From positions 2,963,001 to 3,027,000 of the forward strand of contig NZ_CP159837.1 of NCBI RefSeq assembly GCF_040564635.1: DNA of 64,000 nucleotides. The letters run 5' to 3'. Below are positions 1 through 64,000 of the stretch, in pieces. Position 1 is the stretch's first letter, and each line of letters begins with the position of its first letter. The position numbers and the translations under genes are program-made. This DNA comes from Planktothricoides raciborskii GIHE-MW2 (GTDB lineage Bacteria > Cyanobacteriota > Cyanobacteriia > Cyanobacteriales > Laspinemataceae). The notes under the pieces were generated by a model, which ran no database searches, was not told where the DNA came from, and was given only the letters and a program-made list of their open reading frames with translations.

Positions 1-1650
1 TATATGTCCATCCTACTGGATATGCCCCTACGAGACGTAGAACAAATCGTCTATTTCAACTCCTACGTCGTCCTCAGTCCGGGGAACGCGGAAAACCTGG
101 CTTATAAGCAACTACTCACAGAAGACGAGTGGATGCGGATTGAAGATGAAATGTATGTGGAAGATTCCGACCTAGCCGGAATCGAAGTAGGCATTGGCGC
201 CGAGGCAGTGCAGCGGTTGTTGCAAGACTTGAACTTGGAGCAAGAAGCCGAATCCTTGCGCGAAGAAATTGCCAACTCCAAAGGCCAAAAACGGGCAAAG
301 CTAATTAAACGCTTGCGGGTAATTGATAACTTTATTGCCACAGGTAGCTGCCCCGATTGGATGGTATTGGAATATATCCCGGTGATTCCTCCAGACCTGC
401 GCCCAATGGTGCAGTTAGACGGGGGTCGCTTTGCCACCAGTGATTTAAATGACTTGTATCGGCGCGTAATTAACCGCAATAATCGCCTCGCCCGGTTGCA
501 GGAGATTTTAGCCCCAGAGATTATCATCCGTAATGAAAAGCGGATGCTCCAAGAAGCCGTCGATGCCCTGATTGATAACGGTCGCCGGGGCCGCACGGTG
601 GTGGGGGCAAATAATCGTCCCCTGAAGTCCCTGTCAGACATTATTGAAGGGAAACAAGGTCGTTTTCGGCAAAATCTCCTGGGAAAACGGGTGGACTATT
701 CTGGCCGTTCGGTGATTGTGGTCGGCCCAAAACTGGCCATTCACCAGTGTGGTTTACCCAGAGAAATGGCGATCGAATTGTTCCAACCCTTTGTAATTCA
801 TCGGTTGATTCGCCAAGGACTGGTGAACAATATTAAGGCGGCGAAAAAACTGATTCAACGGGGCGACCCAACGGTCTGGGATGTGCTCGAAGATGTGATT
901 ACCGGCCATCCGGTGCTGTTAAACCGTGCCCCGACGTTGCACCGTTTGGGGATTCAAGCCTTTGAGCCGATGCTGGTAGACGGACGAGCGATTCAGTTGC
1001 ACCCCCTGGTCTGTCCGGCATTTAATGCGGACTTTGATGGCGACCAAATGGCTGTCCATGTCCCCTTGTCCTTGGAAGCTCAAGCCGAAGCCCGTTTGTT
1101 GATGCTGGCTAGTAACAATATTATGTCTCCAGCGACAGGTCAGCCGATTGTGGCGCCTTCTCAGGATATGGTGTTGGGCTGTTATTATTTGACGGCAAAT
1201 AATCCCCAGGGTCAAGAAAGTGCTGGCAAGTATTTTGCCAATATGGATGATGTGGAAGTTGCCTACGACCAGAAACAGGTTTCTTTGCATACTTTGGTCT
1301 GGGTGCGCGTTGACCCAGAGATGGAGATGGAAACCGATAAGCCAGAAGAACCACCGGAAGTTACCCAGTATCCAGATGGCACGGTGTTAAAGCTTTATTG
1401 GATGCCGTTAGAGATTAATTTGTTGCCTCAGTTGACCGAAGCACCCCAGCAAATACAGCACTCTGATGGCACCGTGGAGCAATTGACCAGTTTGTCCCGG
1501 GTAATTACTGATGCTACAGGTCAGGTGATTGCGTCTTATATTAAGTCTCGCCAAGTTCGAGAAGTTAAAGGACGGCCAGCTTCTCAGTATATTTTGACTA
1601 CCCCTGGGCGGATTATCTTAAATCAGGCGATCGCCCGCATTTTGGCTTAG
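1..1650 (+). CDS. rpoC1: RNA polymerase gamma subunit RpoC1, 5' end cut by the window
   Basis: The reading frame is open from the first base, and family members carry roughly 75-110 more residues upstream, so this is a 5'-truncated gene and not a start at base 4. It encodes the N-terminal half of bacterial beta prime, which in cyanobacteria is a separate gamma subunit. The catalytic Mg-binding motif NADFDGDQ is at about nt 1024-1047, and the clamp/rudder segment containing [16 protein letters not shown] is at about nt 685-735. The C-terminus carries an extension after the catalytic double-psi barrel that looks typical for cyanobacteria. rpoC2 follows after 99 bp, so the two are surely cotranscribed (rpoB would lie upstream). 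Confidence 0.97.
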
Positions 1651-1680
1651 AAACCCAGCCTTGGAAATTCGGAAAAAAAC

Positions 1681-1713
1681 CGGGTTTCTGGAGGGTTTCT
1701 GGAGGGTTTCTGG
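1681..1713 (+). repeat. Short direct repeat between rpoC1 and rpoC2
   Basis: Three near-perfect copies of an 11-base unit, GGGTTTCTGGA, fill a third of the rpoC1-rpoC2 spacer. The unit is related to the dispersed GAAACCCGGTTTC palindrome seen at 11480-11544, 38238 and 57340. Confidence 0.7.
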
Positions 1714-1749
1714 AAACACAACTAACTAAGAGAACTTAAGAGAATTAAG

Positions 1750-4700
1750 ATGCAAAAAATCCGTTTTCTCAACCGAGTTATTAATAAAGGGCAGCTAAAA
1801 AAGTTAATGGCCTCAGCCTTTATTAATTATGGGACGGCTCGTTCAGCCCAGATGGCCGATTGCTTAAAAAATTTAGGATTTCACTACGCTACAAAGGCAG
1901 GAGTTTCTATTAGTGTAGATGACCTAAAAGTTCCGCCGTCTAAACGGAAATTACTCCTAGAAGCAGAACAGGAAATTTCTGAAACCGAAGCCCGTTATAG
2001 CCGAGGAGAAATTACCGAAGTCGAACGATTCCAGAAGGTAATTGATACTTGGAATGGCACCTCTGAAGCTTTGAAAGATGAAGTGGTGAAATATTTCCGC
2101 GCTTCTGACCCGCTCAATAGTGTCTATATGATGGCATTTTCTGGCGCCCGGGGGAATATTTCTCAGGTGCGGCAGTTGGTGGGGATGCGGGGTCTGATGG
2201 CTAACCCCCAAGGGGAAATTATCGATTTGCCGATTAAAACTAATTTCCGCGAAGGACTGACGGTGACGGAGTATATTATCTCCAGTTACGGGGCGCGGAA
2301 AGGTTTGGTGGATACCGCTTTGCGGACGGCAGATTCGGGGTATTTGACCAGACGTTTGGTGGATGTGTCCCAAGATGTGATTGTCCGGGAGGTGGACTGC
2401 GGCACGGAACGCGGCATTGTTCAGCGGGCCATGACTGATGGTTCTAAAATCTTGATTCCTTTGAAAGACCGGCTGCTGGGGCGGACGGTGGGCAAAGATG
2501 TGCTCCATCCCCAAACCGGAGAGGTTTTGGTAGCCCGAAATCAGGTGATTACTCAAGAGTTGGCTGGGGTAATTGATAAGGCAAAGGTGCAAGAAATATT
2601 GCTGCGATCGCCCCTAACTTGTGAATCGCCCCGGTCGGTCTGCCAAACTTGCTACGGCTGGAGTTTAGCCCATGCTCACTTGGTAGACCTGGGAGAAGCG
2701 GTGGGGATTATTGCTGCCCAATCCATTGGCGAACCAGGAACACAGTTAACTATGCGGACATTCCACACCGGAGGGGTCTTTACCGGAGAAGTAGCCCGCG
2801 TGGTGCGATCGCCAATGGCGGGAACGTTGCGCTATGACAAACAATTGCGGACTAGACCATTCCGCACCCGTCATGGAGATGATGCCTTTGTGGTAGAAAA
2901 TCTCACTGGGGAAATCGTGGTGGTAGGGGCAGGAAATGCAGAGGAACAAAGTTTCACCGTAACCCAAGGGACAACAATTTTAGTCAAAGATGGCGGCGCC
3001 GTAATCAGTGACCAAATCTTGGCGGAAGTGCCTTTTTCGGGACGCACCGCCCGGAAAAATACAGAAAAAGCTACTAAGGATGTGGCCTCGGATTTGTCTG
3101 GAGAGGTGTTGTTCGCCGATGTGGTGCCAGAAGAAAAAGTTGACCGCCAAGGAAACTCCACCCGGATTGCCCAGCGCGGTGGTTTGCTGTGGGTTCTCTC
3201 CGGGGAAGTTTACAATTTACCCCCAGGGGCAGAGCCAGTAGTGAAAAATGGCGATCAGGTGGCTTATGGCACTACTTTGGCCGAAACTAAGCTGGTTACG
3301 GAAAATGGCGGGGTGGTGCGACTGCCTGCGGAATGTCCAGAAGGAGAAATCCCCCGCGAGGTGGAAATTATTACCGCTTCGGTGGTGCTCGACCAAGCGA
3401 AAGTCAGAGAGGAATCTTCCGCTGGTCGGGAAATGTACATGATCGAAACAGTCCACGAGCAGTTATTTTCTCTCAAAGCCGCCCCAGGGACTAAGGTTCT
3501 TTCTGGGCAAGTGGTGGCCGAACTGATTGACAATACCTATCGCACCCAAACCGGCGGCATGATTAAATATGCCGGGGTGGAAGTGGCCAAGCGGGGTAAA
3601 GCCAAACAGGGTTATGAGGTGGTCAAAGGGGGTACGCTGTTGTGGATTCCCGAAGAATGCCATGAGGTGAATAAGGATATCTCTCTGTTGCAGGTGGAAG
3701 AAGGTCAATATGTGGAAGCCGGCACAGAGATTGTTAAGGATATCTACTGCCAAAATAATGGGGTAGTGGAAATTGTCCAGAAAAACGATATTCTGCGCGA
3801 GGTGATTATTAAGCCCGGTTCAATTCATATGTCCGATGACCCAGAGGAGATGATGAACCTGGATGGTCAGTTCGCCCAAGCGGGTGAGGAAGTTCTGCCC
3901 GGACTGGTGGCAGAAAACCTGAGTTATTTGGAATATGTGGAAACTACCGAAGGGGCAGCTATCTTGCTCCGCAAGGTAGAAGAGTTTGCGGTTCCCGACG
4001 AGCCGTCGGTGCCGTCCCAAGAGTCGATCGCCGATAGTACCGGGCGATCGCAGATTCAGTTGCGTTCGGTGCAGCGGATTCCCTACAAGGATGGCGATCG
4101 GGTTAAGTCCGTAGAAGGACTGGAACTGCTGCGAACTCAGTTGGTGCTGGAAATTGGCAAAGATGTGGCTCAATTGGCCGCCGACATTGAAATTGTCCCC
4201 GATGAAGAAGATGAAACTATCAAGCGCCTACAGTTGGTGATTTTGGAATCATTGGTGATTCGTCGGGATGTGATGGCCGATGCCACCAGCGGCAGCACCG
4301 TCACTCGCTTATTGGTGAAAGATGGCGACCAAATTGAGCCGGGTGCCTGTGTAGCGCGGACAGAAATTTTAGGTAAGGAAGCTGGGGTGGTGCGCGGTAT
4401 TCGTCAAGGGGCGGAAGCTGTGCGCCGGATTTTGGTGATGCGATCAGATGACCAAAAAACTATTTCCGTGCCGACTAAACCTAAAGTAAAAGTGGGCGAC
4501 CTGGTGGTGGCCGGAACCGAAATTGCCCCGGGCGTGCCTGCGGAGATTTCTGGGGAAGTTTTACAGGTTAATCCGTCGGCGACGGATTCGGGCAGCAGTT
4601 CGGGGGGCAGTTCGGGGGGCAGCTATCAGCTATTGCTGCGAGAAGGCCGTCCCTATCGGGTGTCCTCTGGTGCGGTGTTGCACGTGGATGATGGGGCACT

Positions 4701-5919
4701 GGTACAGCGGGGCGATAACCTGGTGTTGCTGGTGTTTGAACGGGGTAAGACCGGGGATATTATCCAGGGTTTGCCTCGGATTGAGGAATTGCTGGAAGCC
4801 CGCAAACCCAAAGAATCTTGCGTGTTGGCCAAGCGCCCCGGTACTACAGAGGTGGTCTATGACCAGGATGAAAATGTCGAGGTCAAAGTCATCGAAGATG
4901 ATGGCACGGTGACAGAGTATCCCATTAGCCCCGGGTTGAATGCGATCGTTTCAGACCATCAATTAGTTGCCGCTGGGGAAGCCCTGACTGATGGGCCAAT
5001 TAATCCCCATGAGTTGCTAGAAATTTTGTTTAACTGGCAGCGGGAACAAGTGGGGAATTTTGAAGCCGCGTTGAACAGCTTTGAACGAGTGCAGCACTTC
5101 TTGGTGAATGAGGTGCAGTCGGTGTATCAGTCTCAGGGGATTGATATTTCCGATAAGCATATTGAGGTGATTGTGCGCCAGATGACCAATAAGGTGCGGA
5201 TTGATGACGGCGGCGATACCACCATGTTGCCGGGAGAATTGATCGAACTACGTCAGGTGGAACAGGTGAATGAGGCAATGTCGATCACTGGCGGCGCCCC
5301 GGCAGAATATACGCCAATGCTGTTGGGGATTACTAAGGCTTCGTTGAATACCGATAGCTTTATTTCCGCAGCTTCTTTCCAAGAAACTACCCGCGTTCTG
5401 ACTGAGGCGGCGATCGAAGGTAAGTCCGACTGGCTGCGCGGTTTGAAAGAAAACGTGATTATCGGGCGGTTGATTCCCGCTGGTACGGGCTACAACGCTT
5501 ATGACCAACTTGCTGGTGCGATCGATGTGGAACCGGACGATGAGGATATTATCGAAGATTACTTTGATGACGACCAGACCGGCTTGCTAGACGACCAGAC
5601 AGCCCGCAATTATGGCGCTTGGGCGGAAGATGAGTCTGGGCTGACCTTGGTAGGCGAAGAACCCGGAAAAAATCGGTTTTCGACTTTGAGTTACGACGAA
5701 GAGTCAGAATTTGACTTGGGAAGTTCGGCGACGACTCGCAAGTCTAAGGGACGCGGGAAAACCAGCCAAAAAGGTCGGCGAGCAGGGCGATCGTCTCGGT
5801 TTGTATCGATTGTTGACAGCGATGAAGATTTGCTGCCACAAATCCTTGATGATGAGGATTTAGATGATAAGGATGACGATTTCTTTGATGATGATTTCGA
5901 TGAGGACGACGATATGTAA
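1750..5919 (+). CDS. rpoC2: RNA polymerase beta prime subunit RpoC2
   Basis: C-terminal half of beta prime, 1389 residues, within the usual cyanobacterial size range. Bridge-helix and trigger-loop signatures are visible: [20 protein letters not shown] at about residues 132-151 and [20 protein letters not shown] at about 320-339. A very large central insertion (about residues 350-980) of repeated beta-rich modules matches the cyanobacterial SI3 insertion. The end is conserved ([13 protein letters not shown] near residue 1238), followed by a lineage-specific tail rich in Arg/Lys and then a run of Asp/Glu. The start ATG follows an AG-rich stretch ending about 4 bp upstream. Part of the rpoB-rpoC1-rpoC2 operon. 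Confidence 0.98.
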
Positions 5920-5955
5920 TTCGTTGGGCAAATAGTGAAGAGTAAATAGACGTAG

Positions 5956-5980
5956 GTTGGGTTTCGTGCCTCAACCCAAC
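5956..5980. other. Hairpin after rpoC2
   Basis: An 8-bp inverted repeat, GTTGGGTT and AACCCAAC, with a 9-base loop lies 37 bp after the rpoC2 stop. It has no T-run, so it is not a textbook terminator. A related sequence occurs near 30965, so it may be a dispersed element. Confidence 0.4.
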
Positions 5981-5998
5981 TTGCAGAGAGTAAAGAGT

Positions 5999-6247
5999 GA
6001 ATAGTTAAGAGTGAAATGAAATATCACTATTCACTCTTCACTATTCACTCTTAACTTTTCACTATTCACTCTTAACTTTTCACTCTTAACTTTTCACTAT
6101 TCACTCTTTACTCTTAACTTTTCACTATTCACTCTTAAATTTTCACTTTTCACTCTTAAATTTTCACTTTTCACTCTTTAATCTTAACTTTTCCCTCTTA
6201 ACTTTTCCCTCTTAAATTTTCACTTTTCACTCTTAACTTTTCACTGT
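5999..6247 (+). repeat. Heptanucleotide-type tandem repeat array (STRR)
   Basis: About 250 bp of degenerate pyrimidine-rich heptamers, mainly TTCACTC, TTAACTT and TTCACTA, fill the spacer between rpoC2 and the metal-sensor gene. The + strand is almost free of G. Short tandemly repeated heptanucleotides are a known feature of filamentous cyanobacterial genomes. I see no gene in 5920-6257. Confidence 0.85.
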
Positions 6248-6257
6248 CTAAATCACC

Positions 6258-6635
6258 ATGAATCACCATGACCACAATCAGAAGAATCATATACACGAGG
6301 AAAATCAAGAAAAAGACGGGGAAATTGCCGGTGTGGACGAAAAAAGGTCTGATTCCTCTCATGTTCATGTTCATAGTGAGGAATCTTTGCGGTCAATTGT
6401 TAATAGATTATCCCGAATTGAGGGACATATTCGGGGGATTAAAACAATGGTTCAAGAGTCGCGTCCTTGTCCAGAAGTGTTGATTCAAATTGCGGCAGTC
6501 AGAGGGGCTTTGGATAAGGTGGCTAGGGTGATTCTGGATGAACATTTAACGGATTGTATTGCCAGAGCCGCTCTTGAAGGGAATATAGAACAGGAAATTG
6601 AAGAATTAAAGGCGGCTCTTGACCGTTTTTTATGA
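6258..6635 (+). CDS. CsoR/RcnR-family metal-sensing repressor, InrS-like
   Basis: A 125-residue four-helix DUF156-family repressor. The metal-site pattern is Cys71, His96 and Cys100 (the H-x3-C pair lies in DEHLTDC), which is the CsoR/InrS thiolate-imidazole set. A His-rich N-terminus (about nine His in the first 40 residues, including HVHVH) resembles the cyanobacterial nickel sensor InrS and suggests nickel or copper sensing; the metal cannot be decided from sequence. Such proteins release DNA on metal binding and control efflux genes, but no efflux transporter is adjacent here. The start is the first ATG after the repeat array; I see no clear ribosome binding site. Confidence 0.85.
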   Translation: MNHHDHNQKNHIHEENQEKDGEIAGVDEKRSDSSHVHVHSEESLRSIVNRLSRIEGHIRGIKTMVQESRPCPEVLIQIAAVRGALDKVARVILDEHLTDCIARAALEGNIEQEIEELKAALDRFL

Positions 6636-6824
6636 AATGTTATTTGTTGGGTAGGGATTCTTTGTTTGTTGGGGAACGGGGAACGGTTATCAGGAGCCAC
6701 TGCGATCTTGGGGTCTCCCCAAGTCTAGCAAGTGGCGTGGAACGGGGAAAGTGAAAAGTGGTAGGGGCTTTCTGGCCATATAGCCTGACGGATTATGCTT
6801 CGCAAGGACGCCCGTACAAAAAAA

Positions 6825-6910
6825 ATATCACTCTTCACTATTCACTCTTCACTATTCACTTTTCCCTCTTCACTCTTCACTATTCACTCTTCACTTTTCA
6901 CTTTTCCCTA
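6825..6910 (+). repeat. Heptamer repeat array between convergent genes
   Basis: A second pyrimidine-rich array of TTCACTA, TTCACTC and TTCACTT units, like the one at 5999-6247. It sits between the convergent metal-sensor gene and egtB and ends about 13 bp from the egtB stop codon. Confidence 0.8.
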
Positions 6911-6922
6911 CACCCTCTCTTT

Positions 6923-8269
6923 TTATTTGGCACAGCGAAATCCGACAAAGATTTGCCGAATCCAAGGCTGATACCAGTTGCGAAAACTGCCCCGAATAAC
7001 CCAAGGACGAGTGACACAACTACCGCCTCTAAGGACTTGGTGTTGATTGTCAAAATATGTCATGGAATATCCCGGATAGGGATAAGCTTCAAAACCTGGA
7101 TATCCGGCAAATTTGCTGGCTGTCCATTCCCAGGCGTTGCCCATCATGTCATAGCAGCCGTAGGGACTGATGCCCTGTGGGTAGGCATCGACTGGGGTGG
7201 TGGGGGGATTAAAGGGGGAGTTAAGAGAACGATTGTGGTTACAAAGGTGCGGTTGAGGGGGTTCTTTGCCCCAGGGATAGATTTGCTTTTGTTGGGTTTT
7301 TGGATTCCAACAGGCGGCTTTTTCCCATTCCGCTTCCGTGGGTAGTCGTTTGCCGACGAAGTTGCTGTAGGCTTCGGCTTCATACCAACTGACGCCACAG
7401 ACTGGGTGGAGATCGAGGGAGTCAGAAACCGGCTTTATTTCAGAGAAATCCGGTTTCGTCCAGTATAGGGGTTCGGTGATTTGTGCTGCTTGGCGCCATT
7501 GCCATCCTTCTTTTGACCAAAATTCAGGATTTTGGTAGCCTCCATCGCCGATAAATTGGCGATATTGACCTCGGCTTACTGGGTAGCGATCGATGTAGTA
7601 TGTGGGCAAATACTGAAGATGACGGGGGCGCTCGTTGTCGAGGGCGGCGATCGCATTTGACCCTTGGGCAAATTCACCCGCAGGAATTTCTATCATTTCG
7701 TCCAGGACGGGTTCAGAAACCGAGTCAGAAACCTGGTTTCTTGTCTGGTTCTTTTGGAGTTGTAGCAGAAACAAAATAGTTTCACAGTGTTGACTTTCAT
7801 GTTGGACGATGAAGTGCCAAAGCCTTTCTTGACTGTCTATAGGCGCAATTTCTAGGTACTGCAAGACTTTTTGCCGAATGAGTTCTAGGTTTTGGCAGGT
7901 TTCTGCTAAGGTGGGCAGGTTAATTCGTTGATTTTTCGGTAAGCCATCGGCAGCATAAAGTTGATGATATTGAGGAAACATCGGTGGCTGTTGAGCGCAA
8001 TGTTGGAGCAACCATAAGGCTTCGGTGTGGCCAATGTGACCTAGGTGCCAGCCTACGGGACTGAAGTCGGGGTGGATGTGCTGACAAAATATTTCATTAT
8101 TTAAGGAGGCAAAAATTTTTAGGGTGCTGGCGCGGCATTGCTGCATTGCTTCCCGGATTTGCGATCGCGATGACTGGGTAAGCGATGACTGGGTAAGCGA
8201 TGACTGGGTGGGCGATGACTGGGTGGGCGATGACTGGGTGGATAGGTTGGACTCAGATGGGTAGGACAT
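6923..8269 (-). CDS. egtB: EgtB-like non-heme iron sulfoxide synthase (DinB plus FGE domains)
   Basis: About 448 residues. EgtB oxidatively couples a thiol (gamma-glutamylcysteine or cysteine) to hercynine in ergothioneine synthesis. The N-terminal DinB-like helical bundle shows the iron ligands: a first His in WHLGHIGH (about 75-81) and the HESQH pair at 157-161. The C-terminal half is a formylglycine-generating-enzyme fold ending in GFRCAK. I chose the ATG at 8269 because GGAG lies 4 bases upstream and the longer frame would run 164 bp into egtC; the chosen start overlaps the egtC stop by 17 bp, as in a translationally coupled pair. Residues 11-37 are low-complexity Ser-Gln-Thr pentapeptides. 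The substrate could differ (SenA or OvoA-like enzymes share this fold). Confidence 0.8.
   Translation of the reverse strand: MSYPSESNLSTQSSPTQSSPTQSSLTQSSLTQSSRSQIREAMQQCRASTLKIFASLNNEIFCQHIHPDFSPVGWHLGHIGHTEALWLLQHCAQQPPMFPQYHQLYAADGLPKNQRINLPTLAETCQNLELIRQKVLQYLEIAPIDSQERLWHFIVQHESQHCETILFLLQLQKNQTRNQVSDSVSEPVLDEMIEIPAGEFAQGSNAIAALDNERPRHLQYLPTYYIDRYPVSRGQYRQFIGDGGYQNPEFWSKEGWQWRQAAQITEPLYWTKPDFSEIKPVSDSLDLHPVCGVSWYEAEAYSNFVGKRLPTEAEWEKAACWNPKTQQKQIYPWGKEPPQPHLCNHNRSLNSPFNPPTTPVDAYPQGISPYGCYDMMGNAWEWTASKFAGYPGFEAYPYPGYSMTYFDNQHQVLRGGSCVTRPWVIRGSFRNWYQPWIRQIFVGFRCAK
8164..8240. repeat. 15-bp in-frame tandem repeat in the egtB 5' end
   Basis: About five copies of GCGATGACTGGGTGG/AAG encode repeated Ser/Gln/Thr pentapeptides before the DinB domain. 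The unit is a multiple of three, so copy-number change would keep the frame. Confidence 0.8.
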
Positions 8270-9071
8270 GGGTCTCCATATTTTCTGTGATGGTGAGAAA
8301 ACTTTGTGGGGCACAGAGATGCCAATCCCCAATGAATAAGGGTTCTGAGGCAATGATGGCAGAGTGGGGAAAGGAGTTATGGTGAGATAACCAGTAAAGG
8401 GTTGGGGGTGTGGCACCTAGGGAGTAGCGAGTAGCAACAAGTTCCCGTCCGTTGCTGATGATTAGGTTGGCGGATATTTTGGTGGGGTTTGAGTTGGCTA
8501 GGTGGTTAAGGCTGTGTATGGTGTCTTTCAGGGCTGCGGTGATTTGAGCAATGTTGGCAGGTTGCTGGGGGCTATGGGCATTGCTGCGAGTTTGTAAGTG
8601 GTGGATGAATAGGGCAAAGATATGTTCTGAGTCGGTGCTGCCTTGTATGAGTTGGTAGGCGGTGTCGTTGAGGCGATCGCGAATTGGTCGGTAGAGAGTT
8701 TGGCGGAAGTTTTCAATAAATCCGTTGTGGGTGAAAAGAAGACGGCCATGCTTGAAGGGCTGGCAGTTACTCAGGTCTACGGGTTGTCCGGCGGTGGCGC
8801 TGCGAATATTAGCAAGTATGCAGCCTGACTGGATGTAGCCGCTGAGTTCTGGGAGGTTGATGTCACTCCAGATGGGTAGGATGTTTTTGTATATAAAGGG
8901 GTCGGTTTCTGCGGTTGAGTGATACCAGCCAATGCCAAAGCCATCAGCATTGACGACTCCAGAAGTCATTTCTCGCGGCTGATAGCTTTGAACAATTAGA
9001 GAGTGTTCTGGTTGGTTTAGTAGGCGATCGAGGGAAATTGGTTGCCCTAAGTAGCCGAGTAAGCGACACAT
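8253..9071 (-). CDS. egtC: Class II glutamine amidotransferase, EgtC-like
   Basis: 272 residues starting MCRLLGY, so Cys2 becomes the N-terminal nucleophile of an Ntn-hydrolase after Met removal. The NADGFGIGWY and RSATAGQPV segments and FTHNGFIENF match the EgtC/GAT II family. EgtC removes the glutamyl group from gamma-glutamyl-hercynylcysteine sulfoxide. It is the first gene of a two-gene operon with egtB, whose start lies inside its last codons. Having egtC next to an EgtB suggests the gamma-glutamylcysteine route, but egtD is not in this window. The alternative is an uncharacterised GAT II amidase. Confidence 0.82.
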   Translation of the reverse strand: MCRLLGYLGQPISLDRLLNQPEHSLIVQSYQPREMTSGVVNADGFGIGWYHSTAETDPFIYKNILPIWSDINLPELSGYIQSGCILANIRSATAGQPVDLSNCQPFKHGRLLFTHNGFIENFRQTLYRPIRDRLNDTAYQLIQGSTDSEHIFALFIHHLQTRSNAHSPQQPANIAQITAALKDTIHSLNHLANSNPTKISANLIISNGRELVATRYSLGATPPTLYWLSHHNSFPHSAIIASEPLFIGDWHLCAPQSFLTITENMETHVLPI

Positions 9072-9076
9072 AATTT

Positions 9077-9127
9077 TGTTGTTGGTTGTTGGTTATTGGT
9101 TATTGGTTGGTGGTTGTTGGTTGTTTG
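9077..9127 (+). repeat. TTGTTGG heptamer repeat upstream of egtC
   Basis: Degenerate TTGTTGG/TTATTGG heptamers directly upstream of the egtC start. The same family is at 11828-11880, 26750-26920, 37868-38108 and 53069-53100. Confidence 0.75.
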
Positions 9128-9229
9128 GGTTGGCTGAACCTGTTTGAGTTTGGCAAAGCATTGTACGACATAGAGGGAATTTTGCTGGAAAAGCGATCGC
9201 ATATTTTTAGATTTACTTGACTAATGGGG

Positions 9230-9258
9230 TTGACATAATACAGTATGTGCTACATAAT
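9230..9258 (+). promoter_or_regulatory. Predicted sigma-70 type promoter of the RNA island
   Basis: TTGACA (9230-9235), a 17-bp spacer and CATAAT (9253-9258), giving a start near 9265. It would drive the 53-codon ORF at 9306 and the nucleotidyltransferase at 9498. The stretch 9128-9229 holds a HIP1 site and nothing else I recognise. Confidence 0.45.
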
Positions 9259-9305
9259 AATACATAGCCTTCCAGCACATAACCAGCACATAAAAGCACG
9301 ATTTT

Positions 9306-9467
9306 ATGGTTGAGACGGTCTATTGGTCGCAAGGTGCTTGGTCGGAAGGTGCTTGGTCGGAAGATGATTTGATGCAATTCAAGAGCGGTTTAAACTGGCG
9401 ATCGCGATATCAAACCAGCTTGATTATTCCTGAACTCGCCAACCCCCAAAGAACCAAGAACAAATAA
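9306..9467 (+). CDS. Possible 53-residue protein upstream of the nucleotidyltransferase
   Basis: Open frame from ATG 9306 to TAA 9467, starting MVETVYWSQGAW and containing a duplicated GAWSE pentapeptide (15-bp direct repeat GGTGCTTGGTCGGAA). It lies just after a good promoter and 30 bp before the next gene in the same direction. I do not recognise it. It may be a genuine leader peptide gene, a decayed fragment or chance. Confidence 0.25.
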   Translation: MVETVYWSQGAWSEGAWSEDDLMQFKSGLNWRSRYQTSLIIPELANPQRTKNK

Positions 9468-9497
9468 CTGTCTAACAAATAACTAAAACTAAAATAG

Positions 9498-10267
9498 ATG
9501 AATCATAAAAATCAGGATTTATTAAAAGTGCTTAATCGTCAGCCCTATCCTTTGCTATTTATAACCATTAGTGGCTCACATTTATATGGATTTTCATCGG
9601 CGGATTCGGATTATGATTTACGGGGGGTGCATATTTTACCCATCCGGGAAATTATTGGATTAAATCCCCCAAAAGAAACCATAGAAATCTGTGAAGTTCA
9701 AGAACATGGATTACCAGTTGATTTAGTCACTCACGAAATCAAAAAAATTTTTGGACTTTTTCTGAAAAAAAATGGCTATGTTTTAGAACATTTGTATTCA
9801 CCTCTGGGGGTGATCCACACTCCGGCATCCGAAGAAATCAAAGAACTAGCCAAAAGTTTTATAACTCGTCACCACGCCCATCATTATCTGGGATTTGCTC
9901 GGAACCAATGGAAATTGTTTGCACAAGACAATCCACCCAAAATCAAGCCACTACTCTATGTATTCCGAGTTTTACTTACCGGGATTTATTTAATGCAAAC
10001 TGGTAAAATAGAAGCAAATATTATCGAATTAAATCAAGAGTTTAATCTCAGTTATATTGCTGATTTAATTGCGAGAAAAACCGAGTCATTGGAAAAATCT
10101 GTCCTTGCCTTGACCTAGGCTTCTACGAATCAGAATTTCAGCGACTTTCCTGGGAATTAGAAAAAGCTTATGATAAAAGTCACTTACCGAATGAACGAAG
10201 TTCTAAAATTTTACTCAATGATTGGTTGATTAGAGTGAGATTAGAAAATTTTTCTGGTTTTAATTAA
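9498..10267 (+). pseudogene. COG3541-type nucleotidyltransferase, broken by a frameshift near the C-terminus
   Basis: The first 206 codons (9498-10118) encode a nucleotidyltransferase: the GSHLYGF helix-turn, the SADSDYDLRGV metal-binding Asp pair and a conserved EHGLPVDLVTHEIKKI strand. The frame then stops at TAG 10116-10118. Another frame (codon starts shifted by -1) continues without a break as LDLGFYESEFQRLSWELEKA to ...SKILLNDWLIRVRLENF and stops at 10265-10267; this is the expected C-terminal end of the family. A single-base loss near 10098-10106, or a sequencing error, explains the split. Members of this family occur in phages and next to RNA ligase or RNA repair genes (from memory). 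A truncated product with the intact catalytic part could still be made. Confidence 0.75.
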
Positions 10268-10393
10268 CAAGATATTTTTCTGTCTAATTATTAAATTATA
10301 AGCAATTAATTATAAGCAATATTTATTTTTTTATTCAGTAATAATTAACCATTCAACAACAAAAAACAATTGGGGAATAAATATTAGACTAAA

Positions 10394-10425
10394 ATTTTAT
10401 CGTTATTTAACAATAATGATAAAAT
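10394..10425. promoter_or_regulatory. Operator-like inverted repeat before the 243-residue protein
   Basis: Arms of 14 bases (ATTTTATCGTTATT and AATAATGATAAAAT, one G-T mismatch) with a 4-base loop, ending 33 bp before the start codon at 10459. There is no GC core or T-run typical of a terminator, so an operator or an mRNA leader hairpin is more likely. The rest of 10268-10458 is very AT-rich with no other visible feature. Confidence 0.45.
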
Positions 10426-10458
10426 ATCTAAATTAATTTATAAACAGGAGATGGAATA

Positions 10459-11190
10459 ATGGCAAAATTAAATCAGATTATTGCGATAGAAAAAGGAATT
10501 AAAAGCCAGTCGGTTCAGCAAGTAGCCGAAACTCAACGGACACTGCAAAAGTATTCGTTATTTTCTGGGATTAGTCGCACCTATCGACCAAAAGATGAAG
10601 AAGGTGAACAACTTCCCCCAGAGTCAAATAAAGTTCAGGTGACGGCAGATGAGATTATTCACGAAACCCGAGAATTTTTGACGAAACTTTTTGATATTAC
10701 TGCAACTAAAGACTGGACTAATTGCCATGCACGGGCTGATGTGGTGGTGAATGGTCAAACGTTGTTAACCCAAGTGCCGGTGAGTTATTTACTGTTTCTA
10801 GAAAAGCAGTTATCAGATTTACACGCTTTTATTAAAAAGTTACCAATTCTTGATGCTTCCGAGCGTTGGACGTTCGATCCAAATTCTGATTGTTGGGCTA
10901 CCGAACCTGTGCAAACTTTGAAGACTTTTAAGATGCCGCGTAACCACGTTAAAGCGGAGGCGACGGAACATCACCCAGCCCAAGTTGAGGTTTATTATGA
11001 GGATGTGACGATTGGCTATTGGCGGACGGTAAAATTTTCTGGGGCTTTACCAGCCCAACGGATTCACGAGTTGTTGAATCGCTTAGAAAAGTTACAACAA
11101 GCGGTTAAGTTTGCCCGGGAAGAAGCAAATAATGCTGAAGCGGAAGAACAGAGAGTTGGAGACAGAATTTTTAATTATCTGTTTTCCTGA
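10459..11190 (+). CDS. Conserved protein of unknown function (probable DUF7873 family)
   Basis: 243 residues, cytosolic, with AGGAG 7 bp before the ATG. Conserved-looking blocks: MAKLNQIIAIEKGIKS at the start, SGISRTYRPKDEEGEQLPPE (about 36-55), TKDWTNCHARADVVV, VPVSYLLFLEKQLSDLH, CWATEPVQTLKTFKMPRNHVKAE and YYEDVTIGYWRTVKFSGALP, then a coiled C-terminus. I recall this family from actinobacteria, myxobacteria and cyanobacteria near RtcB ligase or tRNA genes and think it is DUF7873, but could not check. No nucleotide-binding motif is evident; no function is assigned. It is followed by its own terminator and then by the permuted tRNA-like array, and preceded by a nucleotidyltransferase relic. 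Confidence 0.8.
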   Translation: MAKLNQIIAIEKGIKSQSVQQVAETQRTLQKYSLFSGISRTYRPKDEEGEQLPPESNKVQVTADEIIHETREFLTKLFDITATKDWTNCHARADVVVNGQTLLTQVPVSYLLFLEKQLSDLHAFIKKLPILDASERWTFDPNSDCWATEPVQTLKTFKMPRNHVKAEATEHHPAQVEVYYEDVTIGYWRTVKFSGALPAQRIHELLNRLEKLQQAVKFAREEANNAEAEEQRVGDRIFNYLFS

Positions 11191-11296
11191 TTTTTTTGGA
11201 TAATTGCTCCGAAAATTGAATGAGGCTATTCCGCAAAGCGGATCGATCAAAGCGAATCGCGGCCTTATGTTATTAGAGCAAATTTATTCTGCAAGG

Positions 11297-11319
11297 AGCC
11301 CACGATAGTGGGCTTTTTT
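11297..11319 (+). terminator. Rho-independent terminator after the 243-residue protein
   Basis: Stem AGCCCAC/GTGGGCT with a GATA tetraloop, followed by TTTTT. It lies 107 bp after the stop and separates this gene from the tRNA-like array. The segment 11191-11296 shows only a HIP1-like GCGAATCGC palindrome remnant. Confidence 0.8.
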
Positions 11320-11330
11320 ATGCCTGAAAA

Positions 11331-11372
11331 ATTTTTGTCAAATTTGACAAAAATATCTAGATTTTCTTGTAT
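11331..11372 (+). promoter_or_regulatory. Palindromic operator overlapping the promoter of the tRNA-like array
   Basis: A perfect 24-bp palindrome (11331-11354) with core TTGTCAAATTTGACAA. Its right arm contains TTGACA (11344-11349), which with a 17-bp spacer faces TTGTAT (11367-11372); a better -10-like TATGAT lies at 11390-11395. A repressor sitting on the palindrome would cover the -35. It lies 82-105 bp before the first tRNA-like half. Confidence 0.5.
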
Positions 11373-11435
11373 TTTTTGATAATTTAAGCTATGATGATAT
11401 GAGAGTACAAGCTAAAGCTAAACCTTTAACTTAAA

Positions 11436-11586
11436 CCGTACTGACGTTACAGTGTAGGTTCGACTCCTACCCCTGCACAAGAAACCGGGTTTCTGCTTTA
11501 ATTTATGCCGAAAATCAGAGTTTAAATTAAGAAACCCGGTTTCTGGACTCCGGGGTAGCCCAATTGGTAGAGGCGGCGTCCCGTAC
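11436..11586 (+). tRNA. Circularly permuted tRNA-like gene 1 (anticodon GTA by position)
   Basis: The 3' half comes first: anticodon-stem strand GACGT (11443-11447), variable loop of 6, T-arm GTAGG-TTCGACT-CCTAC (11454-11470), acceptor strand CCCTGCA (11471-11477). The 5' half follows at 11549: acceptor TCCGGGG, TA, D-arm with AATTGGTAGA loop and GCC/GGC stem, anticodon-stem strand GCGTC (11576-11580). Rejoined, the acceptor pairs 6 of 7 (one C-C mismatch, one G-T), the anticodon stem 5 of 5. Both halves carry the same CCGTAC at the cut (11436-11441 and 11581-11586), giving a 7-base loop CCGTACT. Leader TTTAACTTA (11425-11433) is fully complementary to trailer TAAGTTAAA (11611-11619). Odd points: C instead of U at position 33, no CCA, and a short variable loop for tRNA-Tyr. 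Decayed tRNA pieces are the alternative. Confidence 0.6.
11480..11544. repeat. Dispersed GAAACCCGGTTTC palindrome as a long hairpin inside tRNA-like gene 1
   Basis: 15-bp perfect inverted arms AGAAACCGGGTTTCT (11480-11494) and AGAAACCCGGTTTCT (11530-11544), with a further TTTAATTTA/TAAATTAA inner pairing. It occupies the intervening sequence between the 3' half and 5' half, and folding would bring the two acceptor strands together. Confidence 0.8.
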
Positions 11587-11661
11587 AAATTCAAAATCAG
11601 CTTATTACTCTAAGTTAAATATTCATCGCCGATCGCCTAAACAATCGTTGGGTTATTCCAG

Positions 11662-11733
11662 TGTCGAGATGCTGGCTCATCTCCAGCCTGGGGCTCCAAC
11701 TTGCCCCGGTAGTTTAATTGGTAAAATACGACT
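11662..11733 (+). tRNA. Circularly permuted tRNA-like gene 2, CCA encoded
   Basis: 3' half first: anticodon-stem GTCG (11663-11666), 4-base variable loop, T-arm GCTGG-CTCATCT-CCAGC (11671-11687), acceptor CTGGGGC (11688-11694), discriminator T and CCA (11696-11698). After only four bases the 5' half begins: acceptor GCCCCGG (11703-11709), TA, D-arm GTTT-AATTGGTA-AAAT (11712-11727), then CGACT (11729-11733). The acceptor halves pair 7 of 7 with one G-T wobble, the D-stem 4 of 4, and CGAC pairs with GTCG. The anticodon cannot be placed because the loop is split and the cut point is uncertain. Leader GTTGGGTT (11647-11654) pairs with trailer AACCC-T-GAC (11748-11756) with one bulge. The T-loop CTCATCT departs from TTCRANY, so it may not be a working tRNA. 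Confidence 0.55.
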
Positions 11734-11796
11734 TTAATTTTAAGCTAAACCCTGACTTAAATGTGAGGGCGTGTGCAAATGGGCGATATTTTAAGA

Positions 11797-11831
11797 CCCG
11801 TAGCAGGACAGCGCTACGGGCCTTTGTTTTT
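11797..11831 (+). terminator. Terminator of the permuted tRNA-like array
   Basis: 8-bp stem CCCGTAGC (11797-11804) and GCTACGGG (11813-11820), 8-base loop, then CCTTTGTTTTT. It closes the transcription unit begun near 11344. Between 11757 and 11796 I see no further tRNA half. Confidence 0.75.
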
Positions 11832-11880
11832 GGTTGTTGGTTGGTGGTTATTGGTTGGTGGTTGTTGGTTGGTTGTTTGG
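11828..11880 (+). repeat. TTGTTGG/TTATTGG heptamer array
   Basis: Degenerate TTGTTGG, TTGGTGG and TTATTGG units directly after the terminator T-run, separating the tRNA-like unit from the convergent histidine kinase gene. Confidence 0.75.
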
Positions 11881-11916
11881 GGGTGGAGGAAAAGTTAGGA
11901 ATAACGAATGACAAAT

Positions 11917-13275
11917 TTAAGTTAACGGTAGTAAAATTTCAAATTCAGTGCCCATCCCCAAGGTTGAGGTAAAGTTCAACTGACCACGGTGTTTTTCCGT
12001 GATAATTTGATGGCTAATGGCTAATCCTAATCCGGTTCCTTTCCCGACTGGCTTGGTGGTGAAGAAGTTGTCAAAAATTCGTTGCTGAATTTCTGGTTTG
12101 ATGCCAGGGCCATTATCGGCAATTTTAATGGAAATCCAATGATTTTGGTTAATGATTTTTCTAGCGGTGGTAATTTCAATGGTTGGTTGCCAGCTATCTT
12201 CGGTGGCAGGCTTTTCGACTTTTTCCATTAAGGCATCTAAGGCATTGACAATTAGATTCATTAAGACTTGGCTGATTTGCCCAGAGTAGCAGTTGAATTC
12301 TGGTAATTCTGTGTAGTTTTTGTTGATTTTAATGCCTTTTCTGATGCGGTTGTTTAAAATTAATAGGGTGCTGTCTATACATTCATGCAGATTGGCCGGT
12401 TGACTTTGGTTGCCATCCATGTGCGAAAAGTTTCTCATGCCGTCGATAATTTTGGTTAAGCGATTAGTGGCTACGTCCAGGGTTTGCATCACTTTTGGCA
12501 AGTCTTCTTGTAAAAAATCAAACTCTATTTCTTCTTTGAGGTTGAGAATTGCTTCCGGTTCCGTTGATAACTCTTGTTTGTATGTATTGACTAGGGTTAG
12601 TAAGTCTTTAATGTAGTTGACTAAAAAGCCAATGTTGCCACTAATACATTGAACTGGGTTCCTAATTTCATGGGCAATTCCGGCAACCATTTGACCTAAG
12701 CTGGCGAGTTTTTCGGTTTGAATCAGTTGGGCTTTATTTTGTTCTTTGATTACTTTGGTGGCGAGTTCATGAATTTGTGATTGGGCGACTAAGAGTTGAT
12801 GCACATCCAATATTCGGTGACATCCGGGCGTTAATTCAACGATAATCGGTTCATTGAGGAGTTCCGGCGATCGCTGTAACACCCGACGGGCAGCCATGAC
12901 AATTAAGGTGTTTGCGGGAAATACGAAAAACTCCGATTGGGTAAACTTATGTAAAGTTTTTAAAGGTCGGCGGGAAAATAATTCTATTCCGTAAGGCCGA
13001 CTCATGTGTTCTAAGAATTTCCACCGGGAAATTATACCGACTAATTGGTTGCGATCGCTTAAAATTACCCCTGGAATTAATGGATTGCTATAAAAAACTT
13101 GGGCGACTTCTTGACCGGGTTTTTCCCAGTCGATTTGAAAATCATAAAGCTCTAGTTGGTCAATGGTTGAGTCTAAGTGTAATTCTTTCTCTGGGGATGA
13201 GGGAGCGATCGCTCCCTGATGAGAATTTGGTGACGGATAAGTCTGGCAAGGAGCGGGGAAAGTTAATCCGACCAT
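11917..13275 (-). CDS. Two-component sensor histidine kinase with CBS-like input domain
   Basis: 452 residues, no membrane segment. The N-terminus (about 40-160) looks like a pair of CBS-like modules (IPGVILSDRNQLVGIISRW; HRILDVHQLLVAQ). A coiled linker leads to the HisKA H-box with phospho-acceptor His202 (AGIAHEIRNPV). The N-box NLIVNALDAL, G1 DNGPGI, F-box and G2 GKGTGLGL make a complete HATPase. Cyanobacterial kinases of this layout are cytosolic; the signal is unknown. No response regulator is adjacent, although the next gene upstream in the same direction is a hybrid kinase. I see no strong ribosome binding site before this ATG. Confidence 0.88.
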   Translation of the reverse strand: MVGLTFPAPCQTYPSPNSHQGAIAPSSPEKELHLDSTIDQLELYDFQIDWEKPGQEVAQVFYSNPLIPGVILSDRNQLVGIISRWKFLEHMSRPYGIELFSRRPLKTLHKFTQSEFFVFPANTLIVMAARRVLQRSPELLNEPIIVELTPGCHRILDVHQLLVAQSQIHELATKVIKEQNKAQLIQTEKLASLGQMVAGIAHEIRNPVQCISGNIGFLVNYIKDLLTLVNTYKQELSTEPEAILNLKEEIEFDFLQEDLPKVMQTLDVATNRLTKIIDGMRNFSHMDGNQSQPANLHECIDSTLLILNNRIRKGIKINKNYTELPEFNCYSGQISQVLMNLIVNALDALMEKVEKPATEDSWQPTIEITTARKIINQNHWISIKIADNGPGIKPEIQQRIFDNFFTTKPVGKGTGLGLAISHQIITEKHRGQLNFTSTLGMGTEFEILLPLT

Positions 13276-13519
13276 AAGTAAACCTCAAATATACAAATAT
13301 AATTTTTTCTTTAGATTCATCGCTTAATCTTAATATTGAATTTTATCAAATTTATTGGCAAAAACGCAAATTTGCTCTTTTCTTTAATCAAAGATTAAAT
13401 TTAACTATTGCTTTACTTATTTTTAACCCTTTGAAGCAAAAAAATACCTATGGGTTATAAACCTGTTTTTTATCCCACCAAAGAAATTAAGCAACATAAA
13501 TTTATCTAAAAAAGCCGGT

Positions 13520-13609
13520 TTATTGACTTGGGGTTTTCAGTTGGCTATATGCTGCGGTTTGGTCAAGTTTGGTTAAAACCGCGATCGCCTCTTGTTTGAT
13601 ATTTTCCAT
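13520..13609 (-). CDS. Possible 29-residue peptide
   Basis: ATG at 13609 with a strong AGGAG 8 bases upstream; encodes MENIKQEAIAVLTKLDQTAA and nine more residues. Its start resembles the N-terminus of cyanobacterial antitoxin-like small proteins, so it may be the remains of one. It sits alone in the 564-bp spacer 13276-13839, which otherwise shows only AT-rich sequence and HIP1 sites. Confidence 0.3.
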   Translation of the reverse strand: MENIKQEAIAVLTKLDQTAAYSQLKTPSQ

Positions 13610-13839
13610 AATTTCATCTCCTATCTATCTATATATGAATCAGGATAGTCCACAATCCGATGATAACTCTACACTATTTACTCTACTGTTTACTCTTTCC
13701 TTGGTGATGTTGGGTAACAGCCAATAGCCCAAGTACAAAAAACTGAAAAGCTGATAGCTAATAGCTGACCGCTGAATAGGTTCATATGTATGACAGTTAT
13801 TCGTTATTCGTTGTTTGAGAGCAAGGGCGATCGCCCTGA

Positions 13840-16719
13840 TTATCCTTTATAGGCTTCAAACATAGATTTCACGCAATAAAATTCAGCTTCTAACTCAGAA
13901 AATGCTTTTTCTGCTTTCAATAAAAAACCTTCATTGCCTAATTTTTGCAGGGTAAAACACAAATGATACATTTTTCTAATTCCTAAATTTTTTGTACTAC
14001 CTTTCAACGTATGCACGGCATATCTGAATAGGGCAGAATCTTCAGTTTTAATCGATTGTTTAATCGTGGCTATTAACGAAGGAGTATCTTCTAAAAAAAA
14101 ATCAATAAATTTTCCTATCAAATCATTATTTTCTTCCGAGGTTAATTCTTGGCGTAAATTTTCCAGCACAGTCCAATCTATGCTGGCAATTTCATCATAA
14201 TTTATTTCTGTTTGTAACTCATTTTTAACAATATTATTCAAATTTAATTTTTCTGAATTCGCTGATAAACCAGACTGATTTGCTACCAATATATCGGCGG
14301 TGATAGTCTGAGAATCAGTAGAATTTGATCGCTCACTTAACTGCTCTAATACTGTTTGTAATAAATCAATATTAATCGGCTTTTTCAAATAATCATCCAT
14401 GCCTGCTTCTAAACATTTCGTGCGTTCGGCATTAGTTCCCCCTGCGGTGATAGCAACAATCCAAGGTTTTTTTTTCGTGGCATAATTATGAGTATTGCCC
14501 TCTGCCCATTGATAACAAATTTGGCGAGTGGCTTCCAGTCCATCCATCTTGGGCATTTGTACATCCATCAGTACCAAATCATAAGGTTTTTCTTCCAAGG
14601 CCGCGATCGCCTCTAAACCATTTTTAGCTACATCAGCCTGATAACCCAAAGTGCGTAAAATTCGCAAAGCAACTTTTTGATTCACCACATTATCTTCCGC
14701 CAGCAAAATTCGCAATGGTAAGCGATCAGCTAACTTATCAGGTTGTGCCTTTTCGTCCGGTGGTTTATTGGGGGGATTTATCGTCGGTAATGGCACAAAC
14801 AAATCCATCATCACTTGATAAACTTGAGTCAATTTAATCGGCTTTGTCAAACAAATAAACCAATCGATATCCGGTAACTTCACCGGACAATCCATAGCAC
14901 TCATAATCACGATTTTTAGATGCGGTAAATATTTATCCTGATGAATTAAACGGGCTAAAGACAGTCCATCAATCTGTGGCATCAGCATATTCACAAATGC
15001 CACATCAAACTCATGTCCTTGTTGAATTAATTGCAAAGCTTCAATTCCCTTGATCGCTGCTGTAACAATCATCCCCCATCTTTCGGTTTGCTGGCGCAGT
15101 ATTTCTCGACTGAATTGATGTGGATCGACAATCAATAGCCGTTTTCCTTGCAAAGCTGGCTGCCATTGATTCAGAGAATCAGAAGGATTGTCCAGAACCC
15201 CAAAAGTGATTGTAAAACTAAACGTTGAACCCACTCCTAATTGACTTTCTACCCAGAGTCTTCCGTTCATCCGTTGGATCAAGCGCTTACAAATCGCCAA
15301 ACCTAAACCCATTCCTCCATATTCTCGGACATTCGAGCTATCTAATTGGGAAAAAGAACGAAATAGTTGATTAATTTTAGCTTCGGGAATTCCAATGCCC
15401 GTATCTCTAATAGAAAATTGAATTTCTTCGTAACGTTGGGATGGGATTGATCCACTGTTGGTTTGATTGCTTTCCAATGACCAATGCCCCAAATCCACCG
15501 AACTGACAGAAACCAAAATTTCTCCCTGTTCCGTAAATTTCACCGCATTGGCCAAAAGATTGACTAAAATTTGTCGCAACCGAGCATAATCCCCCAAAAT
15601 ATGAGTAGATGTGGGTGTCTCGATTTGATAAGCCAAATCAATTCCTTTCAGGGCTGCATTCACCGCCACCATATCGAGGGACTCTTCAATACATTGGCGC
15701 AAGTCAAATGACTGATGAGCTAACTGCAACTGACCGGCTTCGAGTTTGGAGAAATCCAAAATATCGTTAATCATTTGTAATAAAATGCCACCGCTTTGAT
15801 GAATGGTGGCGACAAACTCTTGTTGCTGATAATTTAGTGGTGTTGCTTGCAACAAACTGGTCATCCCCAGCACTGCATTCATCGGTGTCAGGAGTTCGTG
15901 ACTGATATTGGCCACAAACTCTGATTTGATTCGGGTTGCGGAGTATGCCTGCTCTAAACTGCTTTCCAGTTCAATATTTTGAGATTCTAATTGTGCGGAT
16001 AATTCAGCAGCTTCGGTTTTGGCCGCTTCAATTTCTGTAATATATTCGTCGATCTCCCTTACCCCTGGATAAAAAATCAAAAAAGCTTCTAACAGCAACA
16101 CCAACAAGGTGATGCTGAGTAATAACCATTGAATCTGAACGATTTTAGTTACCCGGGCTTGGGCTTCTTCCTCGTATTGATGCACGATCGCATCCATTCC
16201 CTGAAGAAAATTCGCTTCATGGTTGATAATTTTGGCGAGAAAAATCGAGAAATTTGGGGATTCAGCGGGAGAATTCCTGTTAGTTTTGCCTAGCTTCAAT
16301 ATGCTTTTAGCCGCATCGAGCATTGTGGTATGGGCAACGGCAATTTCGGCAAACATTTGCTTCACTTTGGCACTGTTGTTTCCCGTCAAACCCAAGGAAG
16401 CATCCCCATGTTGCAAGCCTTGATGAGATGTTTCCCACAGATCCACGACGGTTTGAAGTTCTTGCAGATAAGACCCCGCGATCGCCGGATCTTTGCTGGT
16501 TTGGATGGCTAGGGTGGCTTTGGTCAGTCGTTGACTGAGCATCCGTTGCCGTCCCGCAATGTTGATCGTCGCCGCATCACTATACTGACGTTTCGTAGAA
16601 AATTGAATGCTGACCTGTCCAGCGATTAAAAGCAGTGCCACAACAGTTAGAGCCTTAATATAGCGACTGATCAGAGTATCCGTCGGGGATTTGGGTTGCA
16701 ATTGCATAGACATAATCAT
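13840..16719 (-). CDS. Membrane hybrid histidine kinase with PilJ-like sensor, two receivers and HPt
   Basis: 959 residues. Order: TM helix about 22-40; PilJ/type IV pili MCP-like sensor about 45-190 (INIAGRQRMLSQRLTKATL is typical); second TM about 198-217; coiled coil; HisKA with His274 (VANISHELLTPMN); HATPase about 375-505; receiver 1 about 525-640; receiver 2 about 668-795 with Asp719 (LVLMDVQMPKMDG); HPt with His903 (AVHTLKGSTK). Receiver 1 has Asn577 where the phosphorylated Asp should be (VNMLMPQIDG), so it is probably a structural pseudo-receiver. A phosphorelay His274-Asp719-His903 is inferred. Alternative starts at codons 3 and 5 are possible. The PilJ-like sensor may respond to nitrate/nitrite-like or surface signals; unproven. 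Confidence 0.9.
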   Translation of the reverse strand: MIMSMQLQPKSPTDTLISRYIKALTVVALLLIAGQVSIQFSTKRQYSDAATINIAGRQRMLSQRLTKATLAIQTSKDPAIAGSYLQELQTVVDLWETSHQGLQHGDASLGLTGNNSAKVKQMFAEIAVAHTTMLDAAKSILKLGKTNRNSPAESPNFSIFLAKIINHEANFLQGMDAIVHQYEEEAQARVTKIVQIQWLLLSITLLVLLLEAFLIFYPGVREIDEYITEIEAAKTEAAELSAQLESQNIELESSLEQAYSATRIKSEFVANISHELLTPMNAVLGMTSLLQATPLNYQQQEFVATIHQSGGILLQMINDILDFSKLEAGQLQLAHQSFDLRQCIEESLDMVAVNAALKGIDLAYQIETPTSTHILGDYARLRQILVNLLANAVKFTEQGEILVSVSSVDLGHWSLESNQTNSGSIPSQRYEEIQFSIRDTGIGIPEAKINQLFRSFSQLDSSNVREYGGMGLGLAICKRLIQRMNGRLWVESQLGVGSTFSFTITFGVLDNPSDSLNQWQPALQGKRLLIVDPHQFSREILRQQTERWGMIVTAAIKGIEALQLIQQGHEFDVAFVNMLMPQIDGLSLARLIHQDKYLPHLKIVIMSAMDCPVKLPDIDWFICLTKPIKLTQVYQVMMDLFVPLPTINPPNKPPDEKAQPDKLADRLPLRILLAEDNVVNQKVALRILRTLGYQADVAKNGLEAIAALEEKPYDLVLMDVQMPKMDGLEATRQICYQWAEGNTHNYATKKKPWIVAITAGGTNAERTKCLEAGMDDYLKKPINIDLLQTVLEQLSERSNSTDSQTITADILVANQSGLSANSEKLNLNNIVKNELQTEINYDEIASIDWTVLENLRQELTSEENNDLIGKFIDFFLEDTPSLIATIKQSIKTEDSALFRYAVHTLKGSTKNLGIRKMYHLCFTLQKLGNEGFLLKAEKAFSELEAEFYCVKSMFEAYKG

Positions 16720-17055
16720 TCATTAATTAAAGATTCGTGCTTTATTGGTGATTTAATGGTCTGGATTGATTGGTACTAGAGACATTTGTCACCATGAGAA
16801 TGCTTTTGTTTATTTTGTCCAGCTTCTTTGCTGACTTGTCTCTTTCTCCGATCTCAAACGCCGATCGCCTAACTTATAAAATAAACCATCAGGAGCGATC
16901 TGATCCTCCCTCATTCCAGATTATTCCCTGTTTTGCTCCCCAGAAAATCAATCCCATCAGTTTTGTTTGGTGCAGGCGATCGCGTTTATGCTGGAAAGAG
17001 ATTCTCTCTGTGTTATTACTATCCGATCGCGGGTCAATCCCATCATCCCAACTTC
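16720..17055. other. Divergent spacer between hybrid kinase and nuclease genes
   Basis: 336 bp with two HIP1-type sites (around 16860 and 16978). Short frames exist but none has a ribosome binding site or a recognisable product. It must hold both promoters; no clear boxes were picked out. Confidence 0.4.
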
Positions 17056-18660
17056 ATGCTAATCACTGACAAAATTCTCTTTAATTATCAACGCTGCCAA
17101 AGAAAATCATATATGAACCTTTATGGCAATCCGAGCGAACAGTCGCCCTTAAGCGATCTGATGGAAAAAATCCATCAAGATAGTTATGCTTACCGCCAAA
17201 GCATTCTAGATCAAGTGGCCTATCAAGAACCCTTGTATCAACCGGGGGACTGGTCTAGCGGCGCCCAGGCTACCTTAGACCTAATGAAACAAGGAGTTGA
17301 CTGCATTGCTAACGGCGTGCTGCTAGTTGACGCCCACCCATTCCAGGAAGTTTCTGCCTTATCCTCCGTTGCCGAACCGATGAGTTTTTCTCATCGGGAA
17401 ATGCCGATTTGGTTGCTGGGAGACTTAGACGGCGTGACTTTAGTCAGTTTTCCCAGCTTATTAATGAAAAAAACCGGGGCTTCTGACTTGGGAGATTGGT
17501 ATTACCAACCCATTGATATTAAGTTTAGCAAACGACCCAAGCGCGATTATCAAATGATTGGCGCTTTTCATGCCCAGTTACTAGCGGCCATTCAAGGGTT
17601 ATTGCCCGATGCTGGCTTAATTTTACGGGAGAAAGGACATTATTTTGTCGATGTGACCAAATGGCTGAACCTGATGCAGCAAACTTTTTTCGATTGTTTG
17701 CAAATGCTGCAAACCGCCACCGAACCAGAAGTTTTTATCAGCCGTCATCCTTGCGAAACTTGCCAATGGTATGACAGTTGTTATGCGATCGCCTCAGCAA
17801 ATCGTCACCTTTCTCTATTGCCCGGAGTCACCCCTACTCGTTATCATGCTTTAAAACAACTCAACATTAACACTTGGGAAGCTTTGGCCGCAGCGAACCC
17901 CGTTGATTTGATTCCTTATTTTGAAGAAACTTGTCAGAATCATCCCGTTGAACAAGTGACTCAAGCAATTGTTTTACAAGCCCAAGCTTGCCTACAAAAT
18001 CAGGCGATCGCTCTGACCAACTCTGAAAAACACTCTAATTCTTTTACCCCCGAACAATTGCCCGTCGCCCAGATTGAATTATATTTTGATATTGAAGCCC
18101 AACCGGAGCTAAATTTATCCTTTTTACATGGAGTTTTAAAAGTAGATCGCACCCAAACCACCCCAGATAATAAACCCCTAGAAACCTTTCATTATTTTCT
18201 GGCGGAGACACCGGCTGATGAAGGACTAATGTGGGAAAATTTTTTACAATTTGTCTGGGAATATCCCACCGCCCCGATTTTTCATTTTTGTCCCTATGAA
18301 GCCCAAGAAATTAAAAATCTGGCCAAACGATATCACACTCCTGCCAGCCGCTGGCGACCCATCATCCCTCGCTTAATTGATGTTCATGCCCTCGTCACCC
18401 GTCATGTGGTGATGCCCGTAGAAAGTTACTCCCTGAAAGCGATCGCTCGTTCCCTAGGGTTTCAATGGCGCGATCCAGCATCCAGCGGCGCTCAATGTAT
18501 TGTTTGGTACGATCAATGGTTAAAAACTAAAACCGAAAATCTAGCTGATCCTGCCTCACAGACTAAGAATGAATATTTAGAATCCATTCTGATTTATAAT
18601 GAAGATGACTGCCGAGCCACTTATGTGGTTAAAGATTGGCTGGTAAAATTTTTAACTTAG
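17056..18660 (+). CDS. TM0106-family RecB-like nuclease with C-terminal RNase H-like exonuclease domain
   Basis: 534 residues from the ATG at 17056; upstream codons in the same frame look non-coding, and the family starts at MLITDKILFNYQRC. The N-terminal half is PD-(D/E)XK, RecB/Cas4-like: Cys14 plus CETCQWYDSC (about 238-247) make a likely 4Fe-4S set, with active-site DIKFS near residue 156. A helix-hairpin-helix-like segment follows (GVTPTRYHALKQLNINTWEAL). The C-terminal half is a DEDD exonuclease/YprB-type RNase H fold with YFDIE (motif I) and YNEDDCRATYVV (motif III). Likely works in DNA repair; the exact substrate is unknown. Not linked to CRISPR here. Confidence 0.82.
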   Translation: MLITDKILFNYQRCQRKSYMNLYGNPSEQSPLSDLMEKIHQDSYAYRQSILDQVAYQEPLYQPGDWSSGAQATLDLMKQGVDCIANGVLLVDAHPFQEVSALSSVAEPMSFSHREMPIWLLGDLDGVTLVSFPSLLMKKTGASDLGDWYYQPIDIKFSKRPKRDYQMIGAFHAQLLAAIQGLLPDAGLILREKGHYFVDVTKWLNLMQQTFFDCLQMLQTATEPEVFISRHPCETCQWYDSCYAIASANRHLSLLPGVTPTRYHALKQLNINTWEALAAANPVDLIPYFEETCQNHPVEQVTQAIVLQAQACLQNQAIALTNSEKHSNSFTPEQLPVAQIELYFDIEAQPELNLSFLHGVLKVDRTQTTPDNKPLETFHYFLAETPADEGLMWENFLQFVWEYPTAPIFHFCPYEAQEIKNLAKRYHTPASRWRPIIPRLIDVHALVTRHVVMPVESYSLKAIARSLGFQWRDPASSGAQCIVWYDQWLKTKTENLADPASQTKNEYLESILIYNEDDCRATYVVKDWLVKFLT

Positions 18661-18833
18661 TTGTTTTTTGGTAGGGGCGTGGCGGAAAAGCGCCCCCTTG
18701 CGCCCGCTTGCGCCCCCAAAAATTAGTTATTTGTTATTGATTATTGTTTCTTATATTGTTGATTTTATTAATTAATTAATAACGAATAATCAATCAAAAA
18801 ATAACTAAATAACCCATCGGAGGAAAAATTAAG

Positions 18834-20003
18834 TTGAATTATCAAAAAAATTTTTGGGCTATTTTCATTCTGACCACAGTTGCTTGCACCCAAGAACCAT
18901 TAGCATCGCCAAAAGTTAGTCCTCCAGACCGGGAAATATCAGCAATTTCAGAAATTGTCGAAATGTCAGGATTAGAATTTATCGGCGAAGCAAGATTGCC
19001 CACGGGTTTAATTTATCAAAATACAGAATTAGGCGGAATTTCGGGGATTACTTATGATGCTAATCAGCAAAAATATTATGCGATTTCTGATGATCGCAGT
19101 CAAAAAGCTGCTGCTCGGTTTTATGGGCTAAAAATAGAATTATCACCCGTTCGGGTATTGCCAGAAATTAACGTAAATACTTTATTAGATGAATCGCAAC
19201 AACCCTTTGCCCCTGGTACGCTAGATCCAGAGGCAATTGCTTTAAGTAATCAACAGACTTTATGGATTTCATCGGAGGGCGATTCCGCTTCATCGGATCG
19301 CTACGCGAATCGCAATGGACAAATTATCCCCTGGATCAAAGAATTTTCTCTGAAAGGGGAACATATCAAAACTTTACCTATACCCGAAAAATATATCCCA
19401 TATGCCCAAAATACCAAAGGAGTCCGCAATAATTTATCCTTAGAAAGTTTAACGATTACTCCAAATCAACAATGGTTATTTACCGCCACAGAAAATGCCC
19501 TAATCCAAGATGGTTCACCGGCAGATATTAACCAAGGCAGTCCTAGCCGCATCTTACAATATAATTTGCTCACTAGAAAGCCAGAAAAAGAATTTCTTTA
19601 TGTAACCGAACCTGTCGCCGATGCGCCCAATCCCCCAGAGAGTTTGCACACCAATGGTCTAGTGGAATTATTGGCGATCAATGAAACTCATTTGCTGAGT
19701 TTAGAGCGTTCTTATTCTAATGGCGTTGGCAATACCATTTTACTCTTTGAAGTGTCTTTAGCCAATGCCAGCGATATTCAAACAATTGATAGTCTCAGTT
19801 CGGTAGATATTAGTCAAATTAAACCGGCGGAAAAACGACTTTTATTAGATTTGCGATCGCTCAATATTCCCCTGGATAACATAGAAGCCATGACCTTTGG
19901 CCCAATTCTACCCGATGGGAGGCGATCGCTGATTTTAATTAGCGACAATAACTTTAATCCCCTTCAGGTGACACAAATCTTAGCTTTTGCCCTGAGTGAT
20001 TAG
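18834..20003 (+). CDS. Phytase-like esterase-domain lipoprotein
   Basis: 389 residues from a TTG start, chosen because GGAGG lies about 11 bases upstream and the frame then begins with a lipoprotein signal: hydrophobic FWAIFILTTVAC with Cys18 as the lipobox cysteine. The mature part matches the phytase-like PF13449 beta-propeller family (GGISGITYDANQQKYYAISDD; LDPEAIAL; GVRNNLSLESLTITP; TNGLVELLAINETHLLSLERS). These proteins are periplasmic or outer-membrane lipoproteins, sometimes beside alkaline phosphatase; the activity is not established. The gene is alone in its direction, with a repeat-rich downstream spacer (GGGGTGCG-type runs, 20017-20100). Confidence 0.82.
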   Translation: MNYQKNFWAIFILTTVACTQEPLASPKVSPPDREISAISEIVEMSGLEFIGEARLPTGLIYQNTELGGISGITYDANQQKYYAISDDRSQKAAARFYGLKIELSPVRVLPEINVNTLLDESQQPFAPGTLDPEAIALSNQQTLWISSEGDSASSDRYANRNGQIIPWIKEFSLKGEHIKTLPIPEKYIPYAQNTKGVRNNLSLESLTITPNQQWLFTATENALIQDGSPADINQGSPSRILQYNLLTRKPEKEFLYVTEPVADAPNPPESLHTNGLVELLAINETHLLSLERSYSNGVGNTILLFEVSLANASDIQTIDSLSSVDISQIKPAEKRLLLDLRSLNIPLDNIEAMTFGPILPDGRRSLILISDNNFNPLQVTQILAFALSD

Positions 20004-20193
20004 TAGCAGAGGAGCAGAGGAGCAGGGGTGCGGGGGTGCGGGCTTCCCCACACCCCTGCACCCCTACACCGATGGCGGCCCCGCACCCCCGCTCCCCGTT
20101 CCCCGTTCCCCAAAAAACTGAATCAAAAAAATTTTTTGGCAAAAGGGTTGACAAACCAAAAAACATCTGCAATGATACTAAAGGCTTCAACAA

Positions 20194-20267
20194 GGGACTG
20201 TAGTTCAATTGGTTAGAGCACCGCCCTGTCACGGCGGAAGTTGCGGGTTCGAGCCCCGTCAGTCCCG
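20194..20267 (+). tRNA. tRNA-Asp (GTC)
   Basis: 74 bases: acceptor GGGACTG/CAGTCCC with discriminator G, D-arm with AATTGGTTAGA, anticodon arm CCGCC-CTGTCAC-GGCGG reading GTC, T-arm GCGGG-TTCGAGC-CCCGT. No encoded CCA. Ordinary bacterial tRNA-Asp, on the same strand as gltX 200 bp downstream. Confidence 0.97.
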
Positions 20268-20300
20268 TTCTAATCTAAATCTTAAAGAGTGAAAGTTTCA

Positions 20301-20345
20301 AGGTGAAAATATCAAAATCTTTGATATAGTTTCACCTCTTTTTCC
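20301..20345 (+). terminator. Terminator after tRNA-Asp
   Basis: Long hairpin AGGTGAAA-ATATCAAA / TTTGATAT-AG-TTTCACCT followed by CTTTTT. It lies 33 bases after the tRNA end. Confidence 0.8.
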
Positions 20346-20399
20346 CTCAATTAGATTTTTTACGGGCATCAGAGATCAACCGAAACGACGATATATCAA

Positions 20400-20427
20400 G
20401 GGTTAGAACCCCTTCAGTCCCGTTATA
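20400..20427 (+). repeat. Partial copy of the tRNA-Asp 3' end
   Basis: Matches the T-arm/acceptor end of tRNA-Asp and its flank (20245-20272) at 24 of 28 positions, in direct orientation, 155 bp downstream. No D-arm or anticodon arm accompanies it. This is the pattern left when an element integrates at a tRNA 3' end (attL/attR) and is later lost; simple duplication is the alternative. Confidence 0.6.
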
Positions 20428-20467
20428 AGGTAAGATAAATAGTCTATCTTATTCAGAGAGTAATCAA

Positions 20468-22657
20468 GTGACGGTTAGAGTTCGGATTGCTCCCAGTCCT
20501 ACTGGGAATTTACACATCGGCACAGCGAGAACCGCTGTATTTAACTGGCTGTTTGCCCGCCATTATGGTGGTCAATTTATTTTACGGATTGAAGATACCG
20601 ATACGGAGCGATCGCGCCCGGAATATACCCAGAACATTCTCGATGGACTCACTTGGCTGGGTTTAACCTGGGATGAAGGACCATTCTTTCAGTCAGAACG
20701 GCTGGAATTGTATCGGGATGCCATTAAAACCCTTCTGGATCGGGGTCTAGCTTACAAATGCTACTGCACCCCAGAAGAACTGGAGCTTATGCGATCGGCG
20801 CAAGTGGCTGCGGGAGAAGCCCCTCGGTATGACAATCGTCACCGGAATTTGACCCGCCAACAACGGGCGGATTTTGAAGCTGAAGGGCGCACCGCTGTGA
20901 TTCGCTTTAAAATCGACGACGATCAGATCATTCGCTGGAATGACTTAGTACGAGGTCAGGTAGTTTGGAAAGCCAGTGACCTCGGTGGCGATATGGTGAT
21001 TGCTCGCGCTGCCACCGCTGGTGATATCGGGCAACCGCTATATAATTTCGCGGTGGTCGTGGATGACATAGATATGAAAATTACCCATGTGATTCGTGGG
21101 GAAGACCACATTGCCAACACCGCCAAACAAATTTTGCTTTACGAAGCGTTTGGGGCAACAGTGCCACAGTTTGCCCATACCCCGCTGATTCTGAATCAAT
21201 CGGGTCAAAAACTCTCAAAACGCGATGGGGTGACATCGATCGCCGACTTTCAGGGGATGGGTTTCGCCGCTGAGGGGTTGGTCAATTATATGACCTTGCT
21301 GGGATGGTCGCCCCCGGATAACCAAGAAATTTTTACTCTGCCAGAAGCAGCCACTAAGTTTAGCTTTGAACGAGTCAATAAAGCTGGGGCTAAATTTGAC
21401 TGGGATAAGTTGGATTGGATTAATAGTCAATATCTCCATGCTATGCCCGCAGAGAAATTAACCGACTTGTTAATTCCTTACTGGCAGGAAGCTGGATATG
21501 CCTTTGATCCAGTAAGCGATCGCCCCTGGTTAGAAAAACTAGCCGCCCTGATTGGCCCAAGTCTGACTCGTTTAAAAGATAGTGTAGAACTGAGTCGGAT
21601 ATTCTTCGTCGAGTCCGTTGAACTGAACGAAGAAGCCCAACAACAACTGGAACAACCGGGCGCGATCGAGGCAGTCAACGCTATACTAGGATCGCTGGAT
21701 CTGGCTCAACCTTGGACCGATGACTTAGCCCAAGATATGATCAAGGGCGTCACCAAAGAGCAAAAAGTCAAAAAAGGACTGGTGATGCGATCGCTGCGAG
21801 TTGCCCTCACAGGGGAAGTTCACGGCCCTGACCTGATCCAATCTTGGGGACTACTCCACCAAAAAGGGTTAGATCGAACCCGCTTGGCAACAGTCTTAAA
21901 GGTTGATCCAACAGAAGCCAACCCCGTAATGGAAAATCCTTCTGTGGCAGAAGCCGAAAACAACTCCCAGACTGAGGCCGTTACGGAGCCAGTTTCAGAA
22001 CCCTCGGTCTCAGACAACCTGGTGACTGAGGTTGAGGCAGCAACCCCTGCCACTCCATCAGCGGTTACAGACGTAGTGGAAACATTCCCTACTCCCAAAA
22101 TATCTAGACAAGAAGCAGAATTGGCCGAAAGCCCTAGCGGAGAAATCTCTGACCAACAGGAAGCAGAATTGGCCGAAAATGCTACCCCGGAAACACCTAA
22201 AGAGGAAGAAGTCGTGACTGAAACTCCTACCCCGGAAACACTTAAAGAGGAAGAAGTAGAATCATCTGGCTTTGAAGCATCAGCATCTATCGATGAATTC
22301 ACCGCTTCCCCACCATCCGCATCTCAAGATCAAATCAAAAATATCGGCCAAACCATCGTCGAGGTTTTATCCAATCTACCTGGTTATGTCACCACCTTTT
22401 TTGGTGAATACCAAAAGCCATTAATTACCATTGGTTTAATTGTGGTCGCATTAGTCAGCATCAAAGTTTTGGTGGCTGTACTAAATGTGTTTAACACCAT
22501 TCCACTGGTAGCCCCAACCCTGGAACTGGTTGGCATAGCCTACTCACTCTGGTTTGTTTACCGTTACTTACTCAAATCATCTACCCGCCAAGAATTATCA
22601 GATCAGATAACGGCTTTCATCGAACAAATTGCTGGCCAAAATTCCTCCAACTCCTAA
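20468..22657 (+). CDS. gltX: Glutamyl-tRNA synthetase with C-terminal CAAD membrane domain
   Basis: 729 residues from a GTG start with the family N-terminus [25 protein letters not shown] is at 16-19 (HIGT) and the KMSKS equivalent is KLSKRDG near 248. The catalytic and anticodon-binding parts end near residue 485, the usual GluRS length. An acidic Pro/Glu/Thr-rich linker (about 490-615) with duplicated QEAELAE and PETxKEEEV segments leads to a CAAD domain (about 620-725) with two hydrophobic helices. CAAD domains anchor some cyanobacterial aminoacyl-tRNA synthetases to thylakoid membranes. Charges tRNA-Glu, which also feeds tetrapyrrole synthesis. Probably non-discriminating, as in most cyanobacteria. 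Confidence 0.95.
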
Positions 22658-23230
22658 TTATCGGAATTGTTTTGAGGCGGTCAATATTGTCGTTGTTGTT
22701 CTGGTCTGTGTCATCACTGGTGATATCATTCATCACCCGATCCACCCTGGTTCATAGAAACCAAATCTAAATGTTTAGGCTTTGAGGGGAAAAGCCTAAA
22801 CATTTGTACCATCCCCTCACACTTCTTATGTCACTGAAGATCCAATCGTCGCAATGGTAACGAACCATTGAATGCGAGGTGATAATAGGTGAACAAAATC
22901 CTCATCATTATTTGCTATATTTTGCTAAATCTGGTTATAATTTACCATGTCACCTAGTAACAATTCCTTTCGGAAACAGTCCGGTAGATCGAATGCCAGT
23001 TGAAGTGAAAACCCTGGATGTCACCAGTATCCATACACTCAACAAAAAAATGGTAGATCTACCCCTCTGAGAAAAGAAAAAGGGGAAGAAGGGTAATAAC
23101 GCGCTAATCCTTAAAGGATTAGCTTTGATGGCAGCGTCCTTCACCCTTAAAGGTGATGCCTTACCTAGATTAAGTTGGCTTAGTTATGAGCAGATTTGGT
23201 CAGGTTAAATGCTGCACACGATCACTCTAG
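22658..23230. other. Spacer after gltX with hairpins
   Basis: Holds a perfect 15-bp inverted repeat at 22769-22805 (arms AAATGTTTAGGCTTT and complement, 7-base loop) 112 bp after gltX, without a T-run, and a palindrome GCTAATCCTTAAAGGATTAGC-like at 23103-23123 (8-bp arms) followed by a smaller related one at 23142-23155. A 63-codon frame at 22879 lacks a ribosome binding site or recognisable content and is not called. Confidence 0.5.
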
Positions 23231-23827
23231 ATGCATAAACATAGACCATTATCGTTAATATGGGCGCACACCCGTGCGCCCATATTATCAATTACAATTG
23301 CCCTAATCCTAGTTTTTCATGGCTTCTGGCGCACGCCAGCCGGTCAAACACAAACATCTTTAGCCCAAGAAACCACCAAGAAACCCCGTGAAGATCCGAG
23401 AAATCTGGGCATCTTTGAAAATATCACCATTAGCCCTCGGTTTTCTCCAGATCCGATTATCATTCGGGGGATTAGTGGTGGTTCAATTCCTGCCGCTAGA
23501 ATAGCGGGTCGCGACCAGTCAATCACCGGCCCTTGTGTCGGGTTGATTGATGAAGAACCGGATCACCGTTTAGAATTAACCTCATTTTTCAACTATCTTA
23601 GTCTTCAGGTAGAAAGCGCACAAGATACCACTTTAGTGATCCGTGGTCCCGGTGGCAGTTGGTGTAATGATGATTTTGAAGGGAATAAAAATCCCGGAAT
23701 TGCTGGTCAATGGCAAAAAGGCATTTATGAAGTTTGGATCGGTTCTTACACTTCAGAAGAATACTATCCATATACGATCAGAATTACTGGCGCCCCACTG
23801 CTCAACCCGGCTCCCTTTGGTCGATAA
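23231..23827 (+). CDS. Secreted protein of unknown function, conserved in cyanobacteria
   Basis: 198 residues. The N-terminus has a signal-anchor-like helix (APILSITIALILVFHGFW) and a possible cleavage after TSLAQ. The mature part contains GISGGSIPAARIAGRDQSITGPCVGLIDEEPDHRL (two halves of a conserved block), DTTLVIRGPGGSWCNDDFEGN and GTYxVWIGSY-like ending, a layout I know from many cyanobacterial exported proteins resembling bacterial pre-peptidase beta-sandwich domains. Two Cys may form a disulfide. No function is assigned; the likely place is periplasm or outside. Monocistronic. Confidence 0.75.
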   Translation: MHKHRPLSLIWAHTRAPILSITIALILVFHGFWRTPAGQTQTSLAQETTKKPREDPRNLGIFENITISPRFSPDPIIIRGISGGSIPAARIAGRDQSITGPCVGLIDEEPDHRLELTSFFNYLSLQVESAQDTTLVIRGPGGSWCNDDFEGNKNPGIAGQWQKGIYEVWIGSYTSEEYYPYTIRITGAPLLNPAPFGR

Positions 23828-24462
23828 TCTCAAGAATTCGGCCTTGATTTTTCTCCTTTCTGAGTTTTTTGGAGAATTTTTATTTTTTTCTTTTAGTTGC
23901 AAGTTAGCTACATGATATATATCAATAAGTCTTGACTAGATTACGACTAATTTGAGGAGCAACCGTTAAATCATCTCAGACATTGGCGACGATTCACCGA
24001 ATATATCATCGGCAAAATGTATTAAATAGTTATGAAAAAAATTAGCGGTGGGCTAGATGTTTTCGGGAATAGATCGGACCTGCCCCGACCATTAATCAGT
24101 AATTATCCAGGATATCGTGGATAATCTAGACAAAATAATCGCCCTAGGGCATCATCCCCGGTTTGGCAACGGTTTCTGGGAATGATTTCAGTTGAGTATA
24201 TGACAAGCGAGAAAAAAAATAGCACAAAATAGGACAAAGCAGTTGCCCTAAGTATGAGAATTACGTTAAATTATATTAAGATTTAGCCGGGAACTTGTAA
24301 CGGATGCAAGTCCCTACACCCGACGATCGCCTCTATGGGGCGAATCGCGCCAAAATGCCATGTTGTCAGGGCGACATAAATTCTCATTTACGAATTTGGT
24401 TAAAAACCCGACCGGATCAAAAAAAACTAGCTGTTCTACTTTGTATATAGAGACCATCGCTT
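23828..24462. other. Long upstream region of ftsH
   Basis: 635 bp without a gene. An inverted repeat ATTATCCA/TGGATAAT with an 8-base loop is at 24102-24125. A leader hairpin GGGAACTTG/CAAGTCCC lies at 24289-24314, about 150 bases before the ftsH start. No promoter is clear enough to call. Confidence 0.45.
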
Positions 24463-26349
24463 ATGAAAGCTTCCTGGAGAATCATCTTACTTTGGGCATT
24501 ACCTGCATTAGTCATTGGATTTTTTGTGTGGCAAAGCGCATTTGCTCCAACTGGCGCTGAGTTGACGCAAAATACCGCCAGTGCGCGGATGAGCTATGGC
24601 CGATTTTTAGAATATCTGGACGTGGGTCGAGTCACCAGCGTCGATCTATTTGACAGCGGTCGCACCGCTATTGTTGAAGCGGTCGATCCAGATTTGGATA
24701 ACCGAGTTCAGCGTTTCCGGGTGGACTTACCGGGGAATGCGCCCGAACTGATTAGCCGTCTGCGAGAATCGGAAATTAGTTTTGATATTCATCCGATGTC
24801 TAACAATGGCGCAATTTTAGGCATTTTAGGCAATTTAATTTTCCCCGTTTTGTTAATCGCTGGATTGTTCTTCCTATTTCGTCGTTCCAATGGCGTTCCT
24901 GGCGGCCCAGGTCAAGCCATGAACTTTGCTAAATCTAAGGCACGGTTCCAAATGGAAGCCAAAACCGGCGTGATGTTTGATGATGTAGCCGGAATTGAAG
25001 AAGCTAAAGAAGAACTCCAGGAAGTGGTGACTTTTCTGAAAAAGCCCGAACGGTTTACCGCTGTGGGTGCGCGTATTCCCAAAGGGGTGCTGTTAGTCGG
25101 CCCGCCGGGAACCGGGAAAACTCTGTTGGCTAAGGCGATCGCTGGTGAAGCAGGCGTACCTTTCTTCAGTATTTCTGGTTCTGAATTTGTGGAAATGTTT
25201 GTCGGGGTTGGGGCGTCTCGCGTCCGTGACCTGTTCAAGAAAGCCAAAGAAAATGCTCCTTGCATCATCTTTATTGATGAAATTGACGCCGTAGGTCGTC
25301 AACGGGGTGCCGGTATTGGCGGTGGTAACGATGAACGGGAACAAACTCTCAACCAGTTACTTACGGAAATGGATGGGTTTGAAGGCAATACTGGGATTAT
25401 TATTATTGCCGCTACCAACCGCCCAGATGTGCTGGATTCGGCTTTGTTGCGTCCCGGTCGCTTTGACCGTCAAGTCACTGTGGATACCCCAGATATTAAG
25501 GGTCGCTTAGAAATCTTGGATGTCCACGCTCGGAATAAGAAATTGTCCGATGAAATTTCTTTGGAGGCGATCGCTCGTCGGACTCCTGGTTTTACGGGTG
25601 CTGACCTGGCTAACCTGCTCAACGAAGCCGCCATTCTCACCGCCCGTCGCCGCAAAGAAGCGATTACCATGCTGGAAATTGATGATGCCGTTGATCGCGT
25701 CATCGCCGGGATGGAAGGCACTCCCCTAGTGGACAGCAAGAGCAAACGCTTGATTGCTTATCACGAAGTTGGACACGCGATCGTGGGCACCCTGGTCAAA
25801 GATCACGACCCCGTACAAAAAGTCACCTTAATTCCTCGTGGACAAGCCCAAGGTCTGACCTGGTTCACCCCTGGGGAAGAGCAGTTTCTCATTTCCAAAT
25901 CTCAACTCATGGCTCGGATCATGGGTGCTCTGGGCGGTCGGGTCGCCGAACAAGTCATCTTTGGGGATGCGGAAGTCACCACCGGCGCCGGAAATGACCT
26001 GCAACAAGTCACCGGAATGGCTCGCCAAATGGTGACTCGCTTCGGGATGTCAGATTTAGGCCCCTTATCTTTAGAAACCCAACAAGGTGAAGTGTTCTTA
26101 GGTCGGGATTTAATGACCCGTTCGGAATACTCTGAGGAAATTGCCGCCCGCATTGATGCTCAGGTGCGAAGCATTGTCGAACATTGCTACGACATGACCA
26201 CCAAAATCATCAAAGACAACCGGGTAGTCATGGATCGCTTAGTGGATTTATTGGTGGAAAAAGAAACCATTGACGGTGAAGAATTCCGTCAAATCGTGGC
26301 TGAATACACCAATGTTCCCGAAAAAGAGCAGTTTGTGCCCCAACTGTAG
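24463..26349 (+). CDS. ftsH: ATP-dependent zinc metalloprotease FtsH
   Basis: 628 residues. TM helix about 5-24, lumenal/periplasmic domain, second TM about 107-132 ([19 protein letters not shown]), AAA+ domain with Walker A GPPGTGKT (about 208-215), Walker B IIFIDEID, second region of homology [21 protein letters not shown], and a peptidase with HEVGH zinc motif near residue 430 and the third ligand Asp further on. In cyanobacteria FtsH heterohexamers in the thylakoid membrane degrade damaged D1 during photosystem II repair; which paralogue this is cannot be settled here. Monocistronic with a long leader. A 9-bp tandem repeat starts 5 bp after the stop. Confidence 0.97.
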
Positions 26350-26354
26350 AGTAG

Positions 26355-26435
26355 CTTCCGGGGCTTCCGGGGCTTCCGGAGCTTCCGGGGCTTCCGGATC
26401 TTCCGGAGCTTCCGGGGCTTCCGGATCTTCCGGAG
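26355..26435 (+). repeat. Nine copies of a 9-bp GC-rich repeat directly after ftsH
   Basis: Units CTTCCGGGG, CTTCCGGAG and CTTCCGGAT in the order 1-1-2-1-3-2-1-3-2. Each contains CCGG or TCCGGA. The array begins 5 bp after the ftsH stop and could fold into alternating hairpins in the mRNA 3' end. Confidence 0.9.
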
Positions 26436-26524
26436 CAGAGGGGAGAGTGAATAGTGAATGGTGAATAGTGAATGCGGTTTTTAGATTAATAAACCACAGC
26501 CGGATGGGATTTCTATCTCCGCCT

Positions 26525-26700
26525 CATAGAGCAAGTCGGTTAAAACCGACTAGGAAGCTTATACCGTTTCTAATTAATAATGCAACTTCTTTGGGCGCGG
26601 CGGCTTGCGCCCAAATTAACCTAGTAAATGTAGCAATAATTTTTAAAATTGGTTTTATATTAAAAGAATTTTAGTCGGTTAAAACCGACTGTAGGGGTTG
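26525..26700. repeat. Two copies of the GTCGGTTAAAACCGAC palindrome
   Basis: Copies at about 26537-26552 and 26674-26689; others occur at 57622-57637 and 57704-57720. A dispersed 16-18-bp palindrome family in non-coding DNA of this genome. No gene is seen between 26436 and 26924. Confidence 0.75.
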
Positions 26701-26749
26701 TATGTCACTATACCATCGCGAACTGCTATATTTTTTTGGCAAAAAACCG

Positions 26750-26920
26750 ATATGGTTGTTATTGGTTATTAGTTAGTTGTTATTTGTGGTTATTGGCTCG
26801 TTGACCCCGTACCAGTCAGCCAACAACCAATAACCAACAACCAATAACCCCACCTTAGAAGGGTGGGCTAGGGGGGCTAGGGGGGGCAACAACCAACAAC
26901 CAATAACCAACAACCAGTAA
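26750..26920. repeat. Inverted heptamer arrays after flv1
   Basis: TTATTGG/TTGTTAT units (26755-26800) are followed by the complementary orientation CCAACAA/CCAATAA (26818-26850 and 26886-26915), so a long imperfect hairpin is possible. Ends within 10 bp of the flv1 stop codon. Confidence 0.7.
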
Positions 26921-26924
26921 CAAA

Positions 26925-28652
26925 TTAATAATGGCTGCCAGTATTGCGATAATGCACGGCAGTTACGCCGTTGTCGTTGAGTAGTTTGCCATTTTCAACC
27001 ACCGCATAGATCACCCAATGATCGCCACATTCGATGCGGTCTTTGACCACGCATTCTAAATACGCCAGAGCGTCCATCAAAATGGGACAACCATTTGCTG
27101 CTTCCGTGGTGTTTAAGCCACTAAAACGGTCTTCCCCTGGGGCAAAGCGTTTCATAAAATGCTTTCGCAATTGCCGACCTTCGGCCAAGATATTTAAAAC
27201 AAATTTATCCCCATTATGAGTTAGGGATTCCATTGCCCGGTCTTTGGCTACGGCAATGGTCAGTCCGGGGGGATTAAAGGTGGCTTGGGAAACCCAAGAG
27301 GCTAACATTCCGCTGGTGACATCTCCCCGTTTGACGGAAACAACGCACAGGGAACCGACGATGCGACCTACAGCTTGGGCGGTGCGATCGCTTCCTCCGG
27401 CAGTCACCGAGGGTTTGGCGGTGCGGAGTTTCTGCGATCGCTTCAGGGTTTGGGCAAAGTCAATGGCGGCTTCCTCGCAGGTTTGCAAAGTAACATCGGT
27501 GGGGGTAAATTTGACGCGAATGGGGTCAAAGCCAAATTGATAGCCCGCGTCTTTTAGTTTGCTTTCCAGTAAGTCGATCGCTTCCCCACTCCAACCAAAC
27601 GATCCAAACACCCCGGCTAATTTATTTTTGGCTGCCGTATTCAGGACAATTCCTAATGCACTTTGAATTTGGGTAGGGGCATGACCTCCCAGGGTGGGCG
27701 AACCAATAATAAATCCGTCGCATTGTTCGATCGTCGCTTGAATTTCTGATGCTTGGGCAGATTCACAGTTAATAGAATCTACATCAATTCCCGCACGAGT
27801 TAAGCCTTTGGCGATCGCCCCGGCAACGGTGGCCGTATTGCCATAAGCGGAAGCATAAAGTAAGGCAACTTTTAACGTTTGTGACTTTTGTTGACTACAC
27901 CATTCGCGATAATTTCTGGTTAATTCTGTCATCCCATAGCGAACTAATGGGCCGTGACCGGGGGCATATAGTTTAATCGCCGGTAAATCGGCGATTTTAT
28001 CCAGCGTTGCCATCACTTGTTTCGCTTGGGGGGCGTGCAAACAATCAAAATAAAAACGCCGATCTTCGTCATAAATTGTCCAGCCTTCATCGGCAATTTG
28101 ATCCCCGCAAATATGAGCGCCAAAAAACTTATCGGTAAATAGTATTTGGGTCAGGGGATCGTAAGTGATTAAACTATCGGGCCATTTGGGGGTGGGGTTG
28201 GCAATAAATTGTAATTGATGGCCTTGACCTAAATCGAGGGTATCTTCCCCTCGGACTACTTGAATATTTAATGTTTCTTCGGCAAAATATTCTCGTAGTT
28301 TAATCGCCGCTGGATTGGAGCAAACAAAAGTAATTTGCGGCGACAAGGCCAATAAAGCTTTTAAAGTTGCTCCCCGATTGGTATTGAAATGTTGAATAAT
28401 CACATAATTCAACGAATTCCAATCTAACCGTAACTGCAAAGATTCCAGATAATTTTCGGTGAATGATTCCCCCGGAGGGTCAATGATGGCGCTTTGGTCA
28501 GCTTGAATCAGATAACTATTGGCGGTGGTGCCTTTGCCTAAGCTATATTCTACTTCAAATTTTAAGCGATCCCAAGTGCGCGATCGCAAAATCTTCGTTT
28601 CTCGTTCTATAACGGCAATTTGTAAATCTTTTGGTTTGGTATTTTCTGTCAT
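26925..28652 (-). CDS. flv1: Flavodiiron protein Flv1-type (degenerate diiron site)
   Basis: 575 residues from the ATG at 28652; the longer frame upstream is repeat sequence. Order: beta-lactamase-like domain (about 30-270), flavodoxin domain (about 275-420, YASAYGNTATVAGAIAKGL), and the cyanobacterial C-terminal flavin-reductase domain (about 440-575, SVKRGDVTSGMLASWVSQATFNPPG). The diiron ligand motif reads QHFNTNRG where active enzymes have HTEPDHSG, as in the Flv1/Flv4 class. With its upstream neighbour it should form the Flv1/Flv3 heteromer that reduces O2 to water downstream of photosystem I. Assigned as flv1 and not flv4 because no sll0218-like gene lies between the pair. Confidence 0.88.
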   Translation of the reverse strand: MTENTKPKDLQIAVIERETKILRSRTWDRLKFEVEYSLGKGTTANSYLIQADQSAIIDPPGESFTENYLESLQLRLDWNSLNYVIIQHFNTNRGATLKALLALSPQITFVCSNPAAIKLREYFAEETLNIQVVRGEDTLDLGQGHQLQFIANPTPKWPDSLITYDPLTQILFTDKFFGAHICGDQIADEGWTIYDEDRRFYFDCLHAPQAKQVMATLDKIADLPAIKLYAPGHGPLVRYGMTELTRNYREWCSQQKSQTLKVALLYASAYGNTATVAGAIAKGLTRAGIDVDSINCESAQASEIQATIEQCDGFIIGSPTLGGHAPTQIQSALGIVLNTAAKNKLAGVFGSFGWSGEAIDLLESKLKDAGYQFGFDPIRVKFTPTDVTLQTCEEAAIDFAQTLKRSQKLRTAKPSVTAGGSDRTAQAVGRIVGSLCVVSVKRGDVTSGMLASWVSQATFNPPGLTIAVAKDRAMESLTHNGDKFVLNILAEGRQLRKHFMKRFAPGEDRFSGLNTTEAANGCPILMDALAYLECVVKDRIECGDHWVIYAVVENGKLLNDNGVTAVHYRNTGSHY

Positions 28653-28686
28653 AAATTCACCAGAATTATTGGCTAATATGTCAATC

Positions 28687-28793
28687 AAAGAGGATAGAGG
28701 ATAGAGGATGCATAGGAAAGAGAAGAGAGGAAAGAAAATAGAGAATAGAGGAAAGATATTCTCTCTTCTCTCTTCTCTCTTCTCTCTTCTAGG
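28687..28793. repeat. Purine then pyrimidine heptamer arrays between flv3 and flv1
   Basis: AGAGGAT/AGAGGAA-type units (28691-28760) followed by TCTCTTC heptamers (28770-28792) can fold into a long purine/pyrimidine hairpin in the flv3-flv1 intercistronic RNA. The spacer is 158 bp. Confidence 0.75.
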
Positions 28794-28810
28794 CATCTCT
28801 ATTTTGGCAA

Positions 28811-30541
28811 TTAGTAATGATTGCCCACTTTACGGTGGTGAACCGCTGGAGAAGCATCGGGGTTGCTCACCCGACCATCGTCAACGGTGGCATAGACAAT
28901 CCAGTGATCGCTTAAATCCATCCGTGTGGCCACTTCGCATTCGAGATAAGCCACCGCTTCACTAAGAATGGGAGAACCATTTTTCGCCGGTTGGGTTTTC
29001 ACTCCGGCAAAGCGATCGGCCCCTGGGGCAAACCGCTTTAAAAAGTGCTTCATTAAGCCTTGATAGTTATCTTCAGCGAGGACATTGAGAACAAAGGTAT
29101 CGCCTACTTGCATCAGGGCTTCGATCGCCCGGTCTTTGGCCACAGCAATGGTAATTCCCAAGGGTTCAAAACTGGCTTGAGATACCCAAGAAGCCAACAT
29201 CGCACTATTCAAATCGCCTTTTTTGGCGGTAATAATATAAAGTCCGCCGCTGATGCGTCCTAACGCTTTATCCAACTCACTATCGAGGGACTTCATTTGT
29301 TTGATTGCTTTCTTCAGTCCCACCTGTTGGCCTATATCTGTTCCCGCTTCATCACACTGTTGATAAGTGGCTTCCGTGGGAACTTCTTTGATCTGAATAT
29401 TCGGAAAGATTTGTTTCAATCCCAACTCTTTAAAATCATTTTGCAGGGGATAAATTGATAGGTCATTGCCACCCCCAGATTCAAACAAACCAAAGACTTG
29501 CTTTTTATTTACCGACGCTTTGATGGTGCCGATCGCCGCTTCCGCAATGTCTGCACCAACCACCCCGGAAATTGGTGGCGAACCGATGACGATACCTGCG
29601 GCTTCACTGGCTAATTCTCGGACTTCGTAGATATCAGCAGTCCGTAAATCTAGCATTTCCACCGCCACCCCGGTTTTGGTGATACCGTGGGCGATCGCTT
29701 GGGAGAGGCGATCGCTATAGCCATAGTCAGAGAAGTAAAACACCGCCACGGTGGTTTCCCCTTGGGTTTGGGTTTCACTCCAGGTTTGGTAACGGCGCAC
29801 CAATTCTTGTAAATTGTGCCGCAACAGTGGCCCGTGACCAGTGCAAATGGTGGTAATTTCACCCAAAGTTTCCATGCGTTTGATGGCACCGAGTACGGAC
29901 CGAGCATTGGGAGCCATTAAGCATTCATAGTAAAAGTGGTAGTCCGCTTCAATGGCTTTGAGGTTTTCATCGTAAGTATGATCCGAGCAATAGTGCATCC
30001 CAAACACATCACAAGTGTACAGGGTTTGGGTTTTGCGATCGTAGCTCAAAATGGTGTCCGGCCAATGGAGGTTGGGCGCGGAAACAAATTCAATCACGTG
30101 ACCGTTGCCTAAATCCAAGGTATCGCCGCTTTTTACTTGGATGCGTTCAAAAGACCTGTGAATAAAGCCTTCCAAAAATTGAATCGCCACTTTAGACGCC
30201 ACCACGGTAATCTGTGGGGCCAGTTCCAGCAAGTCTTTTACCAAACCACTGTGGTCGGGTTCCGTGTGGCTGATAATTAAATAATCAATCTCCTGGGGGT
30301 CAATCAAGCCTTTCAATATGGCGAGATATTGCTCGCGGAACTTGGCATGAGAGGTATCAACCAGGGCAGTTTTTTCCCCGCGAATTAAAAACGAGTTGTA
30401 AGTAGTGCCATTTTGTAGACCAAATTCAATGTCAAAGCGATCGCGATCCCAGTCCAGACAGCGAATAGTCTGGGTATTCTCGGCGATCGCTTCAGTGGCG
30501 ATCGTCAGTCTGGGTTGGGCCTTCTCGGCAAGCATTACCAT
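28811..30541 (-). CDS. flv3: Flavodiiron protein Flv3-type (canonical diiron site)
   Basis: 576 residues with AGGAGG six bases before the ATG at 30541. Same three-domain layout as the downstream gene. The diiron site is canonical: HTEPDHSG near residue 92, the later Asp in CDVFG and His in TGHGPLLRH. The flavodoxin part contains YFSDYGYSDRLSQAIAHGI. The N-terminal IRCLDWDRDRFDIEFGLQNG stretch closely resembles Synechocystis Flv3 from memory. First gene of the flv3-flv1 operon; both proteins accept electrons from photosystem I and protect it under fluctuating light. flv2 would look similar, but the gene order argues for flv3. Confidence 0.88.
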   Translation of the reverse strand: MVMLAEKAQPRLTIATEAIAENTQTIRCLDWDRDRFDIEFGLQNGTTYNSFLIRGEKTALVDTSHAKFREQYLAILKGLIDPQEIDYLIISHTEPDHSGLVKDLLELAPQITVVASKVAIQFLEGFIHRSFERIQVKSGDTLDLGNGHVIEFVSAPNLHWPDTILSYDRKTQTLYTCDVFGMHYCSDHTYDENLKAIEADYHFYYECLMAPNARSVLGAIKRMETLGEITTICTGHGPLLRHNLQELVRRYQTWSETQTQGETTVAVFYFSDYGYSDRLSQAIAHGITKTGVAVEMLDLRTADIYEVRELASEAAGIVIGSPPISGVVGADIAEAAIGTIKASVNKKQVFGLFESGGGNDLSIYPLQNDFKELGLKQIFPNIQIKEVPTEATYQQCDEAGTDIGQQVGLKKAIKQMKSLDSELDKALGRISGGLYIITAKKGDLNSAMLASWVSQASFEPLGITIAVAKDRAIEALMQVGDTFVLNVLAEDNYQGLMKHFLKRFAPGADRFAGVKTQPAKNGSPILSEAVAYLECEVATRMDLSDHWIVYATVDDGRVSNPDASPAVHHRKVGNHY

Positions 30542-30585
30542 CTATGGCCTCCTAAAGAGTGATTTTGTTTATCTGCTGCATTTAT

Positions 30586-30602
30586 TGTTACATATCGTAA
30601 CA
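30586..30602. promoter_or_regulatory. Inverted repeat upstream of flv3
   Basis: TGTTAC-N5-GTAACA, a perfect 6-bp dyad centred about 53 bp before the flv3 start, with near-symmetric flanks (TTAT and ATAA). The spacing suits a dimeric regulator. It is not an NtcA box (GTA-N8-TAC). The regulator is unknown. Confidence 0.45.
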
Positions 30603-31086
30603 TATAATGTATGCTTAAATATTTTATGATTTTGATAAAGTTAATTTAACTTACGCGCCAATTCCTCAGCATATCAGCATAATCAGAGATTAAAGGATAT
30701 CGAAGGCGATCGCTTCGGCGTTGCGGATGCAACCGAAGCGATCACGTTGCGTAGCAATCTCGCACTGAATATTCCATTAGAGGTGGGAAAAAATTAGAAA
30801 TCATTATTTGATAGATAATCCAACTCACTTCGACACTGAATCCCTTCGACACTGAATGTATGCCCTGAATGTATGCCCTGAATGTAAACATTCTTGCCTA
30901 AATCATAAACCAAAGGAGAAATGATTATTGCTTTTGCTGCCTATTTTTGCGGATTTTTTTTGCGTAAGTTGGGTTTGACTTCGTGCCAGCCAACCTAAAA
31001 ATACGAGAGATTTTGGTTGACATTCGTCGATCAACGATTCCAGGATATTTAATTTTATTGTAAAACTTATTGTAAAACTTCATTCG
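30603..31086. other. Spacer upstream of the TPR protein gene
   Basis: About 480 bp. Contains HIP1-rich interleaved inverted repeats at 30708-30770 (GAAGCGATC/GATCGCTTC type), and short direct repeats of GACACTGAAT and TATGCCCTGAATG at 30825-30890. No gene or clear promoter. Confidence 0.5.
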
Positions 31087-31614
31087 ATGAATTCAGAAAA
31101 ATTAGAGCGAATCCAAAATGAGTACAAGACAGGTCGCTATGCCTTTGAACGCGGTCAGTACCGCCAAGCCATCAAACACCTAGAAACGGCGACTGGTTTG
31201 GTGGAAAAAACCACTCGGTTTGGCGGCGAAGTGCAAATATGGTTGGTGACGGCTTATGAAGCATCAGGAGAAGGGGCAAAAGCGATCGCCCTTTGTCAAA
31301 CACTGACTCGTCATCCTTATATTGAAACCCGCAAACAAGCCCGTCGGTTATTGGCAATTTTAGAAGCACCCCAATTGCGGATGCACCCAGAATGGCGGGT
31401 AGAAATTCCCGATTTGAGTAAACTCGATGAAAGTGAGGCCAAATTTCGCCAAGTCAGCGAAGCCCCAAAGCCCAAACGCCGGGAACCCAAGCGCCCGCCT
31501 GCGGAACCCGAACCCGTGGATCTGTCCCAAGTGAATACCAAAGATAATCAATTTATTTGGGTCGCCCTTGGTGCCAGTGTGCTGATTTTAGGTGGGTTAA
31601 TCTGGTTTAGTTAA
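31087..31614 (+). CDS. Tail-anchored TPR-like protein, unknown function
   Basis: 175 residues. Two or three TPR-like helical hairpins (about 5-100: GRYAFERGQYRQAIKHLETATGL; IWLVTAYEASGEGAKAIALCQTL), a Pro/Lys-rich linker (APKPKRREPKRPPAEPEP) and a single C-terminal TM helix (FIWVALGASVLILGGLIWF), so the TPR part faces the cytosol. Similar proteins seem widespread in cyanobacteria; I recall no function. A scaffold or complex-assembly role is only a guess. No neighbour in an operon. Confidence 0.75.
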   Translation: MNSEKLERIQNEYKTGRYAFERGQYRQAIKHLETATGLVEKTTRFGGEVQIWLVTAYEASGEGAKAIALCQTLTRHPYIETRKQARRLLAILEAPQLRMHPEWRVEIPDLSKLDESEAKFRQVSEAPKPKRREPKRPPAEPEPVDLSQVNTKDNQFIWVALGASVLILGGLIWFS

Positions 31615-31716
31615 CCACCTCGCTGCGATCGGGGCGGAGAAATTTCTCGGACATAAATATTACCGGCATTTGATCGTTATTTTTGATCTAGCCTGAGTGA
31701 CCGGGGATAAACTCAC

Positions 31717-31743
31717 TTGACAACCGCACCTACAAGGTAAAAT
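31717..31743 (+). promoter_or_regulatory. Possible promoter of the CRP-family gene
   Basis: TTGACA (31717-31722), 15-bp spacer, TAAAAT (31738-31743). The spacer is short. It would give a leader of about 220 bases. The rest of 31615-31971 shows nothing. Confidence 0.3.
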
Positions 31744-31971
31744 GACACACAAGAATGCTTGTACTAGAACAGGAAATCCCTAGGACACCCCTGATCGCGC
31801 TGTACAGCAATAAACAGATAACCCCAAATTGATGAAAAAACCGACAGCGCTAGTTTCCTGTAAAAGATTCATCTGGAAAGTTATCTGTAGCGTGTGGAAC
31901 CCGACAATTTAAACTGTCGTCCACCGGAAATTCTGGCGACCTTATATTTTAAAACAGTTAAAACAGCTTTC

Positions 31972-32655
31972 ATGGACACCGAAGCTTTTAGTGAGCTATT
32001 TCCCCTCTTTAATTCCGCCAATCCAGAAACCTTGGAATGGCTATCGTCTGTCACCGATGAACACGAATATCCAGCCAACCGAGCCGTCTTAATGGAAGAT
32101 TCCTGGGGCAATGCCGTTTACTTTGTGGCATCGGGCTGGGTGAAAGTTAGACGACTTTCTGGAGATAGTGTGGTGACATTGGCCATTTTAGGTCGAGGTG
32201 ATTTCTTTGGCGAAATGGCAATTTTAGATGAATCGCCTCGTTCTACGGATGTAATTGCTTTATCTCCTGTGGAGTTACTCAGCCTCTCGGCCCAGAGATT
32301 TATTCAGATTTTGTTTAAAGACGCTCAACTTCATCATCGAATGTTGCAGCTAATGGTCAAGCGACTGCGGCAAACAAACTTGCGGTTTCAAATCCGTAAC
32401 CGTCCCCCAGCGGTTAAGTTGGCTAATACTTTGGTGAATTTAGCTGAAAACTATGGTCAACCCACGGAGAAAGGAACGGAAATTTATAATATTCCTTTCA
32501 CAGATTTGGCCGATGTCACCGATATCGGTTTGGAAGAAACCAAAAAAATTATGCAAAAGTTACTGGATAAAGGCTGGATCAAAATTGATGAGTCACAAAA
32601 GGCTATGTATTTAATTAATCTGAAGCAGTTAACTCAGTTAGCTGGCCACGTTTAA
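31972..32655 (+). CDS. Crp/Fnr-family transcriptional regulator
   Basis: 227 residues from ATG 31972, chosen over an upstream in-frame start since the family begins MDTEAFSELFPLF. Cyclic-nucleotide-binding beta-roll about 10-125 (SGWVKVRRLSGDSVVTLAILGRGDFFGEMAILDESPRSTDV shows the FGEMAILDE phosphate-binding-cassette region with R-S-T, which can bind cAMP). Dimerisation helix about 130-160 and a C-terminal winged helix (IPFTDLADVTDIGLEETKKIMQKLLDKGWI). It differs from NtcA, lacking its recognition helix. Target genes are unknown; no partner gene is adjacent. Confidence 0.87.
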   Translation: MDTEAFSELFPLFNSANPETLEWLSSVTDEHEYPANRAVLMEDSWGNAVYFVASGWVKVRRLSGDSVVTLAILGRGDFFGEMAILDESPRSTDVIALSPVELLSLSAQRFIQILFKDAQLHHRMLQLMVKRLRQTNLRFQIRNRPPAVKLANTLVNLAENYGQPTEKGTEIYNIPFTDLADVTDIGLEETKKIMQKLLDKGWIKIDESQKAMYLINLKQLTQLAGHV

Positions 32656-32788
32656 TCTGCTTCTTCTGAACAGAACTGACTGGACTAACACAAAAACCCG
32701 GTTTATTCCTTCACCTTTGGGATGAGATTGCCCCCTGATGGCTTACAACCGGGTTACCTGAACAGATGAATTTGCCACGATAGCATTT

Positions 32789-32875
32789 AGTGTTTAATTG
32801 ACCGTTTAATTGACCGTTTAATTGAGTGTTTAATTGAGTGTTAATTGAGCGCTAATTGAGCGTTTAATTTAGTAT
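32789..32875 (+). repeat. GTTTAATTGA-type tandem repeat upstream of the M61 peptidase
   Basis: Seven degenerate units of about 12 bases (TGTTTAATTGAC, CGTTTAATTGAG and variants) in the 253-bp spacer, ending about 33 bp before the start codon. Before it, at about 32695-32760, is a split copy of the AACCCGGTTT repeat family. Confidence 0.75.
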
Positions 32876-32908
32876 TATTTAGCCTTGTAATCTTTTTTAC
32901 CAAATCCC

Positions 32909-34711
32909 ATGACAGTAGTAAAGAAAATTCTCTCAGATAGCCCCGCAAAAATCACCCCGATGATTTCCTACCAGGTGGCGATGCATCAGCCTGAATCCCA
33001 TCTTTATGAGGTAAGGTTGCGAGTGCAAGATTGGCAGGCATCGGTGATGGATCTAAAAATGCCGGTGTGGACTCCTGGTTCTTATTTAGTCCGCGAATAT
33101 GCCAAGAATCTCCAAGATTTTACGGTGTTAGATATCGATGAGCGATCGATCCCCTGGTGCAAAAAAAGCAAAAATCACTGGCAAATTGACACTACGGGCA
33201 TTACGGATATCACGGTGCATTATCGGATATTTGCCAATGAACTGACCGTTCGCACCAATCACTTGGATCAAACTCATGCTTATTTTAACGGCGCGGCCAC
33301 TTTTCTGTATCTGGTGGGATTTGAAAAATATCCGATTCAAGTAACTATTATTACGCCAGAATCAAGCTGGCGAATTTCCTGCGCTTTACCCCCATTGCCG
33401 GAATATCGCCATACGTTTATTGCGGCTGATTTTGATACATTAGTTGATAGTCCGTTTGAGATTGGCACCCATGAATCCCATTACTTTGAAGTGTTGGAGA
33501 AACCCCACGAACTGGCGATTTGGGGACAAGGGAATAATTTTCAAGCCAGAACCGCGATCGCAGACATAGAAAAAATTATCAAAGCGGAAGCGGAATTATT
33601 TGGGGGGTTGCCTTATGAAAGCTATCTGTTTATCCTGCACTTAACCAGCGATGGCTATGGGGGATTGGAACATAAAAATAGCTGCTCATTAATTTATCAA
33701 CGCTTTGGGTTTCGCGCCAAAGACAAATATAACCAATTTATGCAGCTAGTTGCCCATGAATTCTTTCACCTGTGGAACGTCCGGCGGATTCGTCCCAAAG
33801 CCTTAGAAGTATTTGACTATGACCAAGAAAATTACACCTCTTGTCTCTGGTTTTGCGAAGGCACTACCAGTTATTACGATGTCATATTACCTTGGCGATC
33901 GGGAGTTTATGATGCCAAAACGTTATTAGACAATTTAAGTAAGGATATTAACCGCTTTTTGAATATTCCCGGAAGACTGGTACAGCCATTAAGTGAGTCC
34001 AGTTGGGATGCTTGGATTAAACTTTATCGCCGCGATGCCAATAGCGACAATTCCCAAATTTCCTATTACTTAAAAGGAGAACTGGTGTCATTGTTGCTCG
34101 ATTTGTTAATTCGGGAACGGCACAATAATCAGCGATCGCTCGACAATGTAATGCAAATCTTATGGCAAAAATTTGGCATTCCCGAAATCGGCTATACCCC
34201 AGAACAACTCTGCAATATCATTGAATCGGTTGCTAATGTCAATTTAGACGATTTTTGGCAACTCTGTCTGCATAGCACTGAAGAATTACCCTTAAATCAA
34301 TATCTTAAACCCTTTGGGCTGAAAGTTCAAGCTAATGGAAACTCCGAAGCAATTCCATTTCTGGGTTTAACCGCTAAAACCGAAAATAGCAAAACCATCG
34401 TCAAATTTGTCGAAACCGGATCTCCAGCCCAAAAAGCCGGAATCGATCCCGAAGATGAGCTACTTGCTATTGAGGGAATTCGTGTCAATGGGGAACAACT
34501 TCTGGAACGACTGAAAGATTATCAACCCGGTAACACCATTTCCATTAGTTTGTTCCATCAAGACCAACTGCGGACAGTTTCAGTGGTTCTCGGTCAACCC
34601 AAACCTAATTCTTATAAATTAGTTCCAGTAAAAGACCCAACTACTCAGGAATTAAATAACTTTAAAGGTTGGTTAGGGGTTTCTTTGTCATCAGTGTTTC
34701 CATCTTCGTAG
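32909..34711 (+). CDS. M61 family glycyl aminopeptidase-like protease with PDZ domain
   Basis: 600 residues. N-terminal beta-sandwich (about 15-180), thermolysin-like catalytic domain with HEFFH zinc motif (near residue 286) and the Glu ligand in WFCEGTTSYY, and a C-terminal PDZ domain (about 490-570; ENSKTIVKFVETGSPAQKAG shows the domain start). M61 enzymes remove N-terminal Gly or Ala. No signal peptide is obvious, so it is probably cytosolic. Monocistronic. Confidence 0.9.
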   Translation: MTVVKKILSDSPAKITPMISYQVAMHQPESHLYEVRLRVQDWQASVMDLKMPVWTPGSYLVREYAKNLQDFTVLDIDERSIPWCKKSKNHWQIDTTGITDITVHYRIFANELTVRTNHLDQTHAYFNGAATFLYLVGFEKYPIQVTIITPESSWRISCALPPLPEYRHTFIAADFDTLVDSPFEIGTHESHYFEVLEKPHELAIWGQGNNFQARTAIADIEKIIKAEAELFGGLPYESYLFILHLTSDGYGGLEHKNSCSLIYQRFGFRAKDKYNQFMQLVAHEFFHLWNVRRIRPKALEVFDYDQENYTSCLWFCEGTTSYYDVILPWRSGVYDAKTLLDNLSKDINRFLNIPGRLVQPLSESSWDAWIKLYRRDANSDNSQISYYLKGELVSLLLDLLIRERHNNQRSLDNVMQILWQKFGIPEIGYTPEQLCNIIESVANVNLDDFWQLCLHSTEELPLNQYLKPFGLKVQANGNSEAIPFLGLTAKTENSKTIVKFVETGSPAQKAGIDPEDELLAIEGIRVNGEQLLERLKDYQPGNTISISLFHQDQLRTVSVVLGQPKPNSYKLVPVKDPTTQELNNFKGWLGVSLSSVFPSS

Positions 34712-34802
34712 GGTGCGTGTTTGCTGGCAATTAACTTTGGCATAAAAAATTAACTTTTATTCCAGCCGTAACACACCTTAGTGGAAATAAACACATCATT
34801 TA

Positions 34803-34835
34803 ATCCCCCCTTTCTCACCCTTTGCAAGGGGGGAT
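34803..34835. repeat. CCCCCCTT hairpin element
   Basis: 10-bp perfect inverted arms ATCCCCCCTT/AAGGGGGGAT with a 13-base loop, 90 bp after the peptidase stop. This looks like the widespread cyanobacterial AATCCCCCCTT repeat; it could also act as a weak terminator. Confidence 0.6.
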
Positions 34836-34987
34836 GACAAAAATAAAATTGCAGTTGAATATTCTTTAATTTTTTATTTAATTTATAGAGATAAAAAAAT
34901 ACATAAACATAGAGATATGCTAAATAAAATCATGTCAAACTCAAGATTATTTTTCTAAATGATAGGCCAGGTTTGATCCTGGGATCG

Positions 34988-35095
34988 ATGTGGAATGATT
35001 ATGCAAATTTAGAAAATTATTGGCCTGGATTAGTTAAAGTAATTACGCTGAGAACGATCGAGGAACGTTTAACAGTCGATTGGCTTCTTGCTTAA
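34988..35095 (+). CDS. Possible 35-codon fragment before the methyltransferase
   Basis: Frame MWNDYANLENYWPGLVKVIT-like to TAA 35095, with the frame open another 20 codons upstream without a start. The composition looks coding, but it is short and lacks a clear ribosome binding site. It may be the tail of a lost gene next to the orphan methyltransferase. I cannot assign a family. Confidence 0.25.
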   Translation: MWNDYANLENYWPGLVKVITLRTIEERLTVDWLLA

Positions 35096-35145
35096 GCATT
35101 CGCAATTAATTGATAATTAGAGCAAAGATAATTAGAGCAAATAAT

Positions 35146-36462
35146 ATGGCAATAGGTATTCCCAGGCAAAAAACAGAAGTTGACAGCCCCCCGTTGACTC
35201 TGCAATACCCGGATAAAAAATCCAGACAGCAAGTGCTTGAGGGGAAAACAATCCCTTTGTTAAAGATACATCAAGGACTAGATCAAAAGCGATTATACTT
35301 TGGCGATAATCTGGATATTCTCAGATGTTTGCTCAAGGATGAATCTATTAAAGGGCAAGTTAAGCTAATTTATATCGATCCACCGTTTGCTACTCAAAGT
35401 GAGTTTGTTTCACGCAAACAACGGCAAGCTTACTCAGATAATCTTACCGGCAGCGAATTTATCGATTTTTTACGCGATCGCCTAATTCTGCTCCATGAAA
35501 TTTTATCTGACCAAGGCTCCCTATACCTTCACCTTGATGAAAAAATGATTTTTGCCGCTAAGATTATTTTAGATGAAATTTTCGGAGCGCCAAACTATAG
35601 AAACCTGATTATCCGCCAGAAATGTAACCCAAAAAACTATACCCGCAAAGCCTACGGAAAAACCGCTGATTTTATTTTATTCTACACAAAAACAGATCGA
35701 TATATCTGGAATCTTCCTGTAGAGAAACTTTCAGAAAAAAGTCTCAAAGAATATCAATATATTGAACCTGAAACTGGGCGGAGATTTATGAAGGTGCCGC
35801 TTCATGCTCCGGGTACTAGAAATGGGGAAACAGGTAAACCCTGGCGAGGTATTTTACCACCTCCTGGAAAACACTGGCAATATCCCCCAGCAAAATTAGA
35901 TGAAATGGATGCCAAAGGTGAGATATTCTGGTCTAAAAATGGCAATCCGCGCAGGAAAGTTTATCTGGATCAACATCCAGGAGTGGGGGTTCAAGATATT
36001 TGGCTAGATTTTCGCGATGCCCATAATCAAAATATCAAAATTACGGGATATCCCACTGAGAAAAATCCAGATTTATTACGTCGAATTGTGGCAGCTTCTT
36101 CCAATCCAGGGGATTTGGTTTTAGATTGTTTTGCTGGTTCTGGCACAACTTTAGCGGTGGCTGATGAACTGCAAAGAAATTGGATTGGGGTTGATAGTAG
36201 TCCTGAAGCTTTTGCGACAATTCTAGAACGATTTCACCGTGGTCTTAAACCAATGGGAGATTACAGCGAACACCGCCGACAATGGGAAGATCAATATATT
36301 CAAAGGAGTTTGTTTGAATTAATGAGTAATGAAGGAGTCAACGAAGATGAAACAAATATCCCAGAATCTATTGTGACTGATTTTTCGGTGTTTACGCATC
36401 GCGATCGCATCGCCGAAATTAGGCAGATTATCGATCCTTGGTTGGGTCATACCCCAGTTTAA
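35146..36462 (+). CDS. Orphan DNA methyltransferase (amino-methyltransferase, beta-type order)
   Basis: 438 residues from ATG 35146 (a TTG 36 bases upstream is possible). Catalytic motif IV is IYIDPPFAT (near 84-92), followed by a target-recognition segment (about 170-300), then the SAM-binding motif I LDCFAGSGTTLAVADEL (near 333). Motif IV before motif I is the beta order, as in type II and type III N6-adenine or N4-cytosine methyltransferases. No restriction enzyme or Res subunit is adjacent; the convergent neighbour is argJ. It could be a solitary housekeeping enzyme or a relic of a restriction-modification locus. The target sequence is unknown. Confidence 0.88.
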   Translation: MAIGIPRQKTEVDSPPLTLQYPDKKSRQQVLEGKTIPLLKIHQGLDQKRLYFGDNLDILRCLLKDESIKGQVKLIYIDPPFATQSEFVSRKQRQAYSDNLTGSEFIDFLRDRLILLHEILSDQGSLYLHLDEKMIFAAKIILDEIFGAPNYRNLIIRQKCNPKNYTRKAYGKTADFILFYTKTDRYIWNLPVEKLSEKSLKEYQYIEPETGRRFMKVPLHAPGTRNGETGKPWRGILPPPGKHWQYPPAKLDEMDAKGEIFWSKNGNPRRKVYLDQHPGVGVQDIWLDFRDAHNQNIKITGYPTEKNPDLLRRIVAASSNPGDLVLDCFAGSGTTLAVADELQRNWIGVDSSPEAFATILERFHRGLKPMGDYSEHRRQWEDQYIQRSLFELMSNEGVNEDETNIPESIVTDFSVFTHRDRIAEIRQIIDPWLGHTPV

Positions 36463-36471
36463 ACTTCGTGT

Positions 36472-36525
36472 CCTCTGTGTCTCTGTGGTAAATTTCTAGA
36501 GAAAAAAACCACAGAGACACAGAGG
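36472..36525. terminator. 18-bp hairpin between convergent genes
   Basis: Perfect arms CCTCTGTGTCTCTGTGGT (36472-36489) and its complement (36508-36525) with an 18-base loop, between the methyltransferase and argJ stops. An A-run on either side supplies weak T-runs in both directions. Related sequence recurs at 58547-58573, so it is also a dispersed repeat. Confidence 0.5.
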
Positions 36526-36562
36526 AACACAGAGAAAAAATCGAGAAATAAATTATCCCCAA

Positions 36563-37804
36563 TTAAGTGGTATATTCCGCATTAATCTTCACATAGTCAT
36601 AGCTAAGGTCACAGCCCCAGGCAACCCCAGAACCAGAACCATTGCCAATGCTGACGGAAATTAACACCGTATCTCCTTTCAGATATTCACCCGCTGCCGC
36701 TTGTTTGAGATAATCGCTGGCAGCTTGGCGGTCAAAAGTTTGAGGTTGTCCGTTTTCCATTAATAGGAAATTTCCTAGTTTAATCTGTAGGTTATTTTGA
36801 TCGAAAATTACCCCAGCGCGACCTGCCGCCCCCGCAATGCGGCCCCAGTTCGGGTCACGACCAAAAACCGCTGATTTGACCAAAGAAGACCCAACTACGG
36901 TTTTGGCAATTTGGCGGGCAGCCGCATCATCAGGCGCCCCGCTGACTTGGCATTCAATTAAACAGGTTGCCCCCTCTCCGTCACGGGCGATCGCCTTTGC
37001 CAAATGCTGACAAACTGCGGTTAACATCGCCTCAATTTTATCCGCATCGGGGCCTGGTTCGGTAATCGCTGGAGTCCGAGATTGACCATTTGCCAAAGCA
37101 ATCAGCGTATCATTGGTGCTCGTATCACCATCTACAGTAATTTGGTTGAAACTGCGATCTGCGGCCCGTTTCACCATGTCTTGCCACAGATGAGAGGACA
37201 CCATTGCATCACAGGTGACAAAGGCTAACATGGTGGCCATGTTAGGATGAATCATCCCGGAACCTTTGCAAATGCCCCCAATGCGAACGGGTCGCCCATG
37301 CAGAGTGGTTTCTAGGGCAATGGATTTAGTGACTAAATCCGTGGTGACAATGGCTTTTGCCGCAGCATCAGACCCGGTTTCTGACATGGCAGGAACTAAT
37401 TTAGGGATGCCACTACGCATGGCATCCATGCGAATTCGTTGACCGATGACCCCAGTAGATGCTAATAATACGGAATCCGGGGAAATGGCCAAAGCGTTTG
37501 CCACCAGTTCCGCACATTCAATCGCATCTTCCCACCCTTGGGCCCCCGTTGCCGCATTCGCTTGACCCGCATTACACAAAATTGCCCGGGCTGTATGTTT
37601 ATCTTCTAATTTTTGGCGGCAATAATCTACGCAAGCAGCGCGAACTTGAGACGTGGTAAACACCCCCGCCGCGATCGCATCCACTTCCGACCAAATCAAA
37701 GCCAAATCCGGTGCCCCAGAAGGTTTCAGCCCTGCAATAATCCCTGCTGCCTTATATCCTTTTGGCGCCGTAATCCCACCCGGAATCTCTTGCCAGTCTG
37801 TCAT
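36563..37804 (-). CDS. argJ: Bifunctional ornithine acetyltransferase / N-acetylglutamate synthase
   Basis: 413 residues. ArgJ moves the acetyl group from N-acetylornithine to glutamate (and can use acetyl-CoA) in the cyclic arginine pathway. The self-cleavage site is visible in KGSGMIHPNMATMLAF, with Thr of ATML as the new N-terminal nucleophile of the beta chain. Other family marks: DGDTSTNDT and GRDPNWGRIAGAAGRAGV. The start MTDWQEIPGGITAPKGYKAAGI is the usual cyanobacterial N-terminus. Monocistronic. Confidence 0.97.
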   Translation of the reverse strand: MTDWQEIPGGITAPKGYKAAGIIAGLKPSGAPDLALIWSEVDAIAAGVFTTSQVRAACVDYCRQKLEDKHTARAILCNAGQANAATGAQGWEDAIECAELVANALAISPDSVLLASTGVIGQRIRMDAMRSGIPKLVPAMSETGSDAAAKAIVTTDLVTKSIALETTLHGRPVRIGGICKGSGMIHPNMATMLAFVTCDAMVSSHLWQDMVKRAADRSFNQITVDGDTSTNDTLIALANGQSRTPAITEPGPDADKIEAMLTAVCQHLAKAIARDGEGATCLIECQVSGAPDDAAARQIAKTVVGSSLVKSAVFGRDPNWGRIAGAAGRAGVIFDQNNLQIKLGNFLLMENGQPQTFDRQAASDYLKQAAAGEYLKGDTVLISVSIGNGSGSGVAWGCDLSYDYVKINAEYTT

Positions 37805-37867
37805 GTAATTTTCTCCAGCCTGTTGATCAACCTTTTATGTATCGCAATCGGGATTATAGATCAACTT

Positions 37868-38108
37868 GCTCGTTGTTGGTTGTTTGTTGGTTGTTGTTGG
37901 GTAGGGATTATGCATGTTGTTCGTTGTTTGTTGTTCGTTGTTTGTTGTTCGTTGTTGGGTAGGGATTCTTTCGTTGTTTTCCTTAGTTCCCAGGGAGCAG
38001 GGGTGCGCCATACCAGCCCTAGGGGAGCAGGGGTGCAACCAACAACCAACAACCAACCACCAACCACCAACCACCAACAATCAACAAACAACAACCAACA
38101 ACCAACAA
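37868..38108. repeat. Inverted heptamer arrays upstream of argJ
   Basis: GTTGTTG/GTTTGTT units (37868-37960) face CCAACAA/CCACCAA units (38038-38108), separated by GGTAGGGATT and GGGAGCAGGGGTGC direct repeats (37997-38036). The two arms could form a hairpin of about 240 bp. Part of the genome-wide TTGTTGG family. Confidence 0.8.
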
Positions 38109-38139
38109 AAAAAGGGAGAGTCTCCTTGGCGACTCTCCC
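38107..38139 (-). terminator. Minus-strand terminator without an obvious gene
   Basis: 9-bp stem GGGAGAGTC (38114-38122)/GACTCTCCC (38131-38139), loop of 8; read on the minus strand it is followed by TTTTTTTG. The + strand has no T-run. No convincing minus-strand gene lies between here and 38462, where the + strand kinase starts. 38140-38462 holds two copies of the GAAACCCGGTTTC repeat (about 38238-38252 and near 38350). Confidence 0.6.
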
Positions 38140-38462
38140 TACCATCAGGGTGCATCTACATATCACAATATATCACTTTTGGGGAGAGGGGTCAAACCAT
38201 TTATATAAAGATTTCTTAAAGATATCCCAGAGCCAAGAAACCCGGTTTCTTCTAGCTTACCCCCGCTTGACCTTAAGGAAAGGCGATTGCTTGAGTCTCG
38301 GGTTCTGGAGTCCCTGAGTCCCTGGGGTCTGGGAAAAGGTAAAGGGAAAACCACCCCGGTTTCTGCCCGACAAAACTGGCTCAAGCTATCATGGGTCAAA
38401 GAAATAAAATCACCTTGATACTCAATTAAATTGCAAGCATTCACACCCATTCACGGCCAACT

Positions 38463-40088
38463 ATGAGTTTGTGTATCAATCCCAGTTGCTCAAAACCAGA
38501 CCACCCCGACAATATTAATCACCGCTATTGTCAAAGTTGTGGTTCTGACCTACTGATCAAAGACCGCTATCGGGTGAAAAGACTCCTCACGGATAATAGC
38601 GGTTTTGGCAAAATTTTTGCAGCGGAGGAGCAAGGAAACCCCAAAATCCTCAAAGTCCTGAAAGAACATCTGAATAATAATCCGAAAGCGGTCGAACTAT
38701 TTCAACAAGAAGCCAATGCTTTAAGCAAGTTACAGCATCCCGGTATTCCCAAGGTGGATGGTTATTTTCAGTATCAAACTAGACATGGGTTGATATTGCA
38801 TTGCATTGCGATGGAAAAAATCGAGGGACTAAACTTAGAAGAGTGGCTGCAACAACAGGGCAATCATCCGATTTCTGAAGCACAGGCGATCGCGTGGTTA
38901 AAGCAACTGGCAGAAATCTTACATCAGGTGCATCAACAGAAATATTTCCATCGGGACATTAAGCCATCTAACATTATGTTAAAAGATGGGCAGTTAGTCT
39001 TAATTGATTTTGGTACAGCCCGAGAAGCGACTTATACTTATTTAGCAAAAATGGGTTCGGGATATCAAGTGACTGCGGTTGTTTCTGCGGGTTATACTCC
39101 ACCGGAACAAATGAATTCCCAAGCGGTGCCGCAATCGGATTTTTTTGCTTTGGGGCGAACTTTTGTCCATTTACTCACGGGACAACATCCCGCTAATTTT
39201 TACGATTCCTATAATAATGTATTTCGGTGGCGACAGGATGCAAATATTTCTGCAACTTTGGGAGATTTTATCGATGCTTTGATGTCATCAAAACCTGGGG
39301 ATAGACCAATGAATACCCAGGTACTTTTGCATAAAATAGATGAATTAAACCAAAATAAAGCCAAAAGTAAAATTAATTTATTTCCAATAATAGTATCCGC
39401 AGGTATTATCTTAAGTATTGGCGTATTTGTAGGGTTTTTTTTGGCTAATTTACAAGCAAATTATGTGACCAAAACAGAGACGAAATCAGAGAGAAACTCA
39501 GAAACTCCAGTTATCACTAATTCACCAGATCCAAGTCCTCAAGCGATCGCACCTGTTCCCGATCCGAATTTGCCAAATTCTACACCACAACCATTGCCAT
39601 CACTTCCCCAGGAATTGATTTTACCTCCCATATCAGTAAGTATGGATTATTCTCAGCTTGAAAGTTTCCTGAAAGCGAAAAAATGGCAAGAAGCGGATCA
39701 GGCAACTCGCAATCTAATGCTGAAAATTGCTGGGAGGGAAAAAGAGGGTTGGCTTGATTCACCATCTATCGGTAATTTCCCCTGTGAAGATTTGGCCAAA
39801 ATTAATCAATTATGGTTACAATATAGTGAAGGTAAGTTTGCTTTTACAGTGCAAAAATCTATTTGGGATACGGCAGTCTGGAACAGAGAAGTTACGAATG
39901 AAGTCTATGGTGTTTTTGCCGATCGCGTGGGCTGGCGTGTCAATAACAAGTGGCTAAAATATGCGGAATACAATTTTACCCTTGATGCCCCACAAGGCCA
40001 TTTGCCCCAAATGTTTAATCAAAATAAACTACCCAGTAATCGATTATCGGTGTTGTCGCCAAAACTGGCTAAATGTAATATTATTTGA
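38463..40088 (+). CDS. Serine/threonine protein kinase with zinc ribbon, TM helix and GUN4 domain
   Basis: 541 residues. N-terminal zinc ribbon with Cys4, Cys9, Cys23 and Cys26; PknB-type kinase domain about 35-295 (catalytic HRDIKPSN, DFGTA, the P-loop region is GFGKIFAA-like); TM helix about 305-328 (LFPIIVSAGIILSIGVFVGFF); Pro-rich linker; and a GUN4 domain about 400-525 (WQEADQATRNLMLKIAGREKEGWL, GWRVNNKWLKYAEYNF). GUN4 binds porphyrins and activates Mg-chelatase, so the extracytoplasmic GUN4 part may act as a porphyrin or ligand sensor for the kinase; this is inference. chlM lies 3.1 kb downstream on the other strand. Confidence 0.92.
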   Translation: MSLCINPSCSKPDHPDNINHRYCQSCGSDLLIKDRYRVKRLLTDNSGFGKIFAAEEQGNPKILKVLKEHLNNNPKAVELFQQEANALSKLQHPGIPKVDGYFQYQTRHGLILHCIAMEKIEGLNLEEWLQQQGNHPISEAQAIAWLKQLAEILHQVHQQKYFHRDIKPSNIMLKDGQLVLIDFGTAREATYTYLAKMGSGYQVTAVVSAGYTPPEQMNSQAVPQSDFFALGRTFVHLLTGQHPANFYDSYNNVFRWRQDANISATLGDFIDALMSSKPGDRPMNTQVLLHKIDELNQNKAKSKINLFPIIVSAGIILSIGVFVGFFLANLQANYVTKTETKSERNSETPVITNSPDPSPQAIAPVPDPNLPNSTPQPLPSLPQELILPPISVSMDYSQLESFLKAKKWQEADQATRNLMLKIAGREKEGWLDSPSIGNFPCEDLAKINQLWLQYSEGKFAFTVQKSIWDTAVWNREVTNEVYGVFADRVGWRVNNKWLKYAEYNFTLDAPQGHLPQMFNQNKLPSNRLSVLSPKLAKCNII

Positions 40089-40299
40089 TTTTACAGAATA
40101 TTGCTCATAAAAGCAACATGGGTTAATGCTTAATGTTACATTGAGTAGATGACCCAGTTTTTTCGCCGGATGTGCAATAATCGTCATAGTATTTATTAGG
40201 AGCGATTTAGTAAAAGCGATCGCGCTTTCCCTGTAGAGACTTTGGTCATACCAGATCCCTGCATATCACTTTGATTTTCTTGATTCACTTACCAAACTA

Positions 40300-42063
40300 A
40301 TGCACAAATTTTTAGGATTAGCAGCGGCAGTTGCATCGATAATGATAATTTCTCCAGTGCAAGCACAACAACCTCTTTCCTTGGTTTATCCCTCCAACGG
40401 TCATAAAACTTTTGCCCATCAAATTTTTTTAATTGGGACAGCACCACCGACCGGGGATGTATTTGTCAATGGCCAAAAAATTCAACGCAGTCCGGCCGGT
40501 CATTTTGCCCCGACGGTGCCCTTACAAATGGGGGAAAATGTCTTTACCTTAACCCATCAAGGACAAGAATTAACCATTAGAATTATCCGCGAGTCTAATG
40601 CCCCAAAAATGCCCGATGGTTTGGGATTTGCCGAAAATTCTTTAACTCCCGCTGTGGATATCGCCCGAATGCCCGGAGACTTAATTTGTTTTAGTGCGAT
40701 CGCTGCTACAAATGCCCAAGTTTCGGTGCAATTTTCCGGTCAAACCATTCCCCTATTGCCCCAATCAGAAATTGTCACTCTTCCTTCAAATCTTGCCGCC
40801 TTAATTGACCAAAATCAACCGGAAGTTAACAACAGTGCCACTAACTATGAAGGTTGTCTATCTGCACCCAATCGAACCGGAAACTTAGGCAAACCTCAAT
40901 ATACCATTTCCCTGAATGGTCAGACGAAAACAGAAACCGCCCCAGGCAATCTGGAAATCCTTTCATCTAACCAATTTCAAATCGCCGAAGTCACCGCCGA
41001 ATCAGGAGTTGCCAGAACCGGACCGAGTACCAATCATTCTCGTTTAACCCCTTTACCCAAAGGAACGCGGGCAGCAATTATAGGTCGGGAAGGAGAATGG
41101 CTGCGTTTAGACTATGGTGCTTGGATTAGAAATAACGAAGTAAACATTCAGCCCAGTGGTGGGCCGGCCCATTCCATGATTCGGAGTTTACGTTCTCGGC
41201 AAATCGATGGTTGGACAGAGATTTATTTTCCCCTGCAAACTCCAGTTCCCATCACTGTGAAAGAAGGAACAAATACCTTAACTTTAACCTTACATAATAC
41301 CACCGCCCAAACGGATACTTTCCGGTTTGATGATGACCCGGCGATCGCCCGTTTAGACTGGGGACAACCGCAACCCAATCAAGTGGAATATATTTTTAAT
41401 TTGAAACAGCAACAATTATGGGGATATAAAACCCGATATGAAGGCACAACCTTGGTGTTATCTTTGCGACATCCCCCCAAACTAAACGGAGGCAGCAGTC
41501 GTCCTCTTGCGGGAATGACTATTATGCTCGATCCGGGACATGGCAGTAGCAATGATTTGGGGGCAAGAGGGCCGAATGGTTATCCCGAAAAAGATGTCGC
41601 CTTAATTGTTTCTAAATTAGTGCGAGATGAGTTACAAAAACTAGGGGCAACGGTGTTAATGACCCGCGAAGGAGATGATGATTTATGGCCTCAAGACCGG
41701 GTAAATATGATTGACGCCAAAGAACCCCAATTAGCGATTAGCCTCCATTATAATGCCCTGCCGGATGCCGGAGATGCCATGAATACGGCGGGAATTGCAG
41801 CTTTTTGGTATCATCCTCAAGCCCATAGTTTAGCCGTGTTTTTGCATCAGTATTTAGTGGAAAAATTGAATCGTCCTAGCTATGGGGTGTATTGGAATAA
41901 TTTAGCCTTAACTCGTCCCACGGTTGCCCCTTCGGTGTTAATGGAATTGGGTTTTATGATTAATCCCAATGAGTTTGAATGGATTACTAATCCCCAAGAA
42001 CAACAAAAATTAGCCCGGGCGATCGCTGATGGGGTGGCGGCATGGGTGAACACCACTCGTTAA
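40300..42063 (+). CDS. Periplasmic N-acetylmuramoyl-L-alanine amidase (Amidase_3)
   Basis: 587 residues. Signal peptide about 1-23 (cleavage after VQA). N-terminal beta-sandwich (about 30-100), a bacterial SH3-like domain about 225-290 (GVARTGPSTNHSRLTPLPKG), and a C-terminal zinc amidase domain about 408-585: His in LDPGHGSSND, Glu in GYPEKDVAL, His in SLHYNA and catalytic Glu in VLMELGFM. It cleaves the amide bond between MurNAc and the stem peptide, as in AmiC-type septal hydrolases that open nanopores in filamentous cyanobacteria; the specific role here is not shown. Monocistronic. Confidence 0.93.
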   Translation: MHKFLGLAAAVASIMIISPVQAQQPLSLVYPSNGHKTFAHQIFLIGTAPPTGDVFVNGQKIQRSPAGHFAPTVPLQMGENVFTLTHQGQELTIRIIRESNAPKMPDGLGFAENSLTPAVDIARMPGDLICFSAIAATNAQVSVQFSGQTIPLLPQSEIVTLPSNLAALIDQNQPEVNNSATNYEGCLSAPNRTGNLGKPQYTISLNGQTKTETAPGNLEILSSNQFQIAEVTAESGVARTGPSTNHSRLTPLPKGTRAAIIGREGEWLRLDYGAWIRNNEVNIQPSGGPAHSMIRSLRSRQIDGWTEIYFPLQTPVPITVKEGTNTLTLTLHNTTAQTDTFRFDDDPAIARLDWGQPQPNQVEYIFNLKQQQLWGYKTRYEGTTLVLSLRHPPKLNGGSSRPLAGMTIMLDPGHGSSNDLGARGPNGYPEKDVALIVSKLVRDELQKLGATVLMTREGDDDLWPQDRVNMIDAKEPQLAISLHYNALPDAGDAMNTAGIAAFWYHPQAHSLAVFLHQYLVEKLNRPSYGVYWNNLALTRPTVAPSVLMELGFMINPNEFEWITNPQEQQKLARAIADGVAAWVNTTR

Positions 42064-42094
42064 TTTATACCGTTTCCCATTAAAAATGCAACCC

Positions 42095-42200
42095 TTTTGG
42101 GCGCGGGGGCGAAGCCAAAGCGGTAGTGGGGGCGAAGCCCAAGCGGTAGTAGGGGCGAATGGCCATTCGCCCCTACGGAATGCTTCGCCCCTACAGGTGT
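42095..42200. repeat. GTAGGGGCGAA repeat cluster with 28-bp palindrome
   Basis: Direct repeats of GGGGGCGAAGCC(C)AAGCGGTAGT followed by a perfect 28-bp palindrome (42149-42176; arm GTAGGGGCGAATGG). The same palindrome is at 48651-48678, and relatives are at 49888-50005, 60961-61095 and 63440-63740. Confidence 0.85.
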
Positions 42201-42237
42201 TTGTGGTAGATTCAATAGAAAATTGCTGTAAGTTAAT

Positions 42238-42621
42238 TTACTTAAAATTAAATGCCGCAACCACTAAACAAACCCAACCGATAATCAACCCCACACCCCC
42301 AAACGGCGTAATCGCTCCTAACCATTTAATTTCTGTTAAACTGAGGGCGTATAAACTACCGGAAAAAATGACAATTCCGGCAATAAACGCAAATCCAGCG
42401 ATCGCTAATGCCGTTGGAGGGATGGGAAACTGAGTGAATAATAAGGCAACTAATAATAGAGCCAATGCATGATACATTTGATAACGAACGCCGGTTTCAA
42501 AAATTGCCAAATATTTTTCACTCAGTTGTTCTTTTAAAGCATGAGAGGCAAAAGCTCCCAGAATTACGGCTAATCCCCCAAAAATCCCCGCGATCGCTAA
42601 AAAAAATTTCGTCATTATCAT
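42238..42621 (-). CDS. DUF423 family membrane protein
   Basis: 127 residues, four predicted TM helices. The family signature is GGLAVILGAFASHALK near residues 15-30 and the YQMYHALALL helix. Function is unknown; homologues are YgdD-type inner-membrane proteins. A second ATG two codons in is equally possible as the start. It may be cotranscribed with the upstream 42663-43067 gene (41-bp gap). Confidence 0.88.
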   Translation of the reverse strand: MIMTKFFLAIAGIFGGLAVILGAFASHALKEQLSEKYLAIFETGVRYQMYHALALLLVALLFTQFPIPPTALAIAGFAFIAGIVIFSGSLYALSLTEIKWLGAITPFGGVGLIIGWVCLVVAAFNFK

Positions 42622-42662
42622 TAACTTATTCCCCTAATTAAATATCAAACGTTGATGAGAAA

Positions 42663-43067
42663 TTATATATCAAATTTATAAACAACACTGCCGTTTTCCG
42701 TAACCTTAAAATCCGCATTAAACTCCTTGGCTTTTTCCGTTAAAAACTGTTGGGCTTCATCCCCGGATACTTTGGTCGCCATTGCTAACCGCATAACCGT
42801 AATATCGCCATTATTTTCTTTGAGGATTTGATAAAAACTGGATTGCAGGCGATCGCGTTTTGTTTGGCGATGAGTTTCTGCCACACTCCACAGGAGAAAA
42901 CTGCCCCCGGTGGTCATGGGCAAACCGAGGATTAAGCAACCAAGCAGCGCACTATTTCTGTCTTCTGGGGTTTCGGTTTTATCAAAAGGAATTAGCAAGG
43001 CTGCTAATAAAAATAAACCACCAAAAGCGAAAAGAAAACTGCCAGAGAGTAATTTAATGACTTTCAT
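42663..43067 (-). CDS. Small membrane protein of unknown function
   Basis: 134 residues from ATG 43067 (codon 10 of the longer frame, chosen as the hydrophobic region starts right after). Two TM helices (about 8-27 and 40-62) and a C-terminal cytosolic winged-helix-like segment (SSFYQILKENNGDITVMRLAMATKVSGDEAQQFLTEKAKEF), which reads like a small DNA-binding or PCI-like fold. Family not named. Same strand as DUF423 downstream; probably one operon. Confidence 0.65.
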   Translation of the reverse strand: MKVIKLLSGSFLFAFGGLFLLAALLIPFDKTETPEDRNSALLGCLILGLPMTTGGSFLLWSVAETHRQTKRDRLQSSFYQILKENNGDITVMRLAMATKVSGDEAQQFLTEKAKEFNADFKVTENGSVVYKFDI

Positions 43068-43240
43068 AGGTTGACCGATCGCAGGCGATCGCATATCGTG
43101 ATGCTTTTATTTTAGATCCTGGGCTTTGGGGATGACAACCAAAGGTCGAGGTGAAATCTTCCTCAAAAAAATAAACGGGGCAATTTCCTAAGAAAAAGCC
43201 CCAATTACTAGAATTAAACGCTGAAATTAAACGCTTAACC

Positions 43241-43927
43241 CTATCGACGAATTGCCTCAAGCAATCGCGAATAATAAAAGCGAGTGCTGGTCATGGTTTG
43301 TCGCCCAATGGTAAAACCATTTTGTTCTAGAATGCGGACAATATCCGCTTCCCGATGTTGATAAGCACGAGTGGTTTTACTCGGACCGGGAAACAACTCG
43401 CCAATTTTTTTCAGCACACTCAGGGCGAGGGTTTTCGGTGCAAAACTCAGAATCAAGCGATCCTCAGCCATTGAAGCCAAATGACCAATCATATCCGCCG
43501 CTTTTTCTTGGGGATAGTGAATCAGCACATCCAGGCAAATCACTGTATGGTAACGCCCACTTAAAGATTCCAAATCTTGGGCGGCAAAATTTACATGATT
43601 GTTGGGAGTTAAAACAGCAGACGCTCGCTGGTAAGCTTCATGCACCATTTTCTGGGAAATATCGCTACCATAGACAATAGCGCCAGCTTGAGCCAACGGA
43701 ATACTCAAGCTACCAACACCACACCCGGCGTCACAAATGGACAACCCCTGTAAATTTCCATCAGCTTTCAGCCAATCGATCACACGATCCACGGTTTGCT
43801 GATGACCTTGGCGAATATCAAGCTGAACTTTATTCACTTGACCATCGCCATAAATGCGCTTCCAGCGGTCAAATCCGGTGGAGTTAAAATACTCCCGAAC
43901 AATGGTTTTATCGTCTACTGCGTTCAT
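43241..43927 (-). CDS. chlM: Magnesium protoporphyrin IX methyltransferase
   Basis: 228 residues (also called bchM). SAM-dependent methylation of Mg-protoporphyrin IX, the step after Mg-chelatase in chlorophyll synthesis. N-terminus EYFNSTGFDRWKRIYGDG is diagnostic; SAM motif I is ICDAGCGVGSLSIPLAQAGA near 62-81; SFAPKT and TRAYQHREADI mark the C-terminal part. Probably thylakoid-associated. Monocistronic; the spacer to the next minus-strand gene is 173 bp. Confidence 0.96.
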   Translation of the reverse strand: MNAVDDKTIVREYFNSTGFDRWKRIYGDGQVNKVQLDIRQGHQQTVDRVIDWLKADGNLQGLSICDAGCGVGSLSIPLAQAGAIVYGSDISQKMVHEAYQRASAVLTPNNHVNFAAQDLESLSGRYHTVICLDVLIHYPQEKAADMIGHLASMAEDRLILSFAPKTLALSVLKKIGELFPGPSKTTRAYQHREADIVRILEQNGFTIGRQTMTSTRFYYSRLLEAIRR

Positions 43928-44700
43928 GTATTATGAGGGTTACTCAAATCGTCTCAATCTTTCAATTTACCACAATCGGGACTTCTGTGCGGCGATCTTA
44001 CCTTGGGTCGGATCGCCTCATTTAGCCCTAACCAAATATAGACCTAAGATTAACCTAAAAATTGACCGGCTCCGAAATATCACCGGCATGACACTTAATT
44101 TACTTGAAGATAGGTTTTTTATTCATCAGCAACCGCGCCGATGTTTGGCAGATAATTTCTTTTGGTTCTGACGAATTATACAAAATAAAAATATCTTGTA
44201 AAATTATCATTAATTGATCAGAAACTTCTTCCCGGTGCTGACAATTTAAGTTATCTAACTCATTAACCTTATAGTTGGGTTTTAGGTTGATATACATCGA
44301 TGGATTAGTATTTGCAAAGGAGAACCAGCTTAAGGGAATCGGCAACATGAAAACTTGTCATTTTTCCTAGAGAAGCTATCAAATTTTATCGAGGCGAATG
44401 GCAATTTGTCCCGACAAAATCTGACGGCGGATAGCCGATCGCTGACCGTTGACCAACGACAAGGGCGATCGCTGAATGGCTAGGTTTGATGATCCCTGAC
44501 GCTTTAATAAAATGAATGGGATCTGTTTTGCTGAGTTCCAGCGAATAATCACGGATTAAATCAGTCAAGGCGTCAGTTTAGTAAATAAAATTTTCTGTCC
44601 CTCTGAAAAAAATCATAGCATAAATATTTTTTGAAAGTTTTTAGGCACGGGGGTGAACCCCCGATCGCCTGCCCTGTCTTTGCCCTGGGAATGGTCTGAT
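43928..44700. other. 773-bp spacer between chlM and nagA
   Basis: Two weak minus-strand frames exist (44100-44348, 82 codons; 44386-44568, 60 codons from TTG). Neither has a good ribosome binding site or a recognised family, so they are not called genes. HIP1 sites are at about 44440 and 44468. It contains the chlM promoter, not identified. Confidence 0.4.
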
Positions 44701-45921
44701 TTATCCGGGGGAAATTTCTGCTAACCGTTGCCAACTAATCTGTCCGGTGACTGGATCTTGGTGCCAACGTAACAAAGGACTCGATTGCCCGATCGCCATT
44801 TCTGGTGACATTTCTGGTAAACCGATCGCCTTCCTGGGGGCTACTGTTGCCAGGGCGATCGCCTCTCCCACCTCACATACACCCCACTTAACCAAATTTT
44901 CCACCCCAGACAACAACGGTAAAGTGGTGCCTGCCAAAGTCCCATCCAGCAGCTTACAAGTGCCAGACTTCACCTCAATTTGCCGCCGATCCCAAGGATA
45001 AACCCCATCGGTTAAGCCAATGGGCGCCAGGGCATCACTGACTAAAAAGACCCCTTGACTAGCACGCAAAAGCACCTGAATCATAGTCGGACAAACGTGC
45101 TGACCATCGGCAATCAGACCGCAATGGACTCGCGGATCCACCATTGCCGCCCCTAATAATCCCGGTTCCCGGTGATGCAACGCAGGCATAGCATTAAAAG
45201 CATGGGTAATCATACTGGCGCCCTGGTCAAAGGCTTGACTAGCTTGGGCGGATGTAGCCATTGAATGCCCTAAACTGACAATAATGCCCAGGGAACGGAG
45301 ATAAGCGATCGCCTCTCCCGTGGGGTCTAACTCCGGGGCCAAGGTCATCACCTTAACCACCGAAGCATAATCCCCTAAAATACTCTTGACATTTTCCACA
45401 TTTAGTGGTAAAAGATATTGCTCTGGATGGGCGCCGCGTTTTTCATAGTTGAGAAATGGCCCTTCTAAGTGGGCGCCCAGAATTTTCGCTTCCTGAGTCG
45501 CCAATGGATCATCGGATGCTTGTGTGGCCATAAAATCAGCCAAAGTGGAGAGCGATCGCTGAATTTTAGCTGGGGAAGTAGTAACAATAGTGGGCAAAAA
45601 TCCATCCACCCCTTGCTGCCAAAGATAGGCACAAATTTCTGTCAGTTTTGGGTAATCTTGGGGTTCCAAGTCTGGAAACGCCAACCCTAAGCCCCCATTA
45701 ATTTGTAAATCAATGCCGCCGCAGGACAGCCAATCCCCCGCCAGATCGACACAGGGGGACTTTTCCCCCACAGGGCAATCGGCCATTAAACCCATATCGG
45801 CGATCGCCCCGTGATTCAAGCACAAATAAAATAAGCCCGACTGCCGAGGGAGTCGAGCATTGATAAGATGCAAATTGTCAGAATTGCCAGAGACGATTTC
45901 GGGGGCTATTGCTTCAGTCAT
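44701..45921 (-). CDS. nagA: N-acetylglucosamine-6-phosphate deacetylase
   Basis: 406 residues from ATG 45921 (a GTG one codon earlier is possible). Amidohydrolase that makes glucosamine-6-phosphate in amino-sugar and peptidoglycan recycling. The first metal-motif is QIN (GGIDLQINGGLG), as in the single-metal E. coli-type NagA and not HxH. Other ligands: Glu in GAHLEGPFLN, His in SLGHSMATS and THAFNAM, and catalytic Asp in LVSDALAPIG. Divergent from purE with only 37 bp between the starts, so the promoters overlap or lie within the genes. Confidence 0.94.
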   Translation of the reverse strand: MTEAIAPEIVSGNSDNLHLINARLPRQSGLFYLCLNHGAIADMGLMADCPVGEKSPCVDLAGDWLSCGGIDLQINGGLGLAFPDLEPQDYPKLTEICAYLWQQGVDGFLPTIVTTSPAKIQRSLSTLADFMATQASDDPLATQEAKILGAHLEGPFLNYEKRGAHPEQYLLPLNVENVKSILGDYASVVKVMTLAPELDPTGEAIAYLRSLGIIVSLGHSMATSAQASQAFDQGASMITHAFNAMPALHHREPGLLGAAMVDPRVHCGLIADGQHVCPTMIQVLLRASQGVFLVSDALAPIGLTDGVYPWDRRQIEVKSGTCKLLDGTLAGTTLPLLSGVENLVKWGVCEVGEAIALATVAPRKAIGLPEMSPEMAIGQSSPLLRWHQDPVTGQISWQRLAEISPG

Positions 45922-45958
45922 CACGTTCTCACCATTAAATCAGGATCAATCATAACCA

Positions 45959-46480
45959 ATGACACAAGCACAAGTAGGAATTATCATGGGCAGCGATTCC
46001 GATTTGCCCACCATGCAAACCGCGATCGCCATTTGCCAACAATTCAACGTCCCCTGCGAAGTAGCGATCGTATCTGCCCACCGCACTCCCCACCGCATGG
46101 TGGAATATGCCACCACCGCCCATCAACGCGGCATCAAAGTCATCATTGCTGGGGCAGGAGGGGCGGCTCACTTACCGGGAATGGTGGCGTCCTTAACTCC
46201 ATTGCCGGTGATTGGGGTTCCCGTAGCCACTCGAAACCTGCAAGGGGTGGACTCTCTCTACTCCATTGTGCAAATGCCCAGCGGCATTCCCGTAGCCACA
46301 GTAGCGATCGGTAATGCCACCAATGCGGGATTATTAGCCGTGCAAATCCTGGCAGCGCATCAACCGGAATTATTAGAGCAAGTCCAACAATATCGCCAGA
46401 GCTTAACGGAATCCGTACTGCAAAAACAAGAACGCCTGGAACAGTTGGGGTCGCAACAATACCTAGCCGAAATGAAATAA
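45959..46480 (+). CDS. purE: N5-carboxyaminoimidazole ribonucleotide mutase
   Basis: 173 residues, class I PurE of purine synthesis, converting N5-CAIR to CAIR. Family marks: [13 protein letters not shown] at 8-20, SAHRTPHRM near 44-52, and [15 protein letters not shown] near 70-84 with the conserved His. The usual partner purK is not next to it. Divergent from nagA. Confidence 0.97.
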
Positions 46481-46546
46481 AAAAGCATCGTTGCCAAATT
46501 TTGCACCCACGAGCCGTTTATGGATCCCATCTCACCACCGATTAAT

Positions 46547-46562
46547 TGTATTTCGTGATACA
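46547..46562 (+). promoter_or_regulatory. NtcA-like box far upstream of amt
   Basis: TGTA-N8-TACA, a full match to the NtcA consensus GTA-N8-TAC with both outer bases. TGAGAT at 46583-46588 stands 21 bases downstream, close to the roughly 22-base spacing to the -10 expected at NtcA-activated promoters. The amt start is about 448 bp downstream. Confidence 0.6.
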
Positions 46563-46727
46563 GAAATATTATGTGAACATGATGAGATGTTCTTTACTTA
46601 AAGCTTGGTGTTTTTTCTGTGGTGAAAAGTTGTGATGGACGGGGATATCTTGGCCCAACAAACAAACAAAGCCAACCACCCCAGCCATCAAACAGCCAGG
46701 AGAGAAAAGAGAGGAGAGAATTTTCCT

Positions 46728-46817
46728 CTATCCTCTATCCTCTATCCTCTATCCTCTATCCTCTATCCTCTATCCTCTATCCTCTATCCTTTATCCTTTA
46801 TCCTTTATCCTCTATCC
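46728..46817 (+). repeat. CTCTATC heptamer array in the amt leader
   Basis: About twelve near-perfect CTCTATC units (some CTTTATC) between the NtcA-like box and amt. A short purine-rich stretch before it (46700-46718, GAGAGAAAAGAGAGGAGAG) is roughly complementary. Confidence 0.9.
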
Positions 46818-47010
46818 TTCCCTGTGTGGAATTCGATTTCACGAAGCTCGCAAGATAATCACCCAGTTAAAAGGCTTAATGCTTCTTGCTAGACGTTTTT
46901 CTGTTTACCGATCGTCAAGCAAACTGACTTTTTACCTGAAAGTCTGAGATAATTCAAAGCCACTCCATCAAGCTTATGTATAGATTCCATTATGAAACAA
47001 CGTCTAAGCA

Positions 47011-48576
47011 ATGACATCTAAACTGACAGTACAGAAAAAATTAAACCGCACTTCTCAGCGCGTTCGCGCAGCGTCCCGGAACTCATCGCCCCTGGAGAAC
47101 GCCCAGCGCTATCATGGTTTTTTTGGGCGACTGGGCAAATCTTTCCAGCAGTTGACCGTTGCCATTCGGCGACTGTCTCCAAATTGGCAAGCTTGTATTC
47201 CCTTAGCCAGCATCATTCTCTTGGTTTCAGCCTATGCCGCTGTTGCCCAAGATGCCCCACCGACTCAGGAAGAACAATTGGCCAACATGAAAATTGGCCT
47301 AGATACCATGTGGGTGGTGATTGCCTCGATTTTTGTCATCTTTATGAATGCTGGTTTCTGTATGCTGGAAACCGGCTTTTGCCGCCAAAAAAATGCCGTC
47401 AATATCTTATCCAAAAACCTGATTGTCTTTGCCCTAGCCACAGTCACCTTTTGGGCGATCGGGTTTGCCTTCATGTTTGGGGACGGCAATGGCTTTATGG
47501 GCACCACAGGCTTTTTTTTGATCGGTCCAGACAATAGTCCCGCCACGGGTGATGACTATCAAGGGATATTTAGCTCTTTAAGTTGGACAGGAGTGCCCCT
47601 GGCCGCTAAATTCTTATTTCAAGTCGCCTTTGCGGGAACTGCGGCCACCATCGTTTCTGGTGCGGTGGCGGAACGAGTCAAATTTGTTGACTTTTTAATT
47701 TTCTCGATTTTATTGGTGGGCATCGCCTACCCGATTACCGGACATTGGATCTGGGGTGGTGGCTGGCTTTCCAGCTTAAAAACCGATCCCGATACCGGCG
47801 AAACCGTCTTAGGATTTTTAGATTTTGCCGGTTCAACCGCCGTTCACTCCGTCGGCGGTTGGGCAGCGCTGATGGGTGCAGCGATCCTCGGCCCACGCCT
47901 GGGCAAGTATCAAGATGGCATCCCCACGGCAATGCCCGGTCACAACCTCAGTATTGCCACATTGGGCTGCTTGATTCTCTGGATCTGCTGGTTTGGGTTT
48001 AACCCTGGCTCCACAATGGAAGTAAATCAGGATATTGCTCATATTGCCTTGACGACAAATATGGCTGGTGCTACTGGGGGAGTCGCGGCTACTTTGGTGG
48101 CCTGGTTATATCTTGGTAAGCCGGATCTGTCCATGATTATTAACGGCATTCTGGCGGGTCTGGTAGCGGTTACTGCGTCATGCAATGTTGTCAGTGTCCC
48201 CTCTGCGGCGATCATTGGTTTAATTGGCGGCATCCTGGTGGTCTTTGCGGTGCCATTCTTTGACAAAATCCAGATTGATGACCCGGTGGGTGCGACTTCC
48301 GTTCACTTGGTGAATGGGGTGTGGGGAACTTTGGCCGTGGGTCTATTTCATCAGGAAAATGGATTATTGTTTGGTGGCGGTTTCGCTCAACTGGGCGCAC
48401 AAATCCTCGGTGTTGTTTCCGTGGGTGGCATGACTGTGTTATTGTCCACTGCTTTTTGGTTAATTCTGAAGGCGACTTTGGGAATTCGCGTCACCGAAGA
48501 AGAGGAAAAAACTGGTTTGGATATTGGCGAACACGGAATGGAAGCTTACAGCGGCTTTCTGAAAGATACTCTCTAA
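47011..48576 (+). CDS. amt: Ammonium transporter
   Basis: 521 residues, Amt/MEP/Rh family, about 11 TM helices after a 55-residue basic N-terminus and a signal-like helix ([20 protein letters not shown]). Typical motifs: [22 protein letters not shown]-like pore region (read in two parts), [13 protein letters not shown] with the first pore His, and [14 protein letters not shown] with the second pore His. The C-terminal [17 protein letters not shown] region is the GlnK/PII-responsive tail. Expected NtcA control (see box at 46547). The N-terminal 47 residues contain a HIP-like GCGTTCGCGCAGCGTCCCGG segment and may be an over-long start; a later start is possible. Confidence 0.95.
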
Positions 48577-48625
48577 GACCGATCGCAAGAGCGCAATTTT
48601 CTCCGCGAGTAAACCACAAAGCATT

Positions 48626-48680
48626 TGTAGGGGCGAAGCATGACCGCAGTGTAGGGGCGAATGGCCATTCGCCCCTACAA
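48626..48680. repeat. GTAGGGGCGAA repeat with 28-bp palindrome after amt
   Basis: TGTAGGGGCGAAGCATGACCGCA followed by a perfect 28-bp palindrome at 48651-48678 (arm GTAGGGGCGAATGG). Identical to the copy at 42149-42176. The rest of 48577-48961 shows HIP1 sites and no gene. Confidence 0.85.
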
Positions 48681-48961
48681 TATTAAATTAAATACGGTCA
48701 AGATCACGCCCTACCGTGGTTCAGTAGGGGCGAAACCGCTCTAAACAACCGTTGATTAATCGATCGTGCCATCAGGGAGGAGTTGAGCGATCGACTCCTC
48801 TGCGATTTTTTTAGCAGACCATAAGCCGCGATCGCGCCTAGTCACCTGCACTATGAGCAAAAATTGAGTAACTGGATATACTGAGGAAAAACAAGGTAAC
48901 CCAATATCAGGTCAGGCAAAATTATCCCCTAAAGCCTTAGCCTATAAGAGTTTGTTTTAAA

Positions 48962-49033
<72 letters not shown>

Positions 49034-49267
49034 GCGAGATATAGATATAACATAACTTGCCATAAAAACACAAGTCTTTTCAGAAATTTTTGGGAAAATT
49101 ATTTCTCTCGGTTATTTTTCTCCTTCGGGGGAGACTGAATATTATCTCCCGAAACTGGATTTTTCTCACTTAAGTAAGTAAAAGGATAATTGTTCAGGAA
49201 CAGGGCGATCGCCTAAAAATAAATAGGATACAATTACTCATAAAAACAAGATTATTTTATTCACGAT

Positions 49268-49801
49268 ATGAATCCTAACGAACTTTTAACTCTTTACGCT
49301 GCGGGACAGAGAGATTTTCGGGATTTAGACTTATTCCGTGCGGATTTCAATGGGGCGGATCTCAGTGGTGCCAGCTTATTTCGCTGCCACTTATTCCGCG
49401 CCAACCTCTATCGAGCTAAACTGATTGGCACTAACCTATTTCATGCGGACTTAATTGGGGCTAACTTAAGTTGTGCCAACCTGAGTGGGGCAGACCTCAG
49501 TGGCGCCAACCTGGTTGGGGCGGACTTAAGCGGAGCGGACTTAAGTGGTGCTGACTTAAGTGAGGCGGATTTAAGTGGGGCAAATCTGAGTCTTGCGAAC
49601 CTTAGCTATGCCGACCTGTCTCGTGCCAACCTGTTTCGGGCTGACTTGGTTGATGCCCGCTTGAATCACACTAAATTGAATGGAGCCAATCTGAAGCATA
49701 CTTTGGTCAAAGATACTTACTTTGCTCAAGTCGTGGGTCTATCCCCGGATTTGACAATTGCCCTCAAAAATCAAGGGGCAATCTTGGAAACTGCGGCTTA
49801 A
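49268..49801 (+). CDS. Pentapeptide repeat protein
   Basis: 177 residues. About 24 consecutive A(D/N)LxX pentapeptides between residues 20 and 145 (ADLSGANL-type), forming a right-handed quadrilateral beta helix. A short non-repeat N-terminus (NPNELLTLYAAGQRDF) and C-terminus (VVGLSPDLTIALKNQGAILE) cap it. Common in cyanobacteria; function is unknown. No signal peptide, so probably cytosolic. Confidence 0.9.
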   Translation: MNPNELLTLYAAGQRDFRDLDLFRADFNGADLSGASLFRCHLFRANLYRAKLIGTNLFHADLIGANLSCANLSGADLSGANLVGADLSGADLSGADLSEADLSGANLSLANLSYADLSRANLFRADLVDARLNHTKLNGANLKHTLVKDTYFAQVVGLSPDLTIALKNQGAILETAA

Positions 49802-49887
49802 TCATGTTCAGGAAATTAATTTAAAATTTTGCAGGACTTACGCAGCTACTCCACATTTTACAGCGGTTTTCTTTCTTACTGAACCAC

Positions 49888-50150
49888 GCTAGGGCGAAGC
49901 ATTCCGTAGGGGCGAAGCATTCCGGCAGTCCATTTAATATTCTAAGCAATAATTTATCTACCGGAATGCTTCGCCCCTACACTGCCGGAATGCTTCGCCC
50001 CTACAGATATTTCTGGTTTACTCGCGGAGAAAATTGCTGTATTGGTGCGTTTTATTGGTGCGTTTTATTGGTGCGTTACGCTGCCGCTAACACACACGGG
50101 TGCGTTACGCTGCCGCTAACACACCCTACAGAGGCTACAGAGGCGTTGCG
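49888..50150. repeat. Mixed dispersed repeats between pentapeptide gene and nuclease gene
   Basis: Inverted copies of GGGGCGAAGCATTCCG (49890-49925 against 49963-50002) followed by direct repeats of ATTGGTGCGTTTT and GTGCGTTACGCTGCCGCTAACACAC (two copies each, 50040-50125). No gene. Confidence 0.8.
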
Positions 50151-50180
50151 TAAGTCCGGTTAATTGTTTAATTTTACATT

Positions 50181-53066
50181 TCACTTGCGACTGAGACGGC
50201 TGCCCTGCCGACAAACCAAATCATAGTCACAATATTGACAAGCATCTCGTTTATGGTCTGGGTCTACGGGGTAGTGACCTTGTTGCAGTCGTCTTTTCAC
50301 ATTTTCGGCAAACTCTGCCAAAGCCGTCTCATCGATCTCATCGATCGCCACTTCTTTTAAAATTTTCCCCTTGGTTAGGGAGTAATAGTAAGCATTGGTG
50401 ACAGCTTGCCCAGGAAATAAGTCCTTGGCTGCAACTTGTACATATAACGGTAACTGGATATCCAGCTTGGCTTGACCGTTGGCATCTTTTGCCCCTTTGG
50501 GGGGAGAGGAACTGGTTTTATAGTCCACGATCGCCAATCCTTCGGGAGTGCGATCCACTCGGTCTACGGTGCCTTTAACTTTCAGACCATACCAAGTGCC
50601 GGTAAATTTTTTTTCCGTCGCCAGAATTTCTGTATTTTCCTGGAGAAATTCTGGTGCGGATACTGCCCGCTGTAATAGGGTTAAATGCTCTTGACGGCGG
50701 GCTTTCCAACCGGGCAACGGGGGCAATTTATCTAAATTTTCGGCTTTTTCTGCCTGTGAAAACGCGGTTTCTAACTGTTCGATCGCCGTGGCGACAAAAT
50801 TTTTGCCCTCAGAACCGGCAGCGGATTCTACGGAAAGTTCTAGGGTTTTGTGGTAGAGTCGCCCGCGTAAACTGTTGCTAAGTTCTTCTTCCGCTTCTTC
50901 CAGGTCGAGTAAATGTAACTGCTTGTGGCTAAACCATTTAAAGGCACATTGACCCAGGTTCGTCAGTTGAGAGGCGCTAAATTCCCATTCGTCTGGATCT
51001 AAGCCGATCGCGATCGCCCCATCATACTCATCCGGGGGTTGGCTGCTTTCTCGGCGTTTCTCCACGGTCCAACAATGATAAGCATGGTTCAGAATCGGAT
51101 CTGCTTCCGGGGTGTTTCGGGAAACGCCTATACTTTGTAGGTCGCCAACCGCAGCAACCCTTTTTGCCCCTAACTCAACTTGTCGAGACACTTGGACGCT
51201 GGCTACAGGCAAGGGCGGGGCGGCTTCTACTTCCAAACCTAATCTAGCAATGTAAGGACTAGGCAACATTGGCGTTGAACCCTGAGTTTGAGGATAGGAA
51301 AAAATCAGATTTTGGGCAGCAGTTTTCAGGCAGCCATAAAAATTCAGGGCTTCTCTTTGGGCAGTTTCCACCGCATTAGCCAGGGGAATGCCCCTTTGCC
51401 GCAACAATTGGCGATCGCGAAAATCCAAAACCGGACTATCCACCACAGGGGCAGGCAAAATTCCCTCCGCCATTCCCAACACAAACACCGATTGATACTC
51501 AGTTCCCACCAAAGAAGCGGGAGTATGCAGTTCGACGCCGCCGCGTCCGGGGGCCGCAGGCACCATCAACAATGCCATTAGCTGAGAAATTTCTTGAATA
51601 AACTCTTCAATGGTCAAGATTTCTGTTTCTGGTTTTGACAGATGCACCAATCCTTCCTGAAACTGATAATATGCCACCGCCTCCCGCGCCCATCTTGCCG
51701 CCCGTTTCCGCAGATTAAAAGCTTTGAAGATATTCTGTAAACGTTCTACCCAATTTTCTCTAGTATCCTGACTTGGCCAAGATAATATCGATAAATCCAC
51801 CGATAAATCCACCGATAAATCTACCGCTTGACTGGTGGAAACCTTTTCATCCCCTTTCGGCTGAAGAATTTCTTGCCACTTTTTCAGTCCAGAGGGATGC
51901 ATTTTCCGCGCCCTGACCCAACATTCTGGGGGTAAACCAGAACATAAGGGATGAGTTAACAGTTTTGCGGTCGGTTCAAAGGGCAAATCAGCGATCGCCA
52001 CCTGACCCAAAGTTTCGATCCAATTGCCTAAACGAGTGGCGGTTAAAGGAATAGAATACAAAGCCCGAATCGGCAAATCGTATTCCCAGGCAATGTCCAA
52101 AATCATTGGCCCATAAATATTTTCATCCCGTGCCACGATCGCGATTTGGTGACAGGGTACTTTTTGTAATAACTGTTCTTTGACTAGGGCTAAAATCCCC
52201 CGCACTTCTGCTTCTAAATGGGGATAAGCATAAACTTTTGCCGGATTTGACTCTTTTGGTTCCGGAGGGTCCGAGTCACTCAGCCCTAAAAATTTCTGGG
52301 ATAAGTATTTGCCCGGATGGTTGGGGTTTTGATGGTTAGTATTTGCCGCGACTTCCTGGACAATTTCATCATTTTTAACATCATTTTTAACATCATTTTT
52401 AATCTGCCATCCCCTTTCTTGCAGCCACGCGATCGCGGAGCGTTGCGGATGCAACATCGCTTTTTGGTTTTCTGACAATAAGGGATGATTCTCCACCGGC
52501 AAAAACCACACAGAGCGATCGCCCGCTACCGCATCCACAAATTGCAGTTGATCCATCAGGGGAAAATCATAGCCATAAACCAGCAAAGATTGCCGCATTG
52601 GATTTAATTGCGAAGCAAACCATAAAATTTCCGCCGAGTCCAGCAGTTTTTTCTCTCTCAACCGTTGCTGATATATTTCAGCTAAATTCACCAAAGGCTG
52701 AAACCGTCCTGGCAGTTCAATATGTTTTTGGGGGGGTGGGGTCAACTTACCAATAGCTTGCCAATCACCGATTTTCAGCAGTTCTTTTAAAATAGGTGCA
52801 ACTTTGCGAGTTGTTCCCTCAACATCTGTAGTGGATAGCACTTGCCGAACAGTTTCTCGTAAATAGCGGTGTGCGGTCAGAAGGGGAACTTCGGCAAACT
52901 GATTTTTGCCGATAATTTGTTTCGCCAAATTTTCCAGAGAAAAATGAGCCACAGAAAGCGATCGCGCCGCTTGTGGGGTCGGCGTCATCACGCTGATTTG
53001 GCGATCGCTCGCTAATTTCTTCGCCTCTGCCAAAGGATAGGCATGAATATAGATCACCCGATTCAT
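50181..53066 (-). CDS. AddB/RecB-like PD-(D/E)XK nuclease
   Basis: 961 residues. The N-terminal two thirds resemble the inactivated UvrD-like helicase fold of AddB (LRETVRQVL, LLVYGYDFPLMDQLQF, IAIVARDENIYGPMI, ELHTPASLVGTEYQSVFVLGM split). The C-terminal PDDEXK_1 domain (about 690-955) has GTVDRVD, IVDYKTS as active site, and an Fe-S set of one Cys before it (LGQCAFKWF) and three at the end (CQYCDYDLVC). In AddAB the Fe-S nuclease domain helps process double-strand breaks; an AddA partner is not in the window, so the role here is repair-related but unproven. In-frame short repeats encode NDVKNDVKNDE (about 52370-52402) and VDLSVDLSVDLS (about 51790-51830). Confidence 0.88.
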   Translation of the reverse strand: MNRVIYIHAYPLAEAKKLASDRQISVMTPTPQAARSLSVAHFSLENLAKQIIGKNQFAEVPLLTAHRYLRETVRQVLSTTDVEGTTRKVAPILKELLKIGDWQAIGKLTPPPQKHIELPGRFQPLVNLAEIYQQRLREKKLLDSAEILWFASQLNPMRQSLLVYGYDFPLMDQLQFVDAVAGDRSVWFLPVENHPLLSENQKAMLHPQRSAIAWLQERGWQIKNDVKNDVKNDEIVQEVAANTNHQNPNHPGKYLSQKFLGLSDSDPPEPKESNPAKVYAYPHLEAEVRGILALVKEQLLQKVPCHQIAIVARDENIYGPMILDIAWEYDLPIRALYSIPLTATRLGNWIETLGQVAIADLPFEPTAKLLTHPLCSGLPPECWVRARKMHPSGLKKWQEILQPKGDEKVSTSQAVDLSVDLSVDLSILSWPSQDTRENWVERLQNIFKAFNLRKRAARWAREAVAYYQFQEGLVHLSKPETEILTIEEFIQEISQLMALLMVPAAPGRGGVELHTPASLVGTEYQSVFVLGMAEGILPAPVVDSPVLDFRDRQLLRQRGIPLANAVETAQREALNFYGCLKTAAQNLIFSYPQTQGSTPMLPSPYIARLGLEVEAAPPLPVASVQVSRQVELGAKRVAAVGDLQSIGVSRNTPEADPILNHAYHCWTVEKRRESSQPPDEYDGAIAIGLDPDEWEFSASQLTNLGQCAFKWFSHKQLHLLDLEEAEEELSNSLRGRLYHKTLELSVESAAGSEGKNFVATAIEQLETAFSQAEKAENLDKLPPLPGWKARRQEHLTLLQRAVSAPEFLQENTEILATEKKFTGTWYGLKVKGTVDRVDRTPEGLAIVDYKTSSSPPKGAKDANGQAKLDIQLPLYVQVAAKDLFPGQAVTNAYYYSLTKGKILKEVAIDEIDETALAEFAENVKRRLQQGHYPVDPDHKRDACQYCDYDLVCRQGSRLSRK

Positions 53067-53068
53067 AT

Positions 53069-53306
53069 TATTGGTTGTTAGTTGTTGGTTGTTAGTTGTT
53101 GATTGAGGAAAGGGGAACAGTTATCAGGGAACGGGGTTCGGAGAAGAGAGAAGATAGAAGAGAGAGTTTTCCTATTCACTATTCACTATTCACTATTCAC
53201 TATTCACTATTCACTATTCCCTGTTCCCTATTCACTATTCCCTGTTCCCTATTCCCTGTTCCCTGTTCCCTATTCCCTATTCCCTGTTCCCTGTTCCCTG
53301 TTCCCT
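53069..53306 (+). repeat. Heptamer arrays upstream of the nuclease gene
   Basis: TTGTTGG/TTGTTAG units (53069-53100), then ATTCACT heptamers (53174-53218, about six perfect copies), then CCCTGTT/CCCTATT heptamers to 53306. Three different heptamer families lie side by side. Confidence 0.9.
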
Positions 53307-53312
53307 TAACAA

Positions 53313-53345
53313 AAACCCACCAAACGGAAAGCGCCTGGTGGGTTT
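53313..53345 (-). terminator. Terminator of the PadR gene
   Basis: 10-bp stem AAACCCACCA/TGGTGGGTTT with a 13-base GC-rich loop, followed on the minus strand by TT. It starts 7 bp after the padR-type stop codon. Confidence 0.75.
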
Positions 53346-53351
53346 AACTGA

Positions 53352-53747
53352 TTAGCGGATGTTTTGCTGCATCGGTACAGGATACTTATTTGTTTCCGAG
53401 CAAAACCAACCATTCTTCACATACTCTCGCCACAGATGACTCAATTCCTGAGCTTTATGTATCCATTCTGGATGGATTTGATACATTCGTCTAGGCCGTC
53501 CGCGTCCGTCTACTTTTTTCCAATAACCTCGAATGGCGTTTTCTGCTTCCAGAAATTTCAGCGCACTATAAAGCACGGTATCAGAAAGACGATAGACGAT
53601 ATATTCACGTTCTAGTTTCTGAATCAGTTCGGTGCCATAAGAATCCTCCTGAGCCAAGACGGAAAGGACATAACAGACAGTCACTTCTTTAGTCAGATAA
53701 ACTGGCGGAGGATCGCGAAAAAATTGATAAATATCTTCAAATTTCAT
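53352..53747 (-). CDS. PadR-family transcriptional regulator
   Basis: 131 residues. Winged-helix domain about 15-100 (LTKEVTVCYVLSVLAQEDSYGTELIQKLEREY; LSDTVLYSALKFLEAENAIRGYWKKVDGRGRPRRMYQIHPEW), the PadR fold with the conserved beta-wing GRGRPRRxY, and a short helical C-terminus for dimerisation. Cyanobacterial PadR proteins include the clock-related Pex, but this one cannot be tied to a target. Convergent with nothing; own terminator downstream. Confidence 0.85.
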   Translation of the reverse strand: MKFEDIYQFFRDPPPVYLTKEVTVCYVLSVLAQEDSYGTELIQKLEREYIVYRLSDTVLYSALKFLEAENAIRGYWKKVDGRGRPRRMYQIHPEWIHKAQELSHLWREYVKNGWFCSETNKYPVPMQQNIR

Positions 53748-54200
53748 ATGTAAAATAGGTTCAATACCCTACAATTCACCGCATTTCCTAGCAATGACAC
53801 CCTGGTGTTAAACAAATCTTTGACTTATGACAATAAAACGTCCCAAGCCAAAAAGTTCTTTCTTCAATTTCAACAGAGATTTCACCCCAACTTCCGGACA
53901 ATTCTGCTGAATTTACTCTGTAAGACTCAAAATTTTTAGCACGGTTGTCTCCAGGATCCGTCTGAAATCACTGTGTGACAAATATTTCAGTCACTTTAGT
54001 GAGAAACTCATGCTGATAAGTGAGTTTAGTAACCAAAAATGTAGAGGACTACTTACACCGTTACATCGTACAAGATGTTTGGCGCGATCGCCGAATATTT
54101 TTATTTTAATCGGAAAAAATCCGCCGTTAATTTTAATTTCTCATAGAAAAAACTAAAAAAATTAAAAAAAGTTATGTTAAATCCAGTGAAGCCAAAGAAA
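53748..54200. other. Spacer between PadR gene and prk
   Basis: About 450 bp with the padR promoter (not pinpointed). No repeats of the main families. AT-rich towards 54100-54180. A 27-codon frame at 53827 is too weak to call. Confidence 0.35.
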
Positions 54201-54232
54201 AGCGCGAAAGGCGAGCGCTCGCCTTTCGCGCT
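54201..54232 (-). terminator. 32-bp perfect palindrome terminating prk
   Basis: Arm AGCGCGAAAGGCGAGC and its exact complement with no spacer; folded RNA would have a 14-bp stem and a tight loop. On the minus strand it is followed by TTTTCTTT, 35 bases after the prk stop. Confidence 0.8.
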
Positions 54233-54267
54233 GAAATCATTTTACTGAGATAATTAAGATTTCGACT

Positions 54268-55272
54268 TTAGACCTGGGCAGTCACGCGGGCTTCGCGAGC
54301 GGTCAAAGCTTCATATTTCGCCCGCATTTTCAAGCCAACCAGCACTTGGAACAGACCCGTACCATTGTTGGATCCGGGATAGTCACGATGCTGCATCAGC
54401 AATTCAGTCAGTTCACCATAGAACTTGGTAGAAGTATTGCTCAAATGGCTTTCAATATAGATCATTTCCTCTAGATTCTCGAACTGACCATCCACTTCCA
54501 GAATAGAAACTTCATGGCCATAATAGGAATCTGGGCGATAGTGCATCTTAATGCCCGGATAAGGGCAAGTCAGCTTGCGACCGCAAGGAATCCAGTCAAT
54601 GGTGGAGCCTTCATCAAACAGATATGCAGGATCCAACCCTTCTAGTCCATAGCGTTGGATCATTTGCACCCGCAGAACCTTACGCTCCTTGTCATCTGGG
54701 ATTAAATTGGTGGGTAACACTTCGATCACCACATCCGCATGACCTTTCTGGGGAGCAATGTAAGCCTCAAAATCTGGACGACGGGCATTAATCGAAGCCA
54801 GGACATCTTCATAACGATGACCGCGTTCTGCCATGTCCCGTTGGATCTTCCAGGCAATTTTAACTTCATCGCTAATGTCCAGGTAAACACTGAAATCTAA
54901 CAGACCGCGTACCCGCTCATCATACAAAGGATGAAGTCCTTCAACCACGATAATGTGATTCGGTTCGATCCGTTCTGGGGGATCGATTTTTCCGGTTTCG
55001 TGGTTATAAATTGGCTTATCGATCGCCTGACCACTTTTGAGCGCTTTAATTTGCTCATACATCAAATCAAAGTTATTCGCCCTGGGGTCAAGGGCTGTCA
55101 CCTGCTGCTCTTTCCGCTGTTGGCGGTCTAAACTGTGATAGTCATCCAAGCAGATAACGGTCATCAGTTCTTTGCCAAACAAATCTTCCAAACGGCGCAA
55201 AAACGTAGATTTACCACATCCGGAGTCTCCAGCTACCCCGATTAGCACTACACGATCCGGCTTACTCGTCAT
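54268..55272 (-). CDS. prk: Phosphoribulokinase
   Basis: 334 residues. Phosphorylates ribulose-5-phosphate with ATP to give the Rubisco substrate. Walker A GDSGCGKST at about 15-23 with a Cys inside (Cys19), the first of the thioredoxin/CP12-regulated cysteine pair; Cys41 in VICLDDYHS is the second. Conserved VEGLHPLYDERVR and RPDSYYGHE. Soluble, Calvin cycle, inhibited in the GAPDH-CP12 complex in the dark. Monocistronic. Confidence 0.98.
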   Translation of the reverse strand: MTSKPDRVVLIGVAGDSGCGKSTFLRRLEDLFGKELMTVICLDDYHSLDRQQRKEQQVTALDPRANNFDLMYEQIKALKSGQAIDKPIYNHETGKIDPPERIEPNHIIVVEGLHPLYDERVRGLLDFSVYLDISDEVKIAWKIQRDMAERGHRYEDVLASINARRPDFEAYIAPQKGHADVVIEVLPTNLIPDDKERKVLRVQMIQRYGLEGLDPAYLFDEGSTIDWIPCGRKLTCPYPGIKMHYRPDSYYGHEVSILEVDGQFENLEEMIYIESHLSNTSTKFYGELTELLMQHRDYPGSNNGTGLFQVLVGLKMRAKYEALTAREARVTAQV

Positions 55273-55764
55273 AGATTCCCTCTTTCTATATCGCTTTAAG
55301 TACCTATGCTAAGGTTAATCGAGTATTTAGACACAGTAAAATTGATTTTATACGGATATGTTACGGCTTGCGTAACTTATTTTATTCTGTTAATTAACCC
55401 TCGCCAATGACGATCTGGGTTAAATTTCTTCATCCCTGCGTGAAATCGCTCGATCGCGGTCGAGGGGACTCAGGCGCCACTGCCTCGCACTGAATTTCCA
55501 CAATTAAATCACTGGTTGGCAAATTTTTGATGTTTGTCTGAGCCAAATTGCTGCAAAATGTTAAGTAAAGTTATCAGAAATTCATCTGATGTACCATCCC
55601 AGGGTCGTTGGTCAGAAGGCCAACAGCGGGCAACCGTTGATTCTGGTAAGAGGCGATCGGTCTGGGTGGCTCAGGTCGGCGCTTAGGGAAAAGGGGCTGC
55701 TGGACTAAAGCCTTCAGTTCCGCTGTATGTTCATCCCTATGCCTGACACCAGCCGGACAAACCG

Positions 55765-55995
55765 ATGAATCAACCAGTAAACGGATCCCTTAAACGAAGG
55801 GCTTTGATGGGTGGTGAGATTGTGAATATCAGTCCCCAGGTGATTACCGGGTAACTGGGAACCAGGGAAATTTTGGTGGATGGCAACCGACTCCGTAAGA
55901 TTTTACGGTCTGAGTCAGTCATCAACAACGCTTTGATCGGCGATCGCAACTGTGATACAAATCTGGTTGGGTTGCTGATGGCAGTCTATGAGTAA
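55765..55995 (+). pseudogene. 77-codon frame with one in-frame stop, upstream of petH
   Basis: From ATG 55765 (MNQPVNGSLKRRALMGGEIV-like) the frame runs to TAA at 55852-55854 and then continues open (LGTREILVDGNRLRKIL, NNALIGDRNCDTNLVGLLMAVYE) to TAA 55993-55995. The reading looks coding on both sides of the stop. I do not recognise the family. It fills part of the 767-bp petH upstream region 55273-56039, which otherwise shows a HIP1 site and no clear promoter. Confidence 0.35.
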
Positions 55996-56000
55996 TCTGA

Positions 56001-57242
<1,242 letters not shown>

Positions 57243-57334
57243 TAATTAAGCACTAAATTAAGCTCTAAATTAAGCTCTAAAAATTTAGTGATTGACTAAC
57301 ATTTAGGGCTTATCTGTTTTTGTAGGTCAGTACC

Positions 57335-57405
57335 ACAAAAAAACCCGGTTTCTGCCACAATCTCTTGATTAATATCACGAGAAAGGGCAATAAACCGGGT
57401 TTTAT
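57335..57405. repeat. AAACCCGGTTT inverted pair after petH
   Basis: AAAAAAACCCGGTTTCTGCC (about 57338) and the complementary AAACCGGGTTTTATTAG (about 57391) are separated by about 35 bases and could form the petH transcript 3' hairpin; TTTTTTTGAG follows. It belongs to the dispersed family seen at 11480-11544. Confidence 0.6.
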
Positions 57406-57472
57406 TAGTCTTTTTTTGAGTTTTTTTCTGAGTCTTTTACAGCAATTTTTTATTGAATAAACCACAGCCTTC

Positions 57473-57610
57473 CGCCAATTAACCGCCAGGGAATTAATCG
57501 CCTGTCAATTAACCGCCAGGGAATTAATCGCCAGGGAATTAATCGCTTGTCAATTAACCGCCAGGGAATTAATCGCCTGTCAATTAACCGCCAGGGAATT
57601 AATTCCCTGG
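57473..57610. repeat. 30-bp tandem repeat
   Basis: About four to five copies of CAATTAACCGCCAGGGAATTAATCGCCTGT with partial units, giving a minus-strand frame of repeating RLIPWRLI that is not a gene. Confidence 0.85.
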
Positions 57611-57619
57611 CTAACAGCG

Positions 57620-57775
57620 CAAGTCGGTTAAAACCGACTAAAATTCTGTATGGGTCAACGGCTGTTGTACGGGTCAACGGCCGTTGACCCCTACCAAGCA
57701 TGATTAGTCGGTTTTAACCGACTGTAAGGGTCAACGGCCGTTGACCCCTACAGTCGGGGATTTTAATCCCCGACG
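57620..57775. repeat. Cluster of three palindrome types
   Basis: GTCGGTTAAAACCGAC (57622), GGGTCAACGGCCGTTGACCC (a perfect 20-bp palindrome, copies near 57672 and 57727), GTCGGTTTTAACCGAC (57704) and GTCGGGGATTTTAATCCCCGAC-like (about 57753-57774). Arms and order suggest successive insertion of dispersed elements. Confidence 0.8.
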
Positions 57776-57871
57776 GGTGTGGTTTACAAGGGCAGAAAAC
57801 TGCTGTAGGGAGTAAAAAATACCCCCATCCAAGACAGATAGATCGGCTAAATTGGATCATTTACTGCGCTG

Positions 57872-57952
57872 TAAAGGGCAAAGCATGACCGCTGATAATT
57901 TATCGGTTTTGAAATCAAAAATGACTGCGGTCATGCTTTGCCCCTACAAACT
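57872..57952. repeat. Long inverted repeat GTAAAGGGCAAAGCATGACCG
   Basis: About 20-base inverted arms (GGGCAAAGCATGACCGC at about 57877, GCGGTCATGCTTTGCCC at about 57927) with a 35-base loop; relative of the GGGGCGAAGCATGACCGC family. A separate element TCATTCCCGCCTGCGCGGGA lies at 58024-58043; similar palindromes are common in other bacteria. No gene in 57243-58120. Confidence 0.7.
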
Positions 57953-58120
57953 AACTGCAATCCTCGGCTTGGTTCACAGTCTAAATATAGCACTTTGCGG
58001 ATTTATGAAGTACAAAAAAAACTGTCATTCCCGCCTGCGCGGGAATCCAAAAAAACTCTGTAATCCAATGAAAACCGCTATATTGATTCGGTAATGGTCT
58101 AATTTAGGAAAAAATTAGAT

Positions 58121-58414
58121 TTATTTACCACCGTAATAGAATAAAATTTCTTTTTCCTTTAACGGGGCAAAATCCGCTGAAATCAGCATTTGATTTAGTT
58201 CCTCTTGGGGAATATGTTTGGCGCCAATGCGGACAATCCGAGAACGCATGGTGTTGCTCACTCCACTGCGTTGACGGTTGCCTTCTAAACCCATGACTTG
58301 ATGGTAAAGGCTGAGTTTAGCCGCTGGAATGGGACTGCCATCTAGGTCGATTCCTTGGGCGATCGCCTCATCAACGGCATCAGCCCCAGTAGTTTTCCGG
58401 TCTTCAGAAGACAT
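58121..58414 (-). CDS. Small conserved cyanobacterial protein, unknown function
   Basis: 97 residues, soluble, with no TM helix. Starts MSSEDRKTTGADAVDEAIAQ, with a conserved-looking centre GSPIPAAKLSLYHQVMGLE and QRSGVSNTMRSRIVRIGAKH, ending LKEKEILFYYGGK. I recall the type as widespread and highly conserved in cyanobacteria but no function. The Arg-rich central helix may bind nucleic acid or a partner protein; that is a guess. Monocistronic. Confidence 0.8.
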   Translation of the reverse strand: MSSEDRKTTGADAVDEAIAQGIDLDGSPIPAAKLSLYHQVMGLEGNRQRSGVSNTMRSRIVRIGAKHIPQEELNQMLISADFAPLKEKEILFYYGGK

Positions 58415-58628
58415 GAATTATTACCTCTAAATTTATTTGACAATTGGTAAAAAGCTAGACTATTGAGAATGCTTTTTTACCAGTTATTAAATATTATAGA
58501 CAACACCGAGCACTTTCACGGATTTTTAGCAAATTTATTTTTATCTCTGTGTTCTCTGTGTCTCTGTGGTAAAATTTTATAGTTAATAATCTATAGAAAT
58601 ATCTTATCATATTTTGGTCTTTTTTCCT

Positions 58629-59252
58629 ATGTCTGGAACAATTTTACCTGAGCGGGTTTTACTGCAATGGACGGCGATTCCTGAACCGCAGAGAAAATAT
58701 TTTCTGATGCCATTAGTTTTGGCAATTGTGGTTTTGGTATTTTTACTGGTCAATATTTTTATGGGAAAGACTGGCTTTCCCGGATTTACACCTTTTTTAA
58801 GCGCGGCTTTTGCCTTGTTGATTTTATCCACTGTGGCATCTGCCCAATATTTTAAAGCATCATTTGAAATTCGCCAACGGCTAGATGGGACGCGATCGCT
58901 CGTAGTTCGGGAACGGTTTCAAATATCTGAGTATTCTTGGCCGTTAACTCATCAAGTTTTCTATTATATGAATCCGATTTTTACCGGCAGAACTGTTCGC
59001 GAAGCCCCGGTGCTTTTACTCCATTTATGTAATGAATCAGGGCAATGTTTGGTGGTTTTAGAAGAAGAACTGGGATATCTCTATCAACCTCCCGCAGGCT
59101 GGGCAGCGGTGGATGGGCGATCGCGTCAGATAATTCCTCCGGGAGCAAAAATTTATCTGAGTTTTGGCTTGCGATTATTAAATCTGGAAAAGCTCAAAGA
59201 ACAACTCGATCGCCTAGCGGTCGCTTTTCCCGATGAGCCGAATGATTTCTAA
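58629..59252 (+). CDS. Membrane protein of unknown function
   Basis: 207 residues from ATG 58629 (a TTG five codons upstream is unlikely). Two adjacent TM helices (about 26-45, FLMPLVLAIVVLVFLLVNIF; about 55-78) form a hairpin with both ends cytosolic. The C-terminal about 130 residues look like a beta-rich soluble domain (ERFQISEYSWPLTHQVFYYM; VLLLHLCNESGQCLVVLEEELGYL). Family not recognised. A HIP1 site lies in frame at RSL and GRSR positions. Confidence 0.75.
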   Translation: MSGTILPERVLLQWTAIPEPQRKYFLMPLVLAIVVLVFLLVNIFMGKTGFPGFTPFLSAAFALLILSTVASAQYFKASFEIRQRLDGTRSLVVRERFQISEYSWPLTHQVFYYMNPIFTGRTVREAPVLLLHLCNESGQCLVVLEEELGYLYQPPAGWAAVDGRSRQIIPPGAKIYLSFGLRLLNLEKLKEQLDRLAVAFPDEPNDF

Positions 59253-59448
59253 AGTTTCCAGGGGTTTCGAGTAGTCATCATCCCCAGATGCATAATTGTA
59301 CTCAATATTTTGTTACAGTTTATAACGAAGTGTTGTTTCTGCCTGAATGGGAAAATTCCCGATTGGCATAGCATAATGCATCGTTTTTTGGCACGTCAGC
59401 CAGATAAAGATGTCATAGGAAACAATGGTCTACAAAGAAGGATTGGTT

Positions 59449-60924
59449 ATGAAATTTAACGCGATCGATACGCCACGTTTGGATTGGTCAGGAGATGCCC
59501 TCGCCATTGGCTTATTTGAGGAACAGGTGGAATTAACCGGCGATTTAGCTGAGTTGGATCAAAAGTTGGGCGGCACTTTAGCCGAAGTGATTGCCGAAAA
59601 TGAGTTTAAAGGCAAAGAAGGCAGCAGCGTGGCAGCCCGCGTGGGTGGGGGTAGCGCCATTCGCAAAATTATCGCTATTGGTTTGGGTAAGCAAGATAGT
59701 CTGAAGTTGGATGGGATCCGTCTGGCGGCTGGGGCGGCGGCGAAAACCGCTAAAAGCCAAAAGTGTAAGACTTTGGGGATTAGCTTGCCAGTATTTGGGG
59801 ATGCGGGGACTACAGCCCAGGCGATCGCGGAAGGGGTGGAGTTAGCCCTGCATAAAGATAGTCGCTTTAAGTCCGAGTCGGAAAAGTCTAAAGAGTCTAA
59901 TGGGGAAATCGAACAAGTTGACTTGCTGGGGTTCGCGGGTCAAGATGCGGCGATCGCCCTGGGACAACAGATTGTGGAAGGGGTCAAATTAGCGCGGGAA
60001 CTGGTGAATGCCCCGGCGAATACTTGCACCCCAGTGACAATGGCGGAAACTGCCCAGGCGATCGCCTCTGAGTATGGTCTGGAAATCGAAATTCTGGAAC
60101 AAGCTGACTGTGAAAAATTGGGCATGGGCGCTTTTTTGGGAGTGGCTTTAGCCTCGGATTTGCCGCCGAAATTTGTTCATATTACTTATAAACCTGAAGG
60201 AACTCCGCGCCGGAAATTGGCGATCGTGGGTAAAGGTTTGACCTTTGATTCTGGTGGTTTAAATATCAAAGTCCAAGGTGGTATTGAAACCATGAAAATG
60301 GATATGGGCGGGGCGGCAGCTACTTTTGGGGCAGCAAAGGCGATCGGTTTAATTAAACCGGATGTAGAAGTGCATTTTATTTCTGCAATTACGGAAAATA
60401 TGATTAGCGGTCATGCCATGCACCCAGGGGATATTCTCACCGCTTCCAATGGCAAAACTATTGAAGTCAATAATACCGATGCCGAGGGACGGTTAACTTT
60501 AGCCGATGCGTTGGTATTTGCGGATAAATTAGGGGTAGATGCGATCGTGGATTTAGCCACTTTAACCGGCGCTTGTGTTGTGGCTTTGGGTGACGATATT
60601 GCTGGTTTATGGAGTCCCGATGATGCGGTAGCCAATCAGCTATTAGCCGCTGGGGAAAAAGGCGGGGAAAAATACTGGCGGATGCCGTTGGAAGACAAAT
60701 ATTTTGAAGGCTTAAAAGCCCTTCATGCGGATATGAAAAATACTGGCCCCCGTGCCGGTGGTTCGATTACTGCCGCCTTATTCCTGAAGCAATTTGTGGA
60801 CAAAACTCCTTGGGCACATTTGGATATTGCCGGTCCCGTTTGGACTGATAAAGATAAAGGGTATAATCCTGCCGGTGCCACGGGTTTTGCGGTGCGAACT
60901 CTGGTGAATTGGGTCTTGGGTTAA
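59449..60924 (+). CDS. pepA: Leucyl aminopeptidase
   Basis: 491 residues from ATG 59449, chosen over ATG 59425 because the family begins at [20 protein letters not shown] (both have AGGA-type sites upstream). M17 family hexameric dizinc exopeptidase. Catalytic domain about 180-490 with [15 protein letters not shown] (Lys and Asp ligands), [27 protein letters not shown] signature and [14 protein letters not shown]. Cytosolic peptide turnover; homologues also bind DNA in enteric bacteria. Monocistronic. Confidence 0.97.
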
Positions 60925-60960
60925 TTCGGTAAAATATACAGGGTTTTGCCGATAAATAGA

Positions 60961-61095
60961 ACGGTGTAGGGGCGAAGTATGACCGCAGATATTTCTAGGT
61001 TAAAATATTAACCTTAATACCGGAATGCTTCGCCCTTGGCTTCTGCTTTGAATCAATAACATATATGCGGTTATGCTTCTCCCCCTACACCCTAT
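60961..61095. repeat. GGGGCGAAG repeat cluster
   Basis: Copies GTGTAGGGGCGAAGTATGACCGC (about 60962), ATACCGGAATGCTTCGCCC (about 61017) and ATGCGGTTATGCTTCTCCCCCTACA (about 61066) in alternating orientation. Between pepA and the restriction enzyme gene, no gene of its own. Confidence 0.75.
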
Positions 61096-61166
61096 AGATA
61101 TCTATGGTCTATTCAAGATAAAAATTCCATAAGTCTGAAAAAAATACTGTAATACCCAGAGACAAA

Positions 61167-61856
61167 ATGACTGTTCAAGACGATCGCCGTGAAAATGAAC
61201 TGATTACTTTATTTCAACTAGAAAAGCCGGCTAACGCTACTCGTAGCGGAACGGATGCCATTTTAAATTTTGCCAATCAGCAAATTGCCTTTGAGTTGAA
61301 ATCCACCACCAAATCATCTGTCACCACCGTTCGAGATTTTAGCCCTGACCATATAAACAAATGGCAAGGCAAACATTGGCTATTTGGCTTTTATGAACCT
61401 GGAGGAAAAACCATCAAATACTGCTTGTATGGATCTCCCAAAGCAATGGCTCCTTGGATCCAGGAAAAAGCCGCCTATATTCAGTTAGATTATCAGCTGG
61501 CTGATCTGCTTCCAGAACTCATCACTAAAGAGGTTCTCTATCAAATGCTCGGTCAAAAAGAACTGTACTCAATCGAAGACGCTCGCCAGCTACAAAAAAA
61601 ACAATATTCTATGCAGCAATATCGCGATAAAATGGATATGGAAATGGGCTACTCTCCAGAAAGAATGCTTTCTATTTTGCAAGATAGATGCCGATATTTA
61701 TTACAAAGAGGTTCTACGTTAAATAATCCTCACATTCCGGATTCATATTTTCATGGTTGGGAGCGCATCACCACCAACCATGCTCAAAGGTTACGAGAAT
61801 TAGTCCGTCAAGAACTACTTAATAACGCCTCAGCCACAGATACCGCCACCCAATAA
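61167..61856 (+). CDS. Putative type II restriction endonuclease, PD-(D/E)XK
   Basis: 229 residues. The likely active site is Asp30 (SGTDAILNF) with Glu43-Leu-Lys45 (AFELKS), the PD-(D/E)XK pattern near the N-terminus, followed by a Thr/Ser-rich strand (TTKSSVTTVRDF). The remainder is helical with no family I can name. It is convergent with a C5-cytosine methyltransferase whose last 49 bp overlap its own 3' end, which supports a type II restriction-modification pair. Specificity cannot be read from sequence. Base composition is like the neighbours. Confidence 0.78.
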   Translation: MTVQDDRRENELITLFQLEKPANATRSGTDAILNFANQQIAFELKSTTKSSVTTVRDFSPDHINKWQGKHWLFGFYEPGGKTIKYCLYGSPKAMAPWIQEKAAYIQLDYQLADLLPELITKEVLYQMLGQKELYSIEDARQLQKKQYSMQQYRDKMDMEMGYSPERMLSILQDRCRYLLQRGSTLNNPHIPDSYFHGWERITTNHAQRLRELVRQELLNNASATDTATQ

Positions 61857-63031
61857 GCCATTGGTGGGGGAACTGCATTACCAATTTGCCCTAAAGCCAT
61901 ATAAACTGCCCCATAAATAGACCAAGACTCTGGAAATCCTTGCATTATTGCACAGTCAGGAACCGATAGGCGAAAATGACCATTTTCGGCCACAAATAAA
62001 TGGGCTTTTTCACGAGTTGCTGCTACTCCATTCGGCCAAATTTGTAGTTTTTCCCAAACCTTTTGGGCAGACACACTACTTAATATCGATGTGGTATGAC
62101 GCGGCCCGGTTAAACCACTGCGAATTGTTGGCGCTAACCCATCAAAGCCAATATCTGGTAATCCCAACGCTTCGCGGACTCCCATGCAGCGTTTTTTGAC
62201 AAAATTTTCCTGAGATATTTCCTGAGATATTTCCTGGGATAACAGATTAAGCTGAATTGGTTTATGAGCATTATTTGCTGGTAAATCTTGCCAAGAGTGA
62301 GTTGGCTGCGGTCGCTGGTAGTTTGCCGCGATTTTCTCATCTCTAAACCCCACAAATAAAACCCGCTTGCGGATTTGGGGAATGCCAAAATCAGGAGCAG
62401 ATAAAATAAATTTTATTAAATGATATTTTTGAGTCAAAGGAAGTTCTATGACTTCTTCAACATATCGCTGAAACTTTTTTCCTACCAAAGCTGTGACATT
62501 TTCCGCCACAAATGCTCGTGGTTCAATTTCTAAAACAGCCCGGACAAATTCTGGGAACATATCCCGGCTGTCCGCTTGACCTTTTTGGCGACCCGCTACC
62601 GAAAATGGCTGGCAAGGTGGCCCACCATGCAGCACATCAACTAACCTATGATAGGGACGCCAATCTATTTTGGTGACATCGCCATCTTCTCCAGAAAAAA
62701 CTTGCCAATCCGGGCGATTTTGCTTTAAAGTTATTGCCGCATCTGGGATAATTTCTGATGCAGCAATATGGTTGAAGCCAGCGCGATCAAATCCTAAATC
62801 TAATCCGCCACCTCCACTAAATAAGGAAAGAGCATTTAACCCGTTATTGGCTAATTTTGGCATCAGAGTTTTTGGGTTGAGTTTGGGTTGATTAATCGGA
62901 TGAATCGGAGTTTGCCCTTCTCCTCGCAAGGCTTTGGCTTTGGCTTGACTCGATGCCTGGGAACGCTTTCGATAAATTTCTCTTTCTGCTTCCGTAATGT
63001 TCCAGCCTTGGTAAGATGAATTTTGTGTCAT
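61808..63031 (-). CDS. DNA (cytosine-5) methyltransferase
   Basis: 407 residues from ATG 63031. Motif I LFSGGGGLDLGFDRAGF near 70-86, motif IV catalytic Cys in GGPPCQPFS, VI AENV, VIII QIRKRVLFVG, IX/X at GPRHTTSI and QIGNAVPPPMAYW. A 65-residue N-terminal extension is rich in basic and Gln/Ala residues (EREIYRKRSQASSQAKAKAL). A tandem SQEIS triplet (about residues 265-278) adds a small expansion in the target-recognition region. Paired with the convergent endonuclease at 61167; methylation of the recognition site on cytosine protects the host. Confidence 0.93.
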   Translation of the reverse strand: MTQNSSYQGWNITEAEREIYRKRSQASSQAKAKALRGEGQTPIHPINQPKLNPKTLMPKLANNGLNALSLFSGGGGLDLGFDRAGFNHIAASEIIPDAAITLKQNRPDWQVFSGEDGDVTKIDWRPYHRLVDVLHGGPPCQPFSVAGRQKGQADSRDMFPEFVRAVLEIEPRAFVAENVTALVGKKFQRYVEEVIELPLTQKYHLIKFILSAPDFGIPQIRKRVLFVGFRDEKIAANYQRPQPTHSWQDLPANNAHKPIQLNLLSQEISQEISQENFVKKRCMGVREALGLPDIGFDGLAPTIRSGLTGPRHTTSILSSVSAQKVWEKLQIWPNGVAATREKAHLFVAENGHFRLSVPDCAIMQGFPESWSIYGAVYMALGQIGNAVPPPMAYWVAVSVAEALLSSS

Positions 63032-63174
63032 TTTATATGATTTCAAGTTCCGGCTTTAGCAAATCTAAATATCTAGTCTTTAAGATTTTATCCGATTTTA
63101 TATTAACTTATGCGACGAAAATGTTTAAAATTGGTTATAATAAGTTCTATCTTCGCACAGACCAGGAGATGAAG

Positions 63175-63345
63175 ATGCAAGTCAGAGATATGACCGTTGA
63201 GCAACTGCGCGACTTGATTCGCCACACTGTTGAACAGTGCTTAGAAGAATATTTTGGCGATCCATATGCCGGTTTGGAAGTTAAACAAGAAGTGAAACAG
63301 AAATTACTAGATTTACCAGATTGGACATCGCCGAGAAATTTATGA
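63175..63345 (+). CDS. Antitoxin-like small protein
   Basis: 56 residues from the ATG at 63175 (AGGAG six bases upstream; ATG 63169 in frame lies too close to it). Acidic, with TVEQLRDLIRHTVEQCLEEYFGDPYAG, a helix-turn layout seen in many short cyanobacterial antitoxin-like proteins paired with RelE/ParE or PIN toxins. No toxin gene follows; the next 500 bp are repeats. It is divergent from the methyltransferase gene. Confidence 0.55.
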   Translation: MQVRDMTVEQLRDLIRHTVEQCLEEYFGDPYAGLEVKQEVKQKLLDLPDWTSPRNL

Positions 63346-63439
63346 TTAACTGAAGCGCGATCGCCGGTAAAAAATGCGATCGCTTTCTCACCCCGATGCT
63401 AGGACCCGCGCATTTCCGCCGATAAGTTATCAGTTAAAA

Positions 63440-63740
63440 TCAAATATTTACTGCGGAAATGCTTTGCCCCTACAGATATATGTCGGTGAAAATATTAACC
63501 TTGTAGGGGCAAAGCATTACGGCAGATATCTATTGCTTAAAATATTAACCTTAATACCGGAATGCTTCGCCCAGATATTTATAGGTGAAAATTTTAATCT
63601 TAATACCGGAATGCTTCGCCCAGATATTTAGGGGCGATCGCGCCATCACTCCGATAGAGTAAGAACCCGCGCATTTCGGTAAATAAGTTATTGGTTTAAA
63701 CCCAAGATTTACTGCCGAAATGCGCGGACCCCTACAGGAG
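63440..63740. repeat. GGGGCGAAGCATTCCGGTA repeat cluster
   Basis: At least five copies in both orientations of GCGGAAATGCTTTGCCCCTACA, GTAGGGGCAAAGCATTACGGC, TACCGGAATGCTTCGCCCAGATATTTA (twice, as a direct repeat with the AAATTTTAATCTTAA flank) and GCCGAAATGCGCGGACCCCTACA. AGATATT-AACCTT-type linkers separate them. Confidence 0.85.
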
Positions 63741-63783
63741 GTTATGTCATAAAGGCATATCGCAGGATGAAGATGGGCGATCG

Positions 63784-63815
63784 CTGTCTTTTAAAGACAG
63801 AACTATTGCTATAAT
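63784..63815 (+). promoter_or_regulatory. Promoter with palindromic operator for the last gene
   Basis: Palindrome CTGTCTTTTAAAGACAG (63784-63800) directly before a perfect TATAAT (63810-63815), 30 bp before ATG 63846. A dyad over the -35 is the usual layout for autoregulated antitoxin operons. Confidence 0.45.
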
Positions 63816-63845
63816 AATAATGATAGCCAGAAATTGATTATAGTT

Positions 63846-64000
63846 ATGTCTACTTATCAGGAGCTACTAAGTCAAGCTCAAAATTTAACCCCTAATGAGC
63901 AAGATCGTCTGTTAGAAGACCTAACCGCACTCATTCAGCAACAAGCTACAGTCAAAACGCGGGACGAGCGTCAAGAGTTGCCAACTCAACCAGATTTAGA
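63846..64000 (+). CDS. Antitoxin-like protein, 3' end outside the window
   Basis: 51 codons seen: MSTYQELLSQAQNLTPNEQD followed by RLLEDLTALIQQQ and a charged linker. This matches the N-terminal helical pair of short cyanobacterial antitoxin-like proteins (addiction-module type), expected to be 70-90 residues with a toxin gene overlapping downstream. Not provable from the fragment. Confidence 0.5.
   Translation, partial: MSTYQELLSQAQNLTPNEQDRLLEDLTALIQQQATVKTRDERQELPTQPDL

Follow-up and report, generated by a model that had tools for sequence, protein, structure and literature searches.

The window, a stretch of 64,000 nucleotides from the cyanobacterium Planktothricoides raciborskii GIHE-MW2 (contig NZ_CP159837.1), contains a gene of the DUF7873 family and, downstream of it on the plus strand at approximately 11403–11822, what sequence comparison indicates is a conserved, structured noncoding RNA that contains two tRNA-like modules, denoted X and Y, each circularly permuted. 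A previous sequence-only reading had described a single scrambled tRNA gene at this site; by the same comparison, that gene is one part of the larger, two-module RNA. The features are listed below by their positions in the window.

9498–10118, plus strand: RlaP gene (RNA repair pathway DNA polymerase beta family, PF10127; Pfam E 1.7e-46)
10459–11190, plus strand: DUF7873 gene (PF25283; Pfam E 2.3e-117), the conserved partner; AlphaFold model with pLDDT 93.0 and pTM 0.67
11367–11395, plus strand: promoter-like TTGTAT-17-TATGAT, putative, read by eye directly 5' of the RNA
11403–11822, plus strand: whole noncoding RNA, conserved in relatives, running from GAGTA through the terminal hairpin (both ends predicted)
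11403–11407, plus strand: leader motif GAGTA, complementary to 11606–11610
11443–11580, plus strand: module X, both halves and linker (sequence, pattern detector, covariation)
11443–11477, plus strand: first-encoded (tRNA 3') half of X, with anticodon-like strand 11443–11447 and variable region 11448–11453
11454–11470, plus strand: T-arm of X, GTAGG-TTCGACT-CCTAC, followed by the acceptor 3' strand 11471–11477
11478–11548, no strand assigned: interspersed repeat, a AGAAACCGGGTTTCT-type inverted repeat, in the X linker (genome-wide matches)
11549–11580, plus strand: second-encoded (tRNA 5') half of X, with acceptor 11549–11555, D-arm 11558–11574 and anticodon-like strand 11576–11580
11606–11610, plus strand: mid motif TACTC, pairing with the leader motif
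11631–11774, plus strand: Y domain with a two-part basal stem (covariance model R1, 98.9 bits; the sequence, L001, is itself one of the 45 training sequences)
11663–11732, plus strand: module Y (pattern detector, covariation), absent from the sequence-only reading
11663–11694, plus strand: first-encoded half of Y, with anticodon-like strand 11663–11666, T-arm 11671–11687 and acceptor 3' strand 11688–11694
11695–11702, plus strand: Y linker TCCAACTT, 8 nt, joining the two acceptor strands (pattern detector)
11703–11732, plus strand: second-encoded half of Y, with acceptor 11703–11709, D-arm 11712–11727 and anticodon-like strand 11729–11732
11797–11820, plus strand: terminal hairpin with loop AGGACAGC, followed by a T-rich tract (hairpin scan)

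The EgtC gene for ergothioneine biosynthesis (TIGR03442, E 1.6e-93) lies at 8253–9071, upstream of RlaP and on the opposite strand.

Architecture of the RNA

Promoter-like hexamers were seen by eye at a similar position in the other cyanobacterial loci examined; a strict promoter scan did not report the element at 11367–11395. In 73 of 86 distinct RNAs the mid motif was present, and in 48 of these 73 loci the leader contained the exact complement of the mid 5-mer, compared to 370 of 1460 leaders taken from loci with another motif. The hairpin at the tail was found in 85 of the 86 RNAs, with a GGNYA-type loop in 73, against 5 of 86 after shuffling. The median distance between the X stem and the terminal hairpin was 338 nt (43 viral and 43 cellular RNAs).

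What had been described for module X was confirmed in the sequence. The T-arm with its TTCGACT loop and the acceptor 3' strand are present and lie 71 nt (11478–11548) before the acceptor 5' strand and D-arm; the anticodon-type stem forms five of five pairs between 11576–11580 and 11443–11447, one of them G-U; and CCGTAC occurs at both cut ends (11436–11441 and 11581–11586). A 9-base complementarity between leader and trailer, proposed to hold the ends of a precursor together, does exist (11425–11433 with 11611–11619), but it is not conserved: runs of at least seven leader–trailer pairs were found in 3 of 73 loci, compared to 84 of 1460 combinations between different loci, which is no enrichment. 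Module Y has an acceptor stem of seven pairs (GCCCCGG/CTGGGGC) that includes one G-U.

The 71-nt gap inside X is an interspersed repeat that landed in the linker of the RNA. The repeat matched 49 further places in the P. raciborskii genome at E ≤ 5.2e-6, with 192 matches in total at E ≤ 10. It was missing from the X linker, with the flanks conserved, in five genomes (G001, G002, G004, G013 and G044), where the linkers that were measured came to 8 (G001), 5 (G002), 9 (G013) and 9 nt (G044). A further genome, G053, had kept the RNA, but the T-arm of its X was no longer recognizable.

Distribution in phages and bacteria

DUF7873 was matched in 73 phage records (Vibrio 29, Gordonia 12, Rhizobium 12, Klebsiella 7, Serratia 6, Arthrobacter 3, Pseudanabaena 2, Rhodococcus 1 and Microcoleus 1) and confirmed in 286 IMG/VR stretches and at least 522 bacterial stretches. 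For the survey, 189 DUF7873 loci were assembled from phages, metaviruses and bacteria, the IMG/VR and bacterial sets being the best 80 by similarity each (of 286 and of at least 522). The titles of these best 80 bacterial records included cyanobacteria, Chloroflexi or Ktedonobacterales, Actinomycetota, Acidobacteria, Deinococcales and Armatimonadetes. Three loci were short of downstream sequence and others were identical copies, leaving 168 for analysis.

The 1000 nt downstream of DUF7873 were searched with a pattern detector for a T-arm, an acceptor strand, a linker, a pairing acceptor strand and a D-arm, in that order. One or more modules were found in 158 of the 168 loci, 97 of which had two or more. 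The same pattern was found at a rate of 14–16% in all controls: the reverse complement (26/168), the upstream sequence (26/164) and its reverse complement (26/164), sequence further downstream (22/153) and shuffled sequence (24/168). In six phage loci (L047–L051 and L054) two permuted modules could be seen by eye 3' of DUF7873; by the same inspection, L052 and L053 did not show both modules after the gene.

For the Y domain a covariance model, R1, was built from 45 sequences over 143 positions. Of 160 loci, 145 scored at least 55 bits with it, comprising 71 of the 80 viral loci and 74 of the 80 from genomes. Since 41 of the 160 belonged to the training set, the loci outside it were also counted separately, and 104 of these 119 passed, near-identical copies included. 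Matches outside training included an Acidobacteria MAG (L147, 102.0 bits) and a Deinococcales MAG (L159, 110.9 bits); within it, the window scored 98.9 bits and an Armatimonadetes contig 124.6 bits. Only matches of at least 55 bits were counted, because those of approximately 30–44 bits look like neighboring tRNA genes. By these sequence matches, the RNA recurs in many phages and several bacterial phyla, usually adjoining the DUF7873 gene.

The exceptions were of several kinds. The detector found no module in L070, L085, L103, L111, L115, L148, L149, L152, L157 and L159, of which L103, L111 and L159 were nevertheless recognized by R1 (83.3, 79.7 and 110.9 bits). Scores below 55 bits were obtained for L070, L071, L085, L115 and L148, for L092 and L124, which have 326 and 9 nt of downstream sequence, for L104 (two modules by detector), L121 (48.4 bits), L122 (one module) and L156 (30.2 bits), and, near DUF7873, for L149, L152, L153 and L157. 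In L157 (28.8 bits) X and a Y with a long linker were seen by eye. Four loci, L070, L085, L115 and L148, had neither a module by detector nor an R1 match at E ≤ 1e-7 near DUF7873. Four genomes without the RNA beside DUF7873 carried it elsewhere: L149 (95.7 bits), L152 (105.4 bits), L153 (105.0 bits) and G053, in which the gene and the RNA (76.6 bits) are on separate contigs. The RNA lies upstream of the gene in L103 and on the strand opposite the gene in L118, where three consecutive R1 matches (112.3, 20.4 and 13.5 bits) occupy 5719–6207 of the minus strand.

Among 292 cyanobacterial genomes, R1 gave at least 55 bits in nine and DUF7873 was present in ten, with both in eight; at E ≤ 0.01, R1 had matches in 121 of the 292. 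The two genomes with DUF7873 and no match of 55 bits, G123 and G196, had weaker matches (38.7 and 44.1 bits) beside the gene. In G167 the RNA was present and no DUF7873 was found; here, an RNA with both modules lies on the minus strand at approximately 1440–1780 of locus L224.

The neighboring ORFs of the loci were clustered and Pfam was run on the ORFs of the window. The largest cluster comprised one ORF in 58 loci, which we took for the antisense of DUF7873; every other cluster was limited to ten loci or fewer, and the clusters included no conserved gene downstream of the RNA. The RlaP cluster contained the window's own locus (twice) and L135 only, and an RNA repair operon was therefore rejected as the general setting. 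In G002 (L011), which was outside the neighbor survey, an RlaP-like ORF was seen by eye to precede DUF7873. The density of tRNA genes called by ARAGORN was 7.78 per 10 kb in eight phage loci, 4.47 in the 80 IMG/VR loci and 0.24 in the 80 bacterial genome loci, this last value being inflated in part because the RNA itself was falsely called as tRNA. Inside the tRNA array of Gordonia phage Phendrix (L048, 3072–3600) a match to tmRNA (89 bits) was found, where the record has no tmRNA among the features listed. In the Microcoleus phage locus L052, which has no clear copy of the RNA, a HEARO RNA (129.1 bits) lies downstream of DUF7873 at 4950–5159; R1 gave only 32.3 bits, elsewhere in the locus.

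Conservation of the fold

Both modules were found in register in 93 of the 168 loci, from which the 86 distinct RNAs were aligned. In this alignment, the 30 top-ranked covarying column pairs (z ≥ 8.5, by a statistic that ignores phylogeny) were all helix pairs: they fell in the T, acceptor and D stems of the two modules or in two helices that join the middle of the RNA to its tail; non-helix pairs appeared further down the ranking. X and Y were also aligned separately by a tool (A6 and A7), leaving out linkers longer than 12 nt and near-identical rows. Paired cells amounted to 91.7% for X (56 sequences), compared to 67.7% in shuffled and at most 51.1% in slid controls, and to 88.9% for Y (46 sequences), compared to 64.1% and at most 46.7%, respectively; the slid controls preserve the relatedness of the sequences, whereas the shuffles do not. 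Cells changed on both sides of a pair numbered 248 in X and 228 in Y, against 77 and 71 after shuffling, and no shuffle reached either value. In the acceptor stems, 99.0% of cells were paired in X and 99.1% in Y, with both-sided, compensatory changes at all seven pairs of each. The circularly permuted tRNA-like fold in a bacterium that the sequence-only reading had described is thereby borne out, and the covariation of the acceptor strands indicates that the fold is under selection.

The acceptor, D, anticodon-type and T stems of the modules have the proportions of a tRNA. The D-stem usually has three pairs in X and four in Y; with a three-pair D-stem, X resembles leucine-type tRNAs. In the anticodon-like stems, 69.6% (X) and 57.8% (Y) of cells were paired at one fixed register; when the register was allowed to vary, all five pairs formed in 64 of 93 X and 63 of 93 Y modules, compared to 867 and 928 of 5000 swapped controls. 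For the Y domain as a whole (alignment A8, into which 45 of 47 Y domains were entered), 30 of the 31 pairs predicted by RNAalifold had compensatory changes. At the level of sequence, comparison across loci has shown the fold and both of its modules, as well as the stem at the base of Y, the hairpin at the tail and the linkage to DUF7873.

Relation to known RNAs and possible role

The RNA of the window and of 14 other loci was scanned against Rfam 15, and no family scored at or above its cut-off; five weak matches on the window RNA at E ≤ 5 were taken for chance. The closest known layout is that of the bacterial Y RNA. Its tRNA-like domain is described as having D, T and acceptor arms and sitting on a basal stem, the domain binding PNPase and the stem binding Rsr, and Y RNA and tmRNA are named as the best cases of bacterial regulatory RNAs that mimic tRNA (PMC8394870). 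The Rfam model of YrlA (RF02553) has the order T-arm, capped acceptor, D-arm, which is the order in X and Y. YrlA likewise carries a tRNA-like module on a basal stem, as Y does on its two-part stem, assuming that the acceptor is closed in the mature RNA. The RNA described here differs from YrlA in having two modules, a length of approximately 340 nt rather than 90–150 nt, and DUF7873 as a neighbor. With the YrlA model, both Phendrix modules were matched in the same layout (37.1 and 21.0 bits; gathering cut-off 69). However, none of 15 genomes or records passed the cut-off (best 44.7 bits), the window RNA was unmatched at E ≤ 5 and the window's genome at E ≤ 0.01, and 9 of 14 control genomes also had matches below threshold; for these reasons, the RNA was not filed as YrlA. 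The likeness is one of layout, not proof of descent. Chen reportedly described YrlA-type RNAs in phages in 2014, and part of the present family may therefore already be counted there. In the open-licence literature searched, no title or abstract opening among the papers listed described the RNA, and DUF7873 appeared in no paper.

In permuted tmRNA (RF04321) the tRNA 3' half is encoded first. The permuted gene order (PMC10085705) is shared with X and Y, while the RNA described here has real D-stems, two modules and no supported tag frame; the RF04321 model gave 19.3 bits in L048, against a cut-off of 47, and left the window region unmatched at E ≤ 5. GOLLD is likewise a large RNA tied to phage-type tRNA clusters (PMC9569102), and its model had no match at cut-off in the window and 14 loci.

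Circularly permuted tRNA genes, which the sequence-only reading had cited from algae and an archaeon, also place the 3' half before the 5' half, and their transcripts are described as being circularized and cut back to standard tRNAs (PMC10085705). The proposal that the RNA would be excised and circularized into a functional tRNA in this way agrees with several of the ARAGORN results: the two halves as joined in that reading were called a tRNA, while none of 1000 shuffled versions were, and when modules were rejoined with a typed, neutral 7-nt loop, 175 of 186 were called (180 of 186 with slightly different cuts), compared to 298 of 1000 joins between halves from different loci. The halves of the window's own X and Y were not called when joined without the typed loop. 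Yet U33 is not conserved, the position after rejoining being T in 18 of 64 X and 22 of 63 Y modules, and because, in addition, the leader–trailer helix is unconserved, the would-be anticodon-loop strands continue into conserved helices and one RNA contains two modules, we found the proposal unsupported and consider it very improbable. Still less credence can be given to a decayed array in which adjacent tRNA gene halves look paired by accident. Many phage loci are rich in tRNA genes, and the YrlA and R1 models gave many matches of approximately 30–44 bits elsewhere that we took for neighboring tRNA genes; but chance adjacency is at odds with acceptor strands that covary across loci, with same-locus controls that remain at 14–16% and with the presence of the RNA in bacterial loci with few tRNA genes.

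Two other readings deserve more weight. Each linker may be cut by RNase P and 3'-end enzymes, leaving pieces that are kept together through their acceptor, T and D contacts; the free CCA ends might then be aminoacylated, as happens in split tmRNA. Of the 93 X and 93 Y modules, 36 and 32, respectively, have NCCA after the acceptor 3' strand, which would suit tRNA 3'-end processing, long linker inserts are tolerated (71 and 76 nt in the counted set, and longer still in the Y linker of L157), and permuted tmRNA genes are described as being processed into two RNAs (PMC10085705). On the other hand, NCCA is missing from more than half of the modules, some linkers are just 4 nt long, which suits a capped acceptor stem, and the permuted tmRNA model fell far below its gathering score. 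A tag peptide was considered at the mid motif, where a leucine-rich frame was seen by eye in several sequences, and was set aside as unsupported: the frame has no stop in Pam2, Ziko and G053, and the pairing with the leader accounts for the motif. Altogether, we regard such two-piece processing as rather unlikely. The RNA might instead act in cis, regulating DUF7873 or a gene downstream through modules that sense tRNA-binding proteins, which would explain the proximity to DUF7873 and the terminator-like hairpin at the end of the RNA. This reading fits poorly with an RNA that as a rule lies downstream of DUF7873, is followed by no conserved gene in the neighbor clusters and is not beside DUF7873 in four genomes, and is improbable.

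We consider it reasonably probable that the locus encodes a stable, two-module tRNA-mimic RNA, laid out like bacterial Y RNA and working with DUF7873 as a tether or decoy. The RNA would be made, and be stable, in the permuted form: in each module the T-arm, acceptor stem and D-arm would be made in permuted order, the linker would close the acceptor stem, and the anticodon arm would be opened and replaced by helices leading into the core of the RNA. DUF7873 would then bind the RNA, and the modules might serve as tRNA bodies for proteins that recognize the elbow and acceptor of a tRNA, by analogy with the tRNA-like domain of Y RNA. (Hughes et al. suggested that the YrlA tRNA-like domain might competitively inhibit anticodon nuclease; PMC7790460.) Binding by DUF7873 is a guess, since Foldseek gave no PDB or BFVD match to the DUF7873 model at E ≤ 0.001 (best 0.04 and 1.7e-3, respectively). 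PHROGs, NCBIfam and PADLOC gave no match either; the best match among PDB sequences (E 0.036) and the best VIA-align hit, 3kdq, a protein of unknown function (Z 8.0, rmsd 7.7, 147 aligned), were set aside.

Since tRNA genes are numerous around the phage loci, the RNA may have a role in tRNA supply or protection during infection; the bacterial loci are mostly without tRNA arrays, so that the phage setting does not account for them. A more specific version, which we put forward tentatively and hold to be possible but on balance doubtful, is a phage-spread, DUF7873-bound ribonucleoprotein in which X and Y are attached to a single core through their anticodon ends and, during infection or stress, simultaneously occupy or displace two tRNA-binding proteins or sites.

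If the preferred, Y RNA-like reading is correct, the RNA would be a further, widespread bacterial tRNA mimic, with two modules per RNA and a conserved protein without a recognized fold, and would provide the first context for DUF7873. It would also be a caution that permuted tRNA-like matches in bacteria need not be tRNA genes. A related observation concerns ten Streptomyces loci (L168, L185, L187, L188, L189, L191, L199, L201, L210 and L213), in which ARAGORN called a collinear tRNA across the leader and X, assigned as tRNA-Leu, tRNA-Phe or left unassigned; annotation may thus carry false tRNAs at these sites.
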